NCBI GenBank assembly: GCA_017397725.1
Contig: JAFQIA010000011.1
Location: forward strand, 1 to 64,000
Length of the DNA stretch: 64,000 nt
Origin: Clostridia bacterium
GTDB taxonomy: Bacteria > Bacillota > Clostridia > Monoglobales > Monoglobaceae
Direction: 5' to 3'
The notes under the pieces are model-generated. The model had not been told where the DNA came from. It worked only from the letters and a program-made list of their open reading frames with translations, and searched no databases. A program made the position numbers and the translations under genes. This document shows positions 1-64,000 of this stretch, piece after piece (within the stretch, counting starts at the first letter, position 1; each line of letters begins with the position of its first letter).

Positions 1-141
1 ATCGAGACCGGTTCCACCAAAGAGGATATCCGTATCGAAATTTGCTCTGCATGTCACCCTTTCTACACCGGTAAGCAGAAGTTGGTTGACACCGGCGGTA
101 GAGTGGATAAGTTCAGAAAGCGTTACGGTCTGGACAAATAA
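1..141 (+). CDS. rpmE: 50S ribosomal protein L31, C-terminal part
   Basis: The reading frame is open from the first base and ends at a TAA at 139-141. The 46 visible residues carry the L31 signature: a [12 protein letters not shown] stretch followed by a [12 protein letters not shown] tail. L31 is a small protein of the large ribosomal subunit. The Cys-x-x-Cys pair suggests the zinc-binding type, although the N-terminal Cys that would complete the site lies outside the window. An intrinsic terminator follows 15 bases downstream. Confidence 0.93.
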
Positions 142-155
142 TCACCATTTGCATA

Positions 156-189
156 AAAACGCTGATTCCGAAAGGAGTCAGCGTTTTTT
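156..189 (+). terminator. Intrinsic terminator after rpmE
   Basis: A 12-bp stem (AACGCTGATTCC against GGAGTCAGCGTT, one G-T pair) with a GAAA loop is followed by a run of T. It separates rpmE from sigG. Confidence 0.9.
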
Positions 190-290
190 GCGTCTACAGG
201 AAAATTCTGCCTTTCTTCGACAGTATAAAAATCCCAACCCTGTAAATAATGAAATCAGGTTCTCAATTTTTATGACAGGAGCGAGATTTC

Positions 291-1061
291 ATGCTAAACA
301 AGGTTGAGATTTGCGGGGTCAACACCTCCAAACTTCCCACCCTCTCGGAGGAAGAAAAAAAGGTGTTGTTTGAAAGGATTCAACAAGGCGATAAAGAGGC
401 AAGACAGGAGTTTATTTACGGAAATCTGCGATTGGTCCTGAGTATTCTGCAACGGTTTCACAATCGGGGGGAGAGTGCCGATGACCTGTTCCAGATTGGG
501 TGTATTGGTTTGATTAAGGCGCTGGATAACTTTGATACCTCCCACGATGTCAAGTTTTCCACCTATGCTGTCCCGATGATTATTGGAGAGATTCGTCGGT
601 ATCTCAGGGATAACAATGCCATCAGGGTCAGTCGCTCTATTCGGGACACAGCGTATAAGGCGCTGGCGGTAAAAGAAAAGCTGACTGCAAAGAGCGGGCG
701 GGAACCAACCGTAGAGGAGATTGCCAAAGAACTGGAACTGAGCAAGGAGGCGGTCTCCCTTGCTCTGGATGCGATTCTGGATCCGGTTTCATTGCAGGAG
801 CCGGTCTATCACGATGGGGGCGATGCAGTCTTTGTGATGGATCAGGTCAAGGACGAAAAGAATCAGGACGAGTCCTGGATTGAAAAAATTTCCTTAATGG
901 AGGCAATGAAGAAATTGGGGGAGCGGGAACAGCATATCCTCAAGCTCCGCTTTTTTGAGGGGAAAACCCAGATGGAGGTGGCGGGGGAAATCGGCATTTC
1001 GCAGGCACAGGTTTCCCGATTGGAAAAAAACGCCCTGACCCATATGCGAAAATATTTATAA
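291..1061 (+). CDS. sigG: RNA polymerase sporulation sigma factor SigG
   Basis: Forespore-specific sigma factor that directs late forespore transcription after engulfment. The protein is 256 residues, the usual length. Its N-terminus contains KVEICGVNTSKLP, which is typical of SigG and separates it from SigF. Region 2 includes DDLFQIG (64-70) and KFSTYAVPMIIGEIRRYLRD, and the C-terminal region 4 helix-turn-helix contains GISQAQVSRLEK. The ATG has an AGGAGCG ribosome site just upstream. In Bacillus and many clostridia sigG lies behind spoIIGA-sigE. Here it follows rpmE and its terminator, so it has its own transcription unit. I see no convincing SigF/SigG-type promoter (see rejected items). 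Confidence 0.96.
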   Translation: MLNKVEICGVNTSKLPTLSEEEKKVLFERIQQGDKEARQEFIYGNLRLVLSILQRFHNRGESADDLFQIGCIGLIKALDNFDTSHDVKFSTYAVPMIIGEIRRYLRDNNAIRVSRSIRDTAYKALAVKEKLTAKSGREPTVEEIAKELELSKEAVSLALDAILDPVSLQEPVYHDGGDAVFVMDQVKDEKNQDESWIEKISLMEAMKKLGEREQHILKLRFFEGKTQMEVAGEIGISQAQVSRLEKNALTHMRKYL

Positions 1062-1106
1062 GCTTGCATGAAAGCCAAGGTTGTGCTATGATGAGTTTGT
1101 GGGGCA

Positions 1107-1129
1107 GCCTCCCCTGGGTAAGGGGAGGC
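1107..1129. repeat. Perfect 9-bp hairpin, possibly a degenerate dispersed intergenic repeat
   Basis: GCCTCCCCT and AGGGGAGGC form a perfect stem around a 5-base loop in the gap after sigG. There is no T-run, so it is not a standard intrinsic terminator. The CAGCCTCCC..GGGAGG pattern resembles short dispersed intergenic repeats common in gut clostridia. That resemblance is from memory and is not proven here. The rest of 1062-1264 shows nothing else I can support. Confidence 0.4.
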
Positions 1130-1264
1130 GGACTTGCATTTATTGGAATCATTGACATCGTGATTGCCTTGGGTGAGAGGGAAAAGGTATCATAGTCAAG
1201 CGGAACAATACTTTACCCTGACTTGACACGAACTTTGCCGAATTTTGTGAAAGGGTGTTGATAA

Positions 1265-1498
1265 ATGAATCCAAATAAAATAAAAGCAATTTCATTAGTA
1301 GTGCAAATTATAGGCGGAGTATTGATATTGTGTTGCTATAAATTTAAGATTCTTTTATACATCGGAATCCCCATATTTATTTTTGGAGTTTTGTTAGAGA
1401 TACTGAAATGGAGATGTCCATATTGCAGAAAACATTTTTTTGGTAAAGGTAAATTTATAGTACAATGCCCTTATTGTAATAGAAGATTTTATTATTAA
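1265..1498 (+). CDS. Small membrane protein with C-terminal zinc ribbon
   Basis: A 77-residue protein I cannot assign to a named family. Residues about 7-25 and 28-47 form two hydrophobic segments. They are followed by a short zinc ribbon made of two CPYC motifs (about 51-54 and 68-71), so a membrane anchor carrying one zinc knuckle pair on the C-terminal side is expected. The ribosome site (AAGGGTG) is weak. The gene is markedly A+T-rich compared with sigG and the downstream radical SAM gene, and with the adjoining DUF1653 pseudogene it may mark an acquired patch. Confidence 0.6.
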   Translation: MNPNKIKAISLVVQIIGGVLILCCYKFKILLYIGIPIFIFGVLLEILKWRCPYCRKHFFGKGKFIVQCPYCNRRFYY

Positions 1499-1534
1499 CA
1501 TCATTCAACAAAGAGACAATGGAACGGTTCTGTT

Positions 1535-1563
1535 GTACTTCACTTGTGTCAAGTCCATATAAT
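1535..1563 (+). promoter_or_regulatory. Possible sigma-A promoter upstream of the DUF1653 pseudogene
   Basis: TTGTAC, 17 bases, then CATAAT. The -10 is good (5/6) and the -35 weak (3/6). Downstream, at about 1612-1634, GCGAGAA and TTCTCGC form a 7-bp hairpin in the presumed leader. Confidence 0.35.
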
Positions 1564-1667
1564 TTAAAAGATTAGTCTGCCGATAAATAAATTTTACATA
1601 TACTATCGGGAGCGAGAAAATCCAGTATTCTCGCGGGTTCTAAAGGAAAGTGTTAGGGTGAGTGATT

Positions 1668-1892
1668 ATGAGAAAATTGGAGATAGGAGCTATCTATAAA
1701 CATTTTAAGGGTAATTTGTATAAGGCGGAGGATATTGCAACGCATTCGGAAACAGGGAAAACCTATGTGGTCTATCGGCAGATGTACGGAGAGGAATCCT
1801 TGTAGATTAGACCGCTTGCTATGTTTTTGGAAGAAGTTGATCGTGAGAAATATCCCGATGTTGCACAGAAATACAGATTTGAAAGACAGTAG
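1668..1892 (+). pseudogene. DUF1653 family protein interrupted by an in-frame TAG
   Basis: Translation from ATG 1668 gives a 45-residue stretch typical of DUF1653 (Tyr-Lys-His-Phe-Lys-Gly-Asn, then HSETGKTYVVYRQMYGEESL). It then meets TAG at 1803-1805 and resumes in the same frame with IRPLAMFLEEV down to TAG 1890-1892. In this family the position of the stop is normally Trp (a W-I/V-R-P-L motif), so a single TGG to TAG change explains it. Everything else is intact over 74 codons, which suggests a recent lesion or a sequencing error. Family function is unknown. Stop-codon readthrough is a less likely alternative. Confidence 0.8.
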
Positions 1893-1914
1893 TGCATAAA
1901 AAGGAGGGAAAAGG

Positions 1915-2799
1915 ATGCTGGAACAATGTAGGTTATGTCCCAGAGAATGCGGGATTGACCGCACTCGGGGACAGCTTGGCTTTTGCGGAGCGGGGGAAGA
2001 AATCAAGATTGCACGGGCGGCACTTCATTTTTGGGAAGAGCCTTGTATTTCCGGCACCCAAGGCTCCGGTACCGTCTTTTTCTCTTGTTGTACCATGAAG
2101 TGTGTCTACTGCCAGAACTACCCAATCAGCACCTTAAATCAAGGATTGGTTGTGACGGTAGAGGAGCTATCTGACCGCTTTTTGGACCTGCAAAAACAGG
2201 GCGCCCATAACATCAATCTGGTGACGCCCACCCATTTTGTGCCCCAAATCATTGAGGCGTTAAAGCTTGCCAAAAGTCAGGGACTTAATCTGCCGGTGGT
2301 GTATAACTGCGGCGGGTATGAAAAGGTGGAAACCCTGAAACTTCTTAAGGGATATGTGGATATCTATATGCCGGATATGAAGTATTATGACGATAGGTAC
2401 GCCGTAGAGTATTCCTCGGCGCCCAACTATTTTGCAACTGCGTCCCGTGCAATCAAGGAGATGGTAAGGCAGATGGGAAAGCCTGTCTTTGACGAGAATG
2501 GAATTATGCAAAAGGGTGTGATTGTGCGGCATATGATGCTACCCGGTTTGCTGTTTGACAGCAAGAAGATTCTGGATTATCTGTATGATACTTACCGAAA
2601 CGATATTTACATAAGTATTATGAGCCAATACACCCCCATGCCGCAGGTAAAGGGGGTTCAAAGACTTTCCCAAAAGCTCAAGGCGGAGCATTATGAGGCG
2701 ATGATTGCCTATTGCGAAGAAAAGGGGATCGAAAACGCCTTTATTCAGGATGGAGAAGCGGCAGATGAGAGCTTTATCCCTCCCTTTGAGGGAAAATAA
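1915..2799 (+). CDS. Radical SAM protein, PflX-like (COG1313 type)
   Basis: A 294-residue relative of pyruvate formate-lyase activating enzymes of the PflX group. An N-terminal segment has extra cysteines (CRLCPRECGIDR). Then comes the canonical CxxxCxxC iron-sulfur motif CTMKCVYC at about residues 60-67, followed by a TIM-barrel body with VYNCGGYE and DIYMPDMKYYD. The enzyme should bind a [4Fe-4S] cluster and S-adenosylmethionine. The substrate is unknown and no glycyl-radical enzyme gene is nearby. A good AAGGAGGG precedes the ATG. The gene ends at a terminator shared with the convergent kinase gene. Confidence 0.88.
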   Translation: MLEQCRLCPRECGIDRTRGQLGFCGAGEEIKIARAALHFWEEPCISGTQGSGTVFFSCCTMKCVYCQNYPISTLNQGLVVTVEELSDRFLDLQKQGAHNINLVTPTHFVPQIIEALKLAKSQGLNLPVVYNCGGYEKVETLKLLKGYVDIYMPDMKYYDDRYAVEYSSAPNYFATASRAIKEMVRQMGKPVFDENGIMQKGVIVRHMMLPGLLFDSKKILDYLYDTYRNDIYISIMSQYTPMPQVKGVQRLSQKLKAEHYEAMIAYCEEKGIENAFIQDGEAADESFIPPFEGK

Positions 2800-2824
2800 A
2801 AAAGACGGGGCAACCCGTCTTTTT
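2798..2824. terminator. Bidirectional terminator between radical SAM gene and kinase gene
   Basis: An 11-bp stem AAAAAGACGGG/CCCGTCTTTTT with a GCAA-type loop lies between two convergent genes. A-run and T-run flanks let it work in both directions. Confidence 0.88.
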
Positions 2825-3656
2825 ATATGTCCTTTAATCGTTCTATCAACATAGGCAGCGCCTCTTCAAAGTTCACCCCATAGTCAATGGGATTGGGGTC
2901 TTTCAAGGTGGCTTTGATGGAGGCGAGGGTGAAATCCACACCCAGTTTGAGGGCATCCTGCCAATTCATTCCCCGCATGCGGGCGCCGGTCACACAGGAG
3001 GCAAACACGTCGCCGGTTCCGTGGTGTACCGAGGGAAGCTTTTGATTGGCATAATAGAAATAGCTCTGGTCGGTGGAATCATAGAAGTAGCAGCCGACCT
3101 TGTCTTGTTCCAGACTGATGCCGGTGAGGGCAACCCGCTTGGCGCCAAGGTCTGCCAGCTTTTTCAGGGTGGTACGGATATCCTCTTCGGTGTAGGTTTC
3201 AAGATAGGGTTCTTTGAGCATAAACGCCGCCTCGGTCAGATTGGGAAGAAGCAAATCAGCGTGCTTGCAAAGAGTCGCCATCCGGTCTGCAAAGGCTTGG
3301 GTAAATCCGGCGTACAGGCGTCCATGGTCACCCATGACGGGGTCGATAATCACAGCGGGGGTATTCTTTTGCGAGGAAAGGAAGTTGTCTACAAAATCCA
3401 GCTGTTCAAAGGAACCAAGATAGCCGGTATAAACGGCATCAAAGTGAAGCCCCAGTTCCGCAAAGGTATCCGTGATGGGAGAAAGCTCTCCTGTCAAATC
3501 GTGAAAGGTGAATTTGGGGAACGCAGTATGGGTAGAAAGTACCGCGGTAGGGAGAACCGCCGCCTCTACACCCGTTGCGGAAATGATGGGGAGTGCTACG
3601 GTCAAGGAACATTTTCCTACACAGGAAATGTCTTGGATAGTAAGAATTCGTTTCAT
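2823..3656 (-). CDS. pdxY: Pyridoxal/pyridoxamine kinase
   Basis: A PfkB/ribokinase-superfamily kinase of 277 residues that phosphorylates B6 vitamers in PLP salvage. Visible family features are the N-terminal QDISCVGKCSLTVALPI, the YTGYLGS segment, DPVMGDHGRLY, and the GTGDVFAS anion-hole motif with its catalytic Asp near residue 215. Clostridial homologues are usually annotated pyridoxamine kinase, and the exact vitamer preference cannot be read from sequence. The GTG/ATG choice is simple: the ATG at 3656 has AAGGAGGG upstream. It is a single-gene unit, divergent from the MazG-like operon. Confidence 0.88.
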   Translation of the reverse strand: MKRILTIQDISCVGKCSLTVALPIISATGVEAAVLPTAVLSTHTAFPKFTFHDLTGELSPITDTFAELGLHFDAVYTGYLGSFEQLDFVDNFLSSQKNTPAVIIDPVMGDHGRLYAGFTQAFADRMATLCKHADLLLPNLTEAAFMLKEPYLETYTEEDIRTTLKKLADLGAKRVALTGISLEQDKVGCYFYDSTDQSYFYYANQKLPSVHHGTGDVFASCVTGARMRGMNWQDALKLGVDFTLASIKATLKDPNPIDYGVNFEEALPMLIERLKDI

Positions 3657-3797
3657 AGCGCACCCCTCCTTGGAAAAGTTTCTTTGGTTAGTTTAGCATA
3701 TACGCCCTGTTTTTTCAAGAAAAAGTTACAGAAAGTGAAGAGATTTCGAAAATTTTGCCAATGACCAGAAAAATTTCTATTTTTGTTCAAATTATAG

Positions 3798-3826
3798 TTG
3801 AAATAACGAGCAAAATTTGGTATGAT
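3798..3826 (+). promoter_or_regulatory. Sigma-A promoter of the MazG-like/yybS/gdpP/rplI/dnaB operon
   Basis: TTGAAA, 17 bases, TATGAT, about 40 bases before the MazG-like start. The following genes run to tagO with gaps of at most about 30 bases and no terminator that I can see. Confidence 0.75.
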
Positions 3827-3864
3827 ACTAAGATAGATGATTATTACCTTAAGGAGCGCTTGTT

Positions 3865-4185
3865 ATGGGAATTGACATTGCCAATAATATCAAGGCGGTA
3901 GAGCTTTTGAAGGTGGAAACGCTCCAAAAACTGACCGATTTGTTCGGCGATATTGCTGCCGAGGCAAATGGGGAAACTACCGACCGCATTGCAGAGGACG
4001 GGGCGGCGCTGATTTGCAGCGTGTATTTGTTGTGCCACCGTCTGGGTGTGGATTTTTTGGAGATGGATACAAAGATGAAAGCAATGCTCCGCACCGGAAT
4101 GCAGGAAAAGCATCTTCTGGAGCGGCGGTTTGGAGATTTACAAACCTTGCTTGACTGTCTGGAGGAGCGAAAGGATGAACAATAA
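3865..4185 (+). CDS. MazG-like family protein
   Basis: A 106-residue, mostly helical protein of the MazG-like group (PF12643-type). It aligns by its opening MGIDIANNIKAVELLKVETLQKL and the acidic helical core. Full MazG proteins hydrolyse nucleoside triphosphates. These short relatives have no established substrate, so the catalytic role is open. It opens the operon and its end overlaps the start of the next gene by 11 bases. Confidence 0.75.
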   Translation: MGIDIANNIKAVELLKVETLQKLTDLFGDIAAEANGETTDRIAEDGAALICSVYLLCHRLGVDFLEMDTKMKAMLRTGMQEKHLLERRFGDLQTLLDCLEERKDEQ

Positions 4186-5182
4186 AAAAACCAAGGCGTT
4201 GGCGCACGGCGCAATCTGTGCCGCCTTGTCGGTGATTTTGATGTGTCTGGCATATTATCTGCCTTTCTTTTCTACGGTGTCTGTGTTGTTTGCCGGACTG
4301 CCGATGGTGTTTCTGGGAACCAGATACGGAGGCAGAACTGCGGCGATTTCTGCAATGGCGGCCATTGTGATTCTGCCTATGCTGATGGGAAATATCCTCT
4401 CGGCGTTGCTGCTTGGGGTTTTGAATCTCCTTCCCGGTGTGGTGATTGGTTATGGCATCGCCCATCGCAAGCGGTATGTGACGGTGCTTGCCTTTGCATC
4501 GGGGGCCATTTTACTGGGATTGGTGTTGCAGATTCTTCTGCTGAACAGTATGACCCCGGATGGCAACGGCATTGCCGCAATTCTGGATGAGATTGTTTTG
4601 GGTGCCAAGACGATGATGGGGCAGATGATTGATAGTTTGGGAGAGGCGGAACAGCAACAGCTTTTGCCGGTTACCGATACCTTGTACCAAGCAATGGATA
4701 TGGTCAAGGCGGCATTTCTTTTGTATCTGCCAACCATTTTGATTGCCATGGCAACGGCGTTGGGATATGGTAGCATAGCAACCGGTATTTTTATGCTTCG
4801 GCGTTTAAAAATCCGAAAGGTGACCTACCTTCCCTTTTCGATGATTCAGGCATCCCGTGGCGTTTGTTATCTCTCGGTAATCCTTTCGTTTATCACTGCG
4901 TTTTCTGTCAGCACCGCGCCGTTGACGGTGGGACTTAGAAATATGGGTGCGCTTCTGGATTGTTTCTTGGCAGTTTGCGGACTTTCCTTGATTGACAATA
5001 AGCTCAGCCGAAAGGTTGCTTCCGGTTATGCCCGTACCGGCATCTATGCCGCAGTATTTGTGATTGGTTATGTCTTGATTGGATTTATCGGTCAGGCTTT
5101 GATCTTTTTGGGATTGTTGGACGGTATGATGGATTTTAGACGTTCTTACAAGGTGGGTGAAGGTTATGGCAAAGACGAATAA
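4175..5182 (+). CDS. DUF2232 membrane protein, YybS-like
   Basis: A 335-residue polytopic membrane protein with about eight hydrophobic segments, from LAHGAICAALSVILM onward to GFIGQALIFLGLLDG. In Bacillus, yybS-gdpP-rplI-dnaC is a conserved gene order, and the same order is present here. Function is unknown; the family shares the S-component-like fold of small-molecule transporters. I chose ATG 4175 (MNNKKTKALAHG) because GGAGGAG lies just upstream inside the preceding gene. An earlier ATG at 4130 lacks a ribosome site and would add a non-conserved tail. Confidence 0.85.
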   Translation: MNNKKTKALAHGAICAALSVILMCLAYYLPFFSTVSVLFAGLPMVFLGTRYGGRTAAISAMAAIVILPMLMGNILSALLLGVLNLLPGVVIGYGIAHRKRYVTVLAFASGAILLGLVLQILLLNSMTPDGNGIAAILDEIVLGAKTMMGQMIDSLGEAEQQQLLPVTDTLYQAMDMVKAAFLLYLPTILIAMATALGYGSIATGIFMLRRLKIRKVTYLPFSMIQASRGVCYLSVILSFITAFSVSTAPLTVGLRNMGALLDCFLAVCGLSLIDNKLSRKVASGYARTGIYAAVFVIGYVLIGFIGQALIFLGLLDGMMDFRRSYKVGEGYGKDE

Positions 5183-7217
5183 GCGTTTGCTCTCTGTTGG
5201 CAAAAAGTATGTCTTTCGGTATCGGGTGCTTGGCGCAGTAGGATTTTTGTTGTTTGGGATCCTGTCTCTCTCGCTACAATGGCGGGATTACCACGCGGTT
5301 TCAATCATTGGGATTCTGGAGATTCTTACGGGGCTGGGCATCGGAATCAGCGGATTGCTCCTTTCTTCCCGCCAGCAAAAGCATATGATTGGCGAACTGG
5401 AAAACTTCAGTTATTGCTTGGAAAGTACAACCCGTACTGCGGTGTTGAATTTTCCGTCCCCCTTGGTGGTGGTGTCTATCGGCGGTGCCATTCAATGGTA
5501 TAACCGAAGCTTTGCCCAGATGGTGGGCAGAGAAAACCTGTATGAGGAATATCTGCAGGATTTGTTTCCGGAATTGCAGTTCAGCCGCTTTGTGGAAAAC
5601 GAGCAACCCACCCCCGAAGAATATGCATATAAAGATAGCAGCTTTCTGGTAAGTGGACAGGCGGTGCGCACCGTGCGGGGGGAGATTACCGAAACCATGG
5701 TTGCCCTTTACTTTTCAGACCTTTCTCAAATCAAGGCGTATCAGAAACAGCTTCAGGACAGCAAGGTGATTGTCTGCTCGGTGATGGTGGACAACTATGA
5801 AGAGGTCTTTAAGGGAACCCCAAACACCAGCCATGCGGCTTTGGTTTCGGAGATTGAGCGTTGTGTCAATGACTGGATGGAAAAAGGCGAAGGTGTCAGC
5901 CTTCGCTATGAAAAGGACCGCTTTATGCTCCTGTTTGAAGCGGCAAAGTTTGAACAACTGTTGCAGGAAAAATTTGATATCCTGCGCGAGATCAAAACCA
6001 TCGAAAAAGGAAACCGATTCCCCATCACCTTGAGTATCGGTGTGGGAAGCATTGGAGAAACGGTAAAGGAAAACCAACAGCTCTCACTGGCGGCGTTGGA
6101 AATGGCGCTGGGCAGAGGCGGCGATCAGGCGGTGATTAAGACCCCCAAAGGATTCCAGTTCTACGGTGCAAAAAGTCGGGAGATGGAAAAGAGTACCAAG
6201 GTCAAAGCGCGGGTGGTTGCCCACGCACTCAGGGATCTGGCAGATCAGGCATCGACGGTTATCATTATGGGACATCGCAACGGCGATGCGGACAGCGTGG
6301 GGGCGGCAGCAGGCTTGTTCTGGGCGCTACGCAGCCACAAGGTGGATGCTTACATTGCCCTTGACAAGAATCATAATCATGCCCAAGCCGTGCTTGAAAA
6401 CTTGATGAAGCATGAGGACTATGCTGCACGGATTCTCAATCAGGAACGGGCGCTTGCCCAGATTGATGAAAAAACCTTGTTGATTGTGGTGGACACCCAT
6501 CGCCCCAGTATGGTGGAATATGAGGATGTGTTGCGCAATGTCAATGAGGTGGTCTTGATTGACCATCACCGCCGTGGCGAGGAATTTTTGGAAGACACCG
6601 TGCTCAGTTATCACGAGCCTTATGCGTCCTCCTCCAGTGAAATGGTTGCGGAGCTTTTGCAGTATATGGCAGAGGGCAGAGCGATGAATGCGGCAGAGGC
6701 AGAGGCACTTTACAGCGGTATCTATATCGACACCAAGGGATTTACCTTCAAGACCGGTGTGCGCACCTTTGAAACCGCTTCTTATCTGCGCAAAATGGGT
6801 GCAGATCCGGTCAATGTGCGGCGACTGTTCCGCAACGACTTGGATATGTATATCTTAAAATCCAACATCATCAGCAGAGCCAAAATTTATCGGGACAACA
6901 TTGCCCTTGCAAGTTGCGAGAATATGGGTATGGACACCCCGCTGGTGGTGGCACAGGCAGCGGATGAGCTTTTGAATATCAAAGGCATTGAGGCGGCATT
7001 TGTGCTTGCGGTTACCGGACCCAAGATTGTCATCAGTGGCAGATCCTTGGATTCTGTCAATGTGCAGGTGATTTTGGAAAAGTTGGGCGGTGGCGGACAT
7101 ATTACCATTGCCGGTGCACAGGTGAAAAACAACGGATTGGAAATGGCAGAACTGCAACTGCGTGCTGCTATTGATGAAGTGCTTTTTGATGAGGCTCCTG
7201 TTTTGGAGCAGGAATAA
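5166..7217 (+). CDS. gdpP: Cyclic-di-AMP phosphodiesterase GdpP
   Basis: Membrane-bound enzyme that hydrolyses c-di-AMP to pApA and so sets levels of this second messenger. Domain order: two transmembrane helices (about 12-60), a PAS-like domain (about 75-170), a degenerate GGDEF domain lacking the GGDEF motif (about 175-300), then DHH-DHHA1. Metal ligands are visible in GHRNGDADSVGAAAG, VVDTHRP and DHHRRGEE, and the DHHA1 glycine motif in GGGGHITIAGA. About 683 residues is the usual size. ATG 5166 has AGGTGGGTGAAGG upstream; a GTG at 5157 is possible. The start overlaps the end of the yybS-like gene. Confidence 0.95.
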   Translation: MAKTNKRLLSVGKKYVFRYRVLGAVGFLLFGILSLSLQWRDYHAVSIIGILEILTGLGIGISGLLLSSRQQKHMIGELENFSYCLESTTRTAVLNFPSPLVVVSIGGAIQWYNRSFAQMVGRENLYEEYLQDLFPELQFSRFVENEQPTPEEYAYKDSSFLVSGQAVRTVRGEITETMVALYFSDLSQIKAYQKQLQDSKVIVCSVMVDNYEEVFKGTPNTSHAALVSEIERCVNDWMEKGEGVSLRYEKDRFMLLFEAAKFEQLLQEKFDILREIKTIEKGNRFPITLSIGVGSIGETVKENQQLSLAALEMALGRGGDQAVIKTPKGFQFYGAKSREMEKSTKVKARVVAHALRDLADQASTVIIMGHRNGDADSVGAAAGLFWALRSHKVDAYIALDKNHNHAQAVLENLMKHEDYAARILNQERALAQIDEKTLLIVVDTHRPSMVEYEDVLRNVNEVVLIDHHRRGEEFLEDTVLSYHEPYASSSSEMVAELLQYMAEGRAMNAAEAEALYSGIYIDTKGFTFKTGVRTFETASYLRKMGADPVNVRRLFRNDLDMYILKSNIISRAKIYRDNIALASCENMGMDTPLVVAQAADELLNIKGIEAAFVLAVTGPKIVISGRSLDSVNVQVILEKLGGGGHITIAGAQVKNNGLEMAELQLRAAIDEVLFDEAPVLEQE

Positions 7218-7247
7218 TTTGGAATAGAAGAAAGGCAGGAATTTGTG

Positions 7248-7694
7248 ATGAAAGTAATTTTGACACAGGATGTAAAATCCCAAGGGAAAAAGGGAGACTT
7301 GATCAATGTCAGCGATGGCTATGCCAATAACTTTTTGCTCCCCAAGGGTTTGGCTGTTCCCGCAACCAAGCAGGCAGTCAATGAGCTGGAAGGGAAAAAG
7401 GGTGCAGAGCAGTATCATCGCAACCAAGAAGAATTAAAGGCGTCAAAGCTTGCAGAACGCCTGAAAGAAGTAACCGTCAAGCTGTCTGCCAAGGCAGGCA
7501 AGGAGGGCAAATTGTTTGGCTCCATTACCTCCAAGGATGTGGCACAGGCACTTAAGGAGCAGCACCATATTGAGGTGGATAAGAGAAAAATCAATCTGCC
7601 TGATGGCATCAAGACTTGCGGCATCCGTGAGGTAGAGGTAACCTTGTTCCCCAAAATTGTGGGTGTGTTCAAGGTGGAAGTAACCGAAGCATAA
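7248..7694 (+). CDS. rplI: 50S ribosomal protein L9
   Basis: 148 residues. The N-terminal domain MKVILTQDVKSQGKKGDLI and GYANNFLLPKGLA matches the L9 signature. A long connecting helix (about 40-80) and the C-terminal RNA-binding domain (GKLFGSITSKD) follow. L9 binds domain V of 23S rRNA and affects frame maintenance. The ATG at 7248 is preferred to the adjacent GTG 7245 because conserved L9 proteins start MKVIL. It lies between gdpP and dnaB, as in Bacillus. Confidence 0.97.
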   Translation: MKVILTQDVKSQGKKGDLINVSDGYANNFLLPKGLAVPATKQAVNELEGKKGAEQYHRNQEELKASKLAERLKEVTVKLSAKAGKEGKLFGSITSKDVAQALKEQHHIEVDKRKINLPDGIKTCGIREVEVTLFPKIVGVFKVEVTEA

Positions 7695-7717
7695 AATACC
7701 TGAAAGCAGGTGAACGT

Positions 7718-9076
7718 ATGAATGAAGTAACGAATCGTCCGGAGGAACAACTTATCGAGCAGGCGATGCCTTTTAGCAACGAGGCGGAGCAGTCGGTGCT
7801 GGGTGCCATGTATCTGGACAGGGATTGTATTCCGGATGTAGTTGGCAATGTGCGGGGCGAGGATTTTTATATCAGCCGGCACAGAGAACTTTTTGAAGCC
7901 ATTGTGGAGCTTTATAACACCGGAAAGCCCATTGATTTGGTCACCTTAAAGGAGCATCTTACCTTAAGGGGAAGTCTGGAAAAAATCGGCGGGATTGCCT
8001 TTGTAGTCGAGGTGGCAAATCTGGTTCCCTCTACCGAGAGTGTGAACTTTTATGCCGCAATCGTGCGGGATAAGGCGGTACAGCGGCGGATGATCCGGAT
8101 GGCGGACGAGCTGCGCAACAAGTGTTATCGGGGCGATGAAGAAACCGACGACATTCTGGCAGAGGCACAGCAGTCCATCATTGAGATTTCTCAGGACCGT
8201 AGCAGCAGAGGTTTGGTGCACATCGGCAGATATCTCAATGAGGGTCTGGAAAAGCTGGAAAAGCTTTCCGAAAAAAGCGATACCGTTACCGGAATCCCTA
8301 CCGGATTTATTGATTTGGATCGCAGAACCTCAGGCCTTCACGCGGCGGAATTGATTATTCTGGCGGCAAGACCTGCCATGGGTAAGACCAGTCTTGCACT
8401 CAATATTGCCCAGAATGTGGCAGTCAAGGCAAAAAAGAATGTGGCAGTATTCAGTCTGGAAATGCCGGGCGTGCAGGTGGCAAATCGTATGCTCAGCTGC
8501 GAGGCACGGTTAAGCTCTGAAAAAATCAAGCGGGGCGAGATTAAGGATGATGAATGGGGCAAAATCGGCAACGCCGTATCGGTGCTGTCTCAAGCCAATA
8601 TCTATGTAGATGATACCTCCAGCATTACCGTGTCTGAGATTGGTGCACGCTGCAGAAAGCTGATGCTGGAAAAAGGCTTGGACCTTGTAGTGATTGACTA
8701 CCTGCAGCTCATCAGCGGTGGCGGCAGAGGTGCCAATCGGCAACAGGAAATCACCGAGATTTCCCGTAACCTGAAGATTCTTGCCAATGATTTGAATATT
8801 CCCATTATTGCACTTTCTCAGCTCAGCCGTGCATCCGACAAGGAAAAGCGGGAACCGGTGCTGAGTGACCTTCGTGATTCGGGTGCCATCGAGCAGGATG
8901 CGGATATGGTTATGTTCCTGCATCGTGAGGGATACTATCACGAGGATGCAGAAGAACCCAACAAGGCAAAATGCAGCTTTGCAAAGCACAGAAACGGTGA
9001 GGTGGGGTATGATTACCTGACCTGGATCGGAGAATATACCATGTTTGCAGACTGGAGCGGGGACCATGCAAAATAA
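7718..9076 (+). CDS. dnaB: Replicative DNA helicase DnaB
   Basis: 452-residue hexameric helicase that unwinds DNA at the replication fork (called DnaC in Bacillus). The N-terminal helical collar domain includes PFSNEAEQSVLGAMYLD. The RecA-like motor domain has Walker A ARPAMGKTS (near 220), Walker B DLVVIDYLQL, and the QLSR and DLRDSGAIEQDAD segments typical of DnaB. Length and order are normal and no intein is present. The gene runs 11 bases into tilS. Confidence 0.97.
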   Translation: MNEVTNRPEEQLIEQAMPFSNEAEQSVLGAMYLDRDCIPDVVGNVRGEDFYISRHRELFEAIVELYNTGKPIDLVTLKEHLTLRGSLEKIGGIAFVVEVANLVPSTESVNFYAAIVRDKAVQRRMIRMADELRNKCYRGDEETDDILAEAQQSIIEISQDRSSRGLVHIGRYLNEGLEKLEKLSEKSDTVTGIPTGFIDLDRRTSGLHAAELIILAARPAMGKTSLALNIAQNVAVKAKKNVAVFSLEMPGVQVANRMLSCEARLSSEKIKRGEIKDDEWGKIGNAVSVLSQANIYVDDTSSITVSEIGARCRKLMLEKGLDLVVIDYLQLISGGGRGANRQQEITEISRNLKILANDLNIPIIALSQLSRASDKEKREPVLSDLRDSGAIEQDADMVMFLHREGYYHEDAEEPNKAKCSFAKHRNGEVGYDYLTWIGEYTMFADWSGDHAK

Positions 9077-10457
9077 TACCTTAAAGGTGCTTTCTTCCAT
9101 ACGAAAGACCATACAGACCCACCAACTGCTCTCCCAAGGAGAAACCGTTTTGGTCGGGGTTTCCGGCGGGGCGGATTCGGTGTGTCTTTTGCACGCACTC
9201 AATACCCTGAAAGAAGAATTCAACATCAAGCTTGCGGTGGCACATTTTCATCACGGAATCCGTGGCAAGGATGCGGATAAAGATGCGGCTTTTGTGAAAA
9301 AGCTTTGCAAAAGTTGGAAGATCCCTTGTTATCAAGCCAAGGAAGATGTCCCAACCCTTGCCAAAGAGATGGAGGTTTCGGAAGAAACGGCAGGACGGGT
9401 TGCCCGTTACCGATTCTTTCAGGAGTTGTGCGAGAAAAAGGGTTTTACCAAGATTGCCACTGCCCACCATCGGGATGATCAGGCAGAAACCGTGCTGATG
9501 CGGATGTTGCGCGGAAGCGGCATTGACGGACTTTCCGGAATCCGGTATCTGCGCCACGATGGGGTGATTCGTCCCCTTCTGGATGTGGAGCGGGAGGAGA
9601 TTGAAGGCTACTTAAAGGAAAACGATTTAACCTATTGTGAGGATGCCACCAATCAGGAGGATGCTTATACCAGAAACCGTATCCGACATCATTTGATTCC
9701 CATGCTAAAGGCGGAGTTTAATCCCAACATTGTTTCTGCTCTGGCGAACCTGGCGCAGAATATGGCAGAGGATGGGGATTTTATCAACGGGTATGCGAAA
9801 AGGCTTTACAAGCGGATTCAAAATCCCGCACCGGGGCATAAACCCACTTTGTTGGATATGGAAACCCTGTTATGGGTACAGGAGAGTATTCGCAACCGCC
9901 TGTTGCTTGCGGCAGCCCAAGAGGTGATGGGCAAGGACTATCGCTTGGAGCGATGCCATCTTAATTCCATACAAGAATTGTTGGAAAAAGAAACCGGCAC
10001 ATCGGTCAGTCTGCCAAGTGGCCTTGTTGTGGCGGTGCGCTATGGCTGGCTTGCCTTTGAATTGGAAGAAGAGACAGATGGGGAGCAACCGGTGTATGAA
10101 CAGCCGGAGTTTGGAAAAAGGTATGAGTTTTGCCAAAAGGGTGTGACTTTGACCCTTTCTGAAAAAGTGAAAAAATCAAACAAGCATCGTCTGGTGCTGG
10201 ATTATGATAAGATAGAGCATCTCCCGCTTGCGCTCAGGACCCGAAGAAACGGGGACCGCATTGCCGTTTTTCAGGACGGAAGGGAGAAAAAATTAAAGGA
10301 CTTTTTTATTGATGCAAAAATTCCTGCAAAGGAGCGGGACAGAATCCCACTTTTATGTAGCGGAAATCAGGTTCTTGCGGTGCTGGGACATCGCGTGGCA
10401 GAACCTTATAAAAGTACAAAGGAAACAGCGAGAGGTTTGGTGATTGACTATGAGTAA
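9066..10457 (+). CDS. tilS: tRNA(Ile)-lysidine synthase TilS
   Basis: Modifies C34 of the tRNA-Ile CAU anticodon to lysidine using ATP. The 463-residue protein carries the PP-loop SGGADS (in VGVSGGADSVCLLH), then HFHHGIRG, ATAHHRDDQAET and an RNRIRHHLIP segment, and a C-terminal TilS substrate-binding domain. The start chosen is ATG 9066, overlapping dnaB, with a GGAGCGGGG site upstream. The tilS-hpt pair is conserved in Firmicutes. The ftsH that usually follows is absent here and an aminotransferase takes its place. Confidence 0.94.
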   Translation: MQNNTLKVLSSIRKTIQTHQLLSQGETVLVGVSGGADSVCLLHALNTLKEEFNIKLAVAHFHHGIRGKDADKDAAFVKKLCKSWKIPCYQAKEDVPTLAKEMEVSEETAGRVARYRFFQELCEKKGFTKIATAHHRDDQAETVLMRMLRGSGIDGLSGIRYLRHDGVIRPLLDVEREEIEGYLKENDLTYCEDATNQEDAYTRNRIRHHLIPMLKAEFNPNIVSALANLAQNMAEDGDFINGYAKRLYKRIQNPAPGHKPTLLDMETLLWVQESIRNRLLLAAAQEVMGKDYRLERCHLNSIQELLEKETGTSVSLPSGLVVAVRYGWLAFELEEETDGEQPVYEQPEFGKRYEFCQKGVTLTLSEKVKKSNKHRLVLDYDKIEHLPLALRTRRNGDRIAVFQDGREKKLKDFFIDAKIPAKERDRIPLLCSGNQVLAVLGHRVAEPYKSTKETARGLVIDYE

Positions 10458-10983
10458 ATTAAAAGTTGGAAGAATGATGCTGACCGAGGAAGAAATTCAG
10501 CAACAGGTAGCAAAACTGGCAGAACAAATCAATCAGGATTATCCCGAGGGAGAGCTGATTGTGGTAGGTATCTTAAAAGGTTGCTTTGTCTTTGTCAGTG
10601 ATTTGGTACGCAAGCTGAATGCGGATGTCAAGGTGCATTTTATGCAGGTGTCCAGTTATGGCGACGGAACGGTGAGTACAGGAAAAATCCAGATTAAAAA
10701 GGATCTGGAGGTGGATATTGAGGGCAAGCATCTGCTTTTGGCAGAGGATATCATCGATTCCGGACACACCTTGAGTCAGTTGCTCCCGATTCTTCAAGAG
10801 AGAAAACCGGCCTCGATCAAGGTTTGTACTTTGCTGAGCAAACCCTCCCGCAGACAGGTGGAATTTGAGGCAGATTACACCGGATTTGAGATTCCTGATG
10901 AATTCATTGTGGGTTATGGATTGGATTGCGGAGAATCCTTCCGCCAGCTTCCCTACATAGCGGTTGTAGATATCGAAGAATAG
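10450..10983 (+). CDS. hpt: Hypoxanthine phosphoribosyltransferase
   Basis: Purine salvage enzyme that transfers phosphoribosyl from PRPP to hypoxanthine or guanine. The 177-residue protein has the PRPP-binding loop LLAEDIIDSGHTL and the VVGILKGCFVFVSDLVR and FMQVSSYG segments typical of bacterial HPRT. ATG 10450 overlaps the end of tilS by 8 bases, indicating translational coupling. Confidence 0.94.
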   Translation: MSKLKVGRMMLTEEEIQQQVAKLAEQINQDYPEGELIVVGILKGCFVFVSDLVRKLNADVKVHFMQVSSYGDGTVSTGKIQIKKDLEVDIEGKHLLLAEDIIDSGHTLSQLLPILQERKPASIKVCTLLSKPSRRQVEFEADYTGFEIPDEFIVGYGLDCGESFRQLPYIAVVDIEE

Positions 10984-11001
10984 ACAAAAGGAGAGAGCAT
11001 T

Positions 11002-12201
11002 ATGCAGAACATTCAAGAAAAGTTTTCAGACAAGGTAAAGCATCTTGAGGCATCAGCAATCCGTGAGATTTTTAAGCTTCTGGCAAAGCCGGGCATCATT
11101 TCCTTTGCAGGCGGTGCACCGGATCCTAAGCTGTTCCCCAAAAAGGAATTGGCAGAAATTGCGGCTGATGTTTTGAATAATCAGGGCGAGGTTGCCCTTC
11201 AGTATGGTGTTACCGAGGGTTATGCACCGCTCCGTCAATGGGTGATTGACCGCCTGACCAATCAGGGCATCATTTCAGAAAAGGATGCCACCATCATTGT
11301 CAGTGGCGGACAACAGGGAATTGACCTTGCGGCAAAATCCTTGCTCAACCCCGGGGATGGTGTGATTTGCGAAGAACCCAGCTTTATTGGCGGACTCAAT
11401 TCTTTCCGTTGCAACAATGCAGAGATTTACGGGGTTCCTGTGGAGGCGGACGGACTGGATACGGACAAACTGGAGGAATTACTCAAGGCACATTCCAATG
11501 TCAAGATTCTGTATACCATCGCAACCTTCCAGAATCCGTCGGGTATCACTATGTCCCTTGAAAAACGGAAAAAGATTTTAGAACTGGCAGAAACCTATGA
11601 TTTTATGATTTTTGAGGATAATCCTTATGGAGAGCTCCGCTTTGCAGGTGAGGATGTTCCTACTATGAAGTCGATGGACAAAAACGGAAGAGTGGTTTAC
11701 TTTGGTTCCTTCTCCAAGATTCTCTCTCCCGGTCTGCGTCTGGGCTTTGTCAGCTGTGACCCTGCATTGATGGAGCGGATGATTATTTGCAAGCAGGTGG
11801 AGGATGTGCATACCAATGTGCTTTCCCAGATGATTGCTTATGAATTTGTAACCCGTTATGACATCGATGCACATATTGGAAAGCTCCGTCAGGTTTACGG
11901 CGAAAAGTGCCAGCTGATGATGGAGATGATGGACAAGCATTTCCCGTCCTGCGTGACCCACACCCGCCCTGAGGGTGGTTTGTTCCTGTTCTGCACTATG
12001 CCTGAGCAGTATGACAGCAAAGCGGTGATGCAGAAGGCGCTGGAAAAAGGCGTGGCATTCGTACCCGGAGCCACAACCATGATTGATGACAAAGCGTCTT
12101 ATAGCACGTTCCGTATGAATTATTCTACCGCATCCAAAGAGGACATCATTCGCGGTGTTCAGACTTTGGGCGAGGTATTAAAAGAAGTGGTGGGTGAATG
12201 A
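11002..12201 (+). CDS. PLP-dependent class I/II aminotransferase
   Basis: A 399-residue fold-type I aminotransferase of the group that includes 2-aminoadipate aminotransferase and MocR-type catalytic domains, but without a GntR N-terminal domain. The PLP-binding Lys lies in [15 protein letters not shown]. Other signatures are [23 protein letters not shown], and [11 protein letters not shown] with the pyridine-contacting Asp. Substrate cannot be told from sequence. It begins 18 bases after hpt with a clear AAAGGAGAG, and its stop overlaps the preferred start region of trpS. Confidence 0.88.
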
Positions 12202-12202
12202 T

Positions 12203-13204
12203 ATGGAAGAAAAAAAGAGAATTTTAAGCGGTATTCAACCCTCCGGTGCACTCACTCTGGGAAACTATGTGGGCGCGCTTCGCAACTGGGTGGAACTGCA
12301 AAAAACCGATGAATATGACTGCTACTTTATGCTGGCGGATTTGCACACCATTACCGTTCGGCAGGAGGCAAAGGACTTCCGCAAGAATGCCATGGATTTG
12401 CTGGCACTCTTCATCGCCTGCGGTCTGGATCCGGAGAAAAACCCGATTTTCTTCCAGTCCCACGTTCCGGCACACGCACAGCTGAGCTGGGTTTTGACCT
12501 GTAATACCTATATGGGAGAGCTTTCCCGTATGACGCAGTTCAAGGACAAGTCCCAAAAGCACACCGGCAACATCAATGCAGGGTTGTTTACCTATCCTTC
12601 TTTGATGGCGGCAGATATCCTGCTCTATCAGGCGGATTTGGTTCCGGTGGGTGCAGACCAGAATCAACATCTGGAACTGACACGGGATTTGGCAAACCGG
12701 TTTAACAATGCGTATAGCGAAACCTTTAAGGTTCCGGAAGGATATATCCCCAAAGTGGGCGCAAGAGTTATGAGCTTGCAAGACCCCATGCAAAAGATGT
12801 CCAAGTCCGACCCCAACGAGAATAGCTACATTCTGCTTTTGGATTCTCCCGATGCGGTGGTACGCAAAATCAAGCGTGCAGTCACCGATTCCGGTTCTGA
12901 GGTTCGGCGTGGTGAGGGCAAAGCGGGGATTGAAAACCTGATGAGCATCTACTCTGCCATGACCGGAAAATCCTTAGAAGAGGTGGAAGCAGAGTTTGAA
13001 GGCAAAGGCTATGGCATATTTAAGGCTGCCGTTGCCGATGCAGTGGTGGAAACCCTGACCCCCATTCAGGCACGGTATCGTGAACTGATGGAAAACAAAG
13101 ACTATTTGCAACAGGTGTATCGCAGCGGTGCAGAGATTGCATCCCGCACAGCGGCAAAAACTCTTGCAAAGGTTTATCGTAAGGTTGGATTCATTCAGCC
13201 CTAA
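12203..13204 (+). CDS. trpS: Tryptophanyl-tRNA synthetase
   Basis: Class I synthetase charging tRNA-Trp. At 333 residues it has the usual length. The HIGH-equivalent is in [17 protein letters not shown], the KMSKS loop is [10 protein letters not shown] (near 195), and the [15 protein letters not shown] segment is typical. ATG 12203 follows the aminotransferase stop directly. No T-box leader is present, consistent with its position inside an operon. Confidence 0.96.
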
Positions 13205-13218
13205 AGGAGGAAAGCAAA

Positions 13219-14328
13219 ATGCTTTTGAACAACAGTCTTTATGTGCCGCTTGCCTTGGCAGTTGCATTTTTGATATCCTTTGCGGCAACGCCTATGGTGA
13301 TTGCCCTTGCACATAAAATCAATGCTTTGGATGTGCCCAAGGACAACCGACGGGTACACAAAAAACCGATTCCCCTGATTGGCGGTCTGGCGATTTTTTA
13401 TGGGTTCGTGGTCAGCGCGATTTGCTTTGCAACCATCGACCGTGAAACGCTGGGAATCCTGATTGGCTCGCTGATTATTGTGACGGTGGGCGTGATTGAT
13501 GATATGTCTGATATGAAAGCGATCGTTAAGCTCCTTTGCCAGATTGTGGCGGCGGCGTTGGTGGTCTATGCCGGCGTCCGGATTGAGCACTTTGCAAACC
13601 CCTTTTACGGGTGGTTTGGCCCCCAATATCTGGTGATGAACTATTGGGTTTCGGTAGCGGTGACCATCATTTGGATTGTAGGCGTTTGCAATGCAGTCAA
13701 CCTGATTGATGGGCTGGATGGTCTGGCGGTTGGAATTTCTTCTATTGCATCCATGTCCTTGGTGGCATTGACCTTGCTCAGCAACAATCTCAATGTGGCA
13801 ATCCTTACCGCAGCGGTTGCAGGTGCAGGTTTTGGCTTTTTGCCCTATAACTTCAATCCGGCAAAAATCTTTATGGGAGATACCGGTGCATTGTTCTTAG
13901 GGTTCATTCTGGCGTGTATCTCGGTAGAAGGATTTTTAAAGCTTTCTGCCATCATTTCTTTTGCAGTGCCTATCTTGGTGTTGGGGCTCCCGATTTTCGA
14001 CACGATTTTTGCCATTTTCCGTCGGCTTTTGACAGGTCGCTCCCCCATGTCACCGGACAGAGGACATCTGCATCATCGCCTCTTGGATATGGGCTTTTCC
14101 CAAAGACAGACGGTTGCCATTCTTTATACTATGACAGGAGCACTCTGTTTGACTGCGGTGGTCATTTCCATCCAAGGCTATTTGCGGGGATTGTTGTTGA
14201 TTCTGGCAATCTTTGCAATTATCCTGTGTTCCTTAAAGTTTATGGGCGAACTGAAGGATCCGGAGAAACACAGCGATTATCTCACCGACCTTTCCGTGAT
14301 GGAAGAAGAAGGAAAGATGCAAGATTAA
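13219..14328 (+). CDS. tagO: Undecaprenyl-phosphate GlcNAc-1-phosphate transferase, TagO/WecA type
   Basis: A 369-residue polytopic membrane enzyme of the MraY/WecA/TagO superfamily with about ten to eleven hydrophobic segments. Catalytic acidic motifs are visible: DDMSD, NLIDGLDGLA, and FMGDTGALFLG. The His-rich cytoplasmic loop SPDRGHLHHRLLDMG marks the WecA/TagO branch rather than MraY. It should start a lipid-linked cell-surface glycopolymer. It is the last gene before the tRNA promoter, with no strong terminator between them. Confidence 0.9.
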   Translation: MLLNNSLYVPLALAVAFLISFAATPMVIALAHKINALDVPKDNRRVHKKPIPLIGGLAIFYGFVVSAICFATIDRETLGILIGSLIIVTVGVIDDMSDMKAIVKLLCQIVAAALVVYAGVRIEHFANPFYGWFGPQYLVMNYWVSVAVTIIWIVGVCNAVNLIDGLDGLAVGISSIASMSLVALTLLSNNLNVAILTAAVAGAGFGFLPYNFNPAKIFMGDTGALFLGFILACISVEGFLKLSAIISFAVPILVLGLPIFDTIFAIFRRLLTGRSPMSPDRGHLHHRLLDMGFSQRQTVAILYTMTGALCLTAVVISIQGYLRGLLLILAIFAIILCSLKFMGELKDPEKHSDYLTDLSVMEEEGKMQD

Positions 14329-14355
14329 AAAAGTGAAAAAAAGTTGAAAAAACAC

Positions 14356-14384
14356 TTGACACGGCGTAAAAATTCTGTTAGAAT
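14356..14384 (+). promoter_or_regulatory. Strong sigma-A promoter for the tRNA pair
   Basis: A perfect TTGACA, 17 bases, then TAGAAT, ending 32 bases before tRNA-Met. Confidence 0.9.
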
Positions 14385-14416
14385 ATCACTTGTGCTTGCC
14401 GAAAGGCAAGACAAAT

Positions 14417-14493
14417 GGCGGTATAGCTCAGTTGGCTAGAGCATACGGTTCATACCCGTAGTGTCACTGGTTCAAATCCAGTTACCGCTACCA
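14417..14493 (+). tRNA. tRNA-Met (CAT), elongator
   Basis: 77 bases including an encoded CCA. The D-arm is GCTC..GAGC, the anticodon stem TACGG/CCGTA encloses TT-CAT-AC, and the T-arm is CTGGTTCAAATCCAG. The G1-U72 pair is the same as in Bacillus elongator tRNA-Met, and the initiator hallmarks are missing. Confidence 0.93.
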
Positions 14494-14496
14494 TAT

Positions 14497-14571
14497 GGCT
14501 CCTTGGTCAAGTGGTTAAGACTCCGCCCTCTCACGGCGGCTACAGGGGTTCGAATCCCCTAGGAGTCACCA
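14497..14571 (+). tRNA. tRNA-Glu (CTC)
   Basis: 75 bases including an encoded CCA, three bases after tRNA-Met. The anticodon stem CCGCC/GGCGG encloses CT-CTC-AC, and the T-arm AGGGGTTCGAATCCCCT is perfect. The acceptor GGCTCCT/AGGAGTC contains one G-U pair. The CTC isoacceptor reads GAG only. Confidence 0.92.
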
Positions 14572-14573
14572 TG

Positions 14574-14608
14574 AAAAAAACGTACTGAATTTTTCAGTAC
14601 GTTTTTTT
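14574..14608 (+). terminator. Terminator of the tRNA operon
   Basis: AAAAAACGTACTGA/TCAGTACGTTTTTT is a near-perfect stem with a short T-rich loop and a T-run. It ends two bases before the first copy of the structured repeat. Confidence 0.9.
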
Positions 14609-14610
14609 CA

Positions 14611-14790
14611 GCGATATAAATTCCTGACGGAATTTGTGATATACCTTCGGTGCGATATATCCTGACGGATGCGATATGTTGCCTTACGGCAACGAGTAAA
14701 GGAATTTATATCATATCGCAACGAAACAAAGTGGAGTTATATCGAATTAGCGAAGCAAATATATCGCACGAACGAGAGTGAGTATATCGC
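14611..14790. repeat. Structured repeat element, copy 1 (180 bp)
   Basis: Bounded by 8-bp terminal inverted repeats GCGATATA and TATATCGC. The left half has units of GCGATAT (14611, a GTGATAT variant near 14636, 14652, 14671), each followed by a small hairpin: AAATTCC-TGAC-GGAATTT, ACC-TTC-GGT, ATCC-TGAC-GGAT, GTTGCC-TTAC-GGCAAC. The right half has facing ATATCG(C) units with further hairpins. TAAATTCC near the left end can also pair with GGAATTTA near 14701. It is about 80 percent identical to the copy at 27598-27775. No open reading frame is attached to this copy. No clear target-site duplication is seen. Confidence 0.88.
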
Positions 14791-14828
14791 CAACAAAACT
14801 AAAATATTTCTATAGTTCTGCTTTCCCC

Positions 14829-14863
14829 AAAAAAATCCGCACACGTTTGTGTGCGGATTTTTT
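14829..14863 (-). terminator. Terminator of uraA-upp
   Basis: AAAAAATCCGCACAC/GTGTGCGGATTTTTT is a long perfect stem with runs on both sides. It lies just beyond the upp stop and could also stop reading from the plus side. Confidence 0.9.
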
Positions 14864-14882
14864 ATATGCGTTTGACGCTACG

Positions 14883-15512
14883 TTATTTGGTGCCGAAGAT
14901 ACGGTCGCCGGCATCGCCCAGTCCCGGAAGAATGTAGCAATGCTCATTGAGTCCATCGTCTAAGTTTGCACAGTAGACCTGCACATCAGGGTGTGCCTCG
15001 GTGAGCGCCTTCAGTCCCTCGGGTGCTGCCAACAGACAAAGGAATTTAATCTGTTTGCCGCCACAGGCTTTGATTTGACCGATGGCATCAATGGCAGAAC
15101 CGCCGGTTGCCAGCATGGGGTCAACCACAATAATCTGGCGTTTGTCGATGTCTTCCGGCAGCTTGCAATAATAGGGCTGCGGTTGCATCGTTTCTTCATC
15201 ACGATACATACCGATGTGGCCTACCTTTGCGGTGGGAATCAAATCCAGCATACCGTCTACCATTCCCAGACCGGCACGGAGTATCGGGACGATGGCAGGA
15301 CTCTTGCCTGCCAAGGTCTTTTTGACTGTCTTGGTCAGCGGTGTTTCGATTTCGATATCCTTAAGAGGTAAATCCCGCAATGCCTCGTAACACATCAGCA
15401 CGGTGATTTCCTTTACCACTTCACGAAATTCCCGATTTCCGGTGGAAACCTGACGGAGGATGGTGGTTTTGTGCTGAATCAAAGGGTGATTTAAGATTGT
15501 GACATTTTCCAT
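14883..15512 (-). CDS. upp: Uracil phosphoribosyltransferase
   Basis: Converts uracil and PRPP to UMP in pyrimidine salvage. The 209-residue protein starts [15 protein letters not shown] with AAGGAG upstream; upstream in-frame codons are not conserved. PRPP-binding [14 protein letters not shown] and the [11 protein letters not shown] and [29 protein letters not shown] segments are typical. The gene lies 10 bases behind uraA in the same operon, so uptake and conversion of uracil are linked. Confidence 0.96.
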
Positions 15513-15522
15513 GATGTTCTCC

Positions 15523-16887
15523 TTATTCTTCGTCAGACGCTTTGGATACAATCAGGTTTACGATGATACCCAGAATCAAAGCGCAAGCGATGGATGTAAT
15601 GGTGATTTTTCCAAAGGTGAGGGTCAATCCACCGATACCTGCAATCAGGATGGTGGAAACAACAAACAGGTTTTTATTGAGGTTCAGGTTGACATTCTGA
15701 ATCATCTTAAGACCGGAAACCGCAATAAAGCCGTACAGAGCCATACATACGCCGCCCATAACACAAGAGGGGATCGAATTTACAAAAGCGATAAAGGGCG
15801 AAACAAATGCGATCAGGATGGCAAGAATCGCTGCACCGATGATGGTGACAACCGATGCGTTTCTGGTGATTGCAACACAGCCAACAGACTCGCCGTAGGT
15901 GGTGTTGGGACATCCGCCAAAGAAAGCACCAACGATAGAACCGATACCGTCACCAAGCAGGGTTCTGTGCAGACCCGGGTCTTCCAGAAGCTCAGCCTCA
16001 ATGATGGAAGAGATGTTTTTGTGGTCAGCAATATGCTCAGCAAATACCACAAATGCAACCGGAACATAAGCAACAGCGATGGTGCTTATGTAGGCGGGAG
16101 TCAGTTCTCCAAATCCCTTGAAAGCGGTCAGGAAGGTGAAATCCGGTACCGACAGGAAGGTGTTGAGAGAAACACCGTCTGCCACCAAAGCGGTGAAAGG
16201 TGCCACATTCAGAATTTTCAGGGAATCCAGATTTGCAGCATAACCAATGGCAGTGAAGATACCTGCCGCAGCATAGCCACCCAGAATACCGATGATAAAG
16301 GGAATCAGCTTGGCGGTCTTTTTGCCGTAGGTGGAGCAAAGGATGGTAATAATTAAGGTAATCAGTCCGCAAAGAACGGTGAGCAGCGGAGATGCGGTAA
16401 CATCCGGAACACTACCCTTTAAGATATCGCCAACAGCGTTTCCTGCAAGGCTAAGACCGATGATGGCAACCGTCGGACCAATGACAACTACCGGCATTAC
16501 TTTGTCAATCCATTTCACGCCTGCAAACTTTACGATGATGGCAATAACCACATAAACCAATCCTGCAAAGATTGCACCGAGAATCAGTCCAAGATAACCC
16601 AGGGACATGGACACGCCACCGGCAAAGGCTGCAATCATCGAACCGATGAAAGCAAAGGAGGAACCCAAAAATACCGGAGACTTCTTTTTGGTAAAAGCGA
16701 CATAAACCAAAGTACCAAGACCTGCACCCAAAAGGGCTGCCGCAGAGCTCATTGCTGTGCCGCATGCCTGATTGATGACCACAGGCACAACCAATGTTGC
16801 CGTCATAATGGCAAGCAGCTGTTGCAAAGCAAAAATAATCAGCTGGCCAAACTTCGGCTTGTCCTTCACACCGTAAACTAACTTCAT
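15523..16887 (-). CDS. uraA: Uracil permease (NCS2 family)
   Basis: A 454-residue nucleobase:cation symporter of the NCS2/UraA family with the expected 12 to 14 membrane segments. Signature segments include [26 protein letters not shown], the Glu-bearing [10 protein letters not shown], and the [19 protein letters not shown] motif of TM10. A GAGAGGGG ribosome site precedes ATG 16887. Coupling to upp and the lack of a PyrR-type attenuator in the short leader suggest control at the promoter, where two palindromes lie. Confidence 0.94.
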
Positions 16888-16926
16888 TAAAATTTCCCCT
16901 CTCTTGTGTAAAATTAGAGTTATTTT

Positions 16927-16947
16927 GATAAAATATGATATTTTATC
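16927..16947 (-). promoter_or_regulatory. Candidate operator in the uraA leader
   Basis: A 21-bp inverted repeat with perfect arms GATAAAATA and TATTTTATC around TGA, starting about 9 bases downstream of the uraA -10. Position and symmetry suit a repressor site; the regulator is unknown. Confidence 0.45.
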
Positions 16948-16955
16948 CTATTAAA

Positions 16956-16984
16956 AATATAACCTTAACCATATGGTTTGTCAA
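16956..16984 (-). promoter_or_regulatory. Promoter of uraA-upp with an embedded palindrome
   Basis: On the minus strand TTGACA (16979-16984), 17 bases, TATATT (16956-16961). The spacer contains the perfect 12-bp palindrome AACCATATGGTT (16967-16978). Confidence 0.75.
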
Positions 16985-17006
16985 TAGTACATTTTAGAGT
17001 TTGCAC

Positions 17007-17035
17007 TTGCTATTTGTTTTTTCCTATGATATAAT
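17007..17035 (+). promoter_or_regulatory. Promoter of the GH32-like gene
   Basis: TTGCTA, 17 bases, a perfect TATAAT, 35 bases before ATG 17071. It diverges from the uraA promoter. Confidence 0.7.
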
Positions 17036-17070
17036 CAGGGCATAAAATTGGGAAGAGGGCGGAAAACACG

Positions 17071-19068
17071 ATGGTTATTAGAAAAATACCTACTTACGAT
17101 TTTGGCGAGCTTCAGTTTGGGACTATCAAAGACGGCGGTTTTTTGAAGAACCATTTTTATATTGCCCTACCGACCCTTCCTGATACGTTTGAAGAAGAAA
17201 AGGTGCTCCTTTCTTTGCCGGATGCGTTTGAGTTAAAGGTGATCAACCGCTCCTACAATCCGGATGCGCCGGATCACAAATCGTTAGAGCGGGAAGGATG
17301 CTTTTACTTTAACGAAGAAAACGAATGGATGTTAGAGGCGGTTTGCCACATGCAGACGCCGGATGGGGCTGCCAAAGATACCTATCTTTTGCGCCTGCCC
17401 CTTTCTGCGCCTTTTATCAAGGATGGCAACATCGGCATCTACTTTGATGGGACATGGATTCGTTTTATGAAAGACGGCAGAGTGCTCAACGAGAACTCTG
17501 GACTGGATTGTTTTTGTGCTCCCACCGGAGAGGTGTATCTGGATGACTGGATGCAGAACGCCCAAGTAGCGATGGTAGAAAAGGCCTCCGTGACCTATGA
17601 GGAGGAAGAGGCAGACACTCCTGCGGATTTTTATTTTCCCTCCGGCTGGAACAGTAGCGTGGGCGATGTGATGAGCTTTTTTCACAACGGGGTGTATCAC
17701 CTGATGTACCTTTTGGACCGTCGTCATCACGGAAGCCAGAATGGCAGAGGGGCGCATTATATTGCACATCTGACCACCGACAACCTGATTGATTGGTATG
17801 AGCAGCCGCCCATTGCGGAAATCACCAAACCGTGGTTGACCTATGGTACCGGAACTATGCTCTTTCATCAGGGAAAATACTATATGAGCTATGGCCTCCA
17901 CACCGAACGCTATCCCGGCAAAGAAGAAAAAATCACTCCGGACTATGACGAAAAAGCCAATCGGTTCCGGAACCTCACCTTTGCCGAAGTATTCCAAAAG
18001 GGAGGATTGCCTGCGGGGGCGACCTATGCAGTCAGCCAAAACGGCATTGATTTTGTTTCGAGTGAGGTTCTGTACCATAGCGCAAGAAACCCCAGCGCTT
18101 ATACCGATAAAGATGGAAAAATCACCGTGTATTGCGGTTATATGGGAGAGGGGATTTATACATCCCCAAGCTTTTCAGAAGCGTTTGAAAAGACGGAAAA
18201 GCCCGTTTTTTATAAAGAATCGGTCATGCGAAATAGTACCGAATGTCCGGCATTTTTCAGCTGGAATGGCTATCAATACCTGATGGTGGGATTTTCGGGA
18301 TACTTCAGAACCCTGTCAACCGATAGCCAAGAGTTTGTGGATGTTGCGGCATTGGGCGAAAATATCTATGACGGATTGTCGGTGCCGATGGTTGCAGAAT
18401 TCAAGGACAATCGCCGCATCATGGCAGGCTGGGTCATCAGTCCCTTGGGTTGGGGCGGCGTGATGATGCAGCGGGAACTGATTCAGGAAGAGAACGGAAA
18501 GCTTGGAATGAAATGGATTCCGGAACTGGCACCCAAAGCAGAGGATGCAAGTCTGATTTCTTGGACAGAGCCAATTTCACTCAAAGAGAAACAAAGCTAC
18601 TATCTGGAGCTTTTGATCAATCCCAAAAGTGCGGAGAAAGTGGGTATTTCTTTGGACAACGGCAAGAATGCCTGCGTGTTGACATTGGATATCAAAAATC
18701 AAAGAATGCAGGTAAGCGATGGAGAAAAGGGCGCCTTTGCGCCTGAGCTTCCTACCATGCTTGAGCAAATGCAAAAGGTGGATGCAAGCATCGCCAATTA
18801 CAAGGAATCGGGATGCAATGATATCCCTCAATTTGCAAAGAATTATGCGCTGGAGGATATTCCGGGAATGGAGCAACCCTTCTCATTAAAAATGATGCTC
18901 AGATATTCTAAGCGACTGCGTGCAACGGTGCTGGATATGGAGGTTGCTAAGAGAAGGACCATGATTTCGGTCCGTGACGGATTCTTCCCCACGGGGGCAC
19001 AGTTCCTTGTGGAGGGGGATGCAGAAATCCAGTCTGCAAGACTTCAGGAAATGGAGAATGTAGGATAA
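17071..19068 (+). CDS. GH32-like glycoside hydrolase, cytoplasmic
   Basis: A 665-residue protein with a five-bladed beta-propeller domain of the GH32/GH43 superfamily (about 185-510), a roughly 180-residue N-terminal beta-rich domain and a C-terminal beta-sandwich. Visible motifs are WNSSVGD (Asp199, position of the nucleophile), DRRHHGSQNGRGAHYIAH, and ECP (Glu391, position of the acid/base). The RDP motif that normally holds the transition-state Asp reads Arg339-Asn340-Pro341. No signal peptide is seen, so it should act on an imported sugar, possibly a fructoside. The substrate is not certain. It is co-transcribed with trhA. Confidence 0.75.
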   Translation: MVIRKIPTYDFGELQFGTIKDGGFLKNHFYIALPTLPDTFEEEKVLLSLPDAFELKVINRSYNPDAPDHKSLEREGCFYFNEENEWMLEAVCHMQTPDGAAKDTYLLRLPLSAPFIKDGNIGIYFDGTWIRFMKDGRVLNENSGLDCFCAPTGEVYLDDWMQNAQVAMVEKASVTYEEEEADTPADFYFPSGWNSSVGDVMSFFHNGVYHLMYLLDRRHHGSQNGRGAHYIAHLTTDNLIDWYEQPPIAEITKPWLTYGTGTMLFHQGKYYMSYGLHTERYPGKEEKITPDYDEKANRFRNLTFAEVFQKGGLPAGATYAVSQNGIDFVSSEVLYHSARNPSAYTDKDGKITVYCGYMGEGIYTSPSFSEAFEKTEKPVFYKESVMRNSTECPAFFSWNGYQYLMVGFSGYFRTLSTDSQEFVDVAALGENIYDGLSVPMVAEFKDNRRIMAGWVISPLGWGGVMMQRELIQEENGKLGMKWIPELAPKAEDASLISWTEPISLKEKQSYYLELLINPKSAEKVGISLDNGKNACVLTLDIKNQRMQVSDGEKGAFAPELPTMLEQMQKVDASIANYKESGCNDIPQFAKNYALEDIPGMEQPFSLKMMLRYSKRLRATVLDMEVAKRRTMISVRDGFFPTGAQFLVEGDAEIQSARLQEMENVG

Positions 19069-19081
19069 AGGAGGAAAACCC

Positions 19082-19765
19082 ATGCAGGAACAACAAAAGC
19101 GGCAAACCTTAAAAGAGAGGGCGCTGCCTGTATACACACGGGGAGAAGAAATTTTTAATATGGTCACCCATATCACCGGCGGGGCATGGGGAATTGCCTA
19201 TCTGGTGCTTTGTGTGATTATGGCGGCGATACATCGAAACCCCATGGGCGTGGTAGCATCGGCAATTTACGGCGCGTCGGTGATTATTCTGTTCACTATG
19301 TCCAGTATTTATCACGGGGTCAAGCCCTCAACTGCAAAAAAGGTACTGCAGATCATTGACCATTGCACCATCTATTTGATGATTGCAGGAACCTATACTC
19401 CCATTGCACTCTGTGCAGTCCGTTCTCAGAATACCGCCATGGGTTGGGTGTTGTTTGGCATCATCTGGGGCGTAACCGCTCTGGCGGCAACCTTTACCGC
19501 CATTGACTTGAATAAATACAAGAAATTCTCGATGATTTGTTATCTGGGAATGGGTTGGTGTGTGGTAGGATTCTGGAAGCTTACCTATGCCGCCATTGGT
19601 GTAGGAGGTGCGGCATTTTTGATTGCCGGAGGCATCCTCTATACCATCGGTGCCATTCTTTATGGTGTGGGCAAGAAAAAGAAGTATATGCACTCGGTAT
19701 TTCATATCTTTGTGAATCTGGCAAGCCTGTGCCATTTCTTCTGTATTTTGTTTTACGTGCTATAA
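19082..19765 (+). CDS. trhA: Hemolysin III / TrhA family membrane protein
   Basis: A 227-residue seven-helix membrane protein of the HlyIII/PAQR-like family. The conserved polar residues sit in SSIYHGV, DHCTIYLMIAGTYTPI and the C-terminal HSVFHIFVNLASLCHF, which form the putative metal site. In other bacteria TrhA is tied to membrane energetics and lipid homeostasis rather than lysis. A clear GGAGG precedes ATG 19082. It follows the GH32-like gene by 13 bases and ends at a terminator shared with dinB. Confidence 0.9.
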   Translation: MQEQQKRQTLKERALPVYTRGEEIFNMVTHITGGAWGIAYLVLCVIMAAIHRNPMGVVASAIYGASVIILFTMSSIYHGVKPSTAKKVLQIIDHCTIYLMIAGTYTPIALCAVRSQNTAMGWVLFGIIWGVTALAATFTAIDLNKYKKFSMICYLGMGWCVVGFWKLTYAAIGVGGAAFLIAGGILYTIGAILYGVGKKKKYMHSVFHIFVNLASLCHFFCILFYVL

Positions 19766-19793
19766 ATAAAAGCCGCCAAGGGCGGCTTTTATT
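19766..19793. terminator. Bidirectional terminator, trhA/dinB
   Basis: AATAAAAGCCGCC/GGCGGCTTTTATT with an AAG loop lies between convergent genes and overlaps the dinB stop. Confidence 0.88.
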
Positions 19794-20982
19794 CTTCATA
19801 GATATCTTTGATATGTCTTTCCGCCAAAAGTTCTTTGGCGGTTTTTAATTTGTCCCCGCCATAGGCGTTGCGGAGCTGAGTGATGACCGAATCCAGTGCA
19901 TCTTCACGGGCGTCCTGTTCCTCGGAATTGGTGTCAAAGGAGATTTGTTCGTATTCGCCCTGACTGAGATTTCCGGCAGTCACACCAATCAAGCGTACCG
20001 GACGGTTGGGGCGGTTTTCCTCCAACAGTGCCAGCGCGGTCTGGAAAATCTTATCCGCGTGACAGGTTTGCCTTCCCGAACAGGAGCGGGTGATACTTTG
20101 CATATCGCTGAACTTCAGCTTCAGGGTGACGGTGCGGCAGTACAGCTTTTTTGCCTTTAACTGGTCGCTGACCGTACGGGAAAGGAGCAATAAGGTGTCG
20201 GTCAAAACCGAAAGTTCAGTCACATCCTTCAAAAAGGTGGTTTCCTTTCCAATGGATTTGGATGGGGCATTGGGTGTGACCTGTCGATGGTCGATGCCGT
20301 GGGCATAGTTCAGCATTTCCTCTCCCAAAGCACCAAAGGCATGGAGCCGCACAGGTGGGGTGTTTGCAAGCTCCCCTACGGTGCGGATGCCAAGACGGTT
20401 TAGCTTTTCTTCGGTTTTTCTGCCGATGCCATAGAGTACCCCCACCGGACGGTCTTTCATCAGTTCATAAAAGCGTTTCGGCGTGGGAATCACAAAAAAG
20501 CCGCGGGGCTTTTTCTCTTCGCTGGCAAGCTTGGCAGAAAGCATATTATAGCCCACCCCTACCGAACAGGTGGTTTTTACCGTTTCAAAAACCTGATGCT
20601 GGATGCTCAGGGCAATGGATTCTGCCGAACCGAAAAAGCGTTCGCTGGCGGTTACATCCATATATCCCTCGTCCAGAGACAGGAATTCAATACAATCAGT
20701 ATATGCCTGCATAATGACGTGAACCTGCTCTGATGCCTCTTGATATTTGGCAAAATGCGGCTTGATAAAAATGCCATTGGGACAGCGTCGGTATGCCTCG
20801 GCAGAGCTCATGGCCGAATGAACTCCATATTTCCGTGCCTCATAATTACAGGTGGAAACCACGCCACGAACCCCAGGGGGAGAACCCACAATGACCGGTT
20901 TTCCTTTAAGCTCCGGATTGTCCCGCTCTTCGATGGAGGCGTAAAAGGCATCCATATCCAGATGGATGATTTTTCTGTTCAT
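19789..20982 (-). CDS. dinB: DNA polymerase IV (Y family)
   Basis: A 397-residue translesion polymerase. The palm residues are in HLDMDAFYASIEERDNPEL and LSLDEGYMDVT, the finger segment is VVSTCNYEARKYGVHSAM, and the helix-hairpin-helix is in PVGVLYGIGRKTEEKLNRLGI. The C-terminal little-finger domain follows. The gene is the last of a four-gene minus-strand run rlmB-ymdB-pgeF-dinB, starting 4 bases after pgeF. No LexA box is visible at its start, as expected for an internal operon gene. Confidence 0.94.
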   Translation of the reverse strand: MNRKIIHLDMDAFYASIEERDNPELKGKPVIVGSPPGVRGVVSTCNYEARKYGVHSAMSSAEAYRRCPNGIFIKPHFAKYQEASEQVHVIMQAYTDCIEFLSLDEGYMDVTASERFFGSAESIALSIQHQVFETVKTTCSVGVGYNMLSAKLASEEKKPRGFFVIPTPKRFYELMKDRPVGVLYGIGRKTEEKLNRLGIRTVGELANTPPVRLHAFGALGEEMLNYAHGIDHRQVTPNAPSKSIGKETTFLKDVTELSVLTDTLLLLSRTVSDQLKAKKLYCRTVTLKLKFSDMQSITRSCSGRQTCHADKIFQTALALLEENRPNRPVRLIGVTAGNLSQGEYEQISFDTNSEEQDAREDALDSVITQLRNAYGGDKLKTAKELLAERHIKDIYEE

Positions 20983-20986
20983 AATA

Positions 20987-21775
20987 CTACCTCAACATAA
21001 TGACGGCACCCTGACGGCCGGTGTGCTCTTTGTGGGTGCGATAAGAATAATAACGGTCTGCCCGACAGACGGTACAGACTTTGCTTTGGTCGATGTTTTG
21101 GGGCAGAACGCCCACATTTGTTAATTGGTCTTGATTCATTGCCCACAGGTCTACCAAGACCTTTCCGTTTTCTCCTTGGGAGAGATAGCGGGAGGGAAAC
21201 ACCGCTGCATCCTCAGGGTCAAAGGTCAGGCAGCAAGGCCCGATGCTTGGCCCGATTGCCACAAGAATGTTTTTGGGATCGCATCCAAAATGGGTCTGCA
21301 TCATCGAAACTGCCTTAGCGGCAATCCCCTTGACGGTGCCCCGCCAACCGGCATGAATGGCTGCAATCACCTTTGTTTCAGGATCTAAAAAAAGCAGAGG
21401 CACACAATCTGCGGAAAACACCATCAAGGGGGTGTTCGTCAAATTGGTAATCAGTCCGTCGGTGTCCTCAATATCGCTGGGGGCGGTCAAGCCTTTGCCG
21501 GCATCGGCTTCGGTGACCAGACGAATGGTATCGGTGTGGGTCTGCTTGGCAAGGACAATCCGTGGATAGCAGAGGGCTAAGTCTTCCGCCACCAGACGGT
21601 AATTTTCTCGCACAGAATCAGGGTTATCCTGTACCCGAAACCCAAGATTCAGGCCGCAGATGTTGCCTTGGCTGACACCGCCCAACCGACCGGTAAAGCC
21701 GTGACAGACCAGATTGGTATTGGAAAAGGACCGGGATTTGAGATAAATCCTGTCCTTTGCTTGAAATTCATACAT
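20987..21775 (-). CDS. pgeF: Peptidoglycan editing factor / multicopper-like purine nucleoside phosphorylase (YfiH/YlmD/LACC1 family)
   Basis: 262 residues from ATG 21775, which has AAGGAG upstream; an in-frame TTG at 21793 is not needed. The family active-site residues are visible in AKQTHTDTI, SADCVPLLFLD and AAIHAGWRGTVKGIA, with the zinc site formed by two His and a Cys. Bacterial members are reported as purine nucleoside phosphorylases or adenosine deaminases and as enzymes that correct peptidoglycan precursor errors. Which applies here is not decidable. Confidence 0.9.
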   Translation of the reverse strand: MYEFQAKDRIYLKSRSFSNTNLVCHGFTGRLGGVSQGNICGLNLGFRVQDNPDSVRENYRLVAEDLALCYPRIVLAKQTHTDTIRLVTEADAGKGLTAPSDIEDTDGLITNLTNTPLMVFSADCVPLLFLDPETKVIAAIHAGWRGTVKGIAAKAVSMMQTHFGCDPKNILVAIGPSIGPCCLTFDPEDAAVFPSRYLSQGENGKVLVDLWAMNQDQLTNVGVLPQNIDQSKVCTVCRADRYYSYRTHKEHTGRQGAVIMLR

Positions 21776-21789
21776 AGTACTGCTCCTTG

Positions 21790-22578
21790 TCAATAAGGAA
21801 GATGGGAGGAGGAAAAACGCAGGCGTTCTACTGCGGTGGTTTTTCCGGTTGAGGGGTCCACTTCAAAAATACAACCGTGGAAAAACACCTCGCCCTCCGC
21901 TTTTTCAAAGCGGAAACGCTTTCCTGCCTGATAGTAAAAATCAAGGATAATTTCTTTTTTGACACCCAGCACCGAATCTTCCACGCCGGTCATACCAAGG
22001 TCGCAGATGAATCCGGTTCCGCCGGGCAGAATCCGCTCATCGGCGGTCTGCACATGGGTGTGGGTGCCAAAGACGGCGCTGACCTTTCCATCCAGAAAAT
22101 GCGCCATGGCAATGCGCTCACTGGTGGTTTCTGCGTGCATATCCACAAAGATGACATCGGCATCAATGGTTTTCAGCGCCCGCTCCACAGCGTGGAAGGG
22201 GCAGTCTGCCGGTGTCATATTGATGCGTCCAATCAGGTTGATGACCCCGACTCTGGCAATGCCGATATCCTTCACCACGACGCCCACGCCCTCAAATTCG
22301 GGCGGAAAGTTCAGAGGGCGGATGATGTTGGGATTGTCCTCCAACACGTATTCCGCTTCTTTGTTGGCAAAGGTGTGGTTGCCCATAGTAATCACATCCA
22401 CGCCACGTGCAATCAGGGTGTTTGCAATATCTGCGGTGATGCCGTTGGTATTTGCAGCATTTTCACCGTTGGCAATACAAAAATCAATGTGATAAAAATC
22501 CCGAATCCGGTTTAGGTTGTTATAGACAAACTCCCGTCCGTCCTCGGCAACAATATCTCCAATCGCAAGCACTCTCAT
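21790..22578 (-). CDS. ymdB: YmdB family metallophosphoesterase (TIGR00282)
   Basis: 262-residue phosphodiesterase. Binuclear metal ligands are visible in IGDIVAEDGRE, NGENAANTNGIT, MGNHTF, VDMHAE and GTHTHVQTAD. Bacillus YmdB hydrolyses 2',3'-cyclic nucleotides and affects biofilm and motility decisions. The start overlaps the end of rlmB by 4 bases, and the end is just upstream of pgeF. Confidence 0.92.
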   Translation of the reverse strand: MRVLAIGDIVAEDGREFVYNNLNRIRDFYHIDFCIANGENAANTNGITADIANTLIARGVDVITMGNHTFANKEAEYVLEDNPNIIRPLNFPPEFEGVGVVVKDIGIARVGVINLIGRINMTPADCPFHAVERALKTIDADVIFVDMHAETTSERIAMAHFLDGKVSAVFGTHTHVQTADERILPGGTGFICDLGMTGVEDSVLGVKKEIILDFYYQAGKRFRFEKAEGEVFFHGCIFEVDPSTGKTTAVERLRFSSSHLPY

Positions 22579-23330
22579 GATAGCTCCCCTTTCTCAAGCT
22601 TCTGCCGTACCGCTTCATAAAGGAGTACGCCTGCGGCAACAGAGGCATTTAAGGATTCAATCTCTCCAATCATAGGGATTTTCACCAAGAAGTCACAGCT
22701 TTCTTTCACCAGCCGGCTCATTCCCTCGCCCTCGCTGCCAATCACGATACCCAAAGGTCCGGTCAAGCTGCATTGGGTGTGGGATTGGGTCCCTGCAAGG
22801 TCGGTGCCCACAATCCAGACCCCTGCCTGCTTTAACTTTTTCAGGGTTTGTGCCAGATTGGTGACCCGTGCCACCGGCATATATTCGATAGCCCCTGCCG
22901 AAACCTTTGCCACGGTGGCGTTGAGAGAAACGCTGCGGTTTTTGGGGATGATCACCCCGTGAGCACCTGCCGCATTGGCACTGCGGATGATGCTCCCCAA
23001 ATTGTGGGGGTCACAGATGCCGTCGGCAATCACCAAAAAGGGTGGCTGTCCTTTTGCCTCAGCCGCGGCAAGAATATCCGAAAGCTCTGTATAGCTGTGG
23101 GAGGCAATGCTTGCCACAACCCCTTGATGGTTTCCGCCCTCGCAAAGAGCATCCAGCTTTCGCTTGTCTACAAAGCGGTACATCACATTCTGGGCTTTGC
23201 AAAGGCGCAGAATCTCCTTGATTTGGGGATGGTGCAATCCCTCCTGTAACATCAGCTTATCTATGGTAGTATTCCCCGCGGTTAACGCTTCTATCACGGG
23301 GTTCCGTCCGTAAATCATATTTTCTTTCAT
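22575..23330 (-). CDS. rlmB: 23S rRNA (guanosine-2'-O)-methyltransferase RlmB
   Basis: A 251-residue SpoU/TrmH-family enzyme with an N-terminal substrate-binding domain (YGRNPVIEAL) and a knotted SAM domain. The three SpoU motifs are visible: DPHNLGSIIRSANAAG, GIVIGSEGEGMSRL and IPMIGEIESLNASVAAGVLLYE. It should methylate G2251 of 23S rRNA, although close paralogues modify tRNA. It heads the minus-strand run down to dinB. Confidence 0.92.
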   Translation of the reverse strand: MKENMIYGRNPVIEALTAGNTTIDKLMLQEGLHHPQIKEILRLCKAQNVMYRFVDKRKLDALCEGGNHQGVVASIASHSYTELSDILAAAEAKGQPPFLVIADGICDPHNLGSIIRSANAAGAHGVIIPKNRSVSLNATVAKVSAGAIEYMPVARVTNLAQTLKKLKQAGVWIVGTDLAGTQSHTQCSLTGPLGIVIGSEGEGMSRLVKESCDFLVKIPMIGEIESLNASVAAGVLLYEAVRQKLEKGELS

Positions 23331-23390
23331 AGGCTTCCTCCTTAGAGTGTTCTTTTATTTTATCACAGATGCAGAGTTTTTTCAACATCA

Positions 23391-23420
23391 AAAAATCCCC
23401 ATAGAGTTATGGGGATTTTA
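23391..23420 (-). terminator. Terminator after the DUF4330 gene
   Basis: AAAAATCCCCATA/TATGGGGATTTTA stem with a GAGT loop, reading downstream of the minus-strand DUF4330 gene and upstream of rlmB. Confidence 0.8.
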
Positions 23421-23421
23421 C

Positions 23422-23853
23422 TTAATCAATTTTTTGAATGTCAGACAAATACACAAGAAAGACGGAATCTTCCACCACCAGTTTGCATTCCTTTCCTTTC
23501 AGGTAGAGGACGTCCTCTACCGAAACACCATGCGCGCCTTCCTCTCCGTTTAAGGCGGTAATAAAGACGCCTTGCTTCTGCTTAGGCTCTTCCGGAATAT
23601 CAGACAGGGTCAGGTTGGTCAGCTTTCCCAAAGAAACGCCAAACTCTCCGTCGCTACATTCTGCACCCGCCACAATACCCTGATAAACCTCTTCAGGGGC
23701 AGAGGTACAGATATAGGTGAACAGGAAGGTCTGAGAGTCCTTGGCATCCTGGCCCCAAATGATTTTGTAGCAGAGGGCAATCAAGCTTAGTGCGATAACA
23801 CCCAACAGCACCAAATCAATGATATTGAATTTCCAAAGCAGTTTGCGTTCCAT
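23422..23853 (-). CDS. DUF4330 domain protein, membrane-anchored
   Basis: 143 residues from ATG 23853 (AAAGGAG upstream). One N-terminal membrane helix (about 10-30, IIDLVLLGVIALSLIALCYKI) is followed by a soluble beta-rich domain with features of DUF4330. Function unknown. It overlaps no gene and follows the ECF S component by 4 bases in the same direction, so the two are probably co-expressed. Confidence 0.75.
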   Translation of the reverse strand: MERKLLWKFNIIDLVLLGVIALSLIALCYKIIWGQDAKDSQTFLFTYICTSAPEEVYQGIVAGAECSDGEFGVSLGKLTNLTLSDIPEEPKQKQGVFITALNGEEGAHGVSVEDVLYLKGKECKLVVEDSVFLVYLSDIQKID

Positions 23854-23857
23854 AGCA

Positions 23858-24361
23858 TTAGCTCCTTTGTATCTTTGTTTGTAATCTTGTAAGAACAGGA
23901 AGAAGAATCCAAGCGGCAACTACACTCATCAGCCATTGCAGCGGTGAGGTGACAAACACCAAAAGCGCACTGCCAAGACCGTAGAGGGGAATCTCTGCCA
24001 AAAAGTATCCCACAGTCACCAGAACCAGAGCGGCAAGCGCTGCCAGAATCTGTCGCAAGGGACTTTTTTTAGAACCATAGAGCAGCTTTCCCACACAAAA
24101 GCCAATGGCACCCTTAATCAAAAGGGTGGGCAGGGCAAATACCGGATATCCGCTGAGAATGTCCGCAAGAGCGTGCCCGATACCGCCGGTGAGTGCACCG
24201 GGAATAGGACCCATAAGAATTGCGGTCAGGTAGATGATGCAATCGCCGAAATGTAGGTATCCGTTTCCTGAGGGAATCTGCGGGAACATGGTCAGAACGG
24301 TGGAAAGCGCTGTCATCATCGCAATGCGAACAAAGGTTTGCAAATGAAGTGGTTTGGTCAT
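23858..24361 (-). CDS. ECF transporter S component
   Basis: A 167-residue integral membrane protein with about six hydrophobic segments. It has the conserved opening LHLQTFVRIAMMTALSTVLTM and the FGDCIIYLTAILMGPIPGALTGGIGHALADIL signature of vitamin-uptake S components. It would work with shared EcfA/EcfT subunits encoded elsewhere. The substrate is not evident; no riboswitch precedes it. Its promoter region carries a 21-bp palindrome over the -10, implying a dedicated repressor. Confidence 0.85.
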   Translation of the reverse strand: MTKPLHLQTFVRIAMMTALSTVLTMFPQIPSGNGYLHFGDCIIYLTAILMGPIPGALTGGIGHALADILSGYPVFALPTLLIKGAIGFCVGKLLYGSKKSPLRQILAALAALVLVTVGYFLAEIPLYGLGSALLVFVTSPLQWLMSVVAAWILLPVLTRLQTKIQRS

Positions 24362-24378
24362 AGTGATACGCCTCTTTT

Positions 24379-24399
24379 CTATGCTACATTGTAGCATAG
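24379..24399 (-). promoter_or_regulatory. Palindromic operator candidate over the -10 of the ECF gene
   Basis: Perfect 9-bp arms CTATGCTAC and GTAGCATAG around ATT. The -10 hexamer lies across the centre and one arm, so a bound repressor would block RNA polymerase. The regulator is unknown. Confidence 0.6.
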
Positions 24400-24416
24400 G
24401 CGGTTTTTTATGTCAA
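24388..24416 (-). promoter_or_regulatory. Promoter of the ECF S component gene
   Basis: On the minus strand a perfect TTGACA (24411-24416), 17 bases, TACAAT (24388-24393). The -35 overlaps the stop codon of the upstream peptidoglycan-binding gene. Confidence 0.8.
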
Positions 24417-24665
24417 GATGAGGCAAGGGAATTCCTCACAAAGGTCGTCGGCATTTTCCACCAGCAAAAGCCAAGTGGCATAGTCGACGATGCCGGTGAT
24501 TTCCATCCCGTTTTGTTGCTGAAATTGTCTCACGGCGGCGGTGGTTTCGCTGCCAAAGATACCATCGGGATTGATTAAGATTCCTCCCTCCAACAGATGG
24601 TTGGCACGGAGCAGATGTTGCAGCTCCAATACATTGCGACGATTGTCATAAAGATTATATTTCAT
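24408..24665 (-). CDS. Small peptidoglycan-binding domain protein
   Basis: 85 residues from ATG 24665 (AAGGAGGG upstream). It is almost entirely one PG_binding_1 domain: a three-helix unit with [36 protein letters not shown] and TGIVDYATW. No signal peptide is seen. It overlaps the end of the larger SpoIID-like protein gene by 4 bases, so it probably acts with it on cell wall, likely in the spore envelope. Confidence 0.82.
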
Positions 24666-26086
24666 ACTTGCCCTCCTTGCCCGTTTTCCGATAAGGGATA
24701 ACCGGGATATTGTCCGGTGCTCCGGTCCTCCCCTAAGATAATATCGTTGTAGCGTTCTGCAATGGCGTTCCAAGTACCTAGTGCTACAATGCCCCGCGGT
24801 GGCAATCCATATTCACGTTGAAAGGCAATGACTGCCCGCTCGGTTTCCGGACCAAAGGAGCCGGTGGGGGTGATTTTGGGAATATTGCTGTTGAAGTCTG
24901 CAATCCTTGAAAGATAGGTTTGTAGCTGGCGCACATTGTTTCCGCTGCTTCCCCGACGCAGGGGCGTGCCGGGATAGATGGCAGCACCGGTGCCGCGAAA
25001 ATCCTCCGGCAATCCCGCAACCAGTGAGGTATAGCGGGAATAGAGGGCATCCCAAGTTGCTTGGTCGACCACGCCGGTTTCAGGAAGGCCCTGGGAACGT
25101 TGAAAGGCGGTGACGCTTGCAACCGTCTGGGGACCGTAAATGCCGTCGATATTCACCGTGGGGATAAAGTTGTTGAACTCGGCAATCAGGTTGAGAAAAT
25201 ACTGAATCAAGCGCACATTGCCCCCCTCGTCCCCTTCAGAAAGCTCGGTGGAAAACTGTCGGCTGACCGCCTCTAAGGAAACCCCCTCGGAGTCCAATTC
25301 CGACAGGCGTTTGACCGAGGTAAATATGTAGTAAAGCTTATACCAAGTCGCATTTCCTACAATACCGTCGGGAGTCAGGTTGAAGACGCGTTGGAATTCT
25401 TTGACCGCGTTTTCGGTATCTACATCGAACAAGCCGTCAGGGTAAGCAATTTTGGGGATGGCGGGATAATTGCGGGAAATCCGGTTCAGCCAAAGCTGAA
25501 TGCGGGTTACATCGGCACCGGAGGAACCGAGTTGCAAAGGGGTGCCGGGGTAGCTTTCGGGCAGGTCGGCAACCGGTGCATTGGTGACCAGGTTGATGTC
25601 ATCTCCGTAATAATAGGTCAGAATCTCATAGGGACCATAGCCCTGATTGGCAAGCTCCACCGTCCCCCATTGGGAAAGCCCTCCCGGACAGGAGGAGGTA
25701 GCTCCGTCGCAATACCGTGCAAAAATCGGGTCCAAGTTGTTTTGCCGCACAATATAGCTGTTGAAAATTTCATCCACAATCTGGCTGATATTCTCAAAAA
25801 AGTCACGGCCATAGACAAACGCTTGATCCTGTGCAGTAGAATTGGTGATGTCAAAATTGTAGCCCCGGGCAGGATAGAATTGGGTAAAAATCCGGTTCAG
25901 GGCAAAGGTGATTTGGGCATAGATGTTGGCACGGATTGCACTTTCCGGCCAGGTGGGGTAGATTTCGCTGGATGCCACGTTCTTGATGTAATCCTGAAAG
26001 GGGACGGTTACATTTTCGGCGGTGGTATCATCGGCTGCTCCCAGATGCACAGTAATGGTGCGGGGAACATAAAAGGTAACCGGCAT
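24662..26086 (-). CDS. SpoIID/LytB-domain protein with three peptidoglycan-binding repeats
   Basis: A 474-residue protein. The N-terminal SpoIID/LytB-like domain (about 25-180) contains [20 protein letters not shown] and [22 protein letters not shown], both typical of this lytic-transglycosylase fold. Three PG_binding_1 domains follow (about 185-260, 285-350 and 375-445), each with a P-x-G-x-F/Y-G-x-x-T and AFQ core. No signal peptide is seen, as is common for clostridial spore proteins made in the mother cell. The three-gene set with the short proteins on either side suggests cortex or coat remodelling; this is inferred. Confidence 0.85.
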
Positions 26087-26092
26087 AGATTG

Positions 26093-26638
26093 TCACTCCT
26101 CTCTTTGTGTGCCATAGGCATAAAGTCCGGTGGATTGGGTTTCGTTGATGGTGGTTTGCAGCTGGGAAACATCACCCTCTGCCAAAGGAATCAAAGAAAC
26201 CGGCTGAATGGAAGAAATCTGATCAAAAATCGGCACCTGAATCAACTGCTCGGTATAATAGCCGGGCAGCTCTACCCGAATGTTATACACGCTGTAAGGG
26301 CGGACGGCACTTCCCGGTGACTGGGATAGGGTGCTTGACGGTGCCGGAAGAGCAATCGCCGCAGTCCGTCCGCTACGGTCGGTATAAAGCACCTGAATCT
26401 GCCGCTCTGCCTCGGTGGAGTCAGTGATGATGACCTTGGCACCCTCTAAGGGAATGGACCCACGGGCAAGGGTCACCTGCACAATCAATTCTCCGGCTCC
26501 CGAATTTTCACCCTCCTGTGAAAATTGGTCATTTTCCATATTGACAGTAGGGGTTGCGGGGGCAGAAAAGCCTGTGTCTGTGTCCGGATTTAACCGTTTC
26601 ATTAAGATTTCATTAAAATTTGCGTATTCTTGGTTCAT
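26093..26638 (-). CDS. Carboxypeptidase-regulatory-like (beta-sandwich) protein
   Basis: 181 residues from ATG 26638 with AAGGAGGTG upstream. A low-complexity N-terminus is followed by a beta-sandwich domain (about 50-145) of the carboxypeptidase regulatory/transthyretin-like type (VQVTLARGSIPLEGAKVII, YNIRVELPGYY). It is the first gene of a unit with the SpoIID-like protein and the small peptidoglycan-binding protein. I have seen this pairing in clostridia, but its function is not established. Confidence 0.65.
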   Translation of the reverse strand: MNQEYANFNEILMKRLNPDTDTGFSAPATPTVNMENDQFSQEGENSGAGELIVQVTLARGSIPLEGAKVIITDSTEAERQIQVLYTDRSGRTAAIALPAPSSTLSQSPGSAVRPYSVYNIRVELPGYYTEQLIQVPIFDQISSIQPVSLIPLAEGDVSQLQTTINETQSTGLYAYGTQREE

Positions 26639-26697
26639 AGCACACACCTCCTTGTTATAATGTATGAAGAAAGTTGTGCGAGGTGAAAGTGGATTTT

Positions 26698-27069
26698 ATG
26701 AAAAAGTATGTTACCCAAGGATTGATTGCACCCAGAACCAAAGGTGGGATGCTCCGCTGTGAAGAATGCGGATGTATATTGGGCTACTTAAATGCAGAAA
26801 ATGTAGAGAGTGCCTATCTTCATCTGGTTTGCCGCTGTGGCGGAAATGGAGTTGTGGTTTTGGGAGATGGAAAAGAACTTTCTCCATCAGCAAGAGCCAA
26901 TGCAACAGCGAGTCATCGGGACTGCCCCGAATGCAGGCGCAGTTGGTTTACCGCAGGAGAGAATGTCAAAGCCTTTTCTTTCCGTTTTGTTTGTGTCTGC
27001 GGCTGCTGTGCAGAAATTTCTCACCAAAGCAAACGAAATGTCTATGAAGAGCTTGATTTTTTGAAATAA
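26698..27069 (+). CDS. Cysteine-rich zinc-ribbon protein of unknown function
   Basis: 123 residues from ATG 26698 (GAGGTGAAAG upstream; GTG 26674 is the alternative). Two zinc-ribbon-like modules are visible: CEECGC with CRCGG in the first half, and CPEC with CVCGCC in the second. No catalytic domain is visible and there is no membrane segment. It may bind nucleic acid or protein, but nothing in the context decides this. Confidence 0.65.
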   Translation: MKKYVTQGLIAPRTKGGMLRCEECGCILGYLNAENVESAYLHLVCRCGGNGVVVLGDGKELSPSARANATASHRDCPECRRSWFTAGENVKAFSFRFVCVCGCCAEISHQSKRNVYEELDFLK

Positions 27070-27246
27070 CGGGTTTACATAATTTTGGGAAATTTGTTGA
27101 ACAATGCCGCAATCCCTTGAAAAATGGGGAAAAGAGAAGAACCGGATTTGCGCGATGAGTTGGTCTTGAAAAAAGTTTTGCGTTATGAGAAAATAGGGGC
27201 GTGGACAACCGGTGTTCTCAAATCCAACAAAAAAGAGGGATGGTCT

Positions 27247-27489
27247 ATGAAAGAAACATTCGGGTTTACCGATATTGATGGGAAAACCCACACGGTGGAA
27301 TTTAGCATTATTCAAACCGAGGCGGATTACCGAACCTACGGGATTCGGGCGTGCCTGATTACCGATGGAAAGGTGGAAGAAAGCAAGGAGGCAACCGAAC
27401 GATTTATCACCTTGCCGGAGGCAGAGGCGACGGTCAAAATGCTTCAGGAATGCGAAGTGATGCCGTCCACTTTGTGTCAAATTCTATAG
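27247..27489 (+). CDS. DUF6514 family small protein
   Basis: 80 residues from ATG 27247, preceded by GAGGGA; the in-frame extension back to 27124 is unlike the family. The sequence fits DUF6514 by the YGIRACLIT core and a C-terminal helix rich in acidic residues. Function unknown. A strong terminator follows immediately. Confidence 0.65.
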   Translation: MKETFGFTDIDGKTHTVEFSIIQTEADYRTYGIRACLITDGKVEESKEATERFITLPEAEATVKMLQECEVMPSTLCQIL

Positions 27490-27493
27490 TGCG

Positions 27494-27524
27494 AAATCAC
27501 AGCCCCAAAGGGCTGTGATTTTTT
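27494..27524 (+). terminator. Terminator after the DUF6514 gene
   Basis: AAATCACAGCCC/GGGCTGTGATTT stem with a CAAA loop and six T. Confidence 0.9.
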
Positions 27525-27546
27525 CATATTAAGGAAGAAATTTGTG

Positions 27547-27575
27547 TTGAATTTTCAGGCGGGGCGTGGTATAAT
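27547..27575 (+). promoter_or_regulatory. Strong promoter upstream of the second structured repeat
   Basis: TTGAAT, 17 bases, a perfect TATAAT. Transcription should begin near 27582, inside or next to a 9-bp hairpin (GATTTCATC-GAA-GATGAAATC, 27576-27596), and run through the repeat into the four-helix-bundle gene. Confidence 0.8.
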
Positions 27576-27597
27576 GATTTCATCGAAGATGAAATCA

Positions 27598-27775
27598 GCG
27601 ATATAAATTCCTGACGGAATTTGCGATATACCTTGCGGTGCGATATATTACTTCGTAATGCGATATGTGCCTGCGGCACGAGATGAGGAATTTATATCAT
27701 ATCGCAACCGAATGAAATGAGGTTATATCGCATTTGAGAAACAAATATATCGCACGAACGAAGTGAGTATATCGC
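27598..27775. repeat. Structured repeat element, copy 2 (178 bp)
   Basis: Same architecture as the copy at 14611-14790, with more regular units. GCGATAT lies at 27598, 27623, 27640 and 27660; ATATCGC lies at 27699, 27725, 27747 and 27769. Hairpins fill the gaps: AAATTCC-TGAC-GGAATTT, ACC-TTGC-GGT, ATTAC-TTC-GTAAT, GTGCC-TGC-GGCAC on the left; AACC..GGTT and ATTTG..CAAAT on the right. Stem sequences differ from copy 1 but pairing is kept. It forms the leader of the four-helix-bundle gene, which starts 18 bases later. Confidence 0.9.
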
Positions 27776-27792
27776 AGAAAGAAGAATAAATT

Positions 27793-28077
27793 ATGAATGA
27801 TAAAACAATAAAGGAATTAGCGGTAGAACTTACTGTTGAGATAACTGCAATATGTGATAATATAAAAGGTAGAGCAGTATTTGTTAATCAGTTATTGCGG
27901 TCGTGTTCTTCAATAGGCGCAAATTCACATGAAGCAAAATATGCACAAAGCAGAGCAGACTTTATTCATAAATTGGAAATAGCATTGAAAGAATGTTATG
28001 AAACTGAATACTGGTTAGAAATTCTTTATAAGGTTAATTCATTACAAGAAAATGTATATGTTGTATTCGGCATTTAA
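27793..28077 (+). CDS. Four-helix-bundle protein (23S rRNA intervening-sequence/S23 type), C-terminally truncated
   Basis: 94 residues matching the small four-helix-bundle family first known from intervening sequences in 23S rRNA and related to the Avd accessory protein of diversity-generating retroelements. The core is LLRSCSSIGANSHEAKYAQSRADFIHKLEIALKE (only partly conserved RSGTSIGAN), then ETEYWLEILYKV. Family members normally run to about 120 residues with a fourth helix. Here the frame ends after about residue 90 in unrelated sequence shared with the next reading frame, so the last helix is lost. The gene is A+T-rich and lies directly behind the structured repeat. Confidence 0.8.
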   Translation: MNDKTIKELAVELTVEITAICDNIKGRAVFVNQLLRSCSSIGANSHEAKYAQSRADFIHKLEIALKECYETEYWLEILYKVNSLQENVYVVFGI

Positions 28078-28393
28078 TGGATTAAGATGGTTTGTATTGA
28101 GCGAACCTGATATAATTCAAAAAGTTGTTTCTCCTGATGGAGAATATGTTGCGTATGTGTTCGAAAGTAATGGTGGGGCAACTTCGTGGTTTGTATATAG
28201 ATTGTCTATTTTGAAAAATGGAAAGCAACCAAAACGAGGCGATGTAGGAAATACATATATTAATGATTATGAATTTGATGTCGAATGGAAAGATAACGAT
28301 ACTTTGATGGTCAATAATACAACAACAATTAATTATAAGCAAGAAACAAAAGTTCATGGTGTCGAAGTAATATATAAATATTATGGTGATTGA
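28052..28393 (+). pseudogene. DUF5412-like protein lacking its N-terminus
   Basis: 113 codons. The body (VVSPDGEYVAYVFESNGGAT, FVYRLSILKNG, FDVEWKDNDTLMV) matches DUF5412-type proteins, which normally have an N-terminal membrane or lipoprotein segment. That segment is missing, and the reading frame instead begins inside the tail of the four-helix-bundle gene without a ribosome site. It looks like the downstream half of a deletion or insertion junction near 28055. It might still be translated by coupling, so calling it a pseudogene is an inference. Confidence 0.6.
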
Positions 28394-28458
28394 ACAAGAG
28401 GCACCTAAATTGTACACTGATTTTATAATAAAACCATCATAAACTGGGGAGGAATACG

Positions 28459-28701
28459 ATGCTTAGGAAATGTATAAACTGTCATAGAATTTTCGCAATG
28501 AAACTGATTGGGAAAAAACTCACCCAAACGGAGGATGTCAAGGTTTTAGAGGTGTTGACCCAGCCCAATCTCAAAGGAGAGATTGAGGCAAAGGTGGAAC
28601 GATTTGTCCCCGGGGAGCGGAAAACCTATGAGCTTACTTATCAATGTAGATTTTGCGGGGCACAACATAGCAAGGTTTTATACAAAAGCAAGAAAAAATA
28701 A
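28459..28701 (+). CDS. Small zinc-ribbon protein of unknown function
   Basis: 80 residues with a CINC pair near the N-terminus and CRFC near the C-terminus, enough for one zinc ribbon split by a roughly 55-residue insertion. A GGGGAGG site precedes ATG 28459. I do not recognise a family. It is followed 15 bases later by the DUF6106 gene and may share its transcript. Confidence 0.6.
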   Translation: MLRKCINCHRIFAMKLIGKKLTQTEDVKVLEVLTQPNLKGEIEAKVERFVPGERKTYELTYQCRFCGAQHSKVLYKSKKK

Positions 28702-28716
28702 CGACGGAGGGTTACC

Positions 28717-29253
28717 ATGGATATTTTTATTGAGCAACTGGTAATAAAAAAGAAGACGGCGGCAAGCTATGCAATTATTTTTGCTTGTCTGGTTGGGACA
28801 TTTGCGGTGCTTTTCCTTTTTACAGGATTTTTGTTCCCGCTTCTGGCAATGGTTCCGGGAATGGGTGGACTTGCAGTTTTGATTTGCTTTGGGCTGATTT
28901 GGTTTCTTTATCGTATCATCACCAACACCAATGCAGAATATGAGTATTGTTTCACCAATGGTGCGCTGGATGTAGACAAGATTCTCAATCGCAGAAAGCG
29001 GAAGAGAATTGCAGACCTCAATGCCAGAACCATTGAAAAGATGGCAAGTGCCAAGGATCCGGAATTTGCAAGATTGATGCAAGATAGTGCCATCAAAAAG
29101 GTGTATGCTTGCTCCCATAAGGATGCAGAGGATTTGTATTATATTCTCTATGAGGGTGCAAAAGGCAGAAGTGTCCTTTTGTTCAACCCCAATGAAAAAA
29201 TCAAGGATGGATTCCGTCGTTTTAATCCTAAGAAGGTGTTTTTAGATGCTTAA
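28717..29253 (+). CDS. DUF6106 family membrane protein
   Basis: 178 residues with two hydrophobic segments (about 18-40 and 43-66) and a cytoplasmic C-terminal domain carrying EYEYCFTNGALDVDKI, a pattern of the DUF6106 family found in clostridia. Function unknown. A GGAGG precedes the ATG. The stop overlaps the start of the AcpS-NnrD gene by 8 bases, so the two are translationally coupled. Confidence 0.75.
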   Translation: MDIFIEQLVIKKKTAASYAIIFACLVGTFAVLFLFTGFLFPLLAMVPGMGGLAVLICFGLIWFLYRIITNTNAEYEYCFTNGALDVDKILNRRKRKRIADLNARTIEKMASAKDPEFARLMQDSAIKKVYACSHKDAEDLYYILYEGAKGRSVLLFNPNEKIKDGFRRFNPKKVFLDA

Positions 29254-30466
29254 AACCGGCGTGGATGTGGTGGAGATTTCCCGCTTTCGTGAGATGAAGA
29301 ATCTGGACGCCTTTATCAAGAGGGGATTTACCAAGAAAGAGGCAGAGTACTTTGCCTCCAAAAAAACTCCCTATGAGAATATTGCAGGTTTTTTTGCCGC
29401 CAAAGAGGCGTTTTCCAAGTATATGGGAACCGGAATCCGGGGATTTGGATGGCGGGATATGGAGATTATCCACGATGAATTGGGCAAGCCTTGTCTGTAT
29501 TTTCTCGGGAGAAAAGCTCCCGTAGATTTGAGTATCAGCCATTCAGACACAGTGGCGGTTGCGGTTGTGGCAGGGGAGGAATCCCTGATGGAAGGCCATC
29601 TTGCTGAGCATATCAAGGAATATGCGGCGCTGCTCCCCAAACGGCATCCTGAGATGCACAAAGGGGACTGCGGCAGAGTGTTTGTGGTTGCCGGCTCCAA
29701 AGGAATGACCGGTGCGGCGGCACTTTGCGGTGAGGCGGCACTTCGCAGCGGGAGCGGACTGGTGACGGTGGGAACACCGGACACCGAGCAAACGATTCTT
29801 GCAGTCAAGATTACCGAGGCGATGACATTGCCCTTGGCATCTGAAAACGGAATGATAAGTCCTTTGGCAAATGGGCAAATCATGGAACAGGCAGAAAAAA
29901 GTGATGCCTGCGTATTGGGTCCGGGACTTGGCAAAGCGCCGGAGCTTTGGCAGACGATAAAGTCACTTTTGGAACAAAAAAAGCCGCTTCTTTTGGATGC
30001 GGATGGTCTAAATGCCATCGCGGAGCATATAGATATTTTGAAGTGTGTCGCATCTCAGGTGGTGCTGACCCCTCACGTGGGGGAAATGTCCCGCTTGTGT
30101 GGACTGACCGCTGAGGAGATTCAAACGAATCGCCGAGAGGTAGCAGTAGCCTTTGCGAAAAAATGGGGTGTGACCCTGTTGCTGAAAGGAAAGGACACGG
30201 TGATTGCCTCGCCCGATGGTGAGGTACACCAGAATCCAACAGGGAACCACGGGATGGCATCCGGTGGGATGGGGGATGTGCTTTCCGGAATCATTGGTTC
30301 GTTGCTTGGACAGGGACTTTGCGGGTATCACGCGGCAACGCTGGGCGCATTTTTGCACGGCCTTGCAGGGGATATTGCAGCAAAGGAGCTGGGTGAGTTT
30401 GGGATGATTGCAGGAGATGTACTCGCCCGAATTCCCAAAGCATTCTTAACACTTCAAAAACCTTAA
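29246..30466 (+). CDS. Fusion: holo-[acyl-carrier-protein] synthase and ADP-dependent NAD(P)H-hydrate dehydratase
   Basis: 406 residues with two complete enzyme domains. Residues about 1-110 are AcpS, which attaches phosphopantetheine to acyl carrier protein; the metal-binding GVDVVEISRF and FAAKEAFSKYMGTGI motifs are present. Residues about 125-400 are NnrD (YjeF C-terminal, ribokinase-like), which repairs hydrated NAD(P)H, with VVAGSKGMTGAAALCGEAALRSG split motifs, TPHVGEM and NHGMASGGMGDVLSG. The usual partner of NnrD, the NnrE epimerase domain, is missing, so the N-terminal place is held by AcpS. In E. coli NnrE and NnrD are themselves fused. Confidence 0.93.
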   Translation: MLKTGVDVVEISRFREMKNLDAFIKRGFTKKEAEYFASKKTPYENIAGFFAAKEAFSKYMGTGIRGFGWRDMEIIHDELGKPCLYFLGRKAPVDLSISHSDTVAVAVVAGEESLMEGHLAEHIKEYAALLPKRHPEMHKGDCGRVFVVAGSKGMTGAAALCGEAALRSGSGLVTVGTPDTEQTILAVKITEAMTLPLASENGMISPLANGQIMEQAEKSDACVLGPGLGKAPELWQTIKSLLEQKKPLLLDADGLNAIAEHIDILKCVASQVVLTPHVGEMSRLCGLTAEEIQTNRREVAVAFAKKWGVTLLLKGKDTVIASPDGEVHQNPTGNHGMASGGMGDVLSGIIGSLLGQGLCGYHAATLGAFLHGLAGDIAAKELGEFGMIAGDVLARIPKAFLTLQKP

Positions 30467-30479
30467 AGGGGGATTTTGC

Positions 30480-31061
30480 TTGAAAAAAGGTATGGCGGTT
30501 CTGTTTGCCGTGATACTGATGACAAGCACCGCAGCCTGTCAAAAGGATGCGGGTGAAGAAATTCAAAAGAGATACCAAGAGATGGAAAGCTATACGGCTG
30601 TGGTAGACCTTACCGTGACCGGAAACAAGGGGGCGCGGGAGTATCAGCTCTCTCAAAGCTTTAGAAGACCGGAACACTATCGCACCGAGATTCTCAAGCC
30701 GGAACACCTGAAAGGGACAGTCAGCGTGATTGATGAGGAAAAAGTTTGGTTCCGTACCCAAGGTGCACCGGCAATTGAGCTGGAGCGAAGCTCCACAGAG
30801 CTTCCCTTTGATGTGATGTCGGTTGCCGACTTCTTTGATGCCTATTTTGCATTGGGCGAACCAGAGATAGAGCTGACTGAAAAGCAGGCAATTTTGCAGA
30901 TTCCCTTTGAGGACGGCAGCCAGGAGCTGCAGCTAAACCTGAAAACATGGATGCCGGAATGTTTGCGCGTCTTTGATGGGGAAGAAAAAGAGCGGTGCAG
31001 ACTGGATTTTGTAGATTTTGTACTTGATGCAAAGGTAGCGGACGGAGTGTTCGTGCCATAA
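30480..31061 (+). CDS. LolA-like lipoprotein, GerS-related
   Basis: 193 residues from a TTG start with AAAGGGGGA upstream. A lipoprotein signal peptide ends at Cys20 (STAAC). The mature part is a LolA/LolB-like beta domain (VVDLTVTGNKG, YRTEILKPEHLKGTVSVIDEEKVWF). In Clostridioides difficile the germination lipoprotein GerS is of this fold and is encoded next to an alanine racemase. Here the gene is likewise 15 bases upstream of alr. A role in spore cortex hydrolysis is therefore likely but inferred. Confidence 0.78.
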   Translation: MKKGMAVLFAVILMTSTAACQKDAGEEIQKRYQEMESYTAVVDLTVTGNKGAREYQLSQSFRRPEHYRTEILKPEHLKGTVSVIDEEKVWFRTQGAPAIELERSSTELPFDVMSVADFFDAYFALGEPEIELTEKQAILQIPFEDGSQELQLNLKTWMPECLRVFDGEEKERCRLDFVDFVLDAKVADGVFVP

Positions 31062-31076
31062 AGGAGTAATCAAACT

Positions 31077-32276
31077 ATGGATAATCGAAAAAGAGCGTGG
31101 GCGGAAATTGATTTGGATGCCATTGAAAACAACATCCGTTGGATACGTCGATTTGTGAGAGAAGGGACCAAGATTCTGGGTGTTGTGAAAGCGGATGGTT
31201 ACGGTCATGGCTATCTTCAGGTGGCAAAGGTGCTTTTGAAGAATGGTGCCGATTGCTTGGGTGTTGCTTGCATCGATGAGGCGATGCAGTTGCGCCGGAG
31301 TGGTTTTTCCTGCCCGATTCTGATTCTGGGATATACCGATTTGGTGAACGCAGCCGATTTGGTCAAAGAGGATATCACTGCCGCTTGTTACAGCTACGAG
31401 CTGGCAAGTGAGCTTTCCCGTGCGGCTGTCAAGCAAGGAAAGAGAGCCAAAATCCATATCAAAATTGATACCGGTATGGGCAGAATCGGCTTGCGCTATA
31501 ACGAGGATGCCGGGGTGAATCAGGAAACTGTGGACACCATCCTCAAGATGGCAGTGCTTCCCAATCTGGATATTGAAGGAATTTTCACCCATTTTTCTGT
31601 TGCCGATGAAAACGACGATGCCTATACCGAAATGCAGTTTGGACGGTTCCAGAATATCTGCAATCGCTTAAGGGAGAACGGACTGAACATTCCCATCAAG
31701 CATTGCTGTAACAGTGCGGCGATGGTGCGTTTTCCTAAAATGCATATGGATATGGTGCGTCCGGGCATCGTCCTTTACGGACTCAAGCCGTCTTCCTTTG
31801 TGGATTGCGGAAGGATTCATCTAAAGCCTGCTATGCAGTTAAAAACCCGTGTCAGCAATGTAAAAGAGGTAGAAGAAGGTGTCAGCGTCAGCTACGGAAG
31901 AAAATTCTCTACCACCCAAAAAACCAAATTGATAACCATCCCCGTCGGTTATGCCGACGGTTATTCGAGGATTCTCTCAGGAAAGGCACAAACCATTGTG
32001 AATGGAACCTTGTGCAATCTTGTGGGAAATATTTGTATGGATCAATGTATGATTGATGCCACAGCGGTCAATACTATTCATATCGGCGATGAAGTCATCT
32101 TGTTCGGCAAGAGCGATGATATAGAATTACCGGTAGAGAGCCTTGCCGAAAAGATGGGAACCATCAACTATGAGATTCTTTGTGTCATCGGCAAGCGGAT
32201 TCCCCGGATTTATCTCAAGGGAGGAAAGGTGCAGGAAACCCACAACTTCCTGTTTGACCGCCCCATTCCGGAATAA
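31077..32276 (+). CDS. alr: Alanine racemase
   Basis: 399-residue PLP enzyme interconverting L- and D-alanine for peptidoglycan. The PLP Lys is in VVKADGYGHG near residue 40, the catalytic Tyr in VSVSYGRKF, and ICMDQCMID and IPVGYADGYSR are conserved. The ATG has AAAGGAG upstream. Genomic order GerS-like, alr, mazF combines a clostridial and a general Firmicutes arrangement. Confidence 0.96.
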   Translation: MDNRKRAWAEIDLDAIENNIRWIRRFVREGTKILGVVKADGYGHGYLQVAKVLLKNGADCLGVACIDEAMQLRRSGFSCPILILGYTDLVNAADLVKEDITAACYSYELASELSRAAVKQGKRAKIHIKIDTGMGRIGLRYNEDAGVNQETVDTILKMAVLPNLDIEGIFTHFSVADENDDAYTEMQFGRFQNICNRLRENGLNIPIKHCCNSAAMVRFPKMHMDMVRPGIVLYGLKPSSFVDCGRIHLKPAMQLKTRVSNVKEVEEGVSVSYGRKFSTTQKTKLITIPVGYADGYSRILSGKAQTIVNGTLCNLVGNICMDQCMIDATAVNTIHIGDEVILFGKSDDIELPVESLAEKMGTINYEILCVIGKRIPRIYLKGGKVQETHNFLFDRPIPE

Positions 32277-32427
32277 TTACAGGTACATAGCTTTTCATAC
32301 GCCGCAGATGGTTTGTGTTTGTACCCAAAATCGGTCAAGCCGCATACAATGCCAGTGAGGAAAGGATACTCTGAAAGACCGAACAGCTTTGTTCGTATCT
32401 GAATCTAAACTGCGGAGTGTGAAAAAA

Positions 32428-32772
32428 GTGAATGTAAAACGAGGAGATATCTATTATGCGGATTTAAGTCCGGTGGTCGGCTCGGAACAAGGAGGCGTCA
32501 GACCGGTGCTTATCATCCAGAATGATGTGGGCAACCGTTACAGCCCGACGGTGATTGCGACTGCGATTACCTCGCAGCTGAACAAGGCGAAAATGCCCAC
32601 CCATATTGAAATCAGTGCCGGCGGGTTTGGACTTTCCAAAGACTCGGTGGTGTTGGCAGAGCAAATCAGAACTCTGGATAAACGACGGCTGAAAGAAAAA
32701 ATCGGGCACCTTGACGGACAGATGATGGACAAGGTCAATGAGGCGTTAGAGATTTCTTTCGGTTTATCATAA
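32428..32772 (+). CDS. mazF: MazF/PemK family mRNA interferase (EndoA)
   Basis: 114 residues from GTG 32428, placed 10 bases after GGAG; other in-frame starts at 32389 and 32419 have no site at a usable distance. Family core: [31 protein letters not shown] and [10 protein letters not shown], with the Arg and Thr used in RNA cleavage. In Bacillus the order is alr-ndoAI-ndoA, where ndoAI is the antitoxin. The 151-base gap here holds no antitoxin reading frame, so the partner must be encoded elsewhere or be absent. Confidence 0.92.
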
Positions 32773-32790
32773 ACATAGGAGGATGTGTGT

Positions 32791-33264
32791 ATGAAAAATC
32801 AAAAATGGATGAAAACAGGAATAGTGATTGGTATTTGTCTGGTACTGCTGAGCGGTATTGTGGTATTCTCAGAACCGGGCGGCAGTGACGATCCGGTGGT
32901 GACCAAAAGCTATATTGTGGATAAGGTGATTCCCGAAATCAAGGCTTACATCGATGAGCGGTTTGGCATCGCTGCATCCGAGGGCGTGGTTACCGGCAAT
33001 GATTCCTTTAAGGTCATCAATGTGCCCTCTGGCAAAGAGGTTATTTGCGAAGCGGGGACGGAAATGATTCTGCGTATGGGAAAGGGAACCGTCATTGCTA
33101 CCGAAAAAGGCGGTATTGCCGATACCACCGCAGGCTATGACCTGGCGGCAGGCAGTGAAATGCCCTCCAATCATCTTTTGATTGTGCCGGTGGCAGACGG
33201 AAGAGGTTTCCGTGCCAATGCGGATGTATTGGTGATGATCAAAGGCGCATACACCATTCGTTAA
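32791..33264 (+). CDS. Membrane-anchored protein of unknown function
   Basis: 157 residues from ATG 32791 (AGGAGG upstream). One N-terminal membrane helix (about 10-30), then an extracytoplasmic domain that includes VKVINVPSGKEVICEAGTEMIL-like beta strands (residue order FKVINVPSGKEV, then ILRMGKGTVIA). Homologues in clostridia are uncharacterised. The position after mazF and before a hairpin suggests it is the last gene of the alr unit. Confidence 0.65.
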   Translation: MKNQKWMKTGIVIGICLVLLSGIVVFSEPGGSDDPVVTKSYIVDKVIPEIKAYIDERFGIAASEGVVTGNDSFKVINVPSGKEVICEAGTEMILRMGKGTVIATEKGGIADTTAGYDLAAGSEMPSNHLLIVPVADGRGFRANADVLVMIKGAYTIR

Positions 33265-33277
33265 GAAAGCATCTGAC

Positions 33278-33309
33278 GGAGAATATCCTTTTTAGGATAT
33301 TCTCCTTTG
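33278..33309 (+). terminator. Hairpin terminator after the membrane protein gene
   Basis: GGAGAATATCC/GGATATTCTCC, 11 bp, with a T-rich loop and a short T-run. Confidence 0.7.
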
Positions 33310-33328
33310 TATAGAAAGAAGGATGAAA

Positions 33329-33964
33329 ATGAAAGCAGCTCTCTTTGACCTTGACGGGACTCTGATTGATTCCATGTGGGTCTGGGCAAAGCTGATGGAT
33401 GATTTTTTGGAAAAGCATCAGATTCCGGTAGTTCCGGAAGTGATGGAAAAGGTCAATCATATGAGCCTGACCCAAAGTGCACCTTATGTAAAGCAGGTGT
33501 ATCAACTGCCTATGACGGCGGAAGAAATCTATCAGGAATGGACCGATATGGTTTACCAGTCTTATGCAGAAAAGGTTCAACTCAAAAATGGCGCCAAAGC
33601 GTATCTGAAAAAGCTGAAACAAGATGGCGTCAAGCTTGGGATAGTGACCGCTTGTGACCCTGCCTTGTGTTTGGCATGCCTGAATCATCACGGACTGGAA
33701 AACTTCTTTGATACCATCACCTATGTGGATGATGTGGGCAAAGGAAAAACCGAGCCGGATATCTATCTGGAATGTCTGCGCCGTCTGGATTGCAAGGTTG
33801 AGGACGCGGTGCTCTTTGAGGATATCCTCACCGGAATCCGTACTGCAAAGAAAATCGGCTTAAAAACCGTTGCGGTGGAGGAGGAAAGTGTTACGGAGAA
33901 AGAACTGCTGAAACAGGAGGCGGACTTGTATATCCGTGATTTTTCGGAGTTATTGATTACATAA
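33329..33964 (+). CDS. HAD superfamily hydrolase (beta-phosphoglucomutase/phosphatase-like)
   Basis: 211 residues. Motif I is FDLDGTLIDS with the nucleophilic Asp, motif II Thr in GIVTAC, Lys in KGKTEPDIY, and motif IV in LFEDILTGIRTAKKIG. A C1 cap domain lies between motif I and the rest. The substrate cannot be read. ATG 33329 is at proper distance from AGAAGG; ATG 33323 is too close. mutY follows after 11 bases. Confidence 0.88.
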   Translation: MKAALFDLDGTLIDSMWVWAKLMDDFLEKHQIPVVPEVMEKVNHMSLTQSAPYVKQVYQLPMTAEEIYQEWTDMVYQSYAEKVQLKNGAKAYLKKLKQDGVKLGIVTACDPALCLACLNHHGLENFFDTITYVDDVGKGKTEPDIYLECLRRLDCKVEDAVLFEDILTGIRTAKKIGLKTVAVEEESVTEKELLKQEADLYIRDFSELLIT

Positions 33965-33975
33965 GGGTGAACAAA

Positions 33976-35022
33976 ATGGAAACAGAAAGAATGGAGATTC
34001 CTTCAATCCTGCCGAAAAAGTTGTTGGCGTGGTATGATCAGGGGCATCGGGAACTACCTTGGCGGAGTAACCCTACCCCCTATTGGGTTTGGGTGTCTGA
34101 AATTATGCTGCAGCAGACCAGAGTAGAGGCGGTCAAACCTTATTTTGCAAGGTTTATGCAGGAACTTCCCACCATCAAGGATTTGGCGGAGGCAGAGGAA
34201 GATTTGCTGATGAAACTCTGGGAGGGACTTGGCTATTATCGCAGAGTCCGCAATCTGCAGGCAGCAGCCAAAGAAATTATGAAAGAGTTTGGCGGTGAGA
34301 TGCCCAGGAGCTATCCTTTGATTCGGAGCCTTCCGGGGATTGGAGAGTATACTGCAGGGGCGATTGCCTCCATTGCCTTTGGACTGCCAAGACCGGCGGT
34401 GGACGGCAATGTGCTCAGGGTGCTTTCCCGCGTGTGCGAGGATGAGAGAGATATCCTCAAGCAACCTATCAAAAACGATATGACACGGGCGTTGCTTGCG
34501 ATTTACCCCAAGGACCGTGCGGGGGATTTTACCCAAAGCCTGATGGAACTGGGGGCAATGGTCTGTGTTCCCAATGGTGCGCCCAAGTGTGAGGAATGTC
34601 CACTGAATGATCTCTGCCTTGCCCATCTGCGTGGCAGTACCGATATCATCCCTGTCAAGACCGCAAAAAAACCGAGAAAGGTAGAAAAGATGACGGTGTT
34701 TTTGCTAAAGCATCAAGACCAATGGGCGGTGCGCAAACGAGGGGACGAGGGGCTCCTTGCAGGACTTTGGGAGTTTCCCAATCAAAAAGGATTCTTAAAA
34801 GAAGATGAGGCAAAGGCACAGTTAAAGGAATGGGGGATTGAGGCAAGCAAACTAAGCTTTGCGGGGAAAAAGAAGCATATCTTTACCCATATCGAATGGC
34901 AGATGCAGGTTTGCCTTGCAGACTGTGAGAAAGCAGAAAAAACACCCTTCCTCTGGGTAACTGAGGAACAGCTTTCGGGGGAGATTGCGCTGCCGACCGC
35001 CTTTAAGAAAACAATAAAATAA
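33976..35022 (+). CDS. mutY: A/G-specific adenine glycosylase MutY
   Basis: 348 residues. Removes adenine mispaired with 8-oxoguanine. The catalytic domain has ELPWR, SEIMLQQTRVEAV (catalytic Glu), the helix-hairpin-helix LPGIGEYTAGAIASIAFG and VDGNVLRVLSRV (catalytic Asp). A cysteine cluster for [4Fe-4S] follows (CVPNGAPKCEECPLNDLC), then a C-terminal NUDIX-like domain that reads 8-oxoG (GLLAGLWEFPN). ATG 33976 has AAGGGTG upstream. Confidence 0.94.
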   Translation: METERMEIPSILPKKLLAWYDQGHRELPWRSNPTPYWVWVSEIMLQQTRVEAVKPYFARFMQELPTIKDLAEAEEDLLMKLWEGLGYYRRVRNLQAAAKEIMKEFGGEMPRSYPLIRSLPGIGEYTAGAIASIAFGLPRPAVDGNVLRVLSRVCEDERDILKQPIKNDMTRALLAIYPKDRAGDFTQSLMELGAMVCVPNGAPKCEECPLNDLCLAHLRGSTDIIPVKTAKKPRKVEKMTVFLLKHQDQWAVRKRGDEGLLAGLWEFPNQKGFLKEDEAKAQLKEWGIEASKLSFAGKKKHIFTHIEWQMQVCLADCEKAEKTPFLWVTEEQLSGEIALPTAFKKTIK

Positions 35023-35050
35023 AAAAGGTTCTCGTGTGAGAACCTTTTTT
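35021..35050. terminator. Bidirectional terminator, mutY/rpmB
   Basis: AAAAAAGGTTCTC/GAGAACCTTTTTT stem with a GTGT loop between convergent genes. Confidence 0.9.
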
Positions 35051-35075
35051 ATTTCATAAAGCAAATAGTGTAAGA

Positions 35076-35264
35076 CTATACAGCACGGTTAACCTTGCCG
35101 GATCTTAAACATCTGGTACAAGCATACACCTTTTTGGGAGTGCCGTCAACGATTGCCTTAACCCGTCTTACATTGGGTTTCCAAGCTTTATTTGCTCTTC
35201 TGTGAGAGTGAGAAACCTTAATACCAAAGGTAACACCCTTGCCGCAAACTTCGCATTTTGCCAT
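35076..35264 (-). CDS. rpmB: 50S ribosomal protein L28
   Basis: 62 residues from ATG 35264, which has AGGAGGTG upstream. MAKCEVCGKGVTFGIKVSHSHRRANK and CTRCLRSGKV are diagnostic. Two Cys pairs (CEVC, CTRC) indicate the zinc-binding form. It has its own promoter. Confidence 0.97.
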   Translation of the reverse strand: MAKCEVCGKGVTFGIKVSHSHRRANKAWKPNVRRVKAIVDGTPKKVYACTRCLRSGKVNRAV

Positions 35265-35311
35265 ATAGATACACCTCCTAACAGATACGAATACTAAACT
35301 CAACTCGAACT

Positions 35312-35340
35312 ATTATAACAGAATCTTTTTTAGATTGCAA
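35312..35340 (-). promoter_or_regulatory. Promoter of rpmB
   Basis: On the minus strand TTGCAA, 17 bases, a perfect TATAAT, about 45 bases before the start codon. Confidence 0.82.
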
Positions 35341-35363
35341 GGCTTTTTTCAAAATTTTTAAGA

Positions 35364-36104
35364 TTATTTTTCATTTCCTGAGAAATTTTGCACGATAAAG
35401 CGGTTTGCCGCAAGCTCCAGCGTATCATCCAAGGGAGAAAGTTCCGCAAAATCCGGATATTTTTTGGTGAGTGCACGGGTGAGGATGCTGTCACACAACT
35501 CAGGATTTTTTGGCAGCAGCGGTCCGTGGAGGTAGGTGGCAAATACATTCTTATAAAGCACGCCCTCCAAGGCGCTGACTCCGTCATTGCCGTGTCCCGC
35601 AATGACCTTGCCAAGGGGTTGATAATCTCCGATTTGCATTCGTCCGGGATGATTTTCAAAACCGCAGATGGGTTGCTCGGTCCAATCCGACGAGAGCACC
35701 ACATCCCCGATGAAACGTTGTTCCCCTCGCTCAGCGTGGATGTCTAAGATGCCAAGCCCGTCGGTTTGGATATCCCCTGCCCACCAACTGGTGCCAAGGA
35801 GCTCAAATCCGCCGCAAAAACCAAGGAGGACACCACCTTGTTCCACATAATCTTTCAAGGCTTGCTTGTAGGGCATCAAGCGTTCTGCCACCGTCATCTG
35901 CTCCCGATCGGAGCCGCCGCCCAAAAAGACAATATCTACATCATCCAAGGAAAGCTCCTTGCTGTCTTGGGTGACCGTGGTGACGGTTGCCTCGATTCCC
36001 CGCCAAGTAAGGCGCTTGCAGAGTGCGGCAAGGTTGCCCTTGTCCCCGTAAAGATTTAACAAATCAGGAAAGAGATGAAGAATATGAATGGTTTGTTCAG
36101 GCAT
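35364..36104 (-). CDS. gatD: Lipid II isoglutaminyl synthase, glutaminase subunit GatD
   Basis: 246 residues of the CobB/CobQ-type glutamine amidotransferase fold. The nucleophile is Cys in GVLLGFCGGFELLG and the catalytic His is in ATYLHGPLLP. GatD supplies ammonia to MurT, which amidates the D-glutamate of lipid II. ATG 36104 sits behind GGAGGTGAAACCC and overlaps the murT stop, a tight coupling typical of this pair. Confidence 0.94.
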   Translation of the reverse strand: MPEQTIHILHLFPDLLNLYGDKGNLAALCKRLTWRGIEATVTTVTQDSKELSLDDVDIVFLGGGSDREQMTVAERLMPYKQALKDYVEQGGVLLGFCGGFELLGTSWWAGDIQTDGLGILDIHAERGEQRFIGDVVLSSDWTEQPICGFENHPGRMQIGDYQPLGKVIAGHGNDGVSALEGVLYKNVFATYLHGPLLPKNPELCDSILTRALTKKYPDFAELSPLDDTLELAANRFIVQNFSGNEK

Positions 36105-37443
36105 GGGTTTCACCTCCGGCAGCTAAGGATTTTTGCATTTCCAACATCTTGCTTTGGGTAGAGAAGAGAACGCTGTAATTGACCAGAACATAGCAGACCT
36201 CTGCATCGCTGTCTAAACAGAGCTTTAACGCCTCTTCGGTGCTTTGACAGATGTTATCCACCGGAATATCTGCATACTTAAACCGCAGGGACAAATCATC
36301 ACGACGGACGCCGGAGGTGTAGAGGCGGTTCAGGTTTTCGTCCTTGAGCAAATCAAAATCTACATCCCACAGCCAGGAAACATCCTTTCCGTCATTGGCG
36401 GTGGCATTGATGGCAACAATCACATCCTTTTTGCGCTTGTCCAGCATTACGGTCTGGATTGCCTGATTAAAGCCTGCCGGATTCTTTGCCAGATTCAGGA
36501 TAAAGGGTTTGCCCAGATAGAATTCTTCCATTCTGCCGATTTGGGGCTTGTAGTCGCTGAGGATTTGGTTGAAATCCTGTCCCTCAATGCCCATGACTTT
36601 CAGTGCACTATAAACGGCAAGAATGTTATAGATGTTGTAAAACCCGCGGTAATTCACACGAACCGGTGTTGTTTCATTCACCACAAACTCCATAGCACCG
36701 GAAAGATTGATATTGGTTGCGGCAAAATCGATGTTGGGGCGTTGGTTCCCGCAATGGGGGCAGTAGTAATCTCCCAACTGGCTGTAATGAACAAAGTGAT
36801 AGGATTGCTCCTTGCCGCATTTGGCACAGTAACGACCCTCTTTGGTTTCCTCGGTCTGAGGGAGTACCTGCTCCGAAATACCGTAATAAAACGCCTTTCG
36901 CCCCTCGCCAAAGCGGGAGGAGAGGGGGTCATCTCCATTGAGAATCAGGGTCAGATCCGGATGCATGGAGATGGCTTCACGCAAAAGCTCCAACGTGGTG
37001 TCAATCTCTCCATAGCGGTCCAGCTGGTCCCGAAACAGGTTGGTGATTACCATATAGTTGGGGGTCAGGTGGGCAAATACCTTGCGGGCATATGCCTCGT
37101 CGATTTCCAAAACCGCCCAGTCGGCATCTAATTTACCCCACAGGTTACACGCCTGTGCAAAGGCGGTGGCAACCCCGCTGAGCATATTGGCGCCCAGATT
37201 GTTGCAAACCGTCTTGTAGCCCGATTGCTCCAATGCGGTGTTTAGCAGATTGTTGGTGGTGGTTTTTCCGTTGGTGCCGCAGGTAACAATCACACCCTTG
37301 CGGAGCTTTTTGGAAAGTGTCGATATCAAAGCGGGACAAAGCTTGAGTGCAATACTGCCGGGGGTGGAGGAGGATTTTCTTCCAACCAGTATTCCGGCAA
37401 CGCTTGCAAGTTTTGCTGCCCAGATTGCCAATAATGTTCGCAT
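36097..37443 (-). CDS. murT: Lipid II isoglutaminyl synthase, ligase subunit MurT
   Basis: 448 residues, a Mur-ligase relative. The P-loop is VTCGTNGKTTTNNLL, the central domain ITNLFRDQLDRYGE, and the characteristic zinc ribbon of MurT lies in the middle (CAKCGKE, CPHCGN). A C-terminal DUF1727 domain follows. It uses ATP to activate the D-Glu carboxylate of the stem peptide for amidation by GatD. It is the first gene of a two-gene operon with its own promoter. Confidence 0.95.
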   Translation of the reverse strand: MRTLLAIWAAKLASVAGILVGRKSSSTPGSIALKLCPALISTLSKKLRKGVIVTCGTNGKTTTNNLLNTALEQSGYKTVCNNLGANMLSGVATAFAQACNLWGKLDADWAVLEIDEAYARKVFAHLTPNYMVITNLFRDQLDRYGEIDTTLELLREAISMHPDLTLILNGDDPLSSRFGEGRKAFYYGISEQVLPQTEETKEGRYCAKCGKEQSYHFVHYSQLGDYYCPHCGNQRPNIDFAATNINLSGAMEFVVNETTPVRVNYRGFYNIYNILAVYSALKVMGIEGQDFNQILSDYKPQIGRMEEFYLGKPFILNLAKNPAGFNQAIQTVMLDKRKKDVIVAINATANDGKDVSWLWDVDFDLLKDENLNRLYTSGVRRDDLSLRFKYADIPVDNICQSTEEALKLCLDSDAEVCYVLVNYSVLFSTQSKMLEMQKSLAAGGETHA

Positions 37444-37476
37444 AACTGTATCTCCTTTGCAGGTTCTTTTGTGGTT

Positions 37477-37505
37477 ATTATACTGTTTTTCTCCGGAAAA
37501 TACAA
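37477..37505 (-). promoter_or_regulatory. Promoter of murT-gatD
   Basis: On the minus strand TTGTAT, 17 bases, a perfect TATAAT. Confidence 0.75.
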
Positions 37506-37517
37506 GTTAAAAGAATG

Positions 37518-38708
37518 TTAAAAGTCATTCAGGTAGTCTGCAACGCATTCTGCCAGAAGACTGATGCCATATTCTGCCTCGGCAAGACTGTTCCCGCTGG
37601 CACCGGTTTCAATAATCATCGAGGCTTTGCTGGTGTGCCCGTTAAACCGCTCCTTGCGCAGGTTGATATGCCGCATCAGGGTGGGATATTTTTGGTTGAT
37701 GGCATTTTGGAAATGGATGGCGGCTTTCAGATTTTCCCGCCAGTTGGGGTGTTCCAAGCCTTTTTCGTCAGTGCCGACTACAAGCATCAGCTGGGCGGCG
37801 TTCTTGCCACGAATTTGGGTCAGGGGTCTTGCTTTGGTGTCGTCGCTGTATACAATGGAATCCCGATGCACGTCCAGAATCACCTGAATGGAGGGATAGC
37901 GTTTTAAATAATTCTCCATTGCGGTCAGGGAATGGGCGTAAGATCCATTAAAAGAGGGAACATCGTGGAGGGTGGTATCGTGGATGGCGTAAATCCCCTT
38001 TTGGTTCAAAATGTCACAGAGAACCTTGCCCACCCGCACCACATTTTCTTCAATATTCTGACTCCGGTCGCCCGCGGTGATGTCATAAACCTCGCTCCCT
38101 TCGGGGGAATAGCTTTCGGTGGCGTGGGTGTGAATCACCAGAACCTTAGGCCCGTCCAAAGAAAAATCCAGAGAAAGAGGCTGATTGAGCATCCCTTGGA
38201 TGTCGATGCTGTAAGAGGTTTCATTCCCAATCAGGATGCTGCCGGACTTGCTCTTGTCGGGACTCAAATCCACCGATTTGATGGGGGCACGGTTCTCCTC
38301 GGGAATGGTAACCGGAGCGGTTGGCGTGGGTGTTGCTACTTCCTTGGAGGTGGCTTGCTGGCTTATTTGAAACAGAGGGGTGGCTTGTACCTGCTTGGTA
38401 AACGGAAGTTCGGCAGTAAGAATGCTGTGGGAAACCGACGGGTCAAAACCCAGAAAGCGCAGGGCAAGCTTTTTCAAGGAATCTGCTGTTTTTTGCAGGG
38501 CAGTTTGATATCCACCCTTTGCGGCATCGGCAGCAGGGATGGTTTGGCGAATGATATGCTCCGACAGGAAATCGGTATCGGTAAAGCGGGATGGATTTGA
38601 GAAAAGTCCAGCTATAATCAGGGAAAACACTGCCGTCAGCAGCAAAAATCCCAAAAGGCGCTTGATGCACTTTTTCCCGTCAATGATGATTGCTTTATAG
38701 TGTTTCAT
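37518..38708 (-). CDS. spoIIP: Stage II sporulation protein P
   Basis: 396-residue spore protein acting with SpoIID and SpoIIM during engulfment; SpoIIP is an amidase/endopeptidase on peptidoglycan. One N-terminal membrane helix (about 15-35) is followed by a variable linker rich in Thr/Pro. The catalytic domain has VLVIHTHATESY, ILDVHRDS, QLMLVVGTD and MIIETGASGNSLAEA. GGAGG precedes ATG 38708. No neighbouring gpr was found. It lies alone between murT and prmC. Confidence 0.95.
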   Translation of the reverse strand: MKHYKAIIIDGKKCIKRLLGFLLLTAVFSLIIAGLFSNPSRFTDTDFLSEHIIRQTIPAADAAKGGYQTALQKTADSLKKLALRFLGFDPSVSHSILTAELPFTKQVQATPLFQISQQATSKEVATPTPTAPVTIPEENRAPIKSVDLSPDKSKSGSILIGNETSYSIDIQGMLNQPLSLDFSLDGPKVLVIHTHATESYSPEGSEVYDITAGDRSQNIEENVVRVGKVLCDILNQKGIYAIHDTTLHDVPSFNGSYAHSLTAMENYLKRYPSIQVILDVHRDSIVYSDDTKARPLTQIRGKNAAQLMLVVGTDEKGLEHPNWRENLKAAIHFQNAINQKYPTLMRHINLRKERFNGHTSKASMIIETGASGNSLAEAEYGISLLAECVADYLNDF

Positions 38709-38770
38709 AATTCCTCCGGCTTGTCAGGTTGTGATGCTCTATTTTATGCATTTTTTCACCGGAGTAGAAC

Positions 38771-38795
38771 AAAAAAGAACCCGAGACGGGTTCTT
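38771..38795 (-). terminator. Terminator after prmC
   Basis: AAGAACCCG/CGGGTTCTT with an AGA loop; on the minus strand it is followed by a T-run. Confidence 0.82.
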
Positions 38796-39633
38796 ATTCG
38801 TGAAAACCGAAAACCACACGGGGATGACCGGCTAAATCGTGGAGCAAGGTCACATCTTTATATCCGGATTCCTCCATCAAACGGGGGACAGATTCTCCCT
38901 GGTCATAGCCAATTTCAAAGGCGAGCAGTCCGCCTGGGGGCAAGGGTGCATTTGCGATGATGCTACGGTAAAACATCAGACCGTCCTCGCCGCCGTCAAG
39001 AGCAGTCTGGGGTTCAAACAGGTGCACCTCTTTTTGCAGCCCCGCAAGGTCCTTGGTGGGAATATACGGAGGATTGGAAACGATGATATCGGGAGGAGAA
39101 AGATTTGGCATTCCTGTCAAGATATCGTGCTTGATAAAATCGATACGCGCAGAGAGTTCGTAACGCTCGGCGGTGGTTTGGGCGGTGTCTAATGCCCTTT
39201 GGGAAATATCCAATTCGGTCACCGAAAGATTGGGATGGCGATGGGCAAGGGTGATGCCGATACAACCGCTCCCGCAACCAATATCCCAAAGGGACAGGGG
39301 AGAATTGCCGGAGATTCGTTCCGATACCGCCTCCACCAAAAGCTCGGTTTCCGGGCGGGGAATCAGGGTGGCGGGATTGACCGCAAACTCTAAATCCATA
39401 AAGGGACAGACCCCAAGAATATAACGGACAGGCTCTCCCTTGATACGACGGCTTGCAAGCTGCAAAACAGCGGCTACATCTTCATCAGCGAGAGTGTGGT
39501 TTTGAAGCAACAGCTCGGTTTTGGAAAGGTGCAATGCGTGCATAAGAAGAAGTCCTGAATCAGCTTCAGGACTTTCTATCTCGTTGATGAGAAATTCTTC
39601 TTTTAGTTGTTTGCGCAATTCCTGCAAGGTCAT
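38794..39633 (-). CDS. prmC: Release-factor glutamine methyltransferase PrmC
   Basis: 279 residues. Methylates the Gln of the GGQ motif in release factors. The N-terminal helical domain is followed by the SAM-binding WDIGCGSGCIGITLA and the catalytic VSNPPYI. ATG 39633 follows AGAGGTGATCCC. In many Firmicutes the gene sits next to prfA; here prfA is absent and prmC follows a DUF1385 gene, another recurrent clostridial neighbour. Confidence 0.95.
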   Translation of the reverse strand: MTLQELRKQLKEEFLINEIESPEADSGLLLMHALHLSKTELLLQNHTLADEDVAAVLQLASRRIKGEPVRYILGVCPFMDLEFAVNPATLIPRPETELLVEAVSERISGNSPLSLWDIGCGSGCIGITLAHRHPNLSVTELDISQRALDTAQTTAERYELSARIDFIKHDILTGMPNLSPPDIIVSNPPYIPTKDLAGLQKEVHLFEPQTALDGGEDGLMFYRSIIANAPLPPGGLLAFEIGYDQGESVPRLMEESGYKDVTLLHDLAGHPRVVFGFHE

Positions 39634-39645
39634 TGGGATCACCTC

Positions 39646-40662
39646 TTACCAACGGTCATCGTCTTTGTTTTCAGGAAGCACCGCAGTCAATGCGGTGATG
39701 GCAACCTCAATCATCGAATCCTCCGGCTCTTTGGTGGTGATTCTCTGGAACCACATACCCGGTGCACTGATGATGCGGGTGAGCAGATTGTCGTGCCGGC
39801 CGGCAAACTTGATGATTTCATAAGAAACACCGGCAACTACCGGAAGCAGCAGCAACCGGAGCAGCATTCTGGTAATAGGCCACGGGATTGCCACCAAGAA
39901 AGGTCCGATCACCGGAATGGCGGCAAAGGTTTCTGCATCCCAAGGAATGATGGAGAATACCAGAATACTAATCACCATCACAATCAGCAGAAAACTGGTT
40001 CCGCATCTGGGATGGAAACGGGATTGGGTGCGGACATTCTCTACGGTTAGCGGAAGTCCCGCCTCATAACAGAAGATGGACTTGTGTTCTGCACCGTGGT
40101 ACATAAACACCCGCTTGATGTCCTTCATTTGAGAAACAAGGGTCAGGTAGCAGATAAAGATGACAATCCGCACTGCTCCCTCAATCAAGGTCAAAAGCAT
40201 ATGGCTTTCCACTACGCTCCGCAAAAATCCGGTCAAAAAGGTGGGGAGAAGAATAAAAAGTCCCACACTAAAAAGCAAAGAAAGAATGACCGAGGCATAA
40301 AGAACCACATTCAGCATCTTCTCAGAGCCCAGCTTTTTCTCCAGCCACGCCTCAAAGGGGGATGGTTCTTGTTCTACCGGATTGCCCTCCTCGTCCAAAT
40401 CGTAGAACTGGGCGGAGAACATCAAGGACTTGACCCCTACAATCATGGAGTCAAAAAAGTTCACACAGCCGCGAACAATAGGAAGCTTGACAAACTTTCC
40501 TTTGCGGATTTTCCCCAAGGCTTGCTCCTCGGTAATGATTTCGCCGTCCGGCTTGCGGACTGCGGTGGCGATTTGATGGGGACCCCGCATCATGACGCCT
40601 TCTATGACAGCTTGTCCGCCAATGGAGGTGCGGTGACAAGCGTTGCTTTTTTCATTTGGCAT
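39646..40662 (-). CDS. DUF1385 membrane protein (YqhQ-like)
   Basis: 338 residues from ATG 40662 (GCAGGTG upstream). Family segments: TSIGGQAVIEGVMMRGPHQIATAVRKPDG, VSQMKDIKRVFMYHGAEHK and HPRCGTSFL. About five membrane helices lie in the middle and C-terminal parts. The function of YqhQ is not established. It lies 12 bases upstream of prmC in the operon that begins with the NusG domain II gene. Confidence 0.9.
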   Translation of the reverse strand: MPNEKSNACHRTSIGGQAVIEGVMMRGPHQIATAVRKPDGEIITEEQALGKIRKGKFVKLPIVRGCVNFFDSMIVGVKSLMFSAQFYDLDEEGNPVEQEPSPFEAWLEKKLGSEKMLNVVLYASVILSLLFSVGLFILLPTFLTGFLRSVVESHMLLTLIEGAVRIVIFICYLTLVSQMKDIKRVFMYHGAEHKSIFCYEAGLPLTVENVRTQSRFHPRCGTSFLLIVMVISILVFSIIPWDAETFAAIPVIGPFLVAIPWPITRMLLRLLLLPVVAGVSYEIIKFAGRHDNLLTRIISAPGMWFQRITTKEPEDSMIEVAITALTAVLPENKDDDRW

Positions 40663-40721
40663 AAAAACACCTGCTTTCTTAAAATTCAGTATAGCATAGA
40701 CACCCCGATTTTTCAAGGTCT

Positions 40722-41228
40722 TTATAAAAGCCTGCGCATCTGACTTCCTGCGTGTTTATCAAAAAGATGGATTGCATATCCGGTGAAAAGTCCGGTTAAA
40801 ACCCCTGCAATTAAGAGAAAGGGAAGATACCAAAGGAGCGATGCCGCCTTGGTAATCAGGATTGCAAGGGATAACTGCATCAGGTTGTGGACGATTGCCC
40901 CCACCGCGCTGACTGCCCAGATATAGGGAACTTTGAGCGGATAAAGGAGTAATAGCTCAACGCCAAGACAAGCAATGCCTCCGAAAAGGCTGTAAAGGAG
41001 GGTGGAAGGGTTTCCAATCAAAAAACCACCCAACAAAATTCTTGCCAGAAGGATAAAAACTGCCTCTAAAGGGGAGAGATAAAGCAGGGCGAACAGGGTG
41101 ATCAAGTTGGAAAGCCCCAGCTTGATGCCGGGGATTGGAAGGAGCGGAGGCAGTTGTGCCTCCAACACAAAGATGCTTAAAGCGGCAGCGGTAAGGACGC
41201 CGCAAAGGGTGAGACGTTTGGGGGTCAT
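40722..41228 (-). CDS. Gx transporter family protein
   Basis: 168-residue membrane protein with about five helices, matching the Gx/heptaprenyl-diphosphate-synthase-component-I-like family (QLPPLLPIPGIKLGLSNLI, ARILLGGFLIGNPSTLLYSLFGG). It is generally predicted to be an ECF-type substrate-binding membrane protein of unknown substrate. It is found next to NusG domain II genes in many clostridia, as here. Confidence 0.85.
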   Translation of the reverse strand: MTPKRLTLCGVLTAAALSIFVLEAQLPPLLPIPGIKLGLSNLITLFALLYLSPLEAVFILLARILLGGFLIGNPSTLLYSLFGGIACLGVELLLLYPLKVPYIWAVSAVGAIVHNLMQLSLAILITKAASLLWYLPFLLIAGVLTGLFTGYAIHLFDKHAGSQMRRLL

Positions 41229-41242
41229 AACACACCTGCTTT

Positions 41243-41608
41243 CTATCGGCTGATGGTATCGGGATGGGATTTTTTTGGGACTTTTAATTCAATGACAACT
41301 TTGTTTGGCAGGCAAACAATGGGATAGATGCCATTCTGGATTTTCCCTTGCTTGACACAAAGCTTGTCGGGGCAGTTTGCCGACTGCATTGTAACCCCGT
41401 CCGGTTCGATAAGGATGATATTTTCCTTCCCGTCCTTGTTTAGGCGGATTTCTTGGTGTTCCTTTAAGTCGATGGTTCGAACCAAGGTGCCGTCCTGATA
41501 AATTTCGGCAACCATACCGGCGGATTTGAATGAAAAAAGAAAGAACAAAGCAAGGATGCCGGCAAGGAGAATCCCGCCAAGAAGAATGAGCCAATGTCTT
41601 GCTTTCAT
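41243..41608 (-). CDS. NusG domain II protein
   Basis: 121 residues from ATG 41608, with AAAGGCGGTG upstream. One N-terminal membrane helix (about 6-27) and a beta-rich NusG domain II fold with a conserved Cys pair (ANCPDKLCVKQG) near the centre. It is exported or extracytoplasmic and not a transcription factor despite the name. First gene of the NusGII-Gx-DUF1385-prmC operon. Confidence 0.87.
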   Translation of the reverse strand: MKARHWLILLGGILLAGILALFFLFSFKSAGMVAEIYQDGTLVRTIDLKEHQEIRLNKDGKENIILIEPDGVTMQSANCPDKLCVKQGKIQNGIYPIVCLPNKVVIELKVPKKSHPDTISR

Positions 41609-41688
41609 TACGTCACCGCCTTTCGCAAAATTGTAAAAATGAACAAAAATTTTTACGGTTTTCTGCCCGAAAATGCTCATCTTACTGA

Positions 41689-41717
41689 ATCATAACGATT
41701 TTTCGGTTTTTTGTCAA
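41689..41717 (-). promoter_or_regulatory. Promoter of the NusGII-Gx-DUF1385-prmC operon
   Basis: On the minus strand a perfect TTGACA, 17 bases, TATGAT. Confidence 0.85.
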
Positions 41718-41734
41718 GTTTTTGGCAGAAACGC

Positions 41735-41763
41735 TTGTTTTTTTTCTTTCGTTTGTGTATAAT
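41735..41763 (+). promoter_or_regulatory. Promoter of pncB
   Basis: TTGTTT, 17 bases, a perfect TATAAT. A 15-bp inverted repeat (TCATTC-TGA-GAATGA, 41779-41793) lies just after the expected start and could be an operator. Confidence 0.7.
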
Positions 41764-41811
41764 GAACTTGTCAACAAATCATTCTGAGAATGAAAAGAGG
41801 GACTTGTCTGT

Positions 41812-43245
41812 ATGAACTATACAATGCTTACGGATTTTTATGAAATAACCATGGCAAACGGGTACCTGAAAGAGGGTATGCGGGACAAGATTGCCTATTT
41901 TGATATGTACTTTCGTCAGGCACCTGACGGAGCGGGTGTTGCCGTGATGGCAGGTGTGGAACAACTGATTGATTATTTGAAAAACCTGAAGTTTACAGAG
42001 GAAGATATTGCCTTTCTTCGGGAAAAACAGCTTTTCGATGAAGATTTTTTGGATTATCTCAGAGATTTCAAGTTCACCTGTGATGTCTGGGCAATCCCTG
42101 AAGGGACGCCTATTTTCCCCAATGAGCCGCTTGTGACGGTCAGAGGACCGCTGATTCAAGCACAGTTTGTGGAAACTATGATTCTCCTTACCGTGAATCA
42201 TCAAAGCCTGATTGCCACCAAGAGCAATCGTATCGTCCGCGCGGCGGGGGAAATTCCGGTGATGGAATTTGGTTCCCGCAGAGCGCAAGGCTATGACGGT
42301 GCCATCTATGGCGCAAGGGCGGCATACATCGGCGGCGTGGTGGGCACTGCGTGTACCATCTCTGATTTGATGTTTTCCGTTCCGGCGCTTGGAACCATGG
42401 CGCACAGCTGGGTGCAGGCATTTGACAGTGAATATGAGGCATTTAAGGCTTATGCCGAGGCGTATCCTACCAACTGTACCTTGTTGATTGACACTTACAA
42501 TGTATTAAAGAGCGGTCTGCCCAATGCCATTAGGGTTTTTGATGAGGTGTTAAAGCCTTTGGGTATCACCAACTGCGGCATCCGGATTGATAGCGGCGAC
42601 ATCACCTATCTTACAAAAAAGTGTCGCAAGATTCTGGATGAGGCAGGCTGGGAAACTGCCAAGATTGTGGTTTCCAATTCTCTGGATGAATATATCATTC
42701 GGGATATTCTGCAGCAGGGTGCAAAGATTGATTCCTTTGGCGTGGGTGAGCGCTTGATTACCTCCAAATCCGAGCCGGTATTTGGTGGAGTATACAAGCT
42801 GGTTGCGGTTGAAGATGAGGGCGTGATTCTGCCCAAAATCAAAATCAGCGAGAATGTCATCAAGATTACTACTCCTTATTTCAAAAAGGTGTACCGCCGG
42901 TATTCCAAGGAAACAGGTATGGCGATTGCCGATGTGCTTACCACCTTTGATGAAACCATTGACGCGGACAAGCCCTATGAAATTTTTGACCCGCAGCATA
43001 CCTGGAAACGGAAAACCATTACCAATTTTGAGGCAAAGGAATTGCAGGTGCCGATTTTCAAGAATGGGGAATGTGTGTATCAATCACCCTCTCTCAAAGA
43101 GATTCGGGAATATTGCAAAGAGAGCCTCAGCACCATCTGGGATGAGGTCAAGCGTTTTGAAAATCCTCACACATATTATGTGGATTTATCTCCCAAGCTT
43201 TGGGATATTCGCTATCGACTGCTCTCGGAGCATCATGAAGCATAA
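41812..43245 (+). CDS. pncB: Nicotinate phosphoribosyltransferase
   Basis: 477-residue enzyme converting nicotinate and PRPP to nicotinate mononucleotide in NAD salvage. Family segments: MLTDFYEITMANGYL, EFGSRRAQGYDGAIYGARAAYIGG, and LLIDTYNVLKSG, plus GIRIDSGDITYL and FGVGERLITSKSEPVFGGVYKL near the PRPP site. Followed 45 bases later by a PRPP synthetase, so the PRPP donor and a PRPP consumer are adjacent. Confidence 0.95.
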   Translation: MNYTMLTDFYEITMANGYLKEGMRDKIAYFDMYFRQAPDGAGVAVMAGVEQLIDYLKNLKFTEEDIAFLREKQLFDEDFLDYLRDFKFTCDVWAIPEGTPIFPNEPLVTVRGPLIQAQFVETMILLTVNHQSLIATKSNRIVRAAGEIPVMEFGSRRAQGYDGAIYGARAAYIGGVVGTACTISDLMFSVPALGTMAHSWVQAFDSEYEAFKAYAEAYPTNCTLLIDTYNVLKSGLPNAIRVFDEVLKPLGITNCGIRIDSGDITYLTKKCRKILDEAGWETAKIVVSNSLDEYIIRDILQQGAKIDSFGVGERLITSKSEPVFGGVYKLVAVEDEGVILPKIKISENVIKITTPYFKKVYRRYSKETGMAIADVLTTFDETIDADKPYEIFDPQHTWKRKTITNFEAKELQVPIFKNGECVYQSPSLKEIREYCKESLSTIWDEVKRFENPHTYYVDLSPKLWDIRYRLLSEHHEA

Positions 43246-43290
43246 ATAACCGCCCTTGGCGGATGAAATAAAGAAAGGATTGATGGAAGT

Positions 43291-44424
43291 ATGGATAGCA
43301 CAATTGAGTCTTATAACTTAGGACGGCTTGGAGTTATCGGCATGAAGGGATGCGAGGAGATGACGCAGAAAATCAACGCGCATCTTCACAAGTTTAATGA
43401 GGGTAAGGATGATGAGATTGAATCCTTTATCCTCCCTAGCAATTGCCCCCGTTTCGGTACCGGTGAGGCAAAGGCAATGATCATGCACTCCATTCGTACC
43501 CACGATATTTATATCGTGATGGATGCGTTCAATTACAGTGTTACTTATAATATGTATGGGAAAGACCACCCTATGAGTCCGGATGACCATTATCAGGATT
43601 TGAAGCGTATCATTTCGGCAATGGGCGGCAAGGCAAAGCGGATTACCGTGATTATGCCCATGCTTTATGAGGGCCGTCAGCACAAGCGGATTGCAAGAGA
43701 GTCTTTGGACTGTGCCATGATGCTGCAAGAGCTTAGCAATATGGGGGTAGATAATATTATCACCTTTGATGCACATGACCCCAGAGTACAAAATGCGATT
43801 CCTCTTGGTGGATTTGAAAATGTGCAGCCTACTTATCAGATGATTAAAGCGTGTATGAAATATGACCCGTCTATTATGCTCAATCCGGACAATACCATGA
43901 TTATTTCTCCGGACGAGGGTGCGGTTGGACGTTGTATGTATTATTCCTCCGTGCTTGGCACCAATCTGGGTATGTTTTACAAGCGTAGAGATTATTCCAT
44001 CGTTATTGACGGCAAAAACCCCATCGTTGCACACGAGTATCTGGGCAATGATTTGGAGGGCAAGGATGTAATCGTGGTAGACGATATGATTGCCTCCGGC
44101 GATTCTATGATTGATGTTGCCAAGGAACTGAAAAAACGGAAAGCACGCCGGGTACTGGTATTTGCGACCTTTGGCCTTTTCACCGAAGGTGTCAAGAAAT
44201 TTGACAAGGCGTATGAAGACGGCATCATTGATGCAATCTTTACCACCAATCTGATTTACCGTCAGCCGGAATTGTTGGCATCTCCTTGGTATCACGAGGT
44301 AGATATGTCCAAGTATATTGCGCTGATTATTCAGACTTTGAATAAAGAAAAATCCATCAGCGAGCTGCTGACCCCCATCTCTCGAATTGAGAAGATTATA
44401 GAAAAATATCGGAACATGCAATAA
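43291..44424 (+). CDS. prs: Ribose-phosphate pyrophosphokinase
   Basis: 377 residues, longer than the usual 315. Makes PRPP from ribose 5-phosphate and ATP. The PRPP-binding VIVVDDMIASGDSMIDVAKEL and the FDAHDPRVQNAI metal/ribose segment are clear. The longer form is the one recurrent in clostridia. GAAAGGA precedes the ATG. The stop overlaps the first base of miaB. Confidence 0.93.
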   Translation: MDSTIESYNLGRLGVIGMKGCEEMTQKINAHLHKFNEGKDDEIESFILPSNCPRFGTGEAKAMIMHSIRTHDIYIVMDAFNYSVTYNMYGKDHPMSPDDHYQDLKRIISAMGGKAKRITVIMPMLYEGRQHKRIARESLDCAMMLQELSNMGVDNIITFDAHDPRVQNAIPLGGFENVQPTYQMIKACMKYDPSIMLNPDNTMIISPDEGAVGRCMYYSSVLGTNLGMFYKRRDYSIVIDGKNPIVAHEYLGNDLEGKDVIVVDDMIASGDSMIDVAKELKKRKARRVLVFATFGLFTEGVKKFDKAYEDGIIDAIFTTNLIYRQPELLASPWYHEVDMSKYIALIIQTLNKEKSISELLTPISRIEKIIEKYRNMQ

Positions 44425-45833
44425 TGGAAAGCAAAAGAATCAGTGCCGCAGAAATGGCGGTGCAAAAAGAGTATATACAAAAGATTGCAGAAAAGATGCC
44501 AAAAAGCAGACCCCTTGCCTTTGTAGAAACCTATGGCTGCCAGCAGAATGTCAGCGATTCGGAAAAAATCAAGGGGATGCTTTCTCAAATGGGATATGGG
44601 TTCTGTGAAAGAACCGAGGATGCGGACTTGGTGCTCTATAACACCTGTGCCGTGCGGGAAAATGCGGAACTTCGGGTATTTGGAAACATCGGTGCACTCA
44701 AGCATCAAAAACGCCGGAAACCGGAGCTTAAGATTATCCTTTGCGGATGTATGATGCAGCAGGAGCATATTGCAAAGGCAATCCGTCAAAAATATCCCCA
44801 TGTGGATTTGGTGTTTGGCACCCACGCGCTTTATCGGTTTCCTGAGCTGCTATATCAGGTAATGGAAGAAGATGCCCGCATCTTTGATGTAAAGAATGAG
44901 GATGGCTCCATCTTTGAGGAAATCGACTATCATCGTGACCCCAAGCCACTGGCAAAAATCCCGATTATGTATGGCTGTAATAACTTTTGCACCTACTGTA
45001 TCGTCCCCTATGTGCGGGGCAGAGAACGCAGTCGGGATGCAGAGGATATTCTGCGGGAGGTTCAGGAGGTTGCGGACCTTGGCTATCGTGAGGTTATGCT
45101 TTTGGGGCAGAATGTCAATTCCTACGGCAATGACCGGAAGGACGGGATGGACTTTGCCACCCTGCTCCAAAAGGTTTGCAAGGTGGATGGTATTGAGCGG
45201 GTACGTTTTATGACCTCTCACCCGAAAGATTTGTCCGATGCCTTGATTGATGTGATGGCAGAGGAGGAGAAAATCTGCAAGCAGTTGCATCTTCCGGTGC
45301 AATCCGGCTCCAACCGGATTCTGGGTTTGATGAACCGCAAATACACCAAAGAAGATTACCTTCATCTGGTTTCCAAGGTCAAAGCAAAGATGCCGGAGAT
45401 TGTACTGACCACCGACATCATTGTGGGATTCCCCGGTGAAACCGATGCGGATTTTGAGGAAACCCTGCAAATCTTAAAGGAAGTGGAGTATGACACCATT
45501 TTTTCCTTTATCTATTCCAAACGGGTGGGAACCCCTGCGGCAGAAATGCCGGATGTGATGGATGAGGAGCAAAAGCATCGGAACTTTGACCGGATGCTCA
45601 GCGTGCAGAATGAAATTTCCAAACGGAAAAATGATGCCTATGTAGGGACGGTGCAGACGGTTCTGGCAGAGGGCGTCAGCAAAAACAATCCGGACACATT
45701 AACCGGACGAACCGAGGGTGGCAAGGTGGTCAACTTTGCGGCGCCCGATTCCCTGATTGGGGAGTTTGTAAAAGTAAAAATCACCAAGAGTCAGACGTGG
45801 TCCCTCTTTGGTGAATGGATCAAAGAAAGGTAG
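44424..45833 (+). CDS. miaB: tRNA-2-methylthio-N6-dimethylallyladenosine synthase MiaB
   Basis: 469-residue radical SAM methylthiotransferase acting at A37 after MiaA. Three domains: UPF0004 (ETYGCQQNVSDSEKIKG, VLYNTCAVRENAE, CGCMMQ, Cys ligands of the auxiliary cluster), radical SAM (GCNNFCTYCIVPYVRGRERSR, the CxxxCxxC) and a C-terminal TRAM domain. miaA lies later in the same run, so both steps of the modification are encoded here. Confidence 0.96.
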   Translation: MESKRISAAEMAVQKEYIQKIAEKMPKSRPLAFVETYGCQQNVSDSEKIKGMLSQMGYGFCERTEDADLVLYNTCAVRENAELRVFGNIGALKHQKRRKPELKIILCGCMMQQEHIAKAIRQKYPHVDLVFGTHALYRFPELLYQVMEEDARIFDVKNEDGSIFEEIDYHRDPKPLAKIPIMYGCNNFCTYCIVPYVRGRERSRDAEDILREVQEVADLGYREVMLLGQNVNSYGNDRKDGMDFATLLQKVCKVDGIERVRFMTSHPKDLSDALIDVMAEEEKICKQLHLPVQSGSNRILGLMNRKYTKEDYLHLVSKVKAKMPEIVLTTDIIVGFPGETDADFEETLQILKEVEYDTIFSFIYSKRVGTPAAEMPDVMDEEQKHRNFDRMLSVQNEISKRKNDAYVGTVQTVLAEGVSKNNPDTLTGRTEGGKVVNFAAPDSLIGEFVKVKITKSQTWSLFGEWIKER

Positions 45834-45839
45834 ATTCCA

Positions 45840-46229
45840 ATGAATAGTGAAAAAATTTTTGAAAAAGCAAAAGAACTGGGCGATTTGATTGCCCACAGCG
45901 AGGTAAAGGCACGGGCGGATGAAGCCAATCGTGCACTGACTGCGGATGCAGATGCCGTTGATTTGATTAGCGGCTACAATGAAAAAAGACAGGAAAAATT
46001 AGAGGCGTTTGCTGACAAGCAGCCCACCGCAGAAGAAGCGCAGGAGCTCAATGAGTTCTTGCAGAATGAGTTTAACAAGATTGCAGAAAATGCAACCATC
46101 CGTGAGTATATTGAAGCGAACCGCGCTTTTGAGAGTGTACTCAATCAAATGGATCAGATTATCAAAAACGCCATTTCCGGCGGACACAGCTGCGGCGGTT
46201 CTTGCAGCGAATGCGGTGGTTGTCACTAA
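45840..46229 (+). CDS. YlbF/YmcA family protein with Cys-rich tail
   Basis: 129 residues. The all-helical YlbF/YmcA (RicA/RicF) domain covers about 1-110. The C-terminus is a compact Cys-rich tail, HSCGGSCSECGGCH. In Bacillus ymcA also lies between miaB and the mutS-mutL pair, and the YlbF-YmcA-YaaT complex carries iron-sulfur clusters and tunes RNase Y. A metal or cluster site on the tail is likely here, but inferred. Confidence 0.88.
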   Translation: MNSEKIFEKAKELGDLIAHSEVKARADEANRALTADADAVDLISGYNEKRQEKLEAFADKQPTAEEAQELNEFLQNEFNKIAENATIREYIEANRAFESVLNQMDQIIKNAISGGHSCGGSCSECGGCH

Positions 46230-46243
46230 GAAAAAACAGAACT

Positions 46244-46276
46244 GAAACCGTTGGCTTTTTTGAGCCTGCGGTTTTC
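46244..46276 (+). terminator. Hairpin between the YlbF gene and mutS
   Basis: GAAACCG-TT-GGCT pairs with AGCC-TG-CGGTTTTC around a T-rich loop. The T-run is short, so partial termination is the most that can be said. Confidence 0.4.
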
Positions 46277-46305
46277 TTCCTACATAGAGAAACGGAGGAG
46301 CCGGT

Positions 46306-48939
46306 ATGCAGATCGATAAGGAAAAACTGACCCCGATGATGCAGCAATATTTTGCGGTCAAGGAGGAATATCAAGGAAGCATTTTGATGTATCGCTTGGG
46401 CGATTTTTACGAAATGTTTTTTGATGATGCCCTGATTGCGTCCAAGGTTTTGGATATTGCACTTACCGGAAGAAACTGCGGTATGGAGGAACGTGCGCCC
46501 ATGTGTGGCATTCCGTTCCATGCGGCAGATGGCTATATTGCCCGACTGGTTTCTGCCGGCTATTCGGTGGCAGTCTGTGAGCAGGCGGAAGACCCTGCCA
46601 CCGCCAAAGGCATTGTAAGGCGGGAAGTGATTCGGGTGGTTACCCCCGGCACCATTATGGATGCATCAGCTCTGGATGCCAACCGCAACAATTACCTTTG
46701 CTCCATTGCAGTTACCGAGGGTGGAGCGGGCGTTGCTTTTGTGGATATTACCACAGGGGAATGCTCTGCCTATGAGCTTTTGGGTGAGGATATGAGCACC
46801 GGTATTCTGAATGAAATCAGCAAATTTGCGCCCATTGAGATTTTGATGAATCTCAGGGGTTATGAAAACACCAATCTGCTGCAGGCAATTCAGGATAAGA
46901 CCCGTGGGGTTGTCCGCAATTATTATGATTGGGCGTATGAACTCCCCTATGCAACGGATAAGGTGAAAGCACAATTTGGACAGGAGGCAGAACAGCTTTT
47001 GGGTAAAGAGGGCTGTGTTTCTGCTATCGGGGCGTTGCTCCTTTATCTGGAAGAAACCCAGAAAACAGAACTCACCAACTTAAAAACCGTAGAAACCAAC
47101 AGCGACGAGGGGAAGATGAAGCTGGATATGTATACCCTCAGGAACTTGGAAATCTTAGAGAGTATGCGTGACCGCAGTACCAGAGGGAGTTTGCTCCATA
47201 TCCTGAATCGTACCCGTACCTCCATGGGGGCAAGACTGCTACGGAAATGGCTGACGGCACCGCTCCTTAACTGTGCCATGATTCAAAATCGGCATATTGC
47301 CGTAGAGGAATTGGTCAAGGATCCGCTTCTTCGTGCAGAGTTGAGGGAACACCTCAAACAGATTGCAGATATGGAACGCCTGATTAACCGGGTGGTTTAT
47401 CGAACCGCAAGCTGCGGAGATTTGACTGCATTGAGTTTATCGTTCTCGCAACTTCCCGATATTTTAAAATTATTGGAAGAAACTCATTCCCAACTCCTTG
47501 GACGGTGCAGAGAAGAAATTGACCCGTTGGAGGATGTTTGTGCTTTGATTGCCGGAACCATTGACCCGGAAGCACCTGCTACTTTGCGAAATGGTGGATT
47601 GATTCTCAAAGGTGCCAATGAAGAATTGGATCGGGTGCGGGAGCTTGCTGAAAATGGACAGGGTATCCTGAAAGAAATGGTAGAAAAAGAAAAAGAAAAA
47701 ACCGGAATCAAGACCATGAAGCTTGGTTACAACAAGGTGTTTGGCTACTACATAGAAATCAGCAAGCTTTATGTCGATCAGGTGCCGGATTACTTTATTC
47801 GCAAACAAACGTTGACCAATGGGGAACGTTATATCACGCCGGAACTGAAAGAGGTTGAAGAAGCGGTTCTGGATGCAAGTACCCGCATTGTGGATATGGA
47901 ATATGAGCTATTCTGTCAGATTCGGGATCGAGTTGGACAGGCTCTTGACCGCATCAAGCGAACCGCAGAGGCGGTTGCCCGTCTGGATGTGCTTTGTTCC
48001 TTTGCACAGGTGGCGGAGAAAAATAGCTATACCATGCCCAGAATGCATATGGGCGATAAAATTTTGATTAAAAATGGCAGACATCCGGTGGTGGAGCAGA
48101 TTAACAAAACTGCACCCTTTATCCCCAACGATGTCCATCTGGACAATGGGGAAAACCAGATTGCCCTGATTACCGGACCCAATATGGCAGGAAAATCTAC
48201 CTATATGCGCCAGACTGCCCTGATTGTGCTGATGGCACAGGTGGGGAGCTTTGTCCCTGCCTCCGAGGCGGAGATTGGAGTGGTAGACCAAATCTTCACT
48301 CGTGTGGGGGCATCCGATGACCTTGCATCAGGGCAGAGTACCTTTATGGTGGAGATGAATGAGGTTGCCTACATTCTGGACCACGCAACGGCAAAAAGCC
48401 TGATTATCTTGGATGAAATCGGGCGGGGAACCAGTACCTTTGACGGACTGGGCATTGCTTGGGCGGTGGTGGAATACCTTGCCGATGCCAATAAGTGCGG
48501 GGCAAAAACCATGTTTGCCACCCATTATCACGAACTTACCCAGTTGGAGGATAAAATCCCCAACATCAAGAATTATTGTATCGCGGTCAAAAAGCGGGGC
48601 GATAGCATCAGCTTTCTGCGCAAAATCATCCGTGGCGGTGCGGACCGAAGCTATGGCGTGGATGTAGCAGTACTTGCAGGTGTAAAAAAATCAGTAACAC
48701 GCCGTGCGGCAGAGATTGTGGAGGCATTGGAAAGCGAGGACCATCAAGAGGTTGCGGATGCAAGGGTTCGCACCAGAGTGCCGGAGCGGGCATCCCAAGA
48801 GGGGCAGATGGACTTTTTTGCCTTGGCAGAAAACCCTGTGATTACCGAGTTGAAGGAAATTGACCTCAATGTGATTACGCCGGTGGAGGCGCTGACCAAA
48901 CTTTTTGATTTGCAGGCAAAAGCAAACAATCAAGCTTAA
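46306..48939 (+). CDS. mutS: DNA mismatch repair protein MutS
   Basis: 877 residues. Mismatch-binding N-terminus with the Phe-x-Glu motif region (YRLGDFYEMFFDDA), connector, lever and clamp domains, and an ABC-type ATPase with GPNMAGKSTYMRQTA, DDLASGQSTFMVEM and LIILDEIGRGTSTFDG. It recognises mispairs and recruits MutL, encoded directly downstream. GGAGGAG precedes the ATG. Length and motifs are normal. Confidence 0.97.
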   Translation: MQIDKEKLTPMMQQYFAVKEEYQGSILMYRLGDFYEMFFDDALIASKVLDIALTGRNCGMEERAPMCGIPFHAADGYIARLVSAGYSVAVCEQAEDPATAKGIVRREVIRVVTPGTIMDASALDANRNNYLCSIAVTEGGAGVAFVDITTGECSAYELLGEDMSTGILNEISKFAPIEILMNLRGYENTNLLQAIQDKTRGVVRNYYDWAYELPYATDKVKAQFGQEAEQLLGKEGCVSAIGALLLYLEETQKTELTNLKTVETNSDEGKMKLDMYTLRNLEILESMRDRSTRGSLLHILNRTRTSMGARLLRKWLTAPLLNCAMIQNRHIAVEELVKDPLLRAELREHLKQIADMERLINRVVYRTASCGDLTALSLSFSQLPDILKLLEETHSQLLGRCREEIDPLEDVCALIAGTIDPEAPATLRNGGLILKGANEELDRVRELAENGQGILKEMVEKEKEKTGIKTMKLGYNKVFGYYIEISKLYVDQVPDYFIRKQTLTNGERYITPELKEVEEAVLDASTRIVDMEYELFCQIRDRVGQALDRIKRTAEAVARLDVLCSFAQVAEKNSYTMPRMHMGDKILIKNGRHPVVEQINKTAPFIPNDVHLDNGENQIALITGPNMAGKSTYMRQTALIVLMAQVGSFVPASEAEIGVVDQIFTRVGASDDLASGQSTFMVEMNEVAYILDHATAKSLIILDEIGRGTSTFDGLGIAWAVVEYLADANKCGAKTMFATHYHELTQLEDKIPNIKNYCIAVKKRGDSISFLRKIIRGGADRSYGVDVAVLAGVKKSVTRRAAEIVEALESEDHQEVADARVRTRVPERASQEGQMDFFALAENPVITELKEIDLNVITPVEALTKLFDLQAKANNQA

Positions 48940-48957
48940 GAAATCGAGGTGAAACCT

Positions 48958-50811
48958 ATGGCAAAGATTCAGGTGCTTTCCAAAGCAGTTGCGGATAAAA
49001 TTGCTGCGGGGGAGGTGGCAGAACGCCCCTCGGCGGTGGTAAAAGAATTGGTGGAAAACGCTATGGATGCAGGTGCATCCAAAATTGAGGTGGAAATCAA
49101 GCAAGGCGGAATTTCTTATATCCGTATCTGTGACAATGGTTGCGGAATTCCCAAAGACCAAGTGGAAACGGCGTTTTTGCGTCACGCAACCAGCAAGCTT
49201 TCGGAAATTGAGGATTTGTATCGGATTGGAACGATGGGTTTTAGAGGCGAGGCACTGGCCAGCATCTGCGCAGTTTCGCAGGTGGAGTTGATTACCAAAA
49301 CCGCAGAGGGAGATGAGGGCGTCTATCTTCAGCTCCTGCACGGAGAAGTGGTTGAAAAAACACCTATGGCGTGCGCGGACGGAACCACCATGGTGGTGAA
49401 GGATTTGTTTGCCAATGTGCCGGCGCGAATGAAGTTTTTGAAAAAGGACGCTACCGAGGCAGGATATGTGGCAGATTTGGTGAGCCGGATTGCACTTTCC
49501 AGACCGGACATTGCCTTTTCCTATACCTGTGACGGAAAAGAAGTATTTTCTACCTCCGGTGATGGGAAACTCAAGAACGTGATTCTCCAGATTTATGGCT
49601 TGGATCACGCCAAGGCGCTCCTTCCGGTAGACTATGTCGAAGACGGTGTGCACATCTCCGGCGTGGTGGGAAAACCCGAGCTTGCCCGAGGTAACCGGAC
49701 CCGCCAGACCCTTTTTGTCAATGGGAGATTTGTGAAGAATCATGTTCTTTCCAAAGTGGCAGAAGAGGCGTTTCGTAATCGTATGATGGTAGGCAAGTTC
49801 CCATTTTTTGTGATCAGTATCACCTTGCCAACCGAATTGGTGGATGTGAATGTGCATCCGGCAAAAACAGAAGTGAAGTTTGCCAATGAAAAGCAGATTT
49901 ATGATGTGGCATACCACGCCATCCGCAATGCGCTTTTCCAGCAAGAAAAGATGGAGACTCCCAAGGTGTCTGTGCCGCCGGTATCAGCGACACCCGCATC
50001 AAAGCGGGAGTATGTCAATCCCAAACTGGTAAAAGAGTATCTGGCGTATACTATTCCAGAGGAAAAAAAGAGTGTTTCGTTTGTTCGAGAAGATGTCCCC
50101 AAAGCGCCTGAAGTGATTCTGGAAGAACTGCTGGAGGAACCGGAGCAAAAAGAAACACATATTATTATAGAAGAAACTCCTCCCAAACAAGAGGTGATGG
50201 AGGAGATTGTGCCGGTGATTTCCCAAAAGAAAAAGCCGGAAATCGTGGGGCAGGTGTTTGATACCTATATCATCTGTAAGACGGAGGAGGAAATGTTCCT
50301 CATCGACCAGCATGCCGCCCATGAGCGGATGCGCTTTGAATCCTTAAAGGAAGAATATTTTAACCAGAAAAAATGCGCGCAATTACTCCTTAGTCCGTTG
50401 GTGCTGAATCTGGATTTTCGGGAAAAGCAGAGCGTGATGGAAAACCTGACCGATTTTGTCCGTCTGGGATTTGAGATTGAAGATTTTGGCGGCAATGCGG
50501 TGATTGTGCAGGGCGCACCCATTGCGGCAGACGAGGCAGAACTCAGGGATTTGATTCTGGAGCTTTCGGATGCGATGCAGGAAAAACGGAAGCATCCGGT
50601 TGCGGACTTTGAGGAAAAGGCATTGGATATGATTGCCTGTAAGGGCGCCATCAAGGCGAATAAACGACTCTCCTATCCGGAAATGCAAGACCTTTTGGAA
50701 AAAGTTTTGGACATGGAAGACAAGGGAATTGGCAGTTGCCCTCACGGCAGGCCCATTCGTATTGGCTTTACCAAGACGGAAATCGAAAGGTTGTTCAAAC
50801 GAATCATATAA
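48958..50811 (+). CDS. mutL: DNA mismatch repair protein MutL
   Basis: 617 residues. GHKL ATPase domain with AAGEVAERPSAVVKELVENAMDAGA, DNGCGIP and GFRGEALASI, a variable linker (about 340-430), and a dimerisation domain with the endonuclease motif DQHAAHERMRFE and the CPHGRP zinc/metal motif. Methyl-independent clostridial systems use this nuclease to nick the strand. ATG 48958 is taken over GTG 48949. Confidence 0.97.
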   Translation: MAKIQVLSKAVADKIAAGEVAERPSAVVKELVENAMDAGASKIEVEIKQGGISYIRICDNGCGIPKDQVETAFLRHATSKLSEIEDLYRIGTMGFRGEALASICAVSQVELITKTAEGDEGVYLQLLHGEVVEKTPMACADGTTMVVKDLFANVPARMKFLKKDATEAGYVADLVSRIALSRPDIAFSYTCDGKEVFSTSGDGKLKNVILQIYGLDHAKALLPVDYVEDGVHISGVVGKPELARGNRTRQTLFVNGRFVKNHVLSKVAEEAFRNRMMVGKFPFFVISITLPTELVDVNVHPAKTEVKFANEKQIYDVAYHAIRNALFQQEKMETPKVSVPPVSATPASKREYVNPKLVKEYLAYTIPEEKKSVSFVREDVPKAPEVILEELLEEPEQKETHIIIEETPPKQEVMEEIVPVISQKKKPEIVGQVFDTYIICKTEEEMFLIDQHAAHERMRFESLKEEYFNQKKCAQLLLSPLVLNLDFREKQSVMENLTDFVRLGFEIEDFGGNAVIVQGAPIAADEAELRDLILELSDAMQEKRKHPVADFEEKALDMIACKGAIKANKRLSYPEMQDLLEKVLDMEDKGIGSCPHGRPIRIGFTKTEIERLFKRII

Positions 50812-50828
50812 AGAAAGGAGCAATCTCT

Positions 50829-51707
50829 GTGGAAAAACCGAACATCCTTTGCGTGGTAGGACCCACGGCATCAGGCAAGACGGCGTTTGCTATTGATTTG
50901 GCGAAAAAGTATCCGGCAGAGATTGTGTCCTGTGACTCGATGCAGATTTATCGGCATATGAATATTGGTACTGCAAAGCCGACCAAGGAAGAGATGCAGG
51001 GCATTCCCCACCATATGCTGGATGTAGTGGACCCGACCGAGAATTACAGCGTGGCAGAATTTGTCAAGGATGCCACCGCCTGCATCGACGATATTTTAAG
51101 GAGAGGGAAACTGCCGATTCTGTGTGGAGGAACCGGACTTTATGTGGACAGCATCCTCAATGGCATCACTTTTTCAGACGCTGCACAGGATTTGGAGTAT
51201 CGCCAAACACTGAAGGAGATTGCCGTGCAGGAGGGGGCAGAGGTGCTTCATCAAATGCTCAAAAAGGCAGATCCCGAGGCGGCGGAAGCCATTCATCCCA
51301 ATAATGTAAAACGGGTGATTCGCACGCTGGAGATTATCAAAACCTCAGGTCTTACCAAAGCGGAGTTTGACCGTAGTGCCAAAGGGGAATGCGCTTATGA
51401 TGCTACCATCTATGGAATGCAGATGGAACGGGAAAAACTCTATCAGCGGATTGATGCACGGGTAGATAAGATGATGGAAGATGGCTTGCTTGAGGAGGTA
51501 AAACAGCTTCTTTTTATGGGAATTCCAGAGACGGCGACGGCAATGCAGGCGATTGGTTATAAGGAATTGATTGCCCATTTGCAAGGGAAAATTGACCTGA
51601 ATGAGGCAGTGGAAACTGTCAAGAGAGAGAGCCGGCGCTATGCCAAAAGGCAGATGACTTGGTTCCGGCGTAACCCTGCCATTCAGTGGCTCGATTGTGG
51701 CAAATAG
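50829..51707 (+). CDS. miaA: tRNA dimethylallyltransferase MiaA
   Basis: 292 residues from a GTG start at 50829 with AAAGGAG upstream; earlier in-frame codons lie inside mutL. P-loop VVGPTASGKTAFAIDLA, then SCDSMQIYRHMNIGTAKP, GGTGLYVDSI and the CRRYAKRQMTWFRRN-like C-terminal segment (SRRYAKRQMTWFRR). Adds dimethylallyl to A37 of tRNA, the substrate for MiaB. The hfq that follows miaA in many Firmicutes is absent. Confidence 0.95.
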   Translation: MEKPNILCVVGPTASGKTAFAIDLAKKYPAEIVSCDSMQIYRHMNIGTAKPTKEEMQGIPHHMLDVVDPTENYSVAEFVKDATACIDDILRRGKLPILCGGTGLYVDSILNGITFSDAAQDLEYRQTLKEIAVQEGAEVLHQMLKKADPEAAEAIHPNNVKRVIRTLEIIKTSGLTKAEFDRSAKGECAYDATIYGMQMEREKLYQRIDARVDKMMEDGLLEEVKQLLFMGIPETATAMQAIGYKELIAHLQGKIDLNEAVETVKRESRRYAKRQMTWFRRNPAIQWLDCGK

Positions 51708-51790
51708 ACAAACCAAAGCAACCTCATTTTTGCACATTTCACAAAAAGTAATATTACAGTTCTTTTTCAAAAAAAACTTCATTAAAACAC

Positions 51791-51819
51791 TTGACATATG
51801 AAAAAAAGAAGGCTATAAT
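51791..51819 (+). promoter_or_regulatory. Strong sigma-A promoter of the PqqD/ABC/peptide locus
   Basis: Perfect TTGACA, 17 bases, perfect TATAAT, 41 bases before the PqqD-like start. It is one of the best promoters in the window. No terminator is visible until 58227, so it may drive seven genes. Confidence 0.9.
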
Positions 51820-51860
51820 CATAGAGAATGATAGTAGAATTATAGGGGGAGGGGGCAAAG

Positions 51861-52154
51861 TTGCGCATCAGACAAGGATTTTTATTAAAAAAATTGGCTG
51901 ATGAGTACACCGCAATTCCCTATGATGAAAACTATGAAAACCTCGGTGCAATGGTATCTTTAAACGATACCGGTGCATTTTTGTGGCATTGTCTGGAGGA
52001 AGAAACTTCGTTTGAGGATCTTGTTTCAGCATTGGCACATGAGTATGCTATTGATGATGCACTTGCAGAGGATGCGGTGAATGCTTTTCTTGAAGAATTG
52101 CGTGAACATCATCTTTTGGAAGAAACCATTGATGGCAAAGGGAACACGCAGTGA
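51861..52154 (+). CDS. PqqD family peptide-binding protein (RiPP recognition element)
   Basis: 97 residues from TTG 51861, behind a purine-rich GGGGGAGGGGG. The winged-helix PqqD fold shows in FLLKKLADEYTAIPYD, MVSLNDTGAFLWHCLEEE and the C-terminal helix of FLEELREHHLL. PqqD-like proteins bind leader peptides and present them to modifying enzymes. Its place at the head of a set with an exporter, a small peptide and a kinase-like ATPase is the main reason to read the locus as peptide biosynthesis. Confidence 0.85.
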   Translation: MRIRQGFLLKKLADEYTAIPYDENYENLGAMVSLNDTGAFLWHCLEEETSFEDLVSALAHEYAIDDALAEDAVNAFLEELREHHLLEETIDGKGNTQ

Positions 52155-52172
52155 GCGGGGAGGACTTGTTTT

Positions 52173-53843
52173 ATGAAACAAAACCCCTACCTTAAGTTCT
52201 TGCGAGGCTCCCGGGGCAAAGTGATGCTCCTTTCTCTGCTTGGTATGGCAGGATCCGGATGCGGCGTTTATCTTGCGCTGATGTCCAAGGACGTTGTCGA
52301 TATGGCAACGGGGCAGGCTGCCGGCAATCTGATTCGTACCGGATTGCTTCTCGGTGGACTGATTCTGTTACAGCTCGGCATACAGATGGGGATTACGGCT
52401 TTGCATGTGCACACATCGGTTTCTTTGCGATTCCGATTACAAACAGAATTGTTTGAACAGTTTTTGCACAAGCAAAAAGTCAAGGCAGACCAATTCCATT
52501 CCGGAGAACTGGTACATCGTCTATCCGGCGATACAGGGATTGTGGCAGAAGGTGTGGCTGAAATTTTTCCCGCATTGCTTGCAATAGCAGCGAGAATCCT
52601 GTTCAGTTTTGTAGCACTTTTGATGCTTGACTGGATTTTGGCACTCCTTTGTTTGGTGGCAGGTTTTGTGATGCTCCTTGGGGCGTATATCTATCGCAGA
52701 ATCACCGGCGACATCTTCCACAAAAGCAGAGAAGCAGAAGGAAAGATCCGTTCCTTCTTGCAGGAAATGATGCAGAATCTTACAGTCATCAAAGCCTTTT
52801 CGGTACATCAAAAGATTCTTCGTCTGCTCGGCAAATCTCAGCAAGAGTCCTATGCACTTGCAATGCGGAAAAACCGCATCAGTATTGGCGCAAGCGTTTG
52901 CTTGTCTATCGCAATGACCATGGGGTACTACTTGATTCTGGGATGGGGCGCGTGGCGCATCTTTCGAGGAGAGATTACCTTTGGTGCCTTAACGGCAATT
53001 CTTGGCTTGACTGGTGATATGTCTACTCCCTTTCAGCAGCTTGCCTCTCTGTTTCCGCAGTATCTTGCCTTTTGTGCTTCTGCAGAGCGGTTGGAGGAGT
53101 TGCAGGATCTGGATGCGGATGTAATACCAATGCAAAAGGATTGCAAAGAGTTCTATCAGAATGTTAAGGAAATCCAAGTGAATCAATTGACCTTTGCGTA
53201 CGAAGAGGTTTTGATTTTCAACAAGGCAGATGCCTTGTTTGAAAAAGGCAAGCTTACCGCAATTTGCGGAAAGTCCGGTGCAGGAAAAAGCACACTGCTG
53301 AATTTGATGTTAGGCATCTTACCCACAGAACCTGATACTATATCGGCGGTTTTGCAGGATGGTACCAAAGCATCCTTGGATGCGTACCATAAGGCATTTG
53401 CCTATGTTCCTCAGGACTTCTTGCTTCTTTCCGGCACAGTGCTGGAAAATATCACACTTTTTGACGAAAATCCGGATATGGAAAAAGTAAAGCAATGTCT
53501 ATCCATTGCTTGTCTGGAAGAAGAGATTCATCAACTTCCGCAAGGAATACATACCCAATTGGGAGAAGGCGGCAGTCGTCTTTCCGGCGGACAGCGTCAA
53601 AGAATGGCGATTGCGAGGGCGCTTTACAGCCCGGCAGACATTTTGCTGATGGACGAATCTACATCAGCGCTTTCGGTAGACACAGAGGAGCAAGTGCTCA
53701 ACAATCTGAGAAAGACCGAAAAAACTGTGCTTTTTGTCACCCATCGAAATTCTGCAATTCAGCTTTGTGATGCAGTATGGAGAGTAGAGCGTGGTAAGTT
53801 GCACGAATCACCGAAAGGTGAAAATGACATCGTAAATAATTAA
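52173..53843 (+). CDS. ABC transporter, fused permease and ATPase
   Basis: 556 residues. Six membrane helices in about 15-300, then an ATPase domain with Walker A GKSGAGKST, Q-loop YVPQDF, signature LSGGQRQRMAIARAL, Walker B ILLMDEST and H-loop FVTHR. It lacks the N-terminal C39 peptidase domain of bacteriocin exporters, so any leader removal would need another protease. Type IV (exporter) architecture suggests outward transport, possibly of the small peptide encoded downstream. It lies 18 bases after the PqqD gene. Confidence 0.9.
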   Translation: MKQNPYLKFLRGSRGKVMLLSLLGMAGSGCGVYLALMSKDVVDMATGQAAGNLIRTGLLLGGLILLQLGIQMGITALHVHTSVSLRFRLQTELFEQFLHKQKVKADQFHSGELVHRLSGDTGIVAEGVAEIFPALLAIAARILFSFVALLMLDWILALLCLVAGFVMLLGAYIYRRITGDIFHKSREAEGKIRSFLQEMMQNLTVIKAFSVHQKILRLLGKSQQESYALAMRKNRISIGASVCLSIAMTMGYYLILGWGAWRIFRGEITFGALTAILGLTGDMSTPFQQLASLFPQYLAFCASAERLEELQDLDADVIPMQKDCKEFYQNVKEIQVNQLTFAYEEVLIFNKADALFEKGKLTAICGKSGAGKSTLLNLMLGILPTEPDTISAVLQDGTKASLDAYHKAFAYVPQDFLLLSGTVLENITLFDENPDMEKVKQCLSIACLEEEIHQLPQGIHTQLGEGGSRLSGGQRQRMAIARALYSPADILLMDESTSALSVDTEEQVLNNLRKTEKTVLFVTHRNSAIQLCDAVWRVERGKLHESPKGENDIVNN

Positions 53844-53881
53844 CCTATCATTATAAACACATTTCTAAGGAGGAGATGTAG

Positions 53882-54859
53882 GTGTTAAAGAAAGTAGTAA
53901 GTTTAATCGTAGGCGTTGCATGCCTGGTTTCTATGACCGGCGTATTTGCAGCTTCCTACACAGGAACAAGCACAGCGTATGTAGGGGATAAGATCGAGGT
54001 TACCTCTTATGTGACCAGTGATGAGGCGGACGAAACCGTTACCTATTTGGTTCACAGAAAGACCAAAGATGAAACTGCTAATATTGTTTCTGATGATATC
54101 GTTTACATTGACCAGTATGAGTTTGCAACGGCAGGAGAGCAGAAAACCTTCAAGTATCAGACTGCAACTACTGATATCGGCGCAACCCTGTTGATGGGTG
54201 GCGATGTAACTGTAGATGACACAGTTCCGAATGCAAAATTTAGAGTGGTAGATGCAAGTGATGCGAATAAAGTTTACTGGGGCGCAGCTGAGCTTCCTAA
54301 AGGCGATATCAAGGCATTCCCGCTCAACGATCTGGCAGATGGTAACACTGTTACCGGCGTAAAGATTGGCGAAACAGAAATTGGCTCAACAGATGCAGAT
54401 GCAGAAACGGAAGCTGTTTGGTATGTTTCTGACTCCGCTGACACTCTCTACATTGCAGGTGCAACCTATGGTGAAACTGCAACCATCACTATCACTGTGG
54501 AAGCAGTAGCAGCAACCGCAGCAACTACCCTTTCTATGACCTACTTTGACGCAGCTAACGCAGAGGATACAGATAAGGATGACGCTAATGAAGTTCTTCC
54601 TGCTTCTGTTGTAGTTATCGGTGAAGTGAAAGGTGATGCTGCTGAGTTCGGTATCGTTCTGGCTTCCTCTAAAGAAGGACTTGCAAGTGCAACGAAATTG
54701 CCGGCTCTTGCAAAGAATGCAGATGGTCAGTTTGCAGTAAGAGTTTACGATGATGCTTTGACAAGCGAAGTTTACGCAGTTGTTTACTATAAGGATGCAG
54801 CGGGTGAGTATAAGTTTGCAGATAATGCAAGAATGATCACCATTCCATCCAATCAGTAA
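53882..54859 (+). CDS. Secreted Thr/Ala/Asp-rich protein of unknown function
   Basis: 325 residues from GTG 53882, behind AAGGAGGAG. A signal peptide (MLKKVVSLIVGVACLVSMTGVFAAS, cleaved after about residue 24) precedes a low-complexity, acidic, Thr-rich, presumably beta-rich body without cysteine. No repeat or catalytic motif is obvious. I do not recognise the family. Position between the exporter and the small peptide suggests a surface or extracellular partner of the system. Confidence 0.7.
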   Translation: MLKKVVSLIVGVACLVSMTGVFAASYTGTSTAYVGDKIEVTSYVTSDEADETVTYLVHRKTKDETANIVSDDIVYIDQYEFATAGEQKTFKYQTATTDIGATLLMGGDVTVDDTVPNAKFRVVDASDANKVYWGAAELPKGDIKAFPLNDLADGNTVTGVKIGETEIGSTDADAETEAVWYVSDSADTLYIAGATYGETATITITVEAVAATAATTLSMTYFDAANAEDTDKDDANEVLPASVVVIGEVKGDAAEFGIVLASSKEGLASATKLPALAKNADGQFAVRVYDDALTSEVYAVVYYKDAAGEYKFADNARMITIPSNQ

Positions 54860-54891
54860 TTTAGGCAAAGAAAATGACAGGAGGTAGTAAA

Positions 54892-55122
54892 ATGAGAAAG
54901 TTAGCATTTGAACATGCCGGAAATGGTGCATTTGAAATGCCTAAATTCCGTATGGTTCAGTTGGAGAAAGAAAACAACAATGTTGTTTTTGCAAAACCCA
55001 AGACGGTATACAAAGGTTCTGGTTTCAGCTATAGCCGTAGCGAAGTGCTGAGAGCAGCTTTGCAAGCTGAAGAAGTTAATACTTCTACCAGTTCCACATA
55101 TACTGTTACTGCAGACGTATAA
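54892..55122 (+). CDS. Candidate RiPP precursor peptide
   Basis: 76 residues from ATG 54892, with CAGGAGG upstream. The N-terminal part reads like a leader (MRKLAFEHAGNGAFEMPKF, then RMVQLEKENNNVVFA). The C-terminus is rich in hydroxyl residues (EEVNTSTSSTYTVTADV), with no Cys and no double-Gly cleavage site. The PxxxMVxLE pattern recalls small clostridial peptides annotated as putative RiPP precursors. It is 6 bases upstream of an HPr-kinase-like gene. Modification by that kinase at Ser/Thr is an inference. Confidence 0.65.
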   Translation: MRKLAFEHAGNGAFEMPKFRMVQLEKENNNVVFAKPKTVYKGSGFSYSRSEVLRAALQAEEVNTSTSSTYTVTADV

Positions 55123-55128
55123 TATTCG

Positions 55129-55986
55129 GTGACTCAGTATGAAATAGCCGGTTTGAAATTATCCGTAGATGGTGCCGGCGATTATCTAAAAGAACGACTG
55201 AAGGAGTATATGCTCCCTCTCTCTAAAGAGGGGGAGCATTGCTGCGATTATAGGGTAAAAATCCACAAGCTTGAATCTCTTCCTGAGATGATGGGGAATG
55301 AGCCGGTAATCAAAGGCGGAATGTGGAAGATTGCCACCAATCGGGAACGAACCATCTACCGAGGACTGCTTGGAATGGAAGAAGAGGTTGGCGTGATTTT
55401 GCAACTGCAGGATCAAGGTGCCGAGATTCAGATTCTATCCCCAGATAAAAACCCTCGTGATCCCCGAGATTATGTTTCCTTGGGTCATGCGATGGAAGCA
55501 TTTTGTTTGCAGGAAAAACGAATGGTGTTACATTCCTCCTGTATTATCGTAAATGAAAAAGCAATTTTATTTTCTGCACCATCCGGTACAGGAAAGAGCA
55601 CCCATACAGAATTATGGGAAAGGTATGTGCCGGGCACCGTCTGTATCAATGACGATACGCCGGCTCTTCGTCTTGATAGGGAAGATGCGGTTTATGCCTG
55701 TGGGACTCCTTGGAGTGGAAGTACCACGCGCAATCAGAACAAGCAGGCTCCCCTTGCGGCGATTGTTTTGTTGCGCCGCGGCGAAGAAAACCGTATCACC
55801 CCAATTGGTGGTGTGGATGCCTATGCACGGATTTTGGGACAAACCCGAAAAATGCCCTTCAAGGAGAGCATCGAGGCGGCATCAAGCCTTTGTGCAGAAC
55901 TGATGGAACGTGTTCCTGTGTATGACCTTGCCTGTGATATTTCTGAACATGCAGTCGCCACCGTGCGGGATGCATTGGGAATATAG
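55129..55986 (+). CDS. HPr-kinase-like ATPase
   Basis: 285 residues from GTG 55129, without a clear ribosome site and 6 bases after the peptide gene, so probably translationally coupled. The C-terminal domain is HPrK-like: P-loop SAPSGTGKSTHTELW near 148-160, then INDDTPALR and GTPWSG. The first 140 residues form a variable N-terminal region. In lasso-peptide loci such as paeninodin, an HPrK homologue phosphorylates the peptide C-terminus. It is not the carbon-catabolite HprK itself, since no ptsH is nearby and the architecture differs. Confidence 0.82.
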   Translation: MTQYEIAGLKLSVDGAGDYLKERLKEYMLPLSKEGEHCCDYRVKIHKLESLPEMMGNEPVIKGGMWKIATNRERTIYRGLLGMEEEVGVILQLQDQGAEIQILSPDKNPRDPRDYVSLGHAMEAFCLQEKRMVLHSSCIIVNEKAILFSAPSGTGKSTHTELWERYVPGTVCINDDTPALRLDREDAVYACGTPWSGSTTRNQNKQAPLAAIVLLRRGEENRITPIGGVDAYARILGQTRKMPFKESIEAASSLCAELMERVPVYDLACDISEHAVATVRDALGI

Positions 55987-56028
55987 CAGAATTGTTTTAC
56001 GGATGGAAAAGTGAAAGGAGAGATTCCG

Positions 56029-57516
56029 ATGAAAAGAGTAATTGCAATGGTATGTCTGTGTGCAATGCTGCTTAGCACCACAGTTTTGGCGGCAAGTATT
56101 TTTCCGGATTTGCCGGAGAACCATTGGGCATATCATGCAGTAGAGAAGATGGTGAATGACGGTAGAGTCAACGGCTTTCCTGATGGAGAATTCAAACCGG
56201 ACTATCTGGTTACCCGTTGGCAGTTTGCCAAGATGGCGGGCGGAAATCCGGATGAGATGACCGAGCCTGACAGAGAAGCAACCCGTGATGAGGCTGCTCT
56301 GTATCTGTGGGAGCGTGCAGGCAAACCCGAAGGCGTTGCCCCGGGCGCAGTTACTGTCGGCAGCAAGACACCCGAGGCGGTACAGTGGGCATATGCAACC
56401 GGTATTATGCAGGGTGATAATGGTGTGAATTTGAGATTAAATTCCACCCTGACCCGTGCAGAGGCTGCCTGCCTGATTGTCCGCGCAGAACAGGAGCTGA
56501 CTGCCAATGTGGCCTTTGAGGATACCATTCGCCCTGTGATTCTGGAACGTGTCTGGAACAGTATGCAGACCGGCATTGCTTACGAGCCGGAAAAAACCAT
56601 TACCAATGGTGAGCTTGCACGGATGGCACTTTTGATTGCCTCTGGCACCAATACTCCCAATTATTTGAGCTTGAAAGAGCAACCCTCTTTCTCCGGCAAC
56701 TATGCCAAGGAAATTCAGATGGTCTGTCAGGAGTGTTGGGGAAGTGAAAAGGCAACCAAGGAGTTTATGAATCAGCCTGTTACCATGCAGGATGCAGTTT
56801 CTGCTTTGAGCTTTTATGCAATGAAGCAGGCAACCACAGGTCTTGATTTTAGTGCCGATGCAAAGTATCAGGATGCAAAGGCTGAAACTCCTATGGGAAA
56901 ATTGGCGTTAAGCTTTGCAAGCCACAATAAAATTATCCTTAGAAATGAAAATAAAATCCAAGGTGAAAAAGCGGCCACCATCAGAGAACTGGCGTGCGTG
57001 CTGGTTCAGTTGGATGAGCTGATTGGATTGAATAAGTCTTATGGAACCAACACCAGTCATTCCAAGCTGCAAAAATCAGAGTATGCATGGCCAAGCAATG
57101 CTGCAGACTATGCATTGATTCTTGTAGATGTTCCGGTAGAAAGCTATGACGTTGCCTTGATGGATGGCGCAAAACCGGCAAAGAACTACGATTTTGCAAG
57201 AAATCTTGCCCCCACTATGGTAGACTTTTTAACCAAGATTTCTAAAACATTCCCTGGTTCTGTGGAAGTAGAGTGGACTTTTTATCCCTCCTTGTTTGCA
57301 AAGATTGGTAACGAGGCAGTCATCCGTGCAAAACTTCAGATTGTTTCCAATCCAAAGGGACTGACCCTTAACCAAATTTTTGCAAAGAATCAGTTTGCTG
57401 AAACTTATAGCGGTGACAGTTTCTTTGTGGATATTGCAACCGGAAAGACTGCCGGCGATGTCATTATCCCCATCGATCAGTATATGGCATTGCGTGCATT
57501 TGCAGGAAAGGAATGA
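56029..57516 (+). CDS. SLH-domain surface protein
   Basis: 495 residues from ATG 56029, behind AAAGGAGAG. Signal peptide about 1-22 (MKRVIAMVCLCAMLLSTTVLA). SLH repeats follow: FPDLPENHWAYHAVEKMVNDGRVNGFPDGEF, then weaker copies about 75-150. These bind secondary cell-wall polymer. The C-terminal 250 residues have no recognised domain. It may anchor or display a product of the preceding genes. Confidence 0.85.
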   Translation: MKRVIAMVCLCAMLLSTTVLAASIFPDLPENHWAYHAVEKMVNDGRVNGFPDGEFKPDYLVTRWQFAKMAGGNPDEMTEPDREATRDEAALYLWERAGKPEGVAPGAVTVGSKTPEAVQWAYATGIMQGDNGVNLRLNSTLTRAEAACLIVRAEQELTANVAFEDTIRPVILERVWNSMQTGIAYEPEKTITNGELARMALLIASGTNTPNYLSLKEQPSFSGNYAKEIQMVCQECWGSEKATKEFMNQPVTMQDAVSALSFYAMKQATTGLDFSADAKYQDAKAETPMGKLALSFASHNKIILRNENKIQGEKAATIRELACVLVQLDELIGLNKSYGTNTSHSKLQKSEYAWPSNAADYALILVDVPVESYDVALMDGAKPAKNYDFARNLAPTMVDFLTKISKTFPGSVEVEWTFYPSLFAKIGNEAVIRAKLQIVSNPKGLTLNQIFAKNQFAETYSGDSFFVDIATGKTAGDVIIPIDQYMALRAFAGKE

Positions 57517-57522
57517 GAATAA

Positions 57523-58221
57523 ATGAACGAAGAATTTAGCCTGAGTTATATATTTTCAATCTTGTTGCCCAAGTGGCCTTTGATCCTGATTAGCAGTGTT
57601 TTGGTTGGAGTTATTGCATTCTTTTATTCGATGTTTTTGATTACTCCGGTTTATGAAGCCGGCGGAACCTTGTATATCTCCGGTGATACCGATCAGACCA
57701 TCAAAGACGCCAACCTGAGCGACTTGATGCTCTCGCAGGAGCTGGCAAAAACCTACGGTCAGATTCTCAGCAGTAACACCTTTTTTAAGGAAGTTGCAAA
57801 AAAGAGCGGCACCGATTATACTTATGATCAGATTCAGATGATGACCACCATCACCAATATTGAGGAAACCGGTATCCTTTATGTGACTGTAAGGAATGCA
57901 GTTCCGCTGATTGCCTGTGAGCTGACCAACACTATTTTGGAGCTTGCACCGGCAGAGCTGGAACGTGTGGTTATCCGTGGTACGGCAACCGTGATTGACC
58001 CGGCGGAAATGCCGGAGTCACCGGCATCTCCCAGCATCCCCAGAAATACCGTTGTGGGAATGTTCTTGGGATTTGTGATGGCAGTTCTGTTCGTATTCCT
58101 CTCTGATTTGCTGGATAATTCCATCAAGACTGCAGAAGAACTGGAACAGTTTGGCATTCCGATTTTGGGTATGATTCCTTCGATTGAAACGAAAGAAGTT
58201 CCCAATATAGCTACAACTTAA
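57523..58221 (+). CDS. Wzz-family chain-length/tyrosine-kinase modulator-like protein
   Basis: 232 residues with two membrane helices (about 17-39 and 178-200) and the extracellular Wzz domain between them (PVYEAGGTLYISGD, LSQELAKTYGQIL). The Pro-rich ESPASPSIPRN before TM2 is typical. In Firmicutes such proteins activate a BY-kinase encoded next to them; none is present here, since a terminator and spoVT follow. A role in polysaccharide export or surface assembly is inferred. Confidence 0.85.
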   Translation: MNEEFSLSYIFSILLPKWPLILISSVLVGVIAFFYSMFLITPVYEAGGTLYISGDTDQTIKDANLSDLMLSQELAKTYGQILSSNTFFKEVAKKSGTDYTYDQIQMMTTITNIEETGILYVTVRNAVPLIACELTNTILELAPAELERVVIRGTATVIDPAEMPESPASPSIPRNTVVGMFLGFVMAVLFVFLSDLLDNSIKTAEELEQFGIPILGMIPSIETKEVPNIATT

Positions 58222-58226
58222 AAATA

Positions 58227-58258
58227 AAAACATCCGTTTTTTCAAACGGATGTTTTTT
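58227..58258. terminator. Bidirectional terminator, Wzz gene/spoVT
   Basis: AAAACATCCGTTT/AAACGGATGTTTT stem with a TTTC loop and flanking A/T runs between convergent genes. Confidence 0.9.
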
Positions 58259-58268
58259 ATGTGTGCGA

Positions 58269-58805
58269 TTATTCCATTGTTTTTCCCAAGAAGCCTGCAG
58301 CGGTTTGTGCCAGTTTGCTTTCCAGCTCACCAATGCTTTGGGAGCCTTCGCTCAAAAACACAACCGAACCGATGCTGTCGCCCTCAAATACAATGGGAGC
58401 AACCACCCCTGCTCCATAGCGGTCATTTTCGTCTAAAACCCGCAAGGTTTTGTCGCCGGGATTTGCTAAAAATACGGTTTTGGATGCCATTACCTTTTCC
58501 ATCTCGCCGGACACCTTTTTCTCTCGCAGTTCTTTTTTAGAAATGCCGGAAACGGCAATGATGTTATCCTTGTCGGTAATGCAGGCGGGGATGCCGGCAA
58601 CCTTGGACAAGGACTCTGCATACTGGGATGCAAATTCCCCCAATTCACCAATGGGAGAATATTTTTTGAAGATGACGGTGCCGTTACTCTCGGTATAAAT
58701 TTCCAACGGGTCGCCTTCACGGATACGCATGGTACGGCGGATTTCCTTGGGGATGACGATTCTTCCAAGATCATCAATTCTTCTAACAATTCCTGTTGCT
58801 TTCAT
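58269..58805 (-). CDS. spoVT: Stage V sporulation protein T
   Basis: 178-residue forespore transcription regulator. N-terminal AbrB-type swapped-hairpin domain (MKATGIVRRIDDLGRIVIPKEIRRTMRIREGDPLEIY) and C-terminal GAF domain (about 55-175). It modulates part of the SigG regulon, and sigG is also in this window. AAAGGAG precedes the ATG. It is a monocistronic unit. Confidence 0.96.
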   Translation of the reverse strand: MKATGIVRRIDDLGRIVIPKEIRRTMRIREGDPLEIYTESNGTVIFKKYSPIGELGEFASQYAESLSKVAGIPACITDKDNIIAVSGISKKELREKKVSGEMEKVMASKTVFLANPGDKTLRVLDENDRYGAGVVAPIVFEGDSIGSVVFLSEGSQSIGELESKLAQTAAGFLGKTME

Positions 58806-58890
58806 ATATAAATTGCTCCTTTTGCATTGATTTTACAATGCTATTGTTTGCAATCAAGGAATTTTTATGTAAAGAAGATTTTGGGAAATT

Positions 58891-61746
58891 TTATATAATG
58901 TTAGTTCTTTCAAAATCCTCCCAAAGTGCTTTCAGGTTTACGGAGGAGGGGGAGGTAGGATAGGTCTGATTGCTCCTTACCCAATTCCATTCCCATGTAA
59001 AATAGGGGATTTCGGTGCGTTCCTTTCCGTCAAGCACCTCTTGTTGTGCGGCAATCCACTTTTCCCAACGGGGCTTATAAAAGTCTCCAATCAGCCCCGA
59101 CCATTGTCGATTGGAATAGTCGCGGAGCTTGGAAATTTCCGAAGTAGCAAACGCCCCCCATGTGGTAATCAACGCTTTGGCATTAAATTCATAAAGGCGC
59201 TTGGAAAAATCATCGGTGTGTTCCGCAAGAGCTTTTGCCTGTTCTACCCATCTGCCCAGCAGGTAATATTCGCTGGAACTTGTGACCGATTCCATCTTAT
59301 CAATGATAGACAAGAATGCCTTGGCGTATAGGTCGAATTGTTCCTTATCTTTTGCCGCAAAGGCGGTTGCCATCTGTTGATGCAAGTCCTGTGCAGTATT
59401 GGAGAGCACCTGCTGAAAGGCGGTGACTGCATCGTAGAGATAAGCCTTGTTGCTTTTCAAGGTATCAAAATCTTCCAACAGGAGCTTGACGCCGTCTGCA
59501 AATTGTTGTTTGTCATAGCTGATGATGGAATTTCCCCAAGTGGATGCTGCCTGAATCTTGAGCGCCGGTCTTGCATTCACCACCGATTCGGGCGCACCCT
59601 GTCCCAGCATATTCTTTTGGGAGGCGTAGACGGTGTCTTGGAAGATGCGCCAAGCCTTTTCACAAGAACTGCTTTCTGTTCCGTAGCGACGGATGGTGTA
59701 GGCTGAAAGCCAATCCTCCAGATTCACAGCAGCCAGAGGGGTATCGATGTTTTCCTGCCAGATAATATCAAACAAGAAATCATAAAGCACCGGATTGTTC
59801 ATACTTGCCTCAGGGGTAATGCCAATGCCTTGGATATACTGGCAGCTGTTGAGTGCCTCGGGAACATTCTTTTGCAGATTGTCCAGATGTCCGTGCATTC
59901 CCAAACGACCGCCAAAATTGTTGAGCATACAGAAAACCCAAGGGGTTCCATCAAATTCCTTGGCATAGCCATAGGAATCATTGTTTTCTCCGCCCTCCAA
60001 ATGACGGCGGATTTTTTCTGCGTACAAATCCAATACCAGAGCGTGGGATTTTCCATCCGGAACATCGGTGAGACCCATTAAAAGCTCCGATTTGGGGTTT
60101 CCCTCCCACGCCTGAATCAGCCAGATGCCGTCGGGGTCAGCTTTGAGCATTGCAGAAAGTACTTCCCTGGCAATGCTTCTTAAGGACATATCCCCGATTT
60201 TTCCACCTTCGTGAAAGGGGTCGGTGGCGTAATAGTGGCTGTGATTTCCGTAGACCTCCCGTTGTGCCTGATAAAATTTTTCCGCATAGCGACGGAAACT
60301 TTTTGAGGTGGTGTAGAGCATACTGGGGCGTTGCAGAGAACCCCAGCTTCCCTGCGGCAGAACCTCTGCCTCCTTATCATGGTCGCAGATGTCTACCGGT
60401 ACCATACCGCTGTAACCTTGGAGGACAGTCTCCATCCCCAATTTGCGCATCCGGAGCTGATTTTTTCGTGCCAGTTCGGTTCTCTGGGAAAACCAGGAAT
60501 CGTGTACCGGTCCGCCAAAGCCGGACAAGTTTGCCATATATGCCCAAGCATAGTAGCCGGGGCCTGCGATATACTGCTTGATTTCCTGATGGGTATAACC
60601 CAGCTTTCCTAAAAATCTCCGCCAAACCTCTTCCTGGGCCACAATGTCAAGAACCAGATTCACGCCACTCAGCGCCAACCAATCCAGTTCGTCCGTCCAC
60701 TCTTTTTCGCCCCAGAAAGGCATGGTGTAGGAAAAGGTGCAATAGTTATAGGCGTAGCGAAGTTTCGCCTTGGTTTCGCGAAAAACAGGCGTACCAACGG
60801 GTAAAAGCTGTGGAGGCATCTTTGTCTGATCCCCAAGCTGAGAAAGATGTACCTTGCAAACGTGTTTCAGATAATAGTTTAAGCCGGTGGCAAGGGAAAC
60901 ACCGTTGTTACCCGTGATGAGGATTTTTCCATCGGCATCTTCCAGAGAAAAGAAGTCATAGGGGCGGATGGGATTCTCTTTCAGTTGAAAGGAGAACCAG
61001 GAAAGATACGCATCCCCCAACCGCCTGCGAATGATGCCACGGATTTCTTCATAGGTATCCTCGTGGGTGATGGGACGGTTGTAAACGGAATCTTCAAAAT
61101 CTGCCACTTCCACAGGGGGTGTATCCATAACGGGATTTCCGCTTTCTTTTCCGGTAAAGGTGAGGTTGGTCACCACCGCATTGGGAGAGGAAGAGCAGTA
61201 TTCCAGATAGACGCGGATGACCGAACATTCTTGCCCATTTGCCCCATAAGTTTCCCCACCTTTTGGACAGGAGGAGGTAGTGGTTTTTCGTGCCAGCTCC
61301 TTAAAATCTCTGCCGTTGTTGCTGGTGTAGAGGGTATATTGGGTGTAGCCGTCCTCAGGGGTAAATACAGTAACCGAATCTAAATAATAATTTTTCCCCA
61401 AGGGAAAATCCTGATAGCGAGGATAGGCGTTTTTGCCGGAAAGTTCCATGCCTTCCTCAAAATCCAGTTCCTGAACTTCAACTGCGTCGGGCAGGGTGAA
61501 GAACAAATGGGATGCGAGAATGGGTACCGAAAATTCCCAAACTGCCGTGCCGTCGTTTTGTGAAGTGGTTCTGCCCAGCGCAATCAAATCGCTGGTAATA
61601 CCGTTGACGGCATAAGATGCCGCAATGTCCAAGGACTTCTTTATGTTAAGCTGAAGGCGGATTTTATTGATGCTATGATTGGAATCCAACTGGAAGATAG
61701 CGGTGTTTTTATCCTGAGTAATGCGGACAATATTTGGGTTATTCAT
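58891..61746 (-). CDS. Alpha-N-acetylglucosaminidase, GH89
   Basis: 951 residues. The GH89 catalytic core has AYNYCTFSYTMPFWGEKEW, LDIVAQEEVWRRFLGKLGYTHQEI, and the WGSLQRPSMLYTTSKSFRRYAEKFY and FGGRLGMHGHLDNL segments. The N-terminal 210 residues include a beta-sandwich, probably a carbohydrate-binding module, followed by the small NAGLU N-domain (about 225-310). GH89 enzymes remove terminal alpha-linked GlcNAc, for example from mucin-type glycans. No signal peptide is seen, so action in the cytoplasm or an unusual export route is implied. A good AAAGGAG precedes ATG 61746. Confidence 0.9.
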   Translation of the reverse strand: MNNPNIVRITQDKNTAIFQLDSNHSINKIRLQLNIKKSLDIAASYAVNGITSDLIALGRTTSQNDGTAVWEFSVPILASHLFFTLPDAVEVQELDFEEGMELSGKNAYPRYQDFPLGKNYYLDSVTVFTPEDGYTQYTLYTSNNGRDFKELARKTTTSSCPKGGETYGANGQECSVIRVYLEYCSSSPNAVVTNLTFTGKESGNPVMDTPPVEVADFEDSVYNRPITHEDTYEEIRGIIRRRLGDAYLSWFSFQLKENPIRPYDFFSLEDADGKILITGNNGVSLATGLNYYLKHVCKVHLSQLGDQTKMPPQLLPVGTPVFRETKAKLRYAYNYCTFSYTMPFWGEKEWTDELDWLALSGVNLVLDIVAQEEVWRRFLGKLGYTHQEIKQYIAGPGYYAWAYMANLSGFGGPVHDSWFSQRTELARKNQLRMRKLGMETVLQGYSGMVPVDICDHDKEAEVLPQGSWGSLQRPSMLYTTSKSFRRYAEKFYQAQREVYGNHSHYYATDPFHEGGKIGDMSLRSIAREVLSAMLKADPDGIWLIQAWEGNPKSELLMGLTDVPDGKSHALVLDLYAEKIRRHLEGGENNDSYGYAKEFDGTPWVFCMLNNFGGRLGMHGHLDNLQKNVPEALNSCQYIQGIGITPEASMNNPVLYDFLFDIIWQENIDTPLAAVNLEDWLSAYTIRRYGTESSSCEKAWRIFQDTVYASQKNMLGQGAPESVVNARPALKIQAASTWGNSIISYDKQQFADGVKLLLEDFDTLKSNKAYLYDAVTAFQQVLSNTAQDLHQQMATAFAAKDKEQFDLYAKAFLSIIDKMESVTSSSEYYLLGRWVEQAKALAEHTDDFSKRLYEFNAKALITTWGAFATSEISKLRDYSNRQWSGLIGDFYKPRWEKWIAAQQEVLDGKERTEIPYFTWEWNWVRSNQTYPTSPSSVNLKALWEDFERTNII

Positions 61747-61760
61747 AAGACGTGCTCCTT

Positions 61761-61973
61761 TTAGAAATCGATGACTTCAAAGCCAAGCCCGTCCACGGTA
61801 TCGGCAAGCTGGTCTGCTCTAACCTTGTCAGCATCATAGGTAACAGTAGCGGATTTTTCTTCCAGACTGACCTTGACGCTTTCTACCCCGTCTATGGCCG
61901 AAAGGGCGGTATTTACCGAGGCGGTGCAATGATTGCACGCCATTCCTTCAATACGAAGAATACAGGTTTTCAT
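61761..61973 (-). CDS. copZ: Copper chaperone, heavy-metal-associated domain
   Basis: 70-residue HMA protein. Ferredoxin-like fold with the metal-binding GMACNHC (CxxC). It should hand Cu(I) to the upstream-encoded ATPase. ATG overlaps the copA stop by 3 bases (ATGA), so the pair is coupled. Confidence 0.93.
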
Positions 61974-64000
61974 TTTACAATTCTCCTTTCTGTGTGTCGT
62001 TCCGGATGGCAGAACTTGAGTAATAACGAGTTGGTGACTACCGAAACGGAACTGAATGCCATGGCGGCACCTGCCAGAATGGGGCTTAAAAAGCCCAAGG
62101 CGGCAAAGGGGACACCGATGGAATTGTATAAAAATGCCCAGAATAGGTTCTGGCGAATTTTTTGCATGGTTTTTCTGGAAAGGCGGATAGCGGTGGGGAC
62201 CAGTAATAAATCCTCTCGCATCAGCGTAATATCGGCAGATTCGATGGCGACATCGGTGCCACCTCCCATAGCGATACCAATATCGGCGGTTGCCAGAGCA
62301 GGTGCGTCGTTGATGCCATCGCCAACCATCGCAACCAGATGCCCGTCTTCCTTCAGGGCGGCAATCTGCTTTGCCTTGTTGTTGGGGAGTACTTCGGCAA
62401 AAACCTGGTCAATTCCCGCAAGAGCGGCAATGGCGGTTGCAGTTTTTTGGTTGTCGCCAGTCAGCATAGACACGCTGCATCCAAGCTCTTTGAGCTGACG
62501 GATGGCAAGTGCTGCCGTTGGTTTGATGGTGTCGGCAACTGCTACCAGTCCCATCAATTTGCCGCCTGTGCCGGCGAACATCACAGTCTTTCCCATAGCC
62601 TCAAGGGAGGAGGCGGTTTCTTCCAACCCATCGATTTCAATCTGATGCTCCTGCATCAAGGCGCGGGTGCCAATCACCCAAAGGGCGGTGTCCACCTTGG
62701 CAGAAATCCCTTTTCCGGTGATGCTCTCAAAATCGGCTATCGGAGGGAGGGAAAGCTGTTCTGTCTGTGCTGCCTGAACAATGGCACGACCCAAGGGATG
62801 CTCTGACGATGCCTCGGCTGCAGCGACAGCGGCAAGCAAGGACTGGCGGTCACATCCAATGGAAATCACATCGGTCAGGGCAGGAGTGCCTTTGGTGATG
62901 GTTCCTGTTTTGTCAAAGACGATAGCGGTGAGCTTGTGGGCGGTTTCCAGATATTCACCGCCCTTAATCAAGATTCCATTTTGCGCGCCGAGGCCAGTCC
63001 CCACCATAATGGCGGTAGGGGTAGCAAGACCCAAAGAACAGGGGCAGGCAATCACCAGAACCGAAATCCCGTTCAGCAGGGCGGTTTCTAAGTTCCCATT
63101 CAGGAAGAACCAACCCAGAAAGGTTAAAAGCGCAATCCCTAAAATGGACGGCACAAAAACAGCAGAAACTTTGTCAGCAATCTTTTGAATGGGCGCCTTC
63201 ACCCCTTGGGCGCTGCGCACCAGACTGATAATTTGGGAAAGGGTAGTGTCCCGACCAATCCGTTCTGCCCGCATCTGGAATGCGCCCGAAAGATTGATGG
63301 AGGCGCAAAAGACGGTGTCGCCTGCACCTTTGTCACAGGGCATACTCTCGCCGGTCAGCATGGATTCATCAATGGCGCTGTGTCCGTCGACAATTTCGCC
63401 GTCTACCGGAATTTTTTCGCCGGGGCGCACCAGAAGAATATCCCCAAACTGCACTTCTGCCAAAGGGATGGTTTGGATGCTGCCATCCTTGATCAAGGTT
63501 GCATTTTGGGGTTGCAGGGCAATCAGCTTGCCAATGGCATCCGAGGTTTTGGCTCTTGCCCGTGCCTCTAAATATTTTCCCAATAATATCAGGGTGATGA
63601 TGGTCATGGAAGATTCAAAATACAAGCCCTCCATGGAGCCGGGTTGGGTATTCCCGCTCAGCACATTGTAAAGGCTGAAAAAGTAAGCCGCACCGGTACC
63701 AAGGGCAATCAGTACATCCATATTGGGACTGCCTGCCTTGAGCGCCAGAAAGCCGTGCTTGTAAAAACGCCAACCGACTACAAATTGAATCGGCGTTGCC
63801 AGAAGCAGTTGCAGCCACGGAAGATGCAAAAAATGCAGGTGAATACCAAACCAGCTGAGAACCATTCCCAAAATCAAAGGAAAGGTCAAAATTCCGGAGA
63901 AAATCAGGCTGTACTTCAGGTTGCGGTCTTCTTTCTGGGTAGTATCTTCGGAAAAATCCCCCGAAAAAATTTCTGCCTCAAATCCAAGCTTGACAATCTT
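61970..64000 (-). CDS. copA: Copper-exporting P1B-type ATPase, N-terminal end cut by the window
   Basis: 676 visible residues; the frame is open to the window edge. It begins in the tail of an HMA domain ([12 protein letters not shown]), followed by eight membrane helices. Conserved motifs: [21 protein letters not shown] (the CPC copper site), [10 protein letters not shown] (phosphorylated Asp), SSEHPLG (HP motif) and [12 protein letters not shown]. Exports Cu(I) or Ag(I). A CsoR or CueR regulator is not visible in the window and may lie beyond its end. Confidence 0.95.

Follow-up and report, generated by a model that had tools for sequence, protein, structure and literature searches.

In the second of two copies of a repeat in the window (a 64,000-nucleotide stretch of a Clostridia bacterium genome, contig JAFQIA010000011.1), a promoter, a perfect hairpin, the 178-bp repeat and a PF05635 gene lie in one line, an arrangement that the initial annotation had described and that was confirmed on the sequence. 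The features of this copy (copy 2) are the following.

27547..27575, + strand: promoter, with the −35 box TTGAAT (27547-27552) in the flank, a 17-nt spacer and the −10 box TATAAT (27570-27575) at the left junction
27575..27597, + strand: hp0, the left-end perfect hairpin, TGATTTCATC-GAA-GATGAAATCA, read from the sequence; promoter-type copies have a hairpin at the same place
27598..27775 (178 bp), + strand: separator-hairpin array, with GCGATAT at 27598, 27623, 27640 and 27660, ATATCGC at 27699, 27725, 27747 and 27769, and hairpins between
27793..28077, + strand: four-helix-bundle (4HB) gene, PF05635/TIGR02436 by profile matches, its C-terminus lost through an internal deletion
28052..28393, + strand: cargo gene DUF5412 (PF17428), its N-terminus lost through the same deletion and the gene intact in genome G017
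28401..28429, + strand: right end, GCACCTAAATTGTACACTGATTTTATAAT, where the family right-end motif matched best within the window, with two mismatches

Two sizes given earlier were revised: the hairpin stands, with arms of 10 bp rather than 9 bp (TGATTTCATC at 27575-27584 and GATGAAATCA at 27588-27597), and the gap between repeat and start codon is short, as stated, at 17 nt rather than 18. The 4HB gene matched PF05635 at 4e-19 and 69.2 bits (curated cut-off, 33.8) and TIGR02436, "four helix bundle protein", at 75.3 bits (cut-off, 24), and the solved structure nearest to its product in sequence is 2rld. The right end supplies a second −10 box, TATAAT, at 28424-28429, which is followed by the 5′ leader of the next gene and then by that gene (28459). 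The whole element thus begins with the −10 box at 27570, takes in the DUF5412 gene and closes with the right end (28401-28429). An element of full length and with constant ends, as had been anticipated, exists, but it extends beyond the interval first noted (27547-28077), and the copy in the window is internally deleted. Compared with the intact element of G017, approximately 140 nt are missing, and residue ~88 of the 4HB protein is fused to the DUF5412 cargo gene. The window protein lacks the last helix of the family, whereas its homologues in G022 and on contig C2 of the window's own genome (G000) are intact. Judged from this sequence, the window copy is probably decayed and its 4HB protein probably inactive, because the last helix is deleted.

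The array of copy 2 shares 85% identity (blastn) with that of copy 1, which lies directly 3′ of the CCA of a tRNA-Glu gene and extends from 14572 to 14829.

14497..14571, + strand: tRNA-Glu(ctc) ending in CCA, the target of copy 1 (ARAGORN, Rfam)
14572..14610, + strand: hp0 of copy 1, TGAAAAAAACGTACTGAA-TTT-TTCAGTACGTTTTTTTCA, a terminator-like perfect palindrome read from the sequence
14611..14790, + strand: array of copy 1, solo and without a gene, found by sequence comparison
14801..14829, + strand: right end of copy 1, AAAATATTTCTATAGTTCTGCTTTCCCCA, with two mismatches to ATCTNTATGGTTCTGCTTT

The right end of copy 1 is of a tRNA type that was also present in the tRNA-linked copies at loci L011, L012, L028, L030 and L034. 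Over the whole window, the best matches to the two right-end variants were the ends of copies 2 and 1. The motif GCATCTAWATNGTTC gave 15 matches in 10 of 38 family genomes, and its reversed control gave none. A single right-end motif for all units was rejected, because GCATCTAWATNGTTC was not found in the insertions at rlmD, where CTTTTGKASTCTTGACC before CACGT occurs instead. Solo arrays are common elsewhere: G022 carries approximately 17 arrays and a single 4HB gene. Like copy 1, which has a right end of its own, these solo arrays are short non-coding copies that match the coding units in array and right end, so that the earlier description of copy 1 as a non-coding, MITE-like derivative holds.

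The array has a regular order. It opens with four GCGATAT separators, each with a small hairpin behind it, which lead to a middle segment, after which each further hairpin is followed by ATATCGC, to a total of four. Among 24 aligned arrays, the separators were near-invariant, and the hairpins varied in sequence and length yet remained palindromic. A second pairing joins the first separator and hairpin arm to the middle segment GGAATTTATATC; in it, 99% of the cells were paired and 11 were compensatory, whereas shuffles gave 1.7 compensatory cells and slid controls no more than 4, indicating that alternative foldings are conserved. As RNA, the array of copy 2 folded with z = −5.7, and an Rfam search of the window returned tRNAs only, with no family matching the array. 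The stems contained 1801 Watson-Crick, 9 G-T and 5 A-C pairs, a count in which G-T is underestimated since it was penalised as a mismatch and trimmed at stem ends. With that trimming as a caveat, we read the near-purity of the stems as upkeep of the array at the DNA level, because a maintained RNA would normally have more G-U pairs.

The repeat occurs three times in the window's genome, twice directly before a PF05635 gene. To judge this association more widely, an array was called where at least five ordered heptamer copies, typically 4+4, lay in the 400 nt upstream of a 4HB gene, with control stretches taken from the same loci. The set comprised 112 PF05635 loci, taken from the order as well as from named gut Clostridia, and was biased towards relatives of the query (an 80-locus sample was picked by closeness to it); such arrays stood upstream of 82 of the genes, compared with 2 of 371 control stretches. 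Had homologous genes rarely been preceded by the repeat, the adjacency in the window would have been put down to chance; this explanation is now negligible, and the proposal that repeat and 4HB gene form one unit is borne out. Upstream of the other 30 genes no ordered array was detectable, and some of these have other inverted repeats. At L042, L045, L047, L056 and L113, 4HB genes lie behind tRNA terminators with an inverted repeat of the type TTACTTATTACCTATTCACT and without 4+4 heptamers; these genes may represent the element in another style. The third 4HB gene of the window's genome (L008, G000:C21) lies inside a decayed inverted array, AAGTGATATT / AATATCACTT, at 560-650 and 1125-1200, in a layout like that of an intervening sequence (IVS).

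Separators came in the variants GCGATAT, TCGATAT, TGAAAT, TGAAGT, TGATAT and GCTAAAT, and they followed the protein tree with 8 changes, against a minimum of 5 and a shuffled mean of 45.8, in a relatives-biased sample where near-copies aid the clustering. A same-strand tRNA gene was present within 420 nt upstream of 32 of the 112 4HB genes, and the 3′ end of rlmD preceded 16. Since the GCGATAT family was found at promoters, tRNAs and rlmD alike, the tight link is that of protein to array, not of array to locus. Cargo behind the 4HB genes was varied (AAA, peptidase S51, HTH+T5orf172, GNAT and membrane proteins), the boundary between cargo and host genes being set at part of the loci.

The unit looks mobile in comparisons between genomes, most of which are draft MAGs. 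The window unit (array, 4HB gene and DUF5412) recurs at another locus in G017, which belongs to another genus; the halves of that copy, which has a contig break within a 46-nt overlap of two contig ends, are 92% and 96% identical. The gene downstream of copy 2 has a single orthologue, with a different upstream neighbour, which gives no view of the window's own empty site, and a sister element in G022 was taken for the empty-site comparison in its place. This unit stands between the rlmB promoter and the leader, with its junction precisely at the −10 box, the point at which copy 2 also sits, whereas the promoter is uninterrupted in seven genus mates, and joining the two flanks by script restored the aligned promoter. 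The junction hexamers are TAGAAT on the left and TATATT on the right; the repeated TATAAT of promoter insertions could be borne by the element rather than duplicated from the target. At rlmD (identified by TIGR00479, 1e-108), insertions lie inside the 3′ end of the gene, hp0 encodes the last rlmD residues, and the target word is found again 469-1006 nt beyond the 4HB gene, matching at 24 of 24 positions in L135 and 20 of 24 in L137. In L136, the original rlmD C-terminus, HVESVVCLTRKI, is restored after the unit. Insertions at the 3′ ends of tRNA genes and of rlmD often stand in tandem. Among genus mates, the 3′ end of one tRNA-Arg gene differs from genome to genome: it carries one to four tandem units with different separators or none at all, and the variants include a lone array, a 4HB unit belonging to a different type and a stack of four.

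Several further observations concern the tRNA-Arg sites and the ends. The stack at L198 (G028:C9) has the separators TGAAAT, AGCTAAAT, TGAATTG and TGAAATA, with the 4HB gene in the last unit. At L195 (G030:C30), a right-end-like motif stands inverted directly after the tRNA-Arg CCA (AAAAAAGCAGAACCAAAGAGATATAATG), without an array. Tandem arrays at L030 (G022:C1:57781 and 58042) have hp0 hairpins that are reverse complements of each other, with a flipped loop, and GAA/TTC loop flips were also seen between L001 and L010/L054; such flips may reflect inversion or resolution of the hairpin during movement. A viral contig (L202, IMG/VR 3300032167_007799) carries a 4HB gene in a −10-box unit whose TCGATAT array is shortened, and tandem TGAAAT arrays were seen at L201; the units may travel with phages.

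Beyond Clostridia, inverted tandem heptamers flank 4HB genes on plasmids of Nostoc, Dolichospermum, Aulosira, Planktothrix and Treponema, one example being (AATTCGT)x4 before the gene and (ACGAATT)x4 after it; at two of nine plasmid loci (L215 and L219), the repeats were no clearer, or little clearer, than in control stretches. The cyanobacterial arrays, which we take to be short tandem heptamer repeats (STRR), resemble those of Clostridia as inverted arrays of units of about 7 nt directly beside 4HB genes, but they are simple tandem heptamers without interposed hairpins, and the gene lies inside the inverted repeat. This likeness suggests one architecture in two styles. On a plasmid of Nostoc TCL26-01 (L219, 1504-1860), cas2 and cas1 stand on either side of a 4HB gene that has inverted AAAAGT repeats. 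A CRISPR survey listed the 23S intervening-sequence protein (IVP) among proteins near adaptation modules (PMC10910872), an association that an insertion of the kind suggested by L219 may explain.

Taken together, we consider it probable that this region of the window derives from a small site-specific mobile element, now decayed, which consists of hp0, a 4+4 separator array, a cognate 4HB gene and a right end and whose protein would bind the array. In a complete unit, whose architecture the sequence comparisons show, the left palindrome hp0 touches the target and would restore the interrupted feature, serving as leader after a −10 box, as terminator after a tRNA gene or as the last codons of rlmD. 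Four identical separators of 6-8 nt and then their four reverse complements, with hairpins between, follow, then the cognate 4HB gene, usually with variable cargo, and finally a conserved right end beside the second copy of the target. The 4HB protein would bind its own separators on DNA, in an extruded or single-stranded array, and would mark or synapse the ends and join them with the target. The units carry no known transposition enzyme; cutting and insertion would fall to a host or co-resident recombinase, and solo arrays would be mobilised in trans.

Four other explanations were weighed, of which chance adjacency was dealt with above by the recurrence of the association. A phage, ICE or Xer-type integrase might move the array, with the target repeats as att sites and the 4HB protein as a regulator or passenger. 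Streptococcal ICEs are known to integrate at tRNA 3′ ends and at rumA/rlmD, the target duplication reaches 24 nt, and integrase genes lie near some cyanobacterial 4HB genes. We nevertheless regard this explanation as unlikely, since the tight pairing of protein and separator suggests that the 4HB protein recognises the array, −10 boxes are atypical as att sites, and no integrase was seen within the units. Far less probable still is that the array is immobile and regulates the 4HB operon in cis from the leader RNA, as a riboswitch or attenuator. Its position and promoter in the window fit this view, but solo arrays, tandem stacking and the occurrence of both empty and filled sites do not, and neither do the tRNA-linked arrays, which lie outside the 4HB transcript.

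The same arrays bear on an RNA-level element, in which the 4HB protein would bind the array RNA as Avd binds its template RNA, with reverse transcription by an enzyme in trans. Avd, of diversity-generating retroelements, is a 4HB homologue, as are the 23S IVPs (PMC10053308); the array is a 5′ leader in −10 and rlmD insertions, its RNA folds well, and the targets are transcript boundaries. Against this, G-U pairs are scarce in the stems. The gap from array to ATG is 14-17 nt in promoter insertions and many rlmD insertions but mostly about 50 nt in tRNA-linked units, where the array lies behind the terminator and upstream of the 4HB promoter and is therefore not the 4HB leader. A reverse transcriptase acting in trans was rejected: RVT_1 was not detected in the element-rich genomes G000, G016, G017 and G020-G030 (drafts, 68-93% complete), which also sets the units apart from diversity-generating retroelements. 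We hold this explanation to be improbable, though less so than a fixed leader. The initial suggestions that the repeat forms a transcribed leader and that the unit binds RNA are thus not supported as general statements, the pairing and placement of the arrays favouring a DNA-level role for the array over an RNA leader.

A broader reading is put forward tentatively, and we hold it with some doubt: PF05635 proteins across phyla could be the specificity factor of an unnamed mobile class bounded by inverted, roughly 4+4 heptamer arrays (hairpins interposed in Clostridia; simple tandem in cyanobacteria and Treponema), in which a non-enzymatic bundle protein replaces an own transposase and of which the 23S intervening sequences would be relics. 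IVP proteins, heptamer repeats and MITEs are each already known; new is the pairing of a 4+4 array with its cognate bundle protein in one mobile unit, and the open-access literature yielded no description of 4HB genes with hairpin or heptamer arrays. Bacteria may thus hold a type of mobile element so far undescribed. For 23S intervening sequences, origin and mobility have been described as unclear, as has the function of the widespread PF05635 proteins (PMC4990558), and a protein paired with a DNA array, precise sites, and empty and filled sites in relatives make both questions directly testable. The units also offer a rule for many orphan 4HB genes and for the palindromes and heptamer repeats scattered through gut Clostridia and cyanobacteria, and they add a cassette-like path by which genes may travel among bacteria of the rumen and gut.

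Among known systems, the closest in protein family are the 23S intervening sequences with an S23p/IVP ORF, in which the ORF is enclosed by inverted repeats in conserved RNA genes and which have been proposed to be remnants of a mobile element of unknown mechanism; in the PF05635 family, the solved structure 2gsc shows five bundles arranged as a ring (PMC4990558). These sequences lie inside 23S rRNA and are excised by RNase III, whereas the units described here occupy promoters and the 3′ ends of tRNA genes and of rlmD and have 4+4 separator arrays, cargo and tandem stacking; Rfam found no rRNA in the window. REP/BIME elements with RAYT are palindrome arrays scattered between genes, with one cognate gene and many solo copies. 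The present units share this organization, but their partner is a 4HB protein and not a Y1 HUH enzyme, and they have 4+4 separators and precise targets; a Y1/RAYT transposase was rejected as a candidate because its presence is not consistent, PF01797 not being found in the unit-bearing drafts G016, G017, G021, G025, G026 and G030. Integron cassettes with attC resemble the units as small, stacking cargo units with a folded site and diverse cargo (GNAT, AAA, peptidase and membrane proteins), but here neither an integron integrase nor attI was seen, every unit has its own array, and the targets are chromosomal genes.
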